A stretch of DNA of 25,462 bases, taken from a virus. Shown one piece after another: positions 1 through 25,462 of this stretch. How positions within the stretch are numbered: position 1 is the stretch's first letter; each line of letters begins with the position of its first letter. The stretch spans positions 1 through 25,462 of the IMG/VR virus record IMGVR_UViG_3300003690_000207; one strand, written 5' to 3'. The notes below the pieces were generated by a model, which had not been told where the DNA came from, did not search any database, and saw only the letters and a list, made by a program, of their open reading frames with translations. The translations under genes and the position numbers were made by a program.

Positions 1-2
1 CA

Positions 3-1031
3 GACGAAGTGCCTCCAGAGCCAGAGGAGGCGTGGGTGCAGGTGGGCGACCTGTTCCAGTTGGGGGAGCATAGGATACTGTGTGGGGACAGTACAAAGGC
101 TGCGGATGTCTCAACACTTATGGGTGGACGCATGGCGAGTCTTATTCATGCCGACCCGCCTTATGGTATGAACAAGGGATTTGAGAATGATAATTTACAC
201 GCCCAGAACCTTGACCAGTTCCAGATGCAATGGTGGAACGCATTGCGCCCCCATGTGGAGGACAATGCGAGCGCATATATCTGGGGCAATTCTGAAGACT
301 TATGGCGGTTATGGTATGGAGGGGGGCTGAAGGACTCGGAACGGTTAACGCTTAGAAATGAGATTGTCTGGGACAAGGGTGGGGGCGGGATGTCTGTGAA
401 GACAGAGGCAGGCAGGATGTTCCAATCATCTGAGCGGTGTTTGTTTTTCATGCTGGGGGAACAGGGGTTCAACAACAATGCCGATAACTATTGGGAGGGA
501 TGGGAAGGCATCAGGTCGATGCTTATGGCTGATGTGGAGAAGATGGGGTGGACGGCTGACGACATACAGCGGATAACGGGCGTAGGGATGTTCGGGCATT
601 GGTTCACGAAGTCGCAATGGGAGTTTATCCCTGAGCAGCATTACAAGGCACTCCAAGCAGCAGCGAACCATGACGCCTTCAAGCGTGAGTTCTATGCAAC
701 CCGTGCGTATTTTGACAATGCCCACGAAGCGATGACAGACGTTTGGATGTATGTGCCTATTGACGATATATGGAAATACCCCAGAGTATCTGGGATGGAT
801 AGGCACGGACACGCAACACCGAAGCCAGTGAGGATGCTTGGAAGAATAGCCAAATCGTCCTGTACTGTGGGGGGTCTTATTGTTGACCCGTTCTCAGGAA
901 CAGGAACCACGATAATGGCTTCAGAGCAATTTAATCGGTGCTGCTATGCGATGGAAATAGAACCGAAGTATGTCCAAGTCACGATTGAACGCTGGCAGAA
1001 TTACACGGGGCAGAAGGCGGTGAAGCTATGA
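3..1031 (+). CDS. DNA methyltransferase (N4-C or N6-A, beta class), 5'-partial
   Basis: This is a site-specific DNA modification methylase that transfers a methyl group from S-adenosylmethionine to an exocyclic amino group of adenine or cytosine. The catalytic motif DPPYG lies near the N-terminus and the AdoMet-binding motif DPFSGTGTT lies near the C-terminus, which is the beta-class order. The opening GDLFQLGEHRILCGDST is typical of phage ParB/methylase-type proteins. The frame stays open to the left edge, so the GTG at 9 is probably an internal Val codon and the gene is truncated by the window; a ParB-like N-terminal domain may lie upstream. The stop overlaps the terminase start as ATGA. 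It probably protects phage DNA or methylates packaging-related sites; the target base and sequence cannot be read from the protein. Confidence 0.93.
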   Translation, partial: DEVPPEPEEAWVQVGDLFQLGEHRILCGDSTKAADVSTLMGGRMASLIHADPPYGMNKGFENDNLHAQNLDQFQMQWWNALRPHVEDNASAYIWGNSEDLWRLWYGGGLKDSERLTLRNEIVWDKGGGGMSVKTEAGRMFQSSERCLFFMLGEQGFNNNADNYWEGWEGIRSMLMADVEKMGWTADDIQRITGVGMFGHWFTKSQWEFIPEQHYKALQAAANHDAFKREFYATRAYFDNAHEAMTDVWMYVPIDDIWKYPRVSGMDRHGHATPKPVRMLGRIAKSSCTVGGLIVDPFSGTGTTIMASEQFNRCCYAMEIEPKYVQVTIERWQNYTGQKAVKL

Positions 1032-2269
1032 CACAGGCAGGACATAGTGGAGCCGCCCTGTTATCGGCCCGTGATTGGTGGGATGATGCCGAGGGTTCCT
1101 GGGGGCTGTTACCGCATCAACAACCGCCCGACGGGGAGTGGGACGTTTGGCTCCTCCTGGGTGGTCGTGGTTCTGGCAAGACGATGGCGGGGACGCAGTA
1201 CGTCCTGGCGCATCTCAGGGAGCAGGGGCGCAAGGCCAGGGTGGGTATCGGCGCACCTACAATCGCAGACGCACGGGATGTCTGTGCCGAGGGGGTCACT
1301 GGATTGATTAGTCTAGCCCCGCATGAGTTCAAGTACAACCGCTCCATCGGGGAGGCCCATCACAGGGATGGGGGCTATGTGAAGTTCCTCGGCTCAGAGG
1401 AACCAGCAAGGTGGAACGGGCCGCAATGGTCGCTCCTGTGGGCCGACGAGTTGGCCCTATGGAACGAGGCAAGCTGGCATCAGGCCCAGTTCGGCTTGCG
1501 CCTTGGAGAACATCCCAGGGCCGTTGCTACCACCACGCCGAAGAACAGGCAGTTCGTCCGCACCCTCTCAGAAATGGATAGCACAGTGACCGTCAGGGCC
1601 ACGACCTATGACAACCCCACGCTGTCTGAATCGGTCACGGAGAGGCTGACCAAGCAGTACGGAGGGACGAGGATAGGGCGGCAGGAGATACTTGCCGAGT
1701 GGCTGGATGATGTCCCTGGTGCGCTCTGGCAATGGGAGATGATAAGGGTCAAGCCGCAGGATGAAGTACCAGAGATGGAGAGGATTGTGGTGGCGATAGA
1801 CCCTGCTGTGACAAGCAAGGAGGACTCAGACGAGACGGGGATTGTGGTGGTGGGACGGGCCAAGGATGACGAGTATTATGTGCTGGCTGATTACAGTGGG
1901 AAGTACAGCCCCGATGCCTGGGCAGAGAAGGCCATCACGGTCTACGATATACACCACGCAGACAGGATAATCGCCGAGGTGAATAACGGAGGGGATATGG
2001 TCGGCTACACCCTGCGGACTATTCTCCCGTCAGTACCCTTCACCGCCGTCCATGCCAGCAGGGGGAAACGCATCAGGGCCGAGCCGATAGCTGCCCTGTA
2101 TGAGCAGGGCAAGGTCTACCATGTCGGGGCATTACCCTATTTAGAGGAGCAGCTTGTATCTTGGACACCCGATGCCCCAGGGAGTCCCGATAGGCTGGAT
2201 GCTCTGGTCTGGGGGCTGACTGAATTGAGCCAGAGGGGGAAGCCGAACATCAGGTGGATATACGAATGA
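1028..2269 (+). CDS. terL: Terminase large subunit (TerL)
   Basis: This is the ATPase-nuclease motor that cuts concatemeric phage DNA and pumps it through the portal. The Walker A motif GGRGSGKT is at residues 45-52 and the Walker B motif LLWADE at 136-141, followed by a conserved TTTPKN segment. The C-terminal RNase H-like nuclease starts at VVAIDPA (about residue 255) and ends with the DRLDALVWGL segment. The 413 residues fit a compact TerL. The ATG overlaps the methylase stop and the TGA overlaps the next gene, so the start is well supported. No small terminase is visible; it would lie left of the window. Confidence 0.97.
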   Translation: MTQAGHSGAALLSARDWWDDAEGSWGLLPHQQPPDGEWDVWLLLGGRGSGKTMAGTQYVLAHLREQGRKARVGIGAPTIADARDVCAEGVTGLISLAPHEFKYNRSIGEAHHRDGGYVKFLGSEEPARWNGPQWSLLWADELALWNEASWHQAQFGLRLGEHPRAVATTTPKNRQFVRTLSEMDSTVTVRATTYDNPTLSESVTERLTKQYGGTRIGRQEILAEWLDDVPGALWQWEMIRVKPQDEVPEMERIVVAIDPAVTSKEDSDETGIVVVGRAKDDEYYVLADYSGKYSPDAWAEKAITVYDIHHADRIIAEVNNGGDMVGYTLRTILPSVPFTAVHASRGKRIRAEPIAALYEQGKVYHVGALPYLEEQLVSWTPDAPGSPDRLDALVWGLTELSQRGKPNIRWIYE

Positions 2270-2451
2270 GGACGCCGTGGAGATTTATAGCATTGCCGAA
2301 GACAGCATGGTTCGCCGCTGTGGTGGAGGGCATCGGACTCCTCCTGGTGGTTGCGGGTCTGTGGATTATGCACCCCATCGCAGCCATTATTGGCGCAGGG
2401 CTATTCTTCATTCTGATTGCCCAAGGTATGCAAAGAGGAGGTGACGCATGA
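2266..2451 (+). CDS. Small two-helix membrane protein, unknown function
   Basis: This is a 61-residue protein starting MRTPWRF. It has two hydrophobic stretches, roughly residues 13-32 (WFAAVVEGIGLLLVVAGLWI) and 35-52 (PIAAIIGAGLFFILIAQG), with a short turn between them, so it is very probably an integral membrane hairpin. I chose the ATG at 2266 because it overlaps the terminase TGA as ATGA and has AGGTGG about 8 nt upstream; an in-frame GTG at 2254 is the alternative. The stop overlaps the portal start in the same way, so it is coupled to the packaging genes. I do not recognise a family. Confidence 0.78.
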   Translation: MRTPWRFIALPKTAWFAAVVEGIGLLLVVAGLWIMHPIAAIIGAGLFFILIAQGMQRGGDA

Positions 2452-3788
2452 CGCTTATCAAACGGGGTCTCGATGCACTGCTCAAGCAAAATGTGCAACG
2501 TCCACCGATGGCACTGGCATCGGGGCTGAACCTGTCGGGGATTGGCGGGGGAGGTGGTGTGCCGAACCAACTCTCCCAGATGCAAGCCATGTCCCAGACC
2601 TCTTGGCTGTTTGCCGTGGTGGACAGGATAGCGGCATCAACCGCTGCCGTGTCGTGGAGCCTCTATAGAAGGATGCCGAATGACGAACAACAGGAAGTCT
2701 TGCGGCACCCGCTTATAGATTTGTGGGCCTCGGTCAACCCGTTCTACACACGGCACGAATTCATAGAGACGAGCGTCCAGCACTTTGAGTTGACGGGGGA
2801 AATCTGGTGGTTGATAGTCCGCAACGCTGGGGGAAGGCCCGTGGAACTGTGGCCCATACGCCCAGACAGGATTCGCCCGGTACCGCACATCTCGGAGTTC
2901 GTCGCAGGATACATCTACACCATAGGGTCGATGCAGATACCGCTCCAGAAGAACGATGTGATATTCATCCGAAGGCCCAGCCCACTCGACCCCTATCGTG
3001 GCATCGGCACGGTTCAATCCTTGCTCATGGACTTGGGTGCAGAGCAAGCCGCTGCCCAATGGACACGGAACTTCTTCTCCAACGGGGCCATGCCAGGGGG
3101 CATCCTACAGTTCGACGAGGGTCTGAGTGATGCGGACTTTGAGAGACTCGTCACCAGATGGGGTGAGCAGCACCAGGGAGTCGCCAATGCTCACAGGGTA
3201 GCAGTCTTGGAACGGGGCAAGTGGGTGGACAGGAAGTTCAGCCAACGGGATATGCAGATGGAGCAGCTACGCAAATTGAACAGGGACATCATCCTTGGGG
3301 CGTTTGGCATCCCTGCCTCTGTTATGGGTGTCACTGAATCAGTGAACAGGGCCAACGCCGAGGCGGGGGATGTGATGTTCGGGCGGTGGATATTGAAGCC
3401 CCTGCTGGAGCGCATCAAACAGGCGGTGAATGAACGCCTGGTACACGCTATCGACAGAACCCTAACACTGGACTATGCCGACCCCAGACCTGAGAACAGG
3501 GAGTTGCATCTCAACATCGCAGAGCGTGGATTCAAGGGGGGCTTCTTGACCCGTAATGAGAGCCGTGCCTTGCTGGGTTACGGGGAAGCCACCGACGGGG
3601 GCGACGAGTTCGCTGCCCCTGCCGCATCGCCAATGGGGTTCGCCCTGGAGGAAATGGTGCAGAAGGCGGCAAGTGATGTGCATCCCGATGAGGTCAATGA
3701 GGAGGAGGATTCCATGGAGGGTCGCTGGGCCAGGAGGTTCCGTAAAGAACGGAATGAGTTAATCACCTACTTAGAGGGGATAGGCTAA
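2448..3788 (+). CDS. Portal protein, HK97 family
   Basis: This is the dodecameric ring at the capsid vertex through which DNA enters and leaves. At 446 residues it has the usual length. Recognisable features are the N-terminal SWLFAVVDRIAASTAAV segment, the stretch following WWLIVRNAGGRPVELWPIRP, and the GIPASVMGVTESVNRANAEA region followed by a helical segment (FGRWILKPLLERIKQAVNER), all typical of HK97-type portals. The C-terminus is acidic (VNEEEDSMEGRW). GGAGG lies about 7 nt before the ATG. It is coupled by ATGA to the gene before and by TAATG to the gene after. Confidence 0.96.
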   Translation: MTLIKRGLDALLKQNVQRPPMALASGLNLSGIGGGGGVPNQLSQMQAMSQTSWLFAVVDRIAASTAAVSWSLYRRMPNDEQQEVLRHPLIDLWASVNPFYTRHEFIETSVQHFELTGEIWWLIVRNAGGRPVELWPIRPDRIRPVPHISEFVAGYIYTIGSMQIPLQKNDVIFIRRPSPLDPYRGIGTVQSLLMDLGAEQAAAQWTRNFFSNGAMPGGILQFDEGLSDADFERLVTRWGEQHQGVANAHRVAVLERGKWVDRKFSQRDMQMEQLRKLNRDIILGAFGIPASVMGVTESVNRANAEAGDVMFGRWILKPLLERIKQAVNERLVHAIDRTLTLDYADPRPENRELHLNIAERGFKGGFLTRNESRALLGYGEATDGGDEFAAPAASPMGFALEEMVQKAASDVHPDEVNEEEDSMEGRWARRFRKERNELITYLEGIG

Positions 3789-4318
3789 TGGTAGCAACAG
3801 CAGATGAGCAAGTGGCAGAGATGATTCGCAAGAAGGGGTGGAAGGTATTGACCAAGGGGTGGCCCGATATCTTGGCATATAAACCCATAGACCATAACGG
3901 ATATGGCACTGCGATACGAGGTGGACAGGTTATGGCTATTGAACTCAAGAGAGGGAATGACAAACTAAGGGCAGACCAAGAAGAGATGAAAAATGTTTTC
4001 ACATATAACCTTGACGTGCCATTTTATGTAGCAAGAGATGAAGACATCGTGGCGTTGACTCGCAAAAGGGGACGAATCGTCGTGCCGTGGGAATCATTGC
4101 CATCGTTACAATCATCAACTGAGAAGCTATCTCGGCAAGCTATGGAGCTAACCAGGGAGTTAGCAAGGTTGCAAAGTGAGATTGATACGCTGACACATAC
4201 CTTTGAGGAAATACCCCGACCTGAAAATCAAGCGAAGGTTATAAGAACGTCGATTGCAATGAACCCAATGTATCGGCAGCTGGGGGCGATAGAAAGTCTC
4301 TCAAGGGGAACAGGCTAA
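3788..4318 (+). CDS. VRR-NUC-like PD-(D/E)XK nuclease with C-terminal coiled coil
   Basis: The first 90 residues look like a VRR-NUC/Holliday-junction-resolvase-like fold: GWPDILAYK supplies P26-D27, VMAIELKRG supplies E52 and K54, and Q64 follows in LRADQEEMKNVF. This spacing (D, then ExK, then Q) is the catalytic pattern of the PD-(D/E)XK superfamily. Residues about 105-140 (TEKLSRQAMELTRELARLQS and onward) form a probable coiled coil, which may mediate oligomerisation or docking. It starts on TAATG from the portal stop and ends on TAATG into the MuF gene, so it is co-translated with head genes. A role in trimming branched DNA before or during packaging is an inference. Confidence 0.8.
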   Translation: MVATADEQVAEMIRKKGWKVLTKGWPDILAYKPIDHNGYGTAIRGGQVMAIELKRGNDKLRADQEEMKNVFTYNLDVPFYVARDEDIVALTRKRGRIVVPWESLPSLQSSTEKLSRQAMELTRELARLQSEIDTLTHTFEEIPRPENQAKVIRTSIAMNPMYRQLGAIESLSRGTG

Positions 4319-5055
4319 TGGAAGTCGCAGACATTGATGGGTATGACTGGAACTGGTCTGCCAAGTATCTGGACGAGTTTGTTGAGGAATTAACCAACGC
4401 CTATGCAGCCTCGTTTGTCGCCGAGTTCCCTGCTGGGCCGATTGGTATAGTGCAGCGAGAAGCTGCGGAGTATGCCAGGACAAGGGGAGCGATTGAGATT
4501 GTAAACATCACTGCTACGACCAGGGAGAGGATTAGGGAAATAGTCGGACAGGCTCTTACGGATGGAGAGCGCATGGCAGTTATCTCCGAAAAGATAAATA
4601 GTGATCATATTTTTTCCGAGGGTAGAGCCATGCGGATTGCCCGTACCGAAACGGCAACAGCCTTGGGACAGGGGACGAAGGGAGCAGCAAAAGCACAGGG
4701 CAGGGACGAGAAGCGATGGGTCACACAGGGGGATGGGGACGTTTCTGATGACTGCTTGCTCAATGAGGGGGAAGGGTGGATTCCGATAGGTGACAACTTC
4801 CCCAGCGGTATTGAGACTATACCCCAGCACCAGAACTGTCGGTGCAATGTGCGGTATAGGACGAGCGCACTGGGTGCCGATGTGGAGATACCATTTGCGG
4901 GCACCCGTCCAGAAGATAGGACATACACCCCGACTATCCTGCGGGACTTCCGTTGCTCTGGATGCAACAGGCTCCTGGGTAGGGATGTACACCCAGGAAC
5001 CCGTATACACTGTCGGCATTGTAAGGAGGAAAGGGTGGCAACAGGAGGTGCCTAG
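4318..5055 (+). CDS. MuF-type minor head protein with C-terminal Com-like zinc ribbon
   Basis: Residues about 95-185 match the phage Mu gpF / SPP1 gp7 head-morphogenesis domain: IARTETATALGQGTKGA, then KRWVTQGDGDVSDDCLLNEG, then the hallmark HQNCRCNVRY. Such proteins sit at or near the portal and help DNA delivery. The last 35 residues hold a separate C4 zinc ribbon with two CxxC pairs (CSGCNRLLG and CRHCKEER). The spacing and the CNRLL element recall Mu Com, a small zinc-finger translational activator of the mom modification gene. The fusion is unusual. The start overlaps the upstream stop as TAATG. Confidence 0.9.
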   Translation: MEVADIDGYDWNWSAKYLDEFVEELTNAYAASFVAEFPAGPIGIVQREAAEYARTRGAIEIVNITATTRERIREIVGQALTDGERMAVISEKINSDHIFSEGRAMRIARTETATALGQGTKGAAKAQGRDEKRWVTQGDGDVSDDCLLNEGEGWIPIGDNFPSGIETIPQHQNCRCNVRYRTSALGADVEIPFAGTRPEDRTYTPTILRDFRCSGCNRLLGRDVHPGTRIHCRHCKEERVATGGA

Positions 5056-5445
5056 ATGGTTGATATAAGGGCATGGGTAGCCAAGCCCAAAGGTAAGATT
5101 AGGGTATACGATGGCGACACGTTTTACTCCGATACGCTTGATGTGGGTTGGGGTGCTAGTCTAAACAAACCCAAGTTTCGCATCATGGGAATAGACACCC
5201 CAGAAAAGGGCTGGAGGGCTAAGACGGACAGAGAACGTGAATTATCATTGCAGGCTAAGAAGTTTCTTGAGCATCTTATCTTCAGTGCGGTAGAAGTGTT
5301 GGTATATAGCAATGATGGTCGGGGTAAATACGGTAGGTGGCTTGTGAACGTAGTATGTGATGGCGTGGATGTAGGCACAGCCTTAATGGAGGCAGGGTTG
5401 GCTCGGCCTTATGACGGCGGTACTAAAGACATAACGCCGTGGTAG
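5056..5445 (+). CDS. Staphylococcal nuclease (SNase)-like nuclease
   Basis: This is a 129-residue protein with SNase hallmarks in order: KIRVYDGDTFYSD (residues about 15-27, metal ligands in DGDT), RIMGIDTPEKGW (catalytic region), YSNDGRGKYGRWLVNV (catalytic Arg region) and ALMEAGLARPYDGG. It probably hydrolyses DNA or RNA with a Ca2+-type mechanism. No signal peptide is evident, so it should act in the cytoplasm or in the particle. GGAGG lies 7 nt before the ATG, and the ATG abuts the upstream TAG. Its place among head genes is unusual. The next 127 bases are non-coding, so it ends the first operon block. Confidence 0.9.
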   Translation: MVDIRAWVAKPKGKIRVYDGDTFYSDTLDVGWGASLNKPKFRIMGIDTPEKGWRAKTDRERELSLQAKKFLEHLIFSAVEVLVYSNDGRGKYGRWLVNVVCDGVDVGTALMEAGLARPYDGGTKDITPW

Positions 5446-5454
5446 ATATGGTTC

Positions 5455-5483
5455 TTGACAGACCATTAAAGGTCTGTTATCGT
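5455..5483 (+). promoter_or_regulatory. Candidate sigma70-type promoter with a palindromic spacer
   Basis: TTGACA (5455-5460) is a perfect -35 box, and TATCGT (5478-5483) is a 4/6 -10 box at the optimal 17 bp spacing. The spacer and the end of the -35 box form a perfect inverted repeat, ACAGACC (5458-5464) and GGTCTGT (5471-5477), with a 6-nt ATTAAA centre. Such a repeat between the promoter boxes is a plausible operator. Transcription would start near 5490 and enter the protease-capsid genes. Confidence 0.55.
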
Positions 5484-5515
5484 ACCCCAAGCTGAATAGA
5501 CCCAGAGGCCCAACG

Positions 5516-5559
5516 AGGCCCATTTGAGCGGCACGACTGCCTACTCTGATGGGCCTTTT
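5516..5559 (+). terminator. Long structured hairpin followed by TTTT (terminator, attenuator or small-RNA 3' end)
   Basis: AGGCCCAT (5516-5523) pairs with ATGGGCCT (5549-5556). Inside this are GAG/CTC (5526-5528 with 5544-5546) and GGCA/TGCC (5530-5533 with 5538-5541), capped by CGAC. A short T-run follows (5556-5559), interrupted by GC. GAGGCCCA also occurs once more upstream (5505-5512) and could pair with the same 3' arm. It could terminate the packaging block, attenuate transcripts from the promoter at 5455, or end a small RNA of about 70 nt. Confidence 0.5.
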
Positions 5560-5572
5560 GCATTTATATAAA

Positions 5573-5770
5573 ATGCCATACCCGACAGAACATAGTTGCC
5601 GACTGGAGTCGCCCGAAGGGTATGACAGGATGCGCCGCCAGAATAACTGGCGGGAGCATGAAGGAAAAAGAATAGATGCCATCTGGGGAATCAAGGATGA
5701 CAAGGCAGAACTCCAGGCCATGCGCTACCCGAAAGACCAGTGGCAGACATCTGATGCGAGACGGCATTGA
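5573..5770 (+). CDS. Small conserved head-module domain preceding the prohead protease, ends at TGA
   Basis: This is a 65-residue protein containing YPTEHSCRLESPEGY, then GKRIDAIWG, then QAMRYPKDQW. From memory this is a small conserved domain found either alone or at the N-terminus of phage prohead proteases. The family normally continues past the point where this one stops with a segment like H-C-x-D-H-x-G-x-x-F-E-P-A. Here TGA replaces the Cys codon, and the same frame then reads TDHAGRQFEPASAPEIRSR straight into the protease ATG at 5828. So this is either a truncated stand-alone protein or the first part of a recoded 348-residue fusion. The ATG at 5573 has no clear Shine-Dalgarno; an ATG at 5549 lies inside the hairpin. 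Confidence 0.7.
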   Translation: MPYPTEHSCRLESPEGYDRMRRQNNWREHEGKRIDAIWGIKDDKAELQAMRYPKDQWQTSDARRH

Positions 5771-5804
5771 ACAGACCATGCAGGGCGGCAGTTCGAGCCA
5801 GCCT
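5768..5804 (+). other. In-frame TGA followed by a short hairpin, between the small domain and the protease
   Basis: TGA at 5768-5770 is the only stop between the frame opened at 5573 and the protease ATG at 5828. Twelve nucleotides after it begins a hairpin: GGGCGGC (5783-5789), loop AGTTCGA, then GCC-A-GCCT (5797-5804) with one bulged A and a terminal G-U pair. The arrangement resembles a readthrough or bacterial SECIS-type geometry but could equally be chance around a nonsense mutation. TGA is used as an ordinary stop elsewhere (for example 2267-2269). Confidence 0.35.
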
Positions 5805-5827
5805 CAGCCCCAGAGATAAGGAGCAGG

Positions 5828-6619
5828 ATGACCCATATCACCAAATTCGTGCGTCCCACCGCACTCAGATTGCTGGATGAGGAAGCGGGAATTATCAGTG
5901 CTGTTGTATCCACTGAGGATGTAGATAGGGACGGGGACATTATAAGACAAGATGGTTGGAACCTCGCTCACTTCTCCGCTCATCCGATTCTGTTAAGCAG
6001 CCACAACTACCGTGGACTCACCAACCAGATTGGGGAGTGGACACGGATGACGGTAGAGGATAACCAGCTGGTCGGTCACGCTAAATACTACATCGGAGAG
6101 GGCAACGAGGAGGCCGATTGGGGATTTAAACTCGCCACGAAGGGCCGAGCAGCATTTAGCGTAGGGTTCGTTCCCGATATGGCGCAGGCCAAACAAATCG
6201 AAGCCAATGGCAGTCTGTCCTATGAGTACCAGGGGCAGGAGCTATTGGAGGTGTCCCAGGTCACAGTCCCCAGCAACCCCCAGGCACTCCAGGCGATGAA
6301 GGGGATGACCCTCCATCCCGATGTGGAGATGCTTGTTGAGGAGATGTTGGGAGACATGGCGGTAGAGTATAAGACGCCGCCAGTACGGGAATATACAGCA
6401 TCCCCCAGGCAAGCACCTGTTGATACAGATGCTCTTGCCGTGAAGATTGTTGACCTGATGAGGGAAGATTTGAAGAAGCTAGTTCCTAGTCGAAGGCAAG
6501 AGCAAGAGACAAAGAGGATAGCTGACCAGTATGCCAGAACAGTTTTGCTACCTGACGCTGCAAGCATTGTCAGGGACGCTATCAGACAGGTGATGCCACA
6601 TTACAGGGAGGAAAGATAG
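5828..6619 (+). CDS. Prohead protease, HK97 family (peptidase S78-like)
   Basis: This protease is packed inside the procapsid and cleaves the scaffold part of the capsid protein. The catalytic His is probably H59 in ILLSSHNYRG, and the catalytic Ser S111 in RAAFSVGFVP. The conserved ELLEVSQVTVPSNPQA follows. The N-terminal STEDVDRDGDIIRQDGW is typical of the family. Residues from about 165 on are charged and helical, likely a packing or scaffold-contact tail. AAGGAG ends 4 nt before the ATG, so it can be translated by itself, although the frame is open upstream to the TGA at 5768. The capsid gene follows after 2 nt. Confidence 0.95.
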   Translation: MTHITKFVRPTALRLLDEEAGIISAVVSTEDVDRDGDIIRQDGWNLAHFSAHPILLSSHNYRGLTNQIGEWTRMTVEDNQLVGHAKYYIGEGNEEADWGFKLATKGRAAFSVGFVPDMAQAKQIEANGSLSYEYQGQELLEVSQVTVPSNPQALQAMKGMTLHPDVEMLVEEMLGDMAVEYKTPPVREYTASPRQAPVDTDALAVKIVDLMREDLKKLVPSRRQEQETKRIADQYARTVLLPDAASIVRDAIRQVMPHYREER

Positions 6620-6621
6620 AC

Positions 6622-7914
6622 ATGGCAGACAATATACAGACCCAGGCAGACCTTGAAGAACTGCTCAATAGCCCAGAGCGGTTCAGCGATTTTGTGACCA
6701 ACCGCTCCAAGGAAGTAATCGGCGAAGCGGTCAAGGAGCAAATGGAGACGGCGTTGAAGGAAGGCGCAGTGCGCCGGCCCCCGATGTCCGAAGAAGCCAT
6801 TGCAGAGGGCGCAACCATGCAGGGCAAAGAGTTTGGGGGTGGGTGGCAAGGCAAGGACGAGGCCAAGATTGACCTCCACCGTGAAGCGAAGGGCATGAAC
6901 GGGCAGTATAAATCCTTTGGCGAGTTCCTCACCACGATGGCTCCAGGGACTATCAGCCGTAGCGGGTTTGATGCTCGGCTCAAGGTACTTGGCGAAGGGC
7001 AGGGTGACCAGGGCGGGTTCTTGGTTCCAGAGCAGTTCACCACGCAACTCCTGGCCCTGGCCCTAGAGGACTCTGTGGTGCGCTCCAGGGCGTTCCGCTT
7101 GCCCATGACATCGCTAACCCTTGCTCTGCCGACTATCGTGGATACGACCCACGCCACAAATGTGCATGGCGGTGTCCGAGGGTACTGGACTCCTGAGAGC
7201 GGGAGTTACACCAGCAGCGAACCCAGCTTTGGCAGGGTGCAGCTAACGGCGAAGAAGCTAACAGGCTACACCAGTGCAGCCAACGAACTCCTGGCCGATG
7301 CAGCCATCTCGCTGGAGGCTCTGCTTCTCAGGTTGTTCCCAGCTGCCTTGGCTTTCTTTGAGGACGACGCCTTTATAAATGGTGTGGGCGCAGGAATGCC
7401 GCTCGGCATCATCAATGCCGATGCCCTGGTGAGCGTCGCTAAGGAGACGGGGCAAGCAGCCACCACAATCGTATCGGAGAACATCGACAAGATGTACTCT
7501 AGGATGCTCCCCTCTAGTCGTGGCAGAGCAGTCTGGCTCGCACACCCCGATACCCTGCCCCAGATAGTTAGTATGTCCCGCAGCGTAGGCACTGGTGGGT
7601 CTGCCGTGATGATGAACAATATGGCAGGGGCCGCACCAGCTTCCATCTATGGAAGACCCCTAATTCTAAGCGAGAAATGTCAGACCCTTGGGACGGCTGG
7701 CGACCTATTCTTCGTTGACTTTGGCTACTACGTCATCGGGGATAGGCAGTCACTAAGCATGGCTGCAAGCCCGCACGTTAGGTTCCAGAACGACGAGACC
7801 GTATGGAGATTCACCCAGCGAGTGGATGGTCGCCCCTGGCTGGAATCAGCCCTGACTCCCAGGAATGGAAGCAACACCCTATCCCCATTCGTAAATCTGG
7901 CAACTAGATCATAA
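6622..7914 (+). CDS. Major capsid protein, HK97 fold, with N-terminal delta/scaffold region
   Basis: This forms the icosahedral shell. The 430 residues divide into a charged helical N-terminal region (about 1-110, rich in E and K) that probably acts as the internal scaffold and is removed by the adjacent protease, and a shell domain beginning near GDQGGFLVPEQFTTQLL (about 132). Shell motifs include LALPTIVDTTHATN, the N-arm/E-loop region, GAGMPLGIINADALVS, MLPSSRGRAVWLAHPDTLPQ and SIYGRPLILSEKCQTLG, all characteristic of HK97 gp5-like proteins. GGGAGGAAAG precedes the ATG. Strong expression is expected. Confidence 0.97.
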   Translation: MADNIQTQADLEELLNSPERFSDFVTNRSKEVIGEAVKEQMETALKEGAVRRPPMSEEAIAEGATMQGKEFGGGWQGKDEAKIDLHREAKGMNGQYKSFGEFLTTMAPGTISRSGFDARLKVLGEGQGDQGGFLVPEQFTTQLLALALEDSVVRSRAFRLPMTSLTLALPTIVDTTHATNVHGGVRGYWTPESGSYTSSEPSFGRVQLTAKKLTGYTSAANELLADAAISLEALLLRLFPAALAFFEDDAFINGVGAGMPLGIINADALVSVAKETGQAATTIVSENIDKMYSRMLPSSRGRAVWLAHPDTLPQIVSMSRSVGTGGSAVMMNNMAGAAPASIYGRPLILSEKCQTLGTAGDLFFVDFGYYVIGDRQSLSMAASPHVRFQNDETVWRFTQRVDGRPWLESALTPRNGSNTLSPFVNLATRS

Positions 7915-7923
7915 GGAGAATAG

Positions 7924-8091
7924 ATGATAAACGTAATTGAGGCTCCAGGAGGGGCTGGGCTAAGAGGGGTCTGCCCCCATTGTGGGAAGAGTGACTACGA
8001 CGAGCGGGAATATCCGTCTAACTGTAAGCGGTGCGCCGCACCAATGGATAACAAGGCGGCGAAAGAGTGGGCCGAGAAGCCCAAGTCCTAG
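7924..8091 (+). CDS. 55-residue zinc-ribbon microprotein
   Basis: This is a short ORF right after the capsid gene, with AAGGAGAA 4 nt before its ATG. It encodes MINVIEAPGGAGLRG, then CPHCGKSDYDE, then NCKRCAAPM, and ends KEWAEKPKS. The two Cys pairs, CPHCG and CKRC, about 14 residues apart, are a classic C4 zinc ribbon. The ribosome site, the operon position and the complete zinc-binding set argue that it is real. Function is unknown; it may be a small nucleic-acid-binding or virion-associated factor. Confidence 0.75.
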   Translation: MINVIEAPGGAGLRGVCPHCGKSDYDEREYPSNCKRCAAPMDNKAAKEWAEKPKS

Positions 8092-8093
8092 TG

Positions 8094-8124
8094 GTGCAGG
8101 TGGCAAAACTTAACCACCTGACAC
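8094..8124 (+). other. Intercistronic hairpin in the capsid operon
   Basis: CAGGTGG (8097-8103) pairs perfectly with CCACCTG (8114-8120) around a 10-nt A-rich loop, and GTG/CAC (8094-8096 with 8122-8124) extends the stem across one bulged A. No T-run follows, so it is not a typical terminator. It may stabilise or process the abundant capsid transcript, or separate its translation from the next gene. Confidence 0.5.
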
Positions 8125-8143
8125 GAGCAATAGGGAGGTTGAA

Positions 8144-8623
8144 ATGTCTCAGAGATTAAGTGAACACGCAACAGTAACTGTTATTGAAACGGCTGATATT
8201 GGTGGGACGAATGTCACCAGCGGATGGCTGTCTATGCAGAACTATGCCAGAGCTATGGGCATAGTGGTTATCGGAGCCACCTGGAACGCCTCAGATGTCA
8301 TCGACGATTGCCGTTTTCAACAGGCAACCGACTCATCGGGAACCAGCGCAAAAGACCTGACCACAGACGCTTCGGGCGGAAACTATGATACCGACAGCCC
8401 TATAAATTCGGCATCTGAATTCGTGGTATTGGAAGTCCGTGGGGAAGACTTAGATGCGGATAACGGGTTTGACCATATCCGCTTGTACGTTGCCGAGACT
8501 GGGAACAATGGCACAGACAATGTGACGATTGCTGCCATCAGATATGGCTACGCCTACCCCAAGAAGGAACTCCAGGGCGCAGCTTCCTCAGCCGCCAAGG
8601 TCTATGTGGACATCAACACCTAG
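8144..8623 (+). CDS. Probable virion protein, unknown function (159 aa)
   Basis: I do not recognise a named family. The protein is acidic and rich in Thr, Ser, Gly and Val, with alternating hydrophobic strands (ATVTVIETADIGGTNVTSGW, FVVLEVRGEDLD, HIRLYVAETG), which suggests an all-beta fold. It follows the capsid protein at the place where decoration or head-stabilising proteins usually lie. GGGAGG about 7 nt before the ATG predicts good translation. A head decoration role is an inference from position and composition only. Confidence 0.75.
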   Translation: MSQRLSEHATVTVIETADIGGTNVTSGWLSMQNYARAMGIVVIGATWNASDVIDDCRFQQATDSSGTSAKDLTTDASGGNYDTDSPINSASEFVVLEVRGEDLDADNGFDHIRLYVAETGNNGTDNVTIAAIRYGYAYPKKELQGAASSAAKVYVDINT

Positions 8624-8624
8624 A

Positions 8625-8846
8625 ATGTCCAGGGTAATTTCTGGCAACAAGAACAACATCCCTGGCGACCTTGAGCCGTTGGAATGGGCCAACGAGGTCT
8701 GGGCCGTGATGGATGAACAGGGTTTGAGCCAGAACGATGCTAAGGTTCTCGTGGCTGGTCGATATGCTACCAAAGCAGAGGACCAGCCACGGGCCGATAA
8801 GATGGTCAAGGAATCTCGCAACAAGGGAGTGATGAGCAATGGCTGA
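8625..8846 (+). CDS. Small hypothetical protein (73 aa) in the head region
   Basis: The ORF starting MSRVISGNKNN at 8625 lies one base after the previous TAG, so it is probably translated by coupling; no good Shine-Dalgarno is visible. The frame is also open upstream, but that part overlaps the previous gene and has a biased, unnatural composition. It is soluble and mostly helical (EPLEWANEVWAVMDEQGLSQ, KADKMVKESRN-like C-terminus). Its stop overlaps the next ATG by 8 nt (ATGGCTGA). Function is unknown. Confidence 0.65.
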   Translation: MSRVISGNKNNIPGDLEPLEWANEVWAVMDEQGLSQNDAKVLVAGRYATKAEDQPRADKMVKESRNKGVMSNG

Positions 8847-9306
8847 TACAAACACGAACCGTCAGAGACTAACTGAGGTAGGGCAGTTAGGGTTTCGGGT
8901 AGACAAAGCGACGGCCTCTCTGCCTCAAGCTACTGATGCGGCACTGTTTACGATAACAGGTGGCCGCATATACATGACCGCTATCATCGGTGAGGTTACG
9001 ACTGTCATGCAGACTCAGGCCAATAACACCAAGCTGGTGTTTAACCCCACTGAGACAGGCGCAGACCAGGATATGTGTGCCGTGCTGAATACCACGGGAG
9101 ATGCTGTTGGCACCCTCTACACGGTAAGCGGAACCGTAGGGGATGCGCTGAGGGATGACCTCTGGATTGGCATCTCTATGACGTACCCGATGATCTTGTC
9201 AGAGGGGGACATAGAGCTAAACTGTGCCGCCTCCAACACGGGGTCTGTCAGCTGGACGATGTTCTACTATCCCATCGACACGGGCGCAACCGTAGCATCG
9301 GCGTAG
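8839..9306 (+). CDS. Beta-rich probable virion protein (155 aa)
   Basis: No named family is recognised. The sequence has repeated short strands and Thr/Gly/Asn-rich turns (AALFTITGGRIYMTAIIGEV, NNTKLVFNPTETGADQDMC, SVSWTMFYYPIDTGA), the look of a jelly-roll-like structural protein. Proteins of this size and style are common between capsid and connector genes in siphophages. The start overlaps the upstream stop by 8 nt. The role could be decoration or a head fibre base; this is inferred, not shown. Confidence 0.72.
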   Translation: MADTNTNRQRLTEVGQLGFRVDKATASLPQATDAALFTITGGRIYMTAIIGEVTTVMQTQANNTKLVFNPTETGADQDMCAVLNTTGDAVGTLYTVSGTVGDALRDDLWIGISMTYPMILSEGDIELNCAASNTGSVSWTMFYYPIDTGATVASA

Positions 9307-9315
9307 AGGAGATAA

Positions 9316-9441
9316 GTGACACCTGAAACAGATCAAGAACAGGCAGAAGAAGCCCCAGCCGTAGAGGAAGAAGCTGCGGTGGAGGAAGACGCTACCGCAG
9401 AAGAAGCCGAACCCTCTGAAGATGAGGCGAAGGGGGATTAG
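9316..9441 (+). CDS. Very acidic 41-residue ORF (GTG start)
   Basis: AGAGGAGATAA followed by GTG at 9316 opens a frame that ends with TAG at 9439-9441. It starts MTPETDQEQAEEAPAVEEE and ends SEDEAKGD. Fourteen Glu and four Asp against a single Lys in 41 residues is extreme. The ribosome site and the neat fit between two genes (9 nt after the first, 3 nt before the next) support translation. It is probably disordered. A scaffold-like or nucleic-acid-mimic role can only be guessed. Confidence 0.55.
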   Translation: MTPETDQEQAEEAPAVEEEAAVEEDATAEEAEPSEDEAKGD

Positions 9442-9444
9442 TCG

Positions 9445-9813
9445 ATGGCAGGTAGCGTAACGATTACCTACTCCTCCCATGCCACTATTAGATACGTCCA
9501 GTGGTCATGGACAAGCGATGCGTCTGGGGATGTAAGCGGCACGGACACGGTGGTGGTCAGCGGTGTGGCCCTCCGATGGGCTACCAATCCAGGCAGCACG
9601 GCTCCAACCGATGACTATGACATTGTGGTCAACGACGAGGACAGCATAGACATTGCTAATGGTGGTCTAGGTAATAGAGACACCAGCACCAGCGAACACT
9701 TTATCCCAGGGGGCGATGCCGACCCTGGAGCAGCCTTTGTAGGGAAACTCAGCTTGGTGGTATCCAACGCTGGCAACGCCAAGGAAGGCGTTCTGCGTAT
9801 GTATTATAGATAG
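9445..9813 (+). CDS. Beta-rich probable virion protein (122 aa)
   Basis: This is a small protein of alternating strands and acidic turns: GSVTITYSSHATIRYVQWSW, then ALRWATNPGSTAPTDDYDI, then SEHFIPGGDADP and KLSLVVSNAG near the C-terminus. The pattern fits a compact all-beta structural protein. I recall similar proteins in the head-tail interval of siphophages but cannot name a function. It starts 3 nt after the acidic ORF and 9 nt before the fibre-like gene, so the three are likely co-transcribed. Confidence 0.72.
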   Translation: MAGSVTITYSSHATIRYVQWSWTSDASGDVSGTDTVVVSGVALRWATNPGSTAPTDDYDIVVNDEDSIDIANGGLGNRDTSTSEHFIPGGDADPGAAFVGKLSLVVSNAGNAKEGVLRMYYR

Positions 9814-9822
9814 GGGTGCAGT

Positions 9823-11283
9823 ATGGCAACAGGCTCACGCACTGAGGGGCTTAGGGGTATAGGCAGCAACGGGTTCATCCGCACGGTGGCGAACCTAACT
9901 GTCACGGGCGACCTTGTAGTCCTTGGGGAGAACAGAGCATTGGCTGGCACGGGTTCCTTCTTCTGGGAAGATGCCGATGCCAACGCTGAATACTGGGCTT
10001 TTGAACTACCCTCTGGAACCAGTCAACACGTCCCCGTCCTGGGGGTCGGAGTTGGTCTGGATGGTGTAGACCTGGGCCTATTTGACGGCATCACTCAGCC
10101 CACCATGGTGGTACTGGATGCCGACAGGGATTCCTTCATCGCAGTAGACTTTTCTGGCGATGATGCCGCACGGCTACGCTCCAACGCAGCCATGGCTATC
10201 ACATCCAGTTCCACTTTGACTCTCACTCCTACAACCGATGTCCATATCTCAAACGGTACGGGTCTGGTCATCGGGCATACTGCCCAGGTCACCGCAAACA
10301 CCCTCGCCGAGCTACAACTCCTTGGGACTGTTGCGGTTGACTCCAGTGCAATGATTGGATTGTTTAGTTCCAGTTTGCACACCACCCCCGCCGAGTTGCA
10401 GTTTGTGAAGAGCCGTAGTGCGACCATTGGGGGGTTTACGATTGTCGATGACGACGATGTGATTGGTAGGCTGACCTTCCTCCCTGCCGACGGCGTAGAC
10501 CTAGCCACAATCTCAGCAACCTTCCATGCCGAGGTGGAGGACGGGTCTCCCGCAGCGGGGGACATAGGCACGGCCTTTGTGTTCTCTACGATGGCTGGCG
10601 GGGGTGTAGCCCTCACCGAAAAGATGAGGCTAGAGGCCGACGGAGGACTGAAGTTTAACCAAGCCTCGACGATTAGCACTGGGACGGGCGACCTAAAGCT
10701 TAGCTCGTACAGCAACAGCTACGTATTCGGTGGCCCTGGTGGAGATAAATTCCTAGACACCGACGCCAACACGTTTATCATTCGAGCCAGGGGGGGGCAA
10801 AATATTTATTTCAGGCTTGGAGATAATGGCGGTTCCACGGGGCTGATTATTGAGGACGACAACGCTGCCGATGTTCTGAAGATCACATCTGACGGAGATA
10901 TCACGGTCAATCAAGAGTCGACCTGGAGCACCACATCTGGAAATATCGTTCTCCAACCCACTGGGACGCTGGTGCTTAATTCTGTTAATGCGGGTGTCAC
11001 TGCCGATACTGGCTCCTCACAGGACGACGGGGCTATCACTGAACTGATTACTCAGGTATCAGTCTGCGCTACTGCTGGGGATGCGGTTACCTTGCCCTCC
11101 GCTACTGCTGGAATGGTCATCATAGTGTTGAACGATGGTGCGGAGTCCTGTGATGTGTTCCCCGCATCTGGAGATAACATCGACGAGGCTGGGGCCAATG
11201 TCGCCCACGCCCTGGCTGTCAACAAGAACGCAATGTTCATCGCTCACGATGCAACGCATTGGTCTGTAATCCTCACAGCCTAG
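9823..11283 (+). CDS. Fibre-like beta-repeat structural protein (486 aa)
   Basis: The protein is made of repeated short beta motifs rich in Gly, Thr, Ser, Asp and Asn (NLTVTGDLVVLGENRALAGT, MRLEADGGLKFNQASTISTG, DVLKITSDGDITVNQEST). This style is shared by phage fibre and appendage shafts. The last 75 residues (GDAVTLPSATAGMVIIVLND, then DVFPASGDNID, then FIAHDATHWSVIL) resemble a module often seen at the end of head or tail fibres. There is no C-terminal intramolecular chaperone (S74-type). Its place between capsid and connector genes favours a head fibre over a tail fibre. Host-surface binding is an inference. Confidence 0.75.
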   Translation: MATGSRTEGLRGIGSNGFIRTVANLTVTGDLVVLGENRALAGTGSFFWEDADANAEYWAFELPSGTSQHVPVLGVGVGLDGVDLGLFDGITQPTMVVLDADRDSFIAVDFSGDDAARLRSNAAMAITSSSTLTLTPTTDVHISNGTGLVIGHTAQVTANTLAELQLLGTVAVDSSAMIGLFSSSLHTTPAELQFVKSRSATIGGFTIVDDDDVIGRLTFLPADGVDLATISATFHAEVEDGSPAAGDIGTAFVFSTMAGGGVALTEKMRLEADGGLKFNQASTISTGTGDLKLSSYSNSYVFGGPGGDKFLDTDANTFIIRARGGQNIYFRLGDNGGSTGLIIEDDNAADVLKITSDGDITVNQESTWSTTSGNIVLQPTGTLVLNSVNAGVTADTGSSQDDGAITELITQVSVCATAGDAVTLPSATAGMVIIVLNDGAESCDVFPASGDNIDEAGANVAHALAVNKNAMFIAHDATHWSVILTA

Positions 11284-11301
11284 CTTAAGGAGTACCTAGA
11301 T

Positions 11302-11511
11302 ATGGCCATCGAAAAATCGAACGCACTGGTAAAGTCCCTATCGGTGAACGCTGATGGGAGCGTGACCGCTAAGGTCAATTTTAAGTTAGCAGATGGAGAT
11401 ACCGATATTACGAGAGTGGTTGTGGATGTGGCTGTAAGCAATGCATCAAGTGCAGAGCTTGCATCAGTCGCCTCGCTGGTCTCTAAAGCAGCCGTCCTGG
11501 CGGTGGCATAA
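11302..11511 (+). CDS. Small hypothetical protein (69 aa)
   Basis: AGGAG lies about 11 nt before the ATG. The sequence begins MAIEKSNALVKSLSVNADGS, continues with strand-like TAKVNFKLADGDTDITRVVV, and ends with an Ala/Ser/Val helix. No hydrophobic stretch is long enough to be a clear membrane anchor. The TAA overlaps the next ATG (TAATG), showing coupling. Function is unknown. Confidence 0.65.
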   Translation: MAIEKSNALVKSLSVNADGSVTAKVNFKLADGDTDITRVVVDVAVSNASSAELASVASLVSKAAVLAVA

Positions 11512-11747
11512 TGCCTGAAACCTTACAGGACATATCTATACCAGCCACGGCCCAACAGTCTCTCCGCTCCATGCTGTCACAGATACGTCAAATGGAAATG
11601 CAAGTGAATGCGTATGTACGGGGGCTACGGGATGCACAGGGATTAGAGGGCGATGATTGGGCACTCAACCTGGAGAGCATGACCTTTGAGAAGCAGCCCA
11701 AGCAGGAGCAGGTTAATGGCGTGGGAGCAGCTACAGGCAATCCTTAA
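11511..11747 (+). CDS. Small helical hypothetical protein (78 aa)
   Basis: It starts MPETLQDISIPATAQQSLRS and continues SMLSQIRQMEMQVNAYVRGL, a likely amphipathic helix or short coiled coil. Then come EGDDWALNLESMTFEK and a Gln/Gly-rich end. I recall similar small proteins in siphophage genomes without assigned function. The start is fixed by the TAATG overlap with the gene before, and the 3' end overlaps the next gene by 32 nt. Confidence 0.65.
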   Translation: MPETLQDISIPATAQQSLRSMLSQIRQMEMQVNAYVRGLRDAQGLEGDDWALNLESMTFEKQPKQEQVNGVGAATGNP

Positions 11748-11892
11748 GGAAAACAAGGACACCAACAGGATTGAGGGGCGAGACCCACAGACGGCCTGTC
11801 CTATTGATGGGGCAATCCTGGTAATTCATCCAGACGGGCGTAGGAATTGCCCCCTAGGAAACTACTCGACATGGGCAGGTGGCCCCCGATAA
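11716..11892 (+). CDS. Small protein with a degenerate Cys motif (58 aa)
   Basis: It begins MAWEQLQAILKENKDTN and contains ACPIDGAILVIHPDGRRNCP, a two-Cys motif resembling a reduced zinc ribbon or a knuckle seen in small phage connector-region proteins. AGGAG lies 8 nt before the ATG at 11716. The frame extends further upstream but only through sequence overlapping the previous gene, so the shorter start is preferred. Function is unknown. Confidence 0.65.
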   Translation: MAWEQLQAILKENKDTNRIEGRDPQTACPIDGAILVIHPDGRRNCPLGNYSTWAGGPR

Positions 11893-11937
11893 CTGAATAG
11901 CAGCCCAGCCTATCTGTCCTAGAAAGCAAGGAGAGCG

Positions 11938-13014
11938 ATGGCTAACTGGTACGTTTCAAGGGAGCGATTCAAGGTCGCTGCCAATATAAGCGGTGCGCAA
12001 TTTAATCCTGTTATCGACAGGGTAATTGAAGCTGCAAGCAGGGATGTAGACCGCTGGACTCGTAGGCATTTCCTCCCCAAGACCCAGACCAGATTATACC
12101 GTTGGCCCCAGCCCCGTCCTGGCCTAGCGACAGTGCTATGGTTAGACCAAGACCTCCTCTCGGTCTCTACGCTCCAGACCCAGGCCCAGAATACCAGCCC
12201 AACCACTGTCTCCTCGTCTGACTATTTTCTGGAGCCAACCAACCCAGAACCCGATGGGAATACTCGCTACAACCGCATAGAGATAGACCTATCCAGCACC
12301 GCAGCCTTTGAGTCAGGTGATACTCCCCAGCGGTCTATAAGCGTCCTTGGCTCCTGGGGATGGGGGAATACCACCGCATCCGCAGGAACCGTGGATGACT
12401 CAGGCGGTATCAGTTCCAGCGACACCACGCTAGTCATAGCTGATGCCAGCACGATTGATGTGGGCGATACCCTCCTCATTGATTCGGAGCAGATATTCGT
12501 TGCGGACAGGACGTTTGCTGCCAAGGGTAGCATCCTCCTCAACATGGGAAGTAATTTAGCTGCGACCAATGCCACGGTTACCGTGACCCTGGATGGGAGC
12601 CACGGGATCGTTGCTGGAGAGGTTATTCGCCTCGACTCGGAGCAGATGTATGTCGTGTCCGTTTCGACCAATGACCTCACTGTCATTCGGGCCTGGGACG
12701 GCTCAGTCCTAGCCTCGCATAATGATGACGTAGCTTGCCACGTTAACCGCACCCTGACCATTGAGAGAGGGCTTAACGGCACTACAGCCGCAAGTCACAG
12801 CGATTCCACAGCTATCACCCGATACCTCCCAGACGCAGATGTGGCGAGGTGGTGTCTGGCAGAGGCGATGGCGGTCTACCATCAGCAGCACTCAGGCTGG
12901 GGACGTTCTGTTGGTACTGGAGAAGGGGCTACGGAACTGGAAGGGCGTGACCTGAGTCAACTAAGGCAGAGCATGGTTGGATACTATCGTAGAGCTAGAC
13001 AGGCGGTGGTCTAA
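11938..13014 (+). CDS. Head-tail connector / adaptor protein with an inserted beta domain
   Basis: The N-terminal 100 residues (FNPVIDRVIEAASRDVDRWT, RRHFLPKTQTRLYRWPQPRP, LDQDLLSVSTLQTQ) and the C-terminal helices (DADVARWCLAEAMAVYHQQ) look like the helical gp6/gp15-type adaptor that docks under the portal. Between them, about residues 150-290, lies a beta-rich insertion containing two related units: DSEQIFV and DSEQMYV, then AWDGSVLASHNDD and GLNGTTAASHSDS. This makes the protein about three times longer than simple adaptors. The insertion may decorate the neck. AAGGAGAGCG precedes the ATG. Confidence 0.8.
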   Translation: MANWYVSRERFKVAANISGAQFNPVIDRVIEAASRDVDRWTRRHFLPKTQTRLYRWPQPRPGLATVLWLDQDLLSVSTLQTQAQNTSPTTVSSSDYFLEPTNPEPDGNTRYNRIEIDLSSTAAFESGDTPQRSISVLGSWGWGNTTASAGTVDDSGGISSSDTTLVIADASTIDVGDTLLIDSEQIFVADRTFAAKGSILLNMGSNLAATNATVTVTLDGSHGIVAGEVIRLDSEQMYVVSVSTNDLTVIRAWDGSVLASHNDDVACHVNRTLTIERGLNGTTAASHSDSTAITRYLPDADVARWCLAEAMAVYHQQHSGWGRSVGTGEGATELEGRDLSQLRQSMVGYYRRARQAVV

Positions 13015-13319
13015 TGGCTGTTGGCATAACGGTAGAGGCTACAGGCCCACTGTTCAAGGAGGGTGGGAGGATTGTGGGGAAGGTGACTGAGGGGTTTGTC
13101 CAGAGGATGGTAGAGGTCGGAGAGCAACGCCTGGACATTGTACTCAGGCCCAGGAACACAAAGCCAGGAGTGTATCGAACCGTCCAGCAAGGCGGCAAAA
13201 GCACGGGCCATTATCGGCGCAATGTTAGCGGTACAGTTCAAGGGGTACGGGGGCGCATTGATGACGGAGGGGTCATCTATGGCCGCCGCCTTTCGCAAAA
13301 CGAAGCAATGGCTGGATGA
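13014..13319 (+). CDS. Minor virion morphogenesis protein, probably frame-disrupted (N-terminal part)
   Basis: The frame starts on TAATG from the adaptor and reads MAVGITVEATGPLFKEGGRI, then a helix, then STGHYRRNVSG and IDDGGVIYG. This resembles a siphophage neck/tail-completion family whose members, from memory, continue after GVxYG with about 20 residues (a WLEG and RFKGY segment) and then an FRrT helix. Here the frame instead ends RRLSQNEAMAG. The expected FRKTKQWLDEQ helix appears at once in the +1 frame. So the gene looks like it has lost a short non-triplet segment, or uses a frameshift. Confidence 0.6.
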   Translation: MAVGITVEATGPLFKEGGRIVGKVTEGFVQRMVEVGEQRLDIVLRPRNTKPGVYRTVQQGGKSTGHYRRNVSGTVQGVRGRIDDGGVIYGRRLSQNEAMAG

Positions 13320-13383
13320 ACAAGTGGATAAAGAGTCCAGGGACTACATGAAGAACTATGTCCGCAATTTGGGCGGGAAGTAA
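13279..13383 (+). pseudogene. C-terminal remnant of the same minor virion protein in the +1 frame
   Basis: Starting at an ATG at 13279, the +1 frame reads MAAAFRKTKQWLDEQVDKES and ends YMKNYVRNLGGK, directly before the next gene's ATG at 13384. Its charged amphipathic helix is what the family shows at its C-terminus, and it fits on to GVIYG in the other frame around GGCCGCCGCC (13281-13290). It may be a decayed tail or the product of a +1 shift. Confidence 0.45.
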
Positions 13384-13857
13384 ATGGCGTTTGAAATAGG
13401 TTCCACCCTCCACGCTGTTGAATCCTATGTGCAGGCATCGGGGTTATTCCAGAGCGTCCAGGTAGGGGAGCCGAAATCTCCACCAGGACAGGGATACCAT
13501 GCGGCGATATTTATGCGCTCGGTGGCGATTAACCTTGTCTATGCAGGGGGCGATACCAGAGAGAACCATCTCGTCACATTACGCATCTATAGGGATATGC
13601 TGGCAGAGCAGACAGACCCACAGCAAAGCCTGGAGAATGAGATGGCTGTGGTAGTGTCCAAGCTGATGAGCGACCTCCTGGGAGATACCGACCTAGAATC
13701 TACTATCATGACCATAGACGTTGCAGGGATGGACGGGACGAGCCTACGGGCCGAGTACGGCTATCTGGACGTTGGAGGGACGATGTACCGCATGGCTGAT
13801 ATAACCCTACCTCTCATAGTTAATGGCAGCGCAACCGTTGTCGGGACAGGAGTTTAA
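13384..13857 (+). CDS. Tail terminator / tail completion protein
   Basis: The N-terminus, LHAVESYVQASGLFQSVQVG, followed by EPKSPPGQGYHAAIFMRSVA and then TLRIYRDMLAEQTDPQQSLE, matches the pattern of siphophage tail-terminator proteins (helix, then EPK-PPG, then strands), about 150 residues long. These form the ring that caps the tail tube and joins it to the head connector. The position between the connector genes and the tail-tube gene fits. The ATG abuts the stop of the +1-frame remnant. The next gene starts 2 nt after its stop. Confidence 0.78.
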   Translation: MAFEIGSTLHAVESYVQASGLFQSVQVGEPKSPPGQGYHAAIFMRSVAINLVYAGGDTRENHLVTLRIYRDMLAEQTDPQQSLENEMAVVVSKLMSDLLGDTDLESTIMTIDVAGMDGTSLRAEYGYLDVGGTMYRMADITLPLIVNGSATVVGTGV

Positions 13858-13859
13858 TC

Positions 13860-14594
13860 ATGGCAAAGCAAACAGGGCTGACAGACAAATTCTACATCGG
13901 GGGGCGTGACCTCAGTGGGGATGTCTCTGCCGTGGATACCATCGCCACTCGCAAGGCCGTGCTGGACGCTCCCGTCCTAGAGAGTGCTGGAATGGTACGT
14001 CTTGCAGGGCATGGGGATGGGGAGATTTCGTTCTCCTCTTGGTTTGACGATGGCACGAACCTGGGACACGATGCCCTATCACCCCTCCCCACGACAGACG
14101 TTGTTGTGACGTACACCAGGGGCACGGCTGCGGACTCGCCAGCCGCAGGGCTGGTCGCCAAACAGGTTAACTATGACGGCACCAAGAGCCAGGACAAGGC
14201 TCTGGCCCTAACCACGCAATGCCTGGGGCAAGGGAACGGCCTGGAGTGGGGTGTTTTGTTTGCTGCGGAGGCGACGCAGGGGAGCGCAGGGTCTACATCG
14301 AGCAAGGATGACGGGGCCAGTACCGCCTCTGGCTTGGCAGCATATTTGCACATTATAGATATAAATACGGGAACGCCCACCTTCAAAATAGAGGATAGCC
14401 CAAATGATTCTAGCTGGTCAGACCTTGTTACGTTCTCGGCTGTGGCAAACGGGGCAGAGCCAGCAGCCGAGAGGGTGACGGTCAGCGGAACTGTTAATCG
14501 CTATCTGAGAGTGACAAGCACGGGGACTTTCAACAACGCCAAATTTATCGTGGTATACCGCAGGGGCGAGACGGTAGATGATACAGCGTATTAG
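13860..14594 (+). CDS. Major tail protein-like (tail tube, copy 1)
   Basis: The start reads GLTDKFYIGGRDLSGDVSAV, then SWFDDGTNLGHDALSPLPTT, an outline typical of a tube-type major tail protein fold. The C-terminal half (TFKIEDSPNDSSWSDLVTFS, then RYLRVTSTGTFNNAKFIVVY) is a separate beta domain common at the end of siphophage tube proteins, often exposed on the tail surface. It follows the tail terminator as expected. AGGAG lies about 8 nt before the ATG. A second tube-like protein is encoded at 14977; which one builds the tube is not certain. Confidence 0.72.
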   Translation: MAKQTGLTDKFYIGGRDLSGDVSAVDTIATRKAVLDAPVLESAGMVRLAGHGDGEISFSSWFDDGTNLGHDALSPLPTTDVVVTYTRGTAADSPAAGLVAKQVNYDGTKSQDKALALTTQCLGQGNGLEWGVLFAAEATQGSAGSTSSKDDGASTASGLAAYLHIIDINTGTPTFKIEDSPNDSSWSDLVTFSAVANGAEPAAERVTVSGTVNRYLRVTSTGTFNNAKFIVVYRRGETVDDTAY

Positions 14595-14973
14595 CCAATA
14601 TCAGGTCACATGGCCCAAGGAGTCCCACTGGCGGAGGGCAACCTGTGCAGAGGTAGACTGTCCTCGGTATCTGCTGGGATGGACTACAACGGTTGAGGCT
14701 GACAGTCCTCAATATGATTTTGTCAGGGCCGACAAGGAACGGCAGTACAGAGCCGAGGTCATTGGACAGGGACTAATCACCGTGCATTATCCACCAGGGC
14801 AACGGTGCTTCGGGTCTAATCATTGGGCCAAAATAGACCCAGAGCGTGGCCCGTGGTTGACCAAGGACTTGCCAGGGCTAGAGGCAGGGAGGGTAGAGCA
14901 TAACGCAATGGAACCCGCACGATGGATGGACGAATTTAATGAAGCTGCAGCAGGAAGGAAAATAAGGAGGTAA
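14578..14973 (+). CDS. Conserved hypothetical protein (131 aa) between tail genes
   Basis: The sequence contains WPKESHWRRATCAEVDCPRY, LLGWTTTVEADSPQYDFVRA and YPPGQRCFGSNHW. I recall the SHWRRATCAEVDCP block as recurring in siphophages, mainly of actinobacteria, without a known role. The three Cys and a His could bind a metal. The start overlaps the tail protein stop by 17 nt, and a strong ribosome site for the next gene sits in its end. A tail-associated role follows from position only. Confidence 0.7.
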   Translation: MIQRISQYQVTWPKESHWRRATCAEVDCPRYLLGWTTTVEADSPQYDFVRADKERQYRAEVIGQGLITVHYPPGQRCFGSNHWAKIDPERGPWLTKDLPGLEAGRVEHNAMEPARWMDEFNEAAAGRKIRR

Positions 14974-14976
14974 GAA

Positions 14977-15378
14977 ATGGCAAAGGAAGCACCAACGATA
15001 GCAGTCTCGATTGATGATAGCGCAACCAGCCTACGTGCTATCAGCAATGATGTCACGGGGTTAAGCTGGTCGATCCCAAGAAATGTCCAAGACGTCACAG
15101 GCGTAGACAAGGCAGCAATCGAGCGATTGTTGCTACTCGCAGATTTGTCGGCAACCTATGACGGCGTTTTCAATGACGCTACAAACATGAGCCACGATGT
15201 CTTCAAGACAGTCGGTAGCGCAAGCGTAATCAGGACGGTGACGCTGGTGATGTCGGGCAGGACGCTAACCAGCGAGCAATTCCTAACCGACTATGCAGTC
15301 ACCAGGGCATCCACTGGCGAACTCACCTGGAGCGTCCCAGGTGTACTAGGAGATGGCACAGCACCCGCTTGGTCATAG
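14977..15378 (+). CDS. Tail-tube-like protein (copy 2, 133 aa)
   Basis: It begins AKEAPTIAVSIDDSATSLRA, continues SNDVTGLSWSIPRNVQDVTG, and contains NDATNMSHDVFKTVGSASV and STGELTWSVPGVLGDG. This is the compact tube-protein pattern of an SIDD start, an NDVT strand, a helix and a final TGELTWS strand. AAGGAGG lies 6-7 nt before the ATG, one of the strongest ribosome sites in the window, so high expression is likely. Placed just before the tail chaperones, it may be the true tube subunit, with the 13860 product as a paralogue or partner. Confidence 0.7.
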   Translation: MAKEAPTIAVSIDDSATSLRAISNDVTGLSWSIPRNVQDVTGVDKAAIERLLLLADLSATYDGVFNDATNMSHDVFKTVGSASVIRTVTLVMSGRTLTSEQFLTDYAVTRASTGELTWSVPGVLGDGTAPAWS

Positions 15379-15392
15379 TATAAGGAGGAATC

Positions 15393-15761
15393 ATGGTAGC
15401 CACGCAGAAAGCAGCGACGGGTTACAGGGTTCCGAAGCGCACGGCCCGTCTGATATTCGAGGACACAGCCTATGGGGGGGCCGAAGTGGTTGTGCGCCTG
15501 GATGTACCCGTTGCCCTATTCATGCAGATACAAGACCTAATTGCTGATGATAAGCAATTCCAGGTCTTCCAGGTGTTCGGCGAGTCGGTACTGGAGGAGT
15601 GGAACCTGGAGGATGATGACGGCATCAGTATCCCAGCAACGGGCCAGGGGATGATATCAATAGCGATAGACCTCGCCAATGTTATCCTTCAGCAATGGAT
15701 AGATGCTGCGATAAAGCCGCCAGACCCTTTAGTCGGGAGATCCAACGGTGGCGTCATGTAG
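15393..15761 (+). CDS. Tail assembly chaperone (G-type)
   Basis: This is a 122-residue protein placed directly before the tape measure gene, where siphophages encode the G chaperone that coats the tape measure before tube assembly. It begins MVATQKAATGYRVPKRTARL and has a mixed alpha/beta core (VALFMQIQDLIADDKQFQVF, ISIAIDLANVILQQWIDAAI). AAGGAGG lies 4 nt before the ATG. Near its 3' end is a canonical slippery heptamer, and an ORF in exactly the -1 frame continues to the tape measure, so a longer G-T form is expected from the same start. Confidence 0.82.
   Translation: MVATQKAATGYRVPKRTARLIFEDTAYGGAEVVVRLDVPVALFMQIQDLIADDKQFQVFQVFGESVLEEWNLEDDDGISIPATGQGMISIAIDLANVILQQWIDAAIKPPDPLVGRSNGGVM
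15725..15731 (+). promoter_or_regulatory. Programmed -1 frameshift site C CCT TTA
   Basis: In the G reading frame the codons CCT (15726-15728) and TTA (15729-15731) follow a C. They form CCCTTTA, a perfect X-XXY-YYZ heptamer that permits both tRNAs to re-pair one base back. The site lies 10 codons before the G stop and inside the overlap with the -1 ORF. I see no obvious downstream pseudoknot. Confidence 0.72.
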
Positions 15762-16003
15762 GGGGCGGTACGGACGGGGACGGCAACGTCATAGGGATGC
15801 CGTGGCCCTTAGTCCGTGCAAGGATGATTGATAGCCTGTGCCAACGGTATAGCTGTCTACCGTCGCAACTGATGGCAGAGGATGCCGACCTTATATTTGG
15901 CATCCAGAGTATCCTGGCCCTGGCTAAAGATGACGCTCCCCGCAGCCAGACACCAGACATGGAAGAACAACTAGCAAATCTATCCAGGTTACAGTATGGC
16001 TAA
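15731..16003 (+). CDS. T-domain of tail assembly chaperone, read by -1 frameshift (G-T fusion)
   Basis: After slippage the -1 frame reads SREIQRWRHVGGGTDGDGN, then PWPLVRARMIDSLCQRYSC, then EDADLIFGIQSILAL, and ends LANLSRLQYG. It adds 90 residues to the first 113 of G, giving a fusion of about 203 residues. The T domain recruits the tape measure protein to the G-coated assembly line in lambda-like phages. No convincing independent start with a ribosome site is visible, which favours frameshift expression. Its stop overlaps the tape measure ATG by 8 nt (ATGGCTAA). Confidence 0.75.
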   Translation, partial: SREIQRWRHVGGGTDGDGNVIGMPWPLVRARMIDSLCQRYSCLPSQLMAEDADLIFGIQSILALAKDDAPRSQTPDMEEQLANLSRLQYG

Positions 16004-17768
16004 CGAAGTAGTAATAAACGTCACCGCAGATACCAGCAGGGCCAAGGCTGGTCTTGCTGGCATTGCCGACAAAATGAAGTCGGTGGGTAGAGCCGCCACA
16101 GTTGCTGGTGGACTCATCACTGGGCTGGGTGTTGCGAGCATTACCCAGTTTGCCAAGATGGGCGACGAAGTCCACAAGATGGCCCTGCGTACAGGGTTCT
16201 CCACCGAGGCATTATCTGGCCTGAGAGTTGCAGCCGAGTTGTCTGGAACCAGTTTACAGGGGCTAGAAACAGGCATCAGCAGGATGCAGCGGACAATTCT
16301 TGACGCAAAGGACGGGACATTAACAGCGGTAGAGGCTCTGGGTCGCATGGGGGTTACCGTCGATGAGCTTGCAGGCAAGAGCCAAGAAGATATATTCAAG
16401 ACTCTGCTGATGGGGCTTGCTGATATAGAGGATGACGGGGACAGGGCCGCAACTGCAATGGAGGTTTTTGGTCGAGCAGGTACTGGCTTGCTCCCGATGC
16501 TCACAGAGGGTGCCGCGGGCTTCGCAGAACTAACGAGCAAAGCCGCAGAGATGGGGGTGGAGTTTGACCAAGTAGCAGCCGATAAAGCTGCACAATTATC
16601 CGATTCATTTACCACCCTCAAGGGCAGCTTGCAGGGCGTGATGCTGGCTATTGCCGAGCAACTCGCACCAGTGATAACGGATGTAGCCGAGAAGATGGGC
16701 ACGGCTATTAGCAAGATTTCTGAGTGGACAGACGCCAACCCTGGTCTAACCAGGGTCATCGTTCTGGTAACCGCAGCCGTTGGTGCACTCCTATTGGTAC
16801 TGGGGCCGTTAATGATGATGCTCCCTGGGCTAATTGCGATTGCCCCTGCGGTGGGCCTCGCTTTCCATGCGATGTTAGGGCCATTCGGCCTCATCACCCT
16901 AGCGATTACGGGGCTGATTGCTCTGGTGGCTGGGCTAGTCGTTGCGTGGCAGCGAGATTTCGGGGGCATAAGGGACATCACCGCCAGCATCCTGCAAAGC
17001 CTATTGGATGGATTCATCTCTTTCATGCGGCAGTTTGCCCTGCCGATGGACTTCCTTATCAATACATTCAACGACCTGATGGGCAAGTCTATCCCGTCTT
17101 TGAGCGATGCCCTAGATACCCTGGGCGATGTGGTCATAGATTTTGGTGGCACGTTTGAGCGAGTGATGACCGTCGCCGAACACGAAGCAGAGAGATTTAA
17201 AAACAGGTTTGATGATGTTGGTGATTCTGTCGTGGTTGTTGCAGCGAAAGTCGACAAGGTGCTTGTTCCTGCACTGGAAGGTATCGCTGATATTGCCACA
17301 ATTGACCCGTACCTGGACTACTTTTGGCAGCTGCAGAAACTGGGCCGCCCCATGGAAGAAATGAACGCCAAGGCGCAGCAATTAGTCGACCTGTATGGAA
17401 TTTCTATGCCTCAGGCCCTCAACGACCTTGCAACGGTTGGGCTGCGGGAACTAGATCGTGCGTATGATAAATCCGTGGCAAATATGATGGTAGGAATGGA
17501 GGGGTTGGCAGTCGCAAGTGGTGCCCCCGCCGATTTCGGGGGAGGCGCAGGGCGTGGGGGAGGTGCGGGGCGTGGATTTGGTGGAGGAGGTGGAGGAATG
17601 CCGCCGTCGTTCTTTGGGGAGGAGACGGCATGGTCTATTGGGATGGCAGCAATGGCGCGTGGGGAGAATCCCAAAATAGCAGTACAGCTTTGGCTCAACG
17701 GTAAGGCGTTAGGTAGTAGTATGGGTGAGGACGTAAGGCTCGAAGAGGAATTTTTCGAGGGTACTTAA
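15996..17768 (+). CDS. Tape measure protein
   Basis: This sets tail length and is ejected with the DNA. The 590 residues begin with MANEVVINVTADTSRAKAGL and a long Ala/Gly-rich helical region containing QFAKMGDEVHKMALRTGFST and FGRAGTGLLPMLTEG, which are typical tape measure motifs. Hydrophobic segments lie at about residues 250-313 (for example VLVTAAVGALLLVLGPLMMM). A Gly-rich stretch is at about 512-535. At the usual rate of about 0.15 nm per residue it predicts a tail near 90 nm. It follows the chaperones as expected and overlaps the T frame by 8 nt. Confidence 0.95.
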   Translation: MANEVVINVTADTSRAKAGLAGIADKMKSVGRAATVAGGLITGLGVASITQFAKMGDEVHKMALRTGFSTEALSGLRVAAELSGTSLQGLETGISRMQRTILDAKDGTLTAVEALGRMGVTVDELAGKSQEDIFKTLLMGLADIEDDGDRAATAMEVFGRAGTGLLPMLTEGAAGFAELTSKAAEMGVEFDQVAADKAAQLSDSFTTLKGSLQGVMLAIAEQLAPVITDVAEKMGTAISKISEWTDANPGLTRVIVLVTAAVGALLLVLGPLMMMLPGLIAIAPAVGLAFHAMLGPFGLITLAITGLIALVAGLVVAWQRDFGGIRDITASILQSLLDGFISFMRQFALPMDFLINTFNDLMGKSIPSLSDALDTLGDVVIDFGGTFERVMTVAEHEAERFKNRFDDVGDSVVVVAAKVDKVLVPALEGIADIATIDPYLDYFWQLQKLGRPMEEMNAKAQQLVDLYGISMPQALNDLATVGLRELDRAYDKSVANMMVGMEGLAVASGAPADFGGGAGRGGGAGRGFGGGGGGMPPSFFGEETAWSIGMAAMARGENPKIAVQLWLNGKALGSSMGEDVRLEEEFFEGT

Positions 17769-17780
17769 GCAGTAGAAATA

Positions 17781-19778
17781 ATGGCTTGGACAATACAACT
17801 CCTCAATGACGACATAACGCTGAACCTGAATGACGGGTCGGCATACTCTGCCCGTCCTGGGTTCCTGGCCCCTCCTCCTCCTGTGAGGGTAGCTCAGGGG
17901 GGGGCAAACCTATTTAGGCATGGCTCAGATATTAGGGAGCGGGTGTACGCCAATCGGAGCGTCACGGTCACTCTCCGAATCCACGGCACCAGCCAGGATA
18001 ACCTCATTGCCAACATCCTCGCCCTTAACGACCTGCTGGAACGTGCAGCGGAGTTTACGACCACGGGCCTTGGTTCCCAGGTCAAGCTGCGACGTAAATG
18101 GGAGGGTGCGACTAATCAGGTAGACTTCCATGTCCTGACGGGAACGCTAGCTCTGGGCGATGAGTTCAGCCCTGTACATTCCCAGAACACCTCGTTCCCC
18201 AATGCTGTCCTCCGATTAACCTGTGAGCCGTTTGCCTACGGTGCAGAGGAGACAATCGAGAACTATGTCGCTGACCCAGGGTTCGAAATATTAGGCACGG
18301 CTCTCACTGACTGGACGCAGAACCATACAGGGTCTGGAACGAGTGCTAGCGATACCAGTGTTGCGAAGGATGGTAAGGCATCGCTCAAGTTAGTGATGAC
18401 CTCCTCATCCTCTGGGCAGGTCATAGAGCGGTACCAAGTTCTGGCGGATGTGGATGCTGCCGAGGTGTGGTCGTTCCAGTGTTGGGTGCGAGTGGATGCG
18501 TTAAGCGACTGTAAAGTGGTCATGGGGCTTGATTACAACACTGGGACAGATGTAGAGGTTAGCAGCACAACCGTTTCGTCTGAATTTGTGAAACTAACTG
18601 CCAACAACAATACCGTGCCAGGGAGTGTCACCCAGGTAACTCTACGGATACGCCTTGAGGCAACGGATGCATCTGCCACAGGCACGGTCTACATTGACAA
18701 TGTGATAGCGGTACTGGCTTCAGCCGTTCCAGTGGCATGGGTTAGCAGTCACAGCACAGCTAACCATTACGTCGATGGCACTGGAGACTCACAGGCTACG
18801 ACCAACTATATAGATATACACGATGTACCTGGAGACATCCCTGCATTGCTCCAGGTCAAGATAACAGAGTTGTCTGGTAGTCATGATGAGTTCTGGGCAG
18901 GGGCACGACATGCAGGGCGGCAGTATGATGGGAGTATCATTCTGGAGGCTGTTTCATCTGGGCATTCTGCTACTAATACTCCGTCTGGTTTTACTGCCAC
19001 TCTCTCAAACGTCTCCGACGCTGTATATAGTGATGGCACTGCAAGGAGAATGGACTTGGAGCGTACTACAGCAGGGACTGCTACGCTGGCAGTTGGTTCT
19101 TATTCCAAGCATACCTTCACGATAAGCAGTCCTCCTACTGGACAATTCAGAGTGCTGGTTTCTGCTCAAGCGTTCAATGGGGTAGGTGCTAGCGGAACGT
19201 ATACGTTCGATGCCAATAAATTTTCGTGGGGACTGAATTATAGCTATGGGGATTTTGACCTGTTGGATACTACATCTCCAGATGCTACATCATTCGTGGC
19301 GTTGCCATCGGAGACACTTGGTGTCAGTTCTAGTAGTGCCTTTAATCTGTTAGACCTCGGCACTATAACGATACCCCCAATAGGGACGCCCGATAACCAG
19401 ACGGCAGCGAGTCTTGTGTTGATTATCCACCAGTATTTCAATACCGCCCAGCAAATCTCTTATCAGCAGGAGATTCAAATGCTCACCGACTTCGTGATGC
19501 TCATGCCCGTAGACTACGGGGCCAATTATGTATCCAAGCCAGATGCTACGGATGTAATCCTGCTGGATTCCATGAGCGATACCAAGGGTTTGTATTTGCT
19601 TGATACGTCCGACGTTGTGCAATCGTTTCCCAGCAATCAGCTAGGCAGGAGTCCAGAGGCCCACCCCGATGGCACAAGGATATATATGCTGGCCCAGAAT
19701 GGCACATATACCAAAACGGATACGTTCACTGTATCCGTAACCTACCGCCCACGATTCCTCCATGTGATGGGAGCATAA
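17781..19778 (+). CDS. Distal tail (Dit-like) protein with carbohydrate-binding-like domain
   Basis: The first 155 residues (WTIQLLNDDITLNLNDG, then ERVYANRSVTVTLRIHGTSQ, then NDLLERAAEF and LRLTCEPFAYG) have the layout of a Dit/tail-tip hub ring protein. Residues about 160-311 begin ENYVADPGFEILGTALTDWT and end VYIDNVIAVLASA, the classic shape of a CenC-type carbohydrate-binding module (N-P/DPGFE start, DN-V end). The remaining 350 residues are further beta domains. It probably forms the tail tip and touches surface glycans. The ribosome site is weak. The next gene's ATG follows directly after its stop. Confidence 0.78.
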   Translation: MAWTIQLLNDDITLNLNDGSAYSARPGFLAPPPPVRVAQGGANLFRHGSDIRERVYANRSVTVTLRIHGTSQDNLIANILALNDLLERAAEFTTTGLGSQVKLRRKWEGATNQVDFHVLTGTLALGDEFSPVHSQNTSFPNAVLRLTCEPFAYGAEETIENYVADPGFEILGTALTDWTQNHTGSGTSASDTSVAKDGKASLKLVMTSSSSGQVIERYQVLADVDAAEVWSFQCWVRVDALSDCKVVMGLDYNTGTDVEVSSTTVSSEFVKLTANNNTVPGSVTQVTLRIRLEATDASATGTVYIDNVIAVLASAVPVAWVSSHSTANHYVDGTGDSQATTNYIDIHDVPGDIPALLQVKITELSGSHDEFWAGARHAGRQYDGSIILEAVSSGHSATNTPSGFTATLSNVSDAVYSDGTARRMDLERTTAGTATLAVGSYSKHTFTISSPPTGQFRVLVSAQAFNGVGASGTYTFDANKFSWGLNYSYGDFDLLDTTSPDATSFVALPSETLGVSSSSAFNLLDLGTITIPPIGTPDNQTAASLVLIIHQYFNTAQQISYQQEIQMLTDFVMLMPVDYGANYVSKPDATDVILLDSMSDTKGLYLLDTSDVVQSFPSNQLGRSPEAHPDGTRIYMLAQNGTYTKTDTFTVSVTYRPRFLHVMGA

Positions 19779-20924
19779 ATGCCCCTACGACCACGGCTAC
19801 AGATAAGGTTGTTTGACAACGACCTGTCCTCGCCGACTCTAATTGATGAGCTAACGGATAGGGTCGGGGCATTGAGGTTTAGCACGGCTCTCAATGGGGG
19901 TTTTAAGGGCTGTACATTCACGCTCCCCACCACAATCGGACAGGCATGGCTATGGCTCTCACGGGAAGGGAAACGAGGATACCACTTCAACCGTATTGCC
20001 ATCCATGAGGAACAGACCCTCGTTTGGGAGGGGCGTATCCTGCAGGTGGAACTGCTAGTACAGTCAGGGGAGCAGAGCATTCGGGTCACAGCTATGGGCT
20101 ATTGGACGGCGTGTCGTGACCAGTTCTACACAGCCACGGGAAACACCGACTGGTCATCTGGTGGAGCGCATACGATTGATGACATTATAAAGGAGATGTT
20201 GACCGAAGAGTGTCCCGATATAAACTCAGACCAGACAAATATCCCAGCCACAACCCGTGATGTAGTTGGGTTAGACCTAACGGTCAAAGAGTATCCACAA
20301 AAGAGAATCAACGAGCTAACAAACCTCTCGGACAGCGACGGGTCGGTATGGTTCTTTGCCATTTGGGATAACCGCATCCCCTATCTGACCGCACGGGACG
20401 CCACTGTCATAGACTGGTATGTATGGCTGGCTGACCTTGGAGACCTCACCCTACAACAGTCTGCGCTGGATCTCCGCAATGCCGTCCTCCCATATATCAG
20501 CACCACCGAGGGGACAACGCAGACCGATGCGACGAGTCTGCTGCTATACCCAAGGCGTGAGGAGAAGCTGACTGTACCAACAGGGACGAACGCTAACACC
20601 CAGGCCGATGCAGCATCAGGACGGGCCAGCGAACAGGCGTTGCCCAGACAAGCCCAATCCTTTGATGTTACTGGACGCATCTATAGAACCACAGGAGCCA
20701 GCGGTGGTAGGCTGGAGGAATCCCAGAAGTGGCGAGTACGGGCTGGGGATGTCATACGCATCCAAGACCTAGTCCCGACCACAGCTGCAACACCTAGCCT
20801 GGATGATGTCCGAACCTTTTTTATAATGGAAACCGACTACAGCGCACAGACTGACACGCTGGTTCTACAGCCAGACCGTAGGGCTCGTAGTCTGAACAAT
20901 ATGGTGGCGAAGCTACGAGCATAG
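19779..20924 (+). CDS. Tail hub / tail-associated protein (baseplate gp27-like)
   Basis: This is a 381-residue protein directly after the Dit-like gene. It starts MPLRPRLQIRLFDNDLSSPT and contains FTLPTTIGQAWLWLSREGKR and IAIHEEQTLVWEGRILQVEL, typical of the N-terminal beta domains of siphophage tail hubs. The middle (TACRDQFYTATGNTDWSSG, HTIDDIIKEML) and the GDVIRIQDLVP region near the C-terminus also fit. There is no recognisable lysozyme or peptidase domain. It probably plugs the tube end and anchors the receptor-binding parts. ATG at 19779 abuts the previous TAA. Confidence 0.74.
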   Translation: MPLRPRLQIRLFDNDLSSPTLIDELTDRVGALRFSTALNGGFKGCTFTLPTTIGQAWLWLSREGKRGYHFNRIAIHEEQTLVWEGRILQVELLVQSGEQSIRVTAMGYWTACRDQFYTATGNTDWSSGGAHTIDDIIKEMLTEECPDINSDQTNIPATTRDVVGLDLTVKEYPQKRINELTNLSDSDGSVWFFAIWDNRIPYLTARDATVIDWYVWLADLGDLTLQQSALDLRNAVLPYISTTEGTTQTDATSLLLYPRREEKLTVPTGTNANTQADAASGRASEQALPRQAQSFDVTGRIYRTTGASGGRLEESQKWRVRAGDVIRIQDLVPTTAATPSLDDVRTFFIMETDYSAQTDTLVLQPDRRARSLNNMVAKLRA

Positions 20925-20934
20925 AGAGGCGATT

Positions 20935-21159
20935 ATGTTGCAGATATTACTGAGATTCCTACCAGCGGATAAACGGGCCATGATAGAATTGGCGATGCGG
21001 ATGGTGAGCAAGCTGGACACCGCCGCTGAGCGGAAGGCCGTTGCGGAGTGGGGCATACGGGCGTTTTCTGACGGCAAGATTAGTGTCCCAGAATGGGGCG
21101 AACTCGGTGGGAAGCTGGGCATTTTGACAGGCCCAAAGAGGAATGGTAATGATAGGTAA
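20935..21159 (+). CDS. Small hypothetical protein (74 aa) after the tail genes
   Basis: GAGAGGCG lies 4 nt before the ATG. The protein is helical: MLQILLRFLPADKRAMIELA, then DTAAERKAVAEWGIRAFSDG, then KISVPEWGELGGKLGIL. The last block (DGKISVPEW..LG.KLG) recurs, as I recall, in small proteins beside phage lysis or tail-end genes, with no known role. It has no clear membrane segment. Co-transcription with the two membrane proteins that follow is likely. Confidence 0.65.
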   Translation: MLQILLRFLPADKRAMIELAMRMVSKLDTAAERKAVAEWGIRAFSDGKISVPEWGELGGKLGILTGPKRNGNDR

Positions 21160-21168
21160 GGTGGAAGC

Positions 21169-21399
21169 ATGAGAGACGCCATTGCCAGTTTCATCATCGC
21201 TATGGGGGATGCCACTAAAGACCTCGTATCCCGTATCAGGCCCAACATCCTTGTTGCGATGTCGATTGTCGGAATACTCGGCATCGGTATTGCGAGGATA
21301 GGTCTAGCGATGGACAATGGAGAGTTGGTATCAGCGGCTGGCGTGGGTTCAATCGTGGCGATAGCTAATTTAGCAGGCAAGATCCTTGAGCGGGAATAG
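21169..21399 (+). CDS. Small membrane protein, holin-like candidate 1 (76 aa)
   Basis: AAGGTGG lies 4 nt before the ATG. After a short amphipathic start (MRDAIASFIIAMGDATKDLV) there is a hydrophobic helix at about residues 27-47 (ILVAMSIVGILGIGIARIGL) and a weaker second one near the C-terminus (VSAAGVGSIVAIANLAGKIL), ending with charged residues. Size and topology fit a class II holin, but no endolysin is nearby, so the lysis role is unproven. The stop overlaps the next GTG start. Confidence 0.68.
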   Translation: MRDAIASFIIAMGDATKDLVSRIRPNILVAMSIVGILGIGIARIGLAMDNGELVSAAGVGSIVAIANLAGKILERE

Positions 21400-21680
21400 T
21401 GGCTGACCAACCAGATACGCCTGATGAAGAGCCTCGTAAGAAGAGCGGGGCTGTCACCCTCACGGGGCGGGAGTTAATTGTTCTCATCATCTTTTGTCCG
21501 ACCGTGTTTGTTTGGCTCTTCCTGGCAGCAAGGATTATCATCTCAGCAACTACAAGCGCAACCACGTTGGACAATATCGAAGGATTGTTAACGGCCCTCG
21601 CAGTATTGACGATACCCGTTTCAGGAGGGCTGATGAAGATATTCGAGGGCTGGGGGAATGGTGGGAAGAAAGATGAATAA
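21399..21680 (+). CDS. Small membrane protein, holin-like candidate 2 (93 aa, GTG start)
   Basis: The GTG at 21399 overlaps the previous TAG. A charged cytoplasmic N-terminus (MADQPDTPDEEPRKKSG) is followed by helix one at about 26-50 (ELIVLIIFCPTVFVWLFLAA), a loop, and helix two at about 62-80 (GLLTALAVLTIPVSGGLMKI), with a Gly/Lys-rich end. This is a standard two-helix holin-like layout. It may pair with candidate 1 as holin and antiholin, but nothing in the sequence proves it. The 3' end overlaps the next gene by 8 nt. Confidence 0.7.
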   Translation: MADQPDTPDEEPRKKSGAVTLTGRELIVLIIFCPTVFVWLFLAARIIISATTSATTLDNIEGLLTALAVLTIPVSGGLMKIFEGWGNGGKKDE

Positions 21681-22584
21681 GCTTAAAAGCTGGTGGAGAA
21701 CTCCCCAGGTAACTATCAGGGGCCGTGCGTTCCTTTTACCCCTACCGACGAGCTTCCCCCATATAGCTCTGCCCCGCTTTGGCATGAAGCTCCCTGCCAT
21801 AGGTGGGATAAGGCTAGCCAATTCAAAAGTGAAGTGGGTAGTGCTGGGAACGGTGATAATGTCAGCCAGTGTCGTAGGTACTGGGATGTGGTTCGCCATC
21901 AAAGATGTCGTTACCTCTAGTTATGATTGGCCCAGGGCAGGTGCATCCTACGCCCTTGGCACCCCCCTTGGCACGATGGGTGAACAGTTGGAGCATTATG
22001 AGGACGAGACTCCCAGCCAGACCTTGCAAATTAACCTTGCGGATGGGGTGCGTATCAGCACATTGACCTTTCAGAACCTGGACATGGGACGGACGGGCCT
22101 GACGGATTGTGTCGTGGTGCAGCGTGGTGCTGGTACAGGCTACCTATATGTGAATGACATCATAATGACGGGGGTGAGTGCGCCGAGCCTGGACTGGGCT
22201 AACTCTGAGATAGGCACACTGACCATTGGTGGGCAGACCGATGGTCATACCTTTGGGGCCACCATTGACAGCACTATTGCCGACCAGGTAATAGTCAGCA
22301 CCCGTGGCTCTGGCACGTTTGATGCAAGGGACACCAGCGTTGACCGTCTCATCCTGTCATTGGCTGGTAATGCTACCGTCGGGACGCTGTCCTTCACCGA
22401 CGTTGCTTGCTCGGTTGGGGGCTGGAATATAGACTATGTTAAGGCTTCCACCCTGACCCAAGATGCCACTAGTAGATTTGGCACAGGGAGTGGCATTAAC
22501 TCTGCCGATTACGTTTTACAGTCGACGCTTTCCTATAGGTCAGCCACGGACACCATTGTAGATACGCCCATCAAGGTGCAGTAA
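21673..22584 (+). CDS. Membrane-anchored beta-repeat protein, unknown function
   Basis: The N-terminal 30-40 residues are basic and Pro-rich (KLKSWWRTPQVTIRGRAF). A single transmembrane helix follows at about residues 54-75 (VKWVVLGTVIMSASVVGTGM), then about 230 residues of short strand repeats with Thr/Gly/Asp turns (TLTFQNLDMGRTGLTDCVVV, TLTIGGQTDGHTFGATIDST), as in a beta-solenoid. This predicts a signal-anchored protein exposed outside the cytoplasm. I chose ATG 21673, giving the 8-nt overlap (ATGAATAA) used elsewhere here; ATG 21658 is the alternative. It could alter the infected cell surface or act in the tail. No family is recognised. Confidence 0.72.
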   Translation: MNKLKSWWRTPQVTIRGRAFLLPLPTSFPHIALPRFGMKLPAIGGIRLANSKVKWVVLGTVIMSASVVGTGMWFAIKDVVTSSYDWPRAGASYALGTPLGTMGEQLEHYEDETPSQTLQINLADGVRISTLTFQNLDMGRTGLTDCVVVQRGAGTGYLYVNDIIMTGVSAPSLDWANSEIGTLTIGGQTDGHTFGATIDSTIADQVIVSTRGSGTFDARDTSVDRLILSLAGNATVGTLSFTDVACSVGGWNIDYVKASTLTQDATSRFGTGSGINSADYVLQSTLSYRSATDTIVDTPIKVQ

Positions 22585-22586
22585 CC

Positions 22587-22790
22587 ATGTGGCCCTTCAA
22601 ACGTAACAGGTGGAAGCCCCCAAACGCCCCGCTAACATCCTTAGCCTTTGAAGACCAAGGAACCTGGGAGATGTGGCAGGGGCTGATGGATGTCCGAGAG
22701 AGGGTGGGCCGCATTGAGGGTGGGCTGATGCTGCTCATCCCCCTGGTGCTAGCAATATTAGGGCTACTGATTGCAATCGGGACGGGGTAA
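22587..22790 (+). CDS. Small tail-anchored membrane protein, XhlA/holin-accessory-like (67 aa)
   Basis: A basic, aromatic start (MWPFKRNRWKPPNAP) leads to an amphipathic helix (WEMWQGLMDVRERVGRIEGG) and a C-terminal transmembrane helix at about 48-66 (LMLLIPLVLAILGLLIAIGT). The order of a coiled helix then an R-x-E-GGL-x-LL helix recalls haemolysin XhlA-type proteins that work with holins. It begins 2 nt after the previous stop and is the last gene before the late terminator. Confidence 0.68.
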   Translation: MWPFKRNRWKPPNAPLTSLAFEDQGTWEMWQGLMDVRERVGRIEGGLMLLIPLVLAILGLLIAIGTG

Positions 22791-22895
22791 ACCACTACCG
22801 AGGGTGCCAGATTGGCGTGGTGACCCCTTTACGAGCCAAACAGGGGCAGTCCACGGGGGCGTTGGTGGGCATTGGCGGTGTTATAACGGCGTCCA

Positions 22896-22941
22896 GGGGC
22901 CAGCGTAGGGCGCAACAATAACAGGAAGTACCGCTGGCCCC
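22896..22941. repeat. Perfect 10-bp inverted repeat, 26-nt loop
   Basis: GGGGCCAGCG (22896-22905) is the exact reverse complement of CGCTGGCCCC (22932-22941). In RNA it would form a very stable stem. No T-run follows, so it is not a simple terminator. Confidence 0.7.
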
Positions 22942-22950
22942 ACTTATCAT

Positions 22951-22979
22951 GCCCCAGGTCATCCCCTGCGGCCTGTGGC
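22951..22979. repeat. Imperfect inverted repeat, 7 of 8 pairs
   Basis: GCCCCAGG (22951-22958) pairs with CCTGTGGC (22972-22979) with one C-T mismatch, around a 13-nt loop. It lies 9 nt after the 10-bp repeat. Confidence 0.5.
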
Positions 22980-22990
22980 ATTGTTATGCT

Positions 22991-23009
22991 AGTCTAGCCA
23001 TGCTAGACT
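22991..23009. repeat. Perfect 8-bp inverted repeat with CAT centre
   Basis: AGTCTAGC (22991-22998) and GCTAGACT (23002-23009) are separated by only CAT. G-U and G-C pairs could lengthen it to about 11 bp in RNA (22988-23012). The tight dyad resembles a dimeric repressor or recombinase site as much as an RNA hairpin. Confidence 0.6.
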
Positions 23010-23036
23010 GGTCATAGCGCATATAGGTGGCCTCCT

Positions 23037-23050
23037 AGTATGCGCATACT
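23037..23050. repeat. Perfect 14-bp palindrome
   Basis: AGTATGCGCATACT reads the same on both strands with no central spacer, 4 nt before the late terminator stem. A spacerless palindrome of this length is a likely protein-binding site (operator or recombinase). Confidence 0.6.
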
Positions 23051-23054
23051 TGGG

Positions 23055-23096
23055 ATAGGGAGTCTGATTTGAGAGAGTCAGGCTCCCTATTTTTTT
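23055..23096 (+). terminator. Strong rho-independent terminator of the late operon
   Basis: ATAGGGAGTCTGA (23055-23067) pairs with TCAGGCTCCCTAT (23078-23090), 13 pairs including one G-U, around a 10-nt loop. Seven T follow (23090-23096). It closes the rightward structural gene block and insulates it from the promoter at 23217. Confidence 0.93.
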
Positions 23097-23216
23097 GTCC
23101 ATTTTCACCCCTGTTCCCAGGCCACCCATAGTAAGAGATAGGGCATAGACCCATGGGAGACATTTGTACAATTGGGAGCAGTTTCTAAAATCAAACAAAA
23201 TAGCCCACATAAACCC

Positions 23217-23245
23217 TTGACAAGTGTTGACCACTACTATATACT
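23217..23245 (+). promoter_or_regulatory. Strong sigma70-type promoter for the right-hand small-gene block
   Basis: TTGACA (23217-23222), a 17-bp spacer and TATACT (23240-23245) match the bacterial consensus at 11 of 12 positions. Transcription should start near 23252. TTGTACAA (23164-23171) upstream and TTGTACA (23250-23256) at the start site flank it and may be operator half-sites; TTGAC is also repeated within the spacer. Confidence 0.82.
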
Positions 23246-23251
23246 CCTATT

Positions 23252-23447
23252 GTACAGAGTAACAGGAGGCAAACAAACAACGACAAACCAAACAAACATA
23301 GAAGAACAGACGAGGGAAGTGGTTCCACCCTCAACAAAGACCCCGAGGCTGATAAACACAGCCGCCACAAAGCGGCAGCCGAGGCCAAGCGGAGAGCCTG
23401 ATTCCCAGCGCAAGCGACATCAGGAAACAGCGAGGAGAGAAGGGGTT
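23252..23447 (+). other. ATG-free structured leader of the small-gene transcript
   Basis: About 195 nt downstream of the promoter hold no ATG on the + strand. AGGAGG appears at 23264-23269 in the same style as the later modules, but no start codon follows; the next sequence is A/C-rich. Small hairpins are present, for example GCCGC (23361-23365) with GCGGC (23372-23376). In one frame the stretch from 23270 reads like a basic peptide ending at a TGA, with no start codon. It is read here as an untranslated leader or a gene that lost its start. Confidence 0.5.
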
Positions 23448-23530
23448 GGTGAGGACAGGGAACCAGCAATTCCCTGTAAGCCCCGAGGCTGGTTCCAAGG
23501 CCAGTCAAACCAACAGGGCTGGAGGCCACG
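23448..23530 (+). promoter_or_regulatory. Repeated structured 5' module, copy 1
   Basis: GGTGAG is followed by stem P1 ACAGGGAA/TTCCCTGT (23455-23462, 23470-23477). Then TAA leads into P2 AGCCC/GGGCT (23479-23483, 23516-23520), which encloses P3 GGCTGG/CCAGTC (23487-23492, 23501-23506) with loop TTCCAAGG. GGAGGCC ends 3 nt before the ATG at 23531. It shares order, loop and ribosome site with the three other copies. Confidence 0.75.
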
Positions 23531-23743
23531 ATGAGAACAATAAGAAAGATGCCCAACGGGAGACTGAGTCTTGCAGAGTGCAGGTTCCTGTACCAAATGA
23601 CATTCAATGAGGAACTGCCAGACAATATCACATTCATCGAAGCAGCCGAGGCTGCCTTTGAATTCTCAGGGGAGAAGGGATTCTACAAACTTCTCAAGAA
23701 CATCAGGGACAACAAGATAGTGGAACAATGGGTCAAGGGATAA
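23531..23743 (+). CDS. Small hypothetical protein (70 aa), first gene of the right block
   Basis: It begins MRTIRKMPNGRLSLAECRFL, then YQMTFNEELPDNITFIEAAE, and ends KNIRDNKIVEQWVKG. It is soluble, probably helical, and not recognised. Translation should start from GGAGGCC in module copy 1, 5 nt upstream of the ATG. It is the first clear ORF after the promoter at 23217, so it is probably an early or regulatory gene. The next module begins at its stop. Confidence 0.72.
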   Translation: MRTIRKMPNGRLSLAECRFLYQMTFNEELPDNITFIEAAEAAFEFSGEKGFYKLLKNIRDNKIVEQWVKG

Positions 23744-23827
23744 GGTGAGCCACCGACCCTACGGGGTCGGCGTAACCCCCAGGGCTGGTGGCAAGGCCAG
23801 CCCAAATAACAGGGGTAGGAGGCCAAA
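23744..23827 (+). promoter_or_regulatory. Repeated structured 5' module, copy 2
   Basis: GGTGAG follows the stop codon. P1 is CCGACCC/GGGTCGG (23753-23759, 23764-23770) with a cUACGg tetraloop. TAA is followed by P2 ACCCC/GGGGT (23775-23779, 23812-23816), which encloses P3 GGGCTGG/CCAGCCC (23782-23788, 23797-23803) with loop TGGCAAGG. AGGAGGCC ends 3 nt before the ATG at 23828. Confidence 0.8.
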
Positions 23828-24010
23828 ATGAACATGAGAACCCCAGTCAACACAGGGACACTAAAATCAGCACTGACAAAGATAATCTATAAACTCAAAG
23901 AGGAGTTGCGAGAGGAGAAGGCTGAGGTTGAGCGGTTGAAGGCGGAGGTTGCAATCCTTCATCAGTATGTAGCGACATCAGAGCGACTGCGCAGGTCGCT
24001 GAGGTCATAA
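23828..24010 (+). CDS. Small coiled-coil protein (60 aa)
   Basis: Residues about 14-50 (KSALTKIIYKLKEELREEKA and VERLKAEVAILHQY) form a clear charged heptad coiled coil, and the end is basic (RLRRSLRS). It probably oligomerises or binds a partner; no family is recognised. It starts 5 nt after AGGAGG of module copy 2 and is followed at once by module copy 3. Confidence 0.75.
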   Translation: MNMRTPVNTGTLKSALTKIIYKLKEELREEKAEVERLKAEVAILHQYVATSERLRRSLRS

Positions 24011-24098
24011 AGGTGAGGAGCAGGGGCTACGGCCCCTGTTAAACCCCTGCACTGGTTCCAAGGCCAGAGCAAAACTTTCAAGGGGTTAGGAGGCCAGA
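24011..24098 (+). promoter_or_regulatory. Repeated structured 5' module, copy 3
   Basis: AGGTGAG (24011-24017) is followed by P1 CAGGGGC/GCCCCTG (24021-24027, 24032-24038) with a cUACGg tetraloop. Then TAA leads to P2 AACCCCT/AGGGGTT (24042-24048, 24081-24087), which encloses P3 CTGG/CCAG (24052-24055, 24064-24067) with loop TTCCAAGG, extended by GC/GC past an A-A mismatch. AGGAGGCC ends 3 nt before the ATG at 24099. Confidence 0.82.
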
Positions 24099-24329
24099 AT
24101 GAACCAGAACAGCAGCGGAGAAAAGGTATACAGAGTCAGCCTCACGGACGAGCAACTGAACTGGATCGGGTCGGCACTGAGGAGCCAAGCGAAGGCGGGA
24201 GGCACTCGCAAGACCAAGACCGCAGCCAAGCTCTCCAAACTGGCAGCGAGGCTGATGGAGCGACACGCTGGGAACCCTAACCTGATGCTGAATGGACAAA
24301 TCACCGCAACGCTAGAGGAGGCCAACTAA
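24099..24329 (+). CDS. Small basic helical protein (76 aa)
   Basis: It starts MNQNSSGEKVYRVSLTDEQL, continues NWIGSALRSQAKAGGTRKTK and then TAAKLSKLAARLMERHAG. A short strand followed by helices rich in Lys and Arg gives it a net basic middle, compatible with nucleic-acid binding, but no known motif is present. It starts 5 nt after AGGAGG of module copy 3. Confidence 0.72.
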   Translation: MNQNSSGEKVYRVSLTDEQLNWIGSALRSQAKAGGTRKTKTAAKLSKLAARLMERHAGNPNLMLNGQITATLEEAN

Positions 24330-24428
24330 AGACGCAGGAGGGGCCAGGGGGTTCTGCCCCCTGGTGTAACTGCCCAGGCCAGAAGTCCCAAGGACTGGTC
24401 AAACTCAGGAGCAGATTAAGGAGGCCAC
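24330..24428 (+). promoter_or_regulatory. Repeated structured 5' module, copy 4 (divergent)
   Basis: P1 is CCAGGGGG/CCCCCTGG (24344-24351, 24357-24364), loop TTCTG. TAA is followed by P2 CTGCCC/GG-A-GCAG (24070-type pairing at 24370-24375 with 24408-24414, one bulged A), which encloses P3 GGCCAG/CTGGTC (24377-24382, 24395-24400) with CCAAGG in its loop. AGGAGGCC ends 2 nt before the ATG at 24429. GGTGAG is not conserved here. P3 has the two strands swapped in sequence compared with the other copies, yet still pairs. Confidence 0.7.
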
Positions 24429-24698
24429 ATGGCAGAGATAACGGATAAAGAGGAGGGCATGGTGGGACGACGACACGATTGGTGGATGGCACGGATAGGC
24501 AAGACCATGACGACGTATAGGGGGCATCTGATAGTCCGCTGTAACTGGGCGGGGGGACAGCATGGAGGCGAGTGGTACGTCCAGACTCGCCACAGCCCCA
24601 CAGGGATGGCGTGGTCGGATGAGGAGTGTCCGCATTTCGATTCCATAGCTGGGGCCAAGGATTATATCAAGGAAGGGGTTAGAGATAAATGGCAATAA
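24429..24698 (+). CDS. Small hypothetical protein (89 aa)
   Basis: It begins MAEITDKEEGMVGRRHDWWM, then TMTTYRGHLIVRCNWAGGQH, then GGEWYVQTRHSPTGMAW, and ends YIKEGVRDKWQ. It is rich in Trp, His and Gly, with two Cys, and probably forms a small alpha/beta fold. I do not recognise it. Its ATG lies 4 nt after AGGAGG of module copy 4, and its stop overlaps the next ATG by 10 nt, so the two are coupled. Confidence 0.7.
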   Translation: MAEITDKEEGMVGRRHDWWMARIGKTMTTYRGHLIVRCNWAGGQHGGEWYVQTRHSPTGMAWSDEECPHFDSIAGAKDYIKEGVRDKWQ

Positions 24699-24895
24699 CA
24701 GATGTGCAGGTCAGTTTGGTAGGTGAGGATGGGAACGCCTTCACCATCCTGAGCAGGGTGACGAAGGCGTTGAAACGGGCAGGGCATGGGGACTTAGTGG
24801 ATGAATTTATGGAGGAAGCCACAAGCGGAGACTATAACCACCTGCTCCAAACAGTTTTGGAATATGTAGAGACAGACGATGAGGAGAGTGAATAA
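24689..24895 (+). CDS. Conserved small acidic phage protein (68 aa)
   Basis: The sequence reads ITDVQVSLVGEDGNAFTILS, then RVTKALKRAGHGDLVDEFME, then EATSGDYNHLLQTVLEYVET. I recall this V-x-LVGEDGNAF-IL block with a following ATSGDYDHLL segment as a widespread small phage and actinobacterial protein with no established function. It has no structured module of its own: it is coupled to the gene before by overlap and to DUF932 after by TAATG. Confidence 0.78.
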   Translation: MAITDVQVSLVGEDGNAFTILSRVTKALKRAGHGDLVDEFMEEATSGDYNHLLQTVLEYVETDDEESE

Positions 24896-25462
24896 TGCCA
24901 GCAGGAATAACAGCAACAGACGGGATGATGTACACGGGAGCAACCCCTTGGCACGGGCTTGGAGTTAAGCTGGATAATCCAGCAACGGCAGCAGAGGCCA
25001 TCGCTGCTGCGGGTCTGAATTGGACGGTCACGAAGAAGCCCGTGTACGTTCGGAATGTCCATGGTGGATTTCAGGAGGTAGCTGGCAAGGCCGCTATCGT
25101 TCGGGAGGATACCCAGGAGGTTTTCACCATCATGGGGATGGGATACGAACCCCTCCAGAACTGGGATGGGTGCGGCTTGCTGGACGGGACTGTCGGGGCA
25201 GGGGAGGCCATTTATCACACGGCAGGTTCCCTGTTCGGGGGGCGCAAGATATTCCTACTGGTTAAACTGCCAGAGGATATAGAGGTCATACCTGGGGATG
25301 TGGTGCAGCCCTACATTTTACTGTCTAACTCGCATGACGGGAGCCAAGCTGTGCGGATGCAATTGACTCCGATACGGGTGGTGTGCGCCAACACCCTCTC
25401 CGCAGCCCTACGGGGTGGGGGTGGCTTTTATGCCAAACACACGAAGAATGTCCTAACGAGGG
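24895..25462 (+). CDS. DUF932 / phage-plasmid-like protein, 3'-partial
   Basis: The frame opens on TAATG at 24895 and stays open to the right edge (189 complete codons). It reads MPAGITATDGMMYTGATPWH with GLG, then NWTVTKKPVYVR, GMGYEPLQNWD, GAGEAIYHTAGSLFGGRKIF, and SNSHDGSQAVRMQLTPIRVV followed by CANTLSAAL. These are hallmarks of the DUF932 family, common in phages and plasmids and of unknown biochemical role. It belongs to the small-gene transcript from 23217. The C-terminus lies outside the window. Confidence 0.92.
   Translation, partial: MPAGITATDGMMYTGATPWHGLGVKLDNPATAAEAIAAAGLNWTVTKKPVYVRNVHGGFQEVAGKAAIVREDTQEVFTIMGMGYEPLQNWDGCGLLDGTVGAGEAIYHTAGSLFGGRKIFLLVKLPEDIEVIPGDVVQPYILLSNSHDGSQAVRMQLTPIRVVCANTLSAALRGGGGFYAKHTKNVLTR

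Follow-up and report, generated by a model that had tools for sequence, protein, structure and literature searches.

Predicted type-P5 twister ribozymes in series before the small genes of a phage operon, with a covarying strand that may capture the cut end

Introduction

Clustered hammerhead ribozymes of prophages flank single genes or short gene blocks, as set out in the part of Perreault et al. (2011; PMC3088659) drawn on here. The same part reports cleavage of an Agrobacterium hammerhead array in vitro and in E. coli and proposes that such arrays turn long phage transcripts into single-gene mRNAs, so the idea of ribozyme punctuation is not new. Theta ribozymes, which are HDV-like, process phage tRNA transcripts in gut phages (PMC10879173). 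The 5'-OH product of the glmS ribozyme is degraded by RNase J1 (PMC11780869). Cluster K mycobacteriophages carry SAS/ESAS, repeats that precede the starts of non-structural genes and about half of which include inverted repeats (PMC3203893).

Here we analyse a stretch of 25,462 nucleotides (the window), nearly the whole of a 26,193-base uncultivated virus record (IMG/VR IMGVR_UViG_3300003690_000207). Four small genes of this virus are each preceded by a structured module that is recognisable as a twister ribozyme of type P5, and similar arrays recur in other viruses.

Results

The terminase, portal and other phage genes lie on the left side of the window. A sigma-70-like promoter (Table 1) presumably serves the small-gene operon, in which a leader of about 200 bases is followed by the four small genes, a phrog_1933 gene and a DUF932 gene. 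The leader (23246-23447) contains an AGGAGG at ~23264 with no start codon nearby. A search with small gene 3 as query found no relatives. The four modules lie where an initial annotation had placed them, each directly before a small gene, and contain the elements it described: a P1 hairpin, TAA, a CAAGG loop, an A-rich strand and a Shine-Dalgarno sequence, with GGTGAG in copies 1-3 and GCAG-GAG in its place in copy 4. A reading of P1 as an attenuator or terminator was rejected, as no T-run follows it; a consensus terminator scan of 22950-23550, which takes in copy 1 only, found none on the plus strand.

Table 1 Features of the small-gene operon in the window. Ribozyme assignments and cuts are predicted.
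Feature	Position	Strand	Details
Sigma-70-like promoter (putative)	23217..23245	+	TTGACA-17-TATACT; 11/12 consensus matches
Twister-P5 ribozyme, copy 1	23448..23504	+	Rfam RF02684 35.4 bits, E 1.8e-5; cut 23477 U/23478 A
X, copy 1	23516..23520	+	GGGCU; pairs +2 to +6 after the cut (AGCCC); directly before GGAGG
Small gene 1	23531..23743	+	70 aa; no family match
Twister-P5 ribozyme, copy 2	23744..23800	+	Rfam 22.7 bits, below cut-off; cut 23773/23774
X, copy 2	23812..23816	+	GGGGU; pairs ACCCC after the cut
Small gene 2	23828..24010	+	60 aa; no family match
Twister-P5 ribozyme, copy 3	24012..24067	+	Rfam 47.5 bits, above cut-off; cut 24040/24041
X, copy 3	24081..24087	+	AGGGGUU; pairs AACCCCU after the cut
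Small gene 3	24099..24329	+	76 aa; no family match
Twister-P5-like ribozyme, copy 4	24334..24400	+	Descriptor P1=10, P2=4, P4=6; cut 24367/24368
X, copy 4	24411..24414	+	GCAG; pairs CUGC after the cut
Small gene 4	24429..24698	+	89 aa; no family match; homologue in L122

By the covariance-model criterion for twister-P5 (RF02684, curated cut-off 37.6 bits), copy 3 passes, copy 1 falls just under and copy 2 well under; copy 4 is absent from the Rfam matches of the window. When the module is mapped onto the twister fold, GGU becomes the 5' strand of P2, and the conserved GAG faces the cleavage site. GAG, the UAA of the cleavage site and the CAAG of the P4 loop are present in all four copies, as are P1 (a closed hairpin), P2 and P4 in type-P5 order. 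The P2 pairings are GGU/ACC, GGU/GCC and GCAG/CUGC; in copy 2, whose first base lies directly 3' of the upstream stop codon, GGU stands opposite CCC with an innermost U-C unless the strands slip by one. We take the cut to fall between U and A of UAA, a position assigned from knowledge of the family.

Two tertiary pairings absent from Rfam's secondary-structure model add to this assignment. In T1 the dinucleotide that follows GAG pairs with the one that precedes CAAG; T2 links two bases 3' of P2 to the GG after CAA. T1 covaries between copies, with three types (GA/UC in copies 1 and 3, CC/GG in copy 2, GG/CC in copy 4), and T2 is CC/GG in all four. Copy 4, with a core of GCAG-GAG, UAA-CUGC (a 4-bp P2) and CAAG, has the core nucleotides, the stems and the two pseudoknots expected of a twister, and has a close relative in locus L134. 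The window module is thus recognisable, from its sequence, as a type-P5 twister with predicted self-cleavage; the Rfam match and the pseudoknot rule exclude a new RNA class. Processing was among the two functions, translation or processing control, that the initial annotation had offered, although the twister-P5 identity escaped it. Folded as single sequences, the regions 3' of the cut have ordinary energies (z -1.1 to +0.2), and stability alone was rejected as evidence, being not significant for the product RNAs. The support therefore comes from covariation and relatives.

A search pattern that leaves T1 free collected 61 stretches from IMG/VR. T1 is complementary in 64/69 matches to this pattern, with nine pair types, where chance would give 1 in 16; T2 is complementary in 67/69, where chance given the pattern is about half. 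A descriptor combining the stems with both pseudoknots finds all four window copies and gives 152 matches in 2.06 Mb of collected loci, against 2 in shuffled sequence, and Rfam Twister-P5 returns 49 above-threshold matches in 14 related loci. The descriptor counts and the Rfam matches of copies 1-3 place the modules above chance. The initial annotation was right to see an RNA structure that is repeated, under selection and at work on single genes, and the arrangement recurs in the 61 pattern loci. Tandem arrays hold seven units in L167 and eight in L170, L177, L197 and L214, the largest comprising eight or more twisters. Applied to 84,980 genomes of bacteria and archaea, a closely similar, tighter pattern matches 3 loci; it matches 46 of the collected viral loci, so the arrangement is mainly viral.

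Other searches were less productive. A loose first IMG/VR pattern gave mostly chance hits among the matches listed, and yielded the locus L028. Nucleotide searches of a phage collection with window positions 1-25000 and with L197 and L199 found no match, and the matches of L214 there fall within coding sequence. The descriptor found no twister in the stretches of phages TrvxScott and Daredevil to which it was applied. One contig binned as Candidatus Poribacteria (L222) carries four tandem twisters at 2055-2978 and may represent a prophage or a virus binned in error.

Removal of near-duplicates from the descriptor matches leaves 98 modules. A Shine-Dalgarno sequence and an ORF follow on the same strand in 94/98, against 6/98 on the opposite strand, and in 87/98 an ORF ends shortly before the module, in many cases running into its first bases. 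The stop codon ends on the first G of GGUGAG in 19 cases and is the UGA inside GGUGAG in 13. From this clustering of stop codons we infer that a terminating ribosome should cover part of the ribozyme. The downstream genes are small (median 99 aa) and mutually unrelated; the few recognisable ones include ATPases, amidoligases, a methyltransferase, a helicase and an HNH nuclease. The module is tied to a position and not to a gene family.

Just 5' of the Shine-Dalgarno sequence in each window copy lies a strand, here called X, whose complement stands at or next to the start of the downstream product (Table 1). The pairing of copy 4 has a counterpart in L134 (AACUGC/GCAGUU). Because X, P2 and T2 use the same nucleotides, X excludes the latter two. 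The stems of the initial annotation can be sorted accordingly: its 'P1' is the twister P1, its 'TAA' the cleavage site and its 'P3' the P4 with the CAAG loop, but its 'P2' lies outside the ribozyme fold. That stem is X, which competes with the twister P2, so the single fold drawn there merged two mutually exclusive pairings. Among the 24 ways of assigning the X strands of the four window copies to one another's modules, the true one shares first place.

Across relatives, X was assessed by comparing each module's own strand with strands swapped among modules (2000 swaps), because MAFFT does not keep the X region in register when aligning it. In the X-lineage loci (43 modules) the mean is 5.44 pairs against 4.44 +/- 0.12 after swapping (maximum 4.84 in 2000), and 25/43 modules have six or more pairs against 8.1 (maximum 17 in 2000); these loci were chosen partly for a visible X, which raises the absolute values and, somewhat, the contrast between own and swapped strands. 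The other 55 modules give no X signal (2.56 pairs, 2.59 swapped). With all 98 taken unselected, 32 have six or more pairs against 9.9 swapped (maximum 19 in 300). Pair types vary at +3 (A-U, C-G, G-U, G-C) and at +5 and +6 (C-G, G-C). X reaches nucleotide +1 in 22/35 cases and abuts the Shine-Dalgarno sequence in 18/35; in the folded cut product, nucleotides +1 to +3 have a mean unpaired probability of 0.46 when X is present and 0.91 when it is not. Gene sharing places the window together with most X loci in one loose phage lineage (L194, for example, has 29 ORF matches to the window). The X copies are not fully independent, because X is mostly confined to this loosely connected lineage. Within it, X pairing is strongly supported by the comparison of sequences.

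The competition between X and P2 also admits an opposite order of events, in which X pairs first, taking up the As of the cleavage site and the nucleotides of P2 while the RNA is still uncut, and holds the ribozyme inactive until a 30S subunit at the adjacent Shine-Dalgarno sequence, a protein or ions remove it, giving cleavage regulated gene by gene. Such a switch would explain why X shares nucleotides with P2 and T2 and ends at the Shine-Dalgarno sequence, and ribosomes would influence folding because the ribozyme starts overlap stop codons. It is also consistent with the pairing energies, about -5.5 kcal/mol for X and -2.1 for P2, by which X outweighs P2 by ~3 kcal/mol, although this comparison leaves out T1, T2 and all tertiary contacts. 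However, the complete ribozyme core is transcribed before X and so has a head start, and arrays lacking X are common, which shows that arrays can exist without being regulated by it. We consider such a switch unlikely.

Two relatives carry altered modules. At ~5610-5760 of L122, before the homologue of window gene 4, UGAA replaces UAA and GAG is missing; P4 is kept through compensating changes, as is an X pairing of AACUGC/GCAGUU. This appears to be a catalytically damaged copy that retains its 5' hairpin. On the minus strand of L194, ~640-735, the core has GATG for GAG and CAAAG for CAAG, with P1, P4 and an X-like CCCC/GGGG pairing kept; the gene that follows has a homologue in L122 that is preceded by an intact twister. 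These damaged cores with P4 and X intact are what would be expected if modules no longer cleaved and served only as structured sites for translation control or protein binding. For the arrays as a whole this reading is very improbable: T1/T2 complementarity, GAG and CAAG are maintained in all four window copies, and a scan of cleavage-site triplets finds TAA by far the commonest (39, next 5), TAA not being required by the scan but favoured by its tie-break.

Other elements occupy comparable positions in further relatives. L126, a relative whose DUF932 gene shows 46% identity, matches the type-II hammerhead (Rfam 46.9 bits) at 3265-3332, in the equivalent gap before a small gene, and thus a predicted ribozyme of a different class in the slot of the twister. 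The same contig carries four copies of a double hairpin before small genes (3930-4016, 4606-4672, 5062-5133, 5918-5996), built from TGCC, a hairpin, GGCAG, a CAGnnn/nnnCTG hairpin, ACA and GGAGG. Four of its 12 predicted pairs are changed on both sides and it has no Rfam match; it is possibly a new RNA or ribozyme class in the twister slot. In L125, structured intergenic elements before small genes (~1375-1470, ~1750-1812) have GTTAGYG and CACTAAC around an inner hairpin. The close relatives L123 and L124 (70% in DUF932) lack both the small-gene cassette and ribozymes (~5680-6000), which suggests that the cassette is gained and lost as a whole. A distant DUF932 phage contig, L131, has a group I intron at 4235-4561 (Rfam 74.7 bits).

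Discussion

We propose, with a probability of about 0.68, that these transcripts cleave themselves co-transcriptionally and then exchange strands, yielding single-gene mRNAs with a hairpin at each end. Each twister would fold during transcription and cut at U/AA, and a single early transcript would thus be divided into mRNAs of one gene each. In the type-P5 arrangement, the whole of P1, a strong hairpin, would form the 3' end of the upstream piece, with a cyclic phosphate, and the whole P4 hairpin would go with the downstream piece. The cut would loosen the P2 of 3-4 bp, and in the window's lineage X, transcribed soon after the ribozyme and worth more pairing energy than P2 when tertiary contacts are left aside, could then capture the first 4-7 nucleotides after the cut, driving product release and blocking re-ligation. 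The new 5'-OH end would be left in a hairpin ending right before the Shine-Dalgarno sequence, which may protect against 5' decay and keep the ribosome site open. X might also inhibit the uncut ribozyme, being stable enough to do so. The 5' hairpin may in addition act apart from cleavage, because the damaged cores of L122 and L194 keep P4 and X-like pairing.

The fate of the 5'-OH piece bears on a further alternative. RNase J1 breaks down the 5'-OH product of glmS, so holding the new end in a duplex could plausibly be an advantage; the same degradation (PMC11780869) could also mean that cleavage lowers downstream expression and that the ribozymes tune the amounts of small proteins. This seems to us quite improbable, given that X pairs the new 5' end in the window's lineage, that nearly every small gene of some arrays is preceded by a module, and that a Shine-Dalgarno sequence and an ORF follow almost all modules. 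Returning to cleavage followed by strand exchange, a more far-reaching reading is what may be called cleave-then-cap operons, in which phages encode twisters in series, the P2 strand is handed after the cut to a co-evolved downstream strand, and each cistron of a transcript receives a protected 5' end and a ready ribosome site without a protein nuclease. We regard this reading as an even bet.

The arrays give a directly testable form to the question of what role most self-cleaving ribozymes of bacteria and phages play: the modules keep a constant place between a stop codon and a ribosome site, there is one for each small gene, and they come with a covarying strand that is meaningful only with reference to the cut end. 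If the proposal is true, it would amount to protein-free punctuation of polycistronic mRNA and offer a compact ribozyme-plus-hairpin part for synthetic operons.

Among known systems, the SAS/ESAS of cluster K phages, which the initial annotation had invoked as an analogy, resemble the modules as repeated elements before gene starts. Their own features are a 13-bp conserved sequence and GTTGAC-type inverted repeats; we looked for the 13-bp GGGATAGGAGCCC before starts, some instances of which have 17-bp inverted repeats. SAS-like 13-mers number 8 in the window against 11.6 expected, the best with 2 mismatches, and neither an Rfam ribozyme match at E<=1 nor a match to the twister descriptor turns up in the SAS/ESAS-bearing non-structural half of phage TM4. 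The analogy fails and identity with SAS/ESAS is rejected, as the window is at chance level and TM4 has no twister core. The glmS ribozyme shares self-cleavage in a 5' UTR to give a 5'-OH mRNA, here predicted, but is ligand-dependent and leads to decay. Theta ribozymes are likewise phage-encoded self-cleaving RNAs for RNA processing, but have the HDV fold.

The closest likeness in fold is the type-P5 twister itself (RF02684), which the modules match in core nucleotides, P1/P2/P4, T1 and T2 and element order, copy 3 above threshold. They differ in standing in series before every small gene of a phage operon, in the added X strand that competes with P2, and in the enlarged P4 end of copy 4, which the Rfam model misses. 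In the open literature, with the subscription twister papers (Roth 2014, Weinberg 2015) outside its scope, we found no serial type-P5 twisters before each small gene, no overlap of twisters with stop codons and no X strand. Compared with the prophage hammerheads, the ribozyme class is different and the arrays reach eight or more units, and strand exchange into a 5' hairpin is not among the features described in the part of that report drawn on here (PMC3088659). Twister arrays with X thus appear to be a new variant of ribozyme punctuation.
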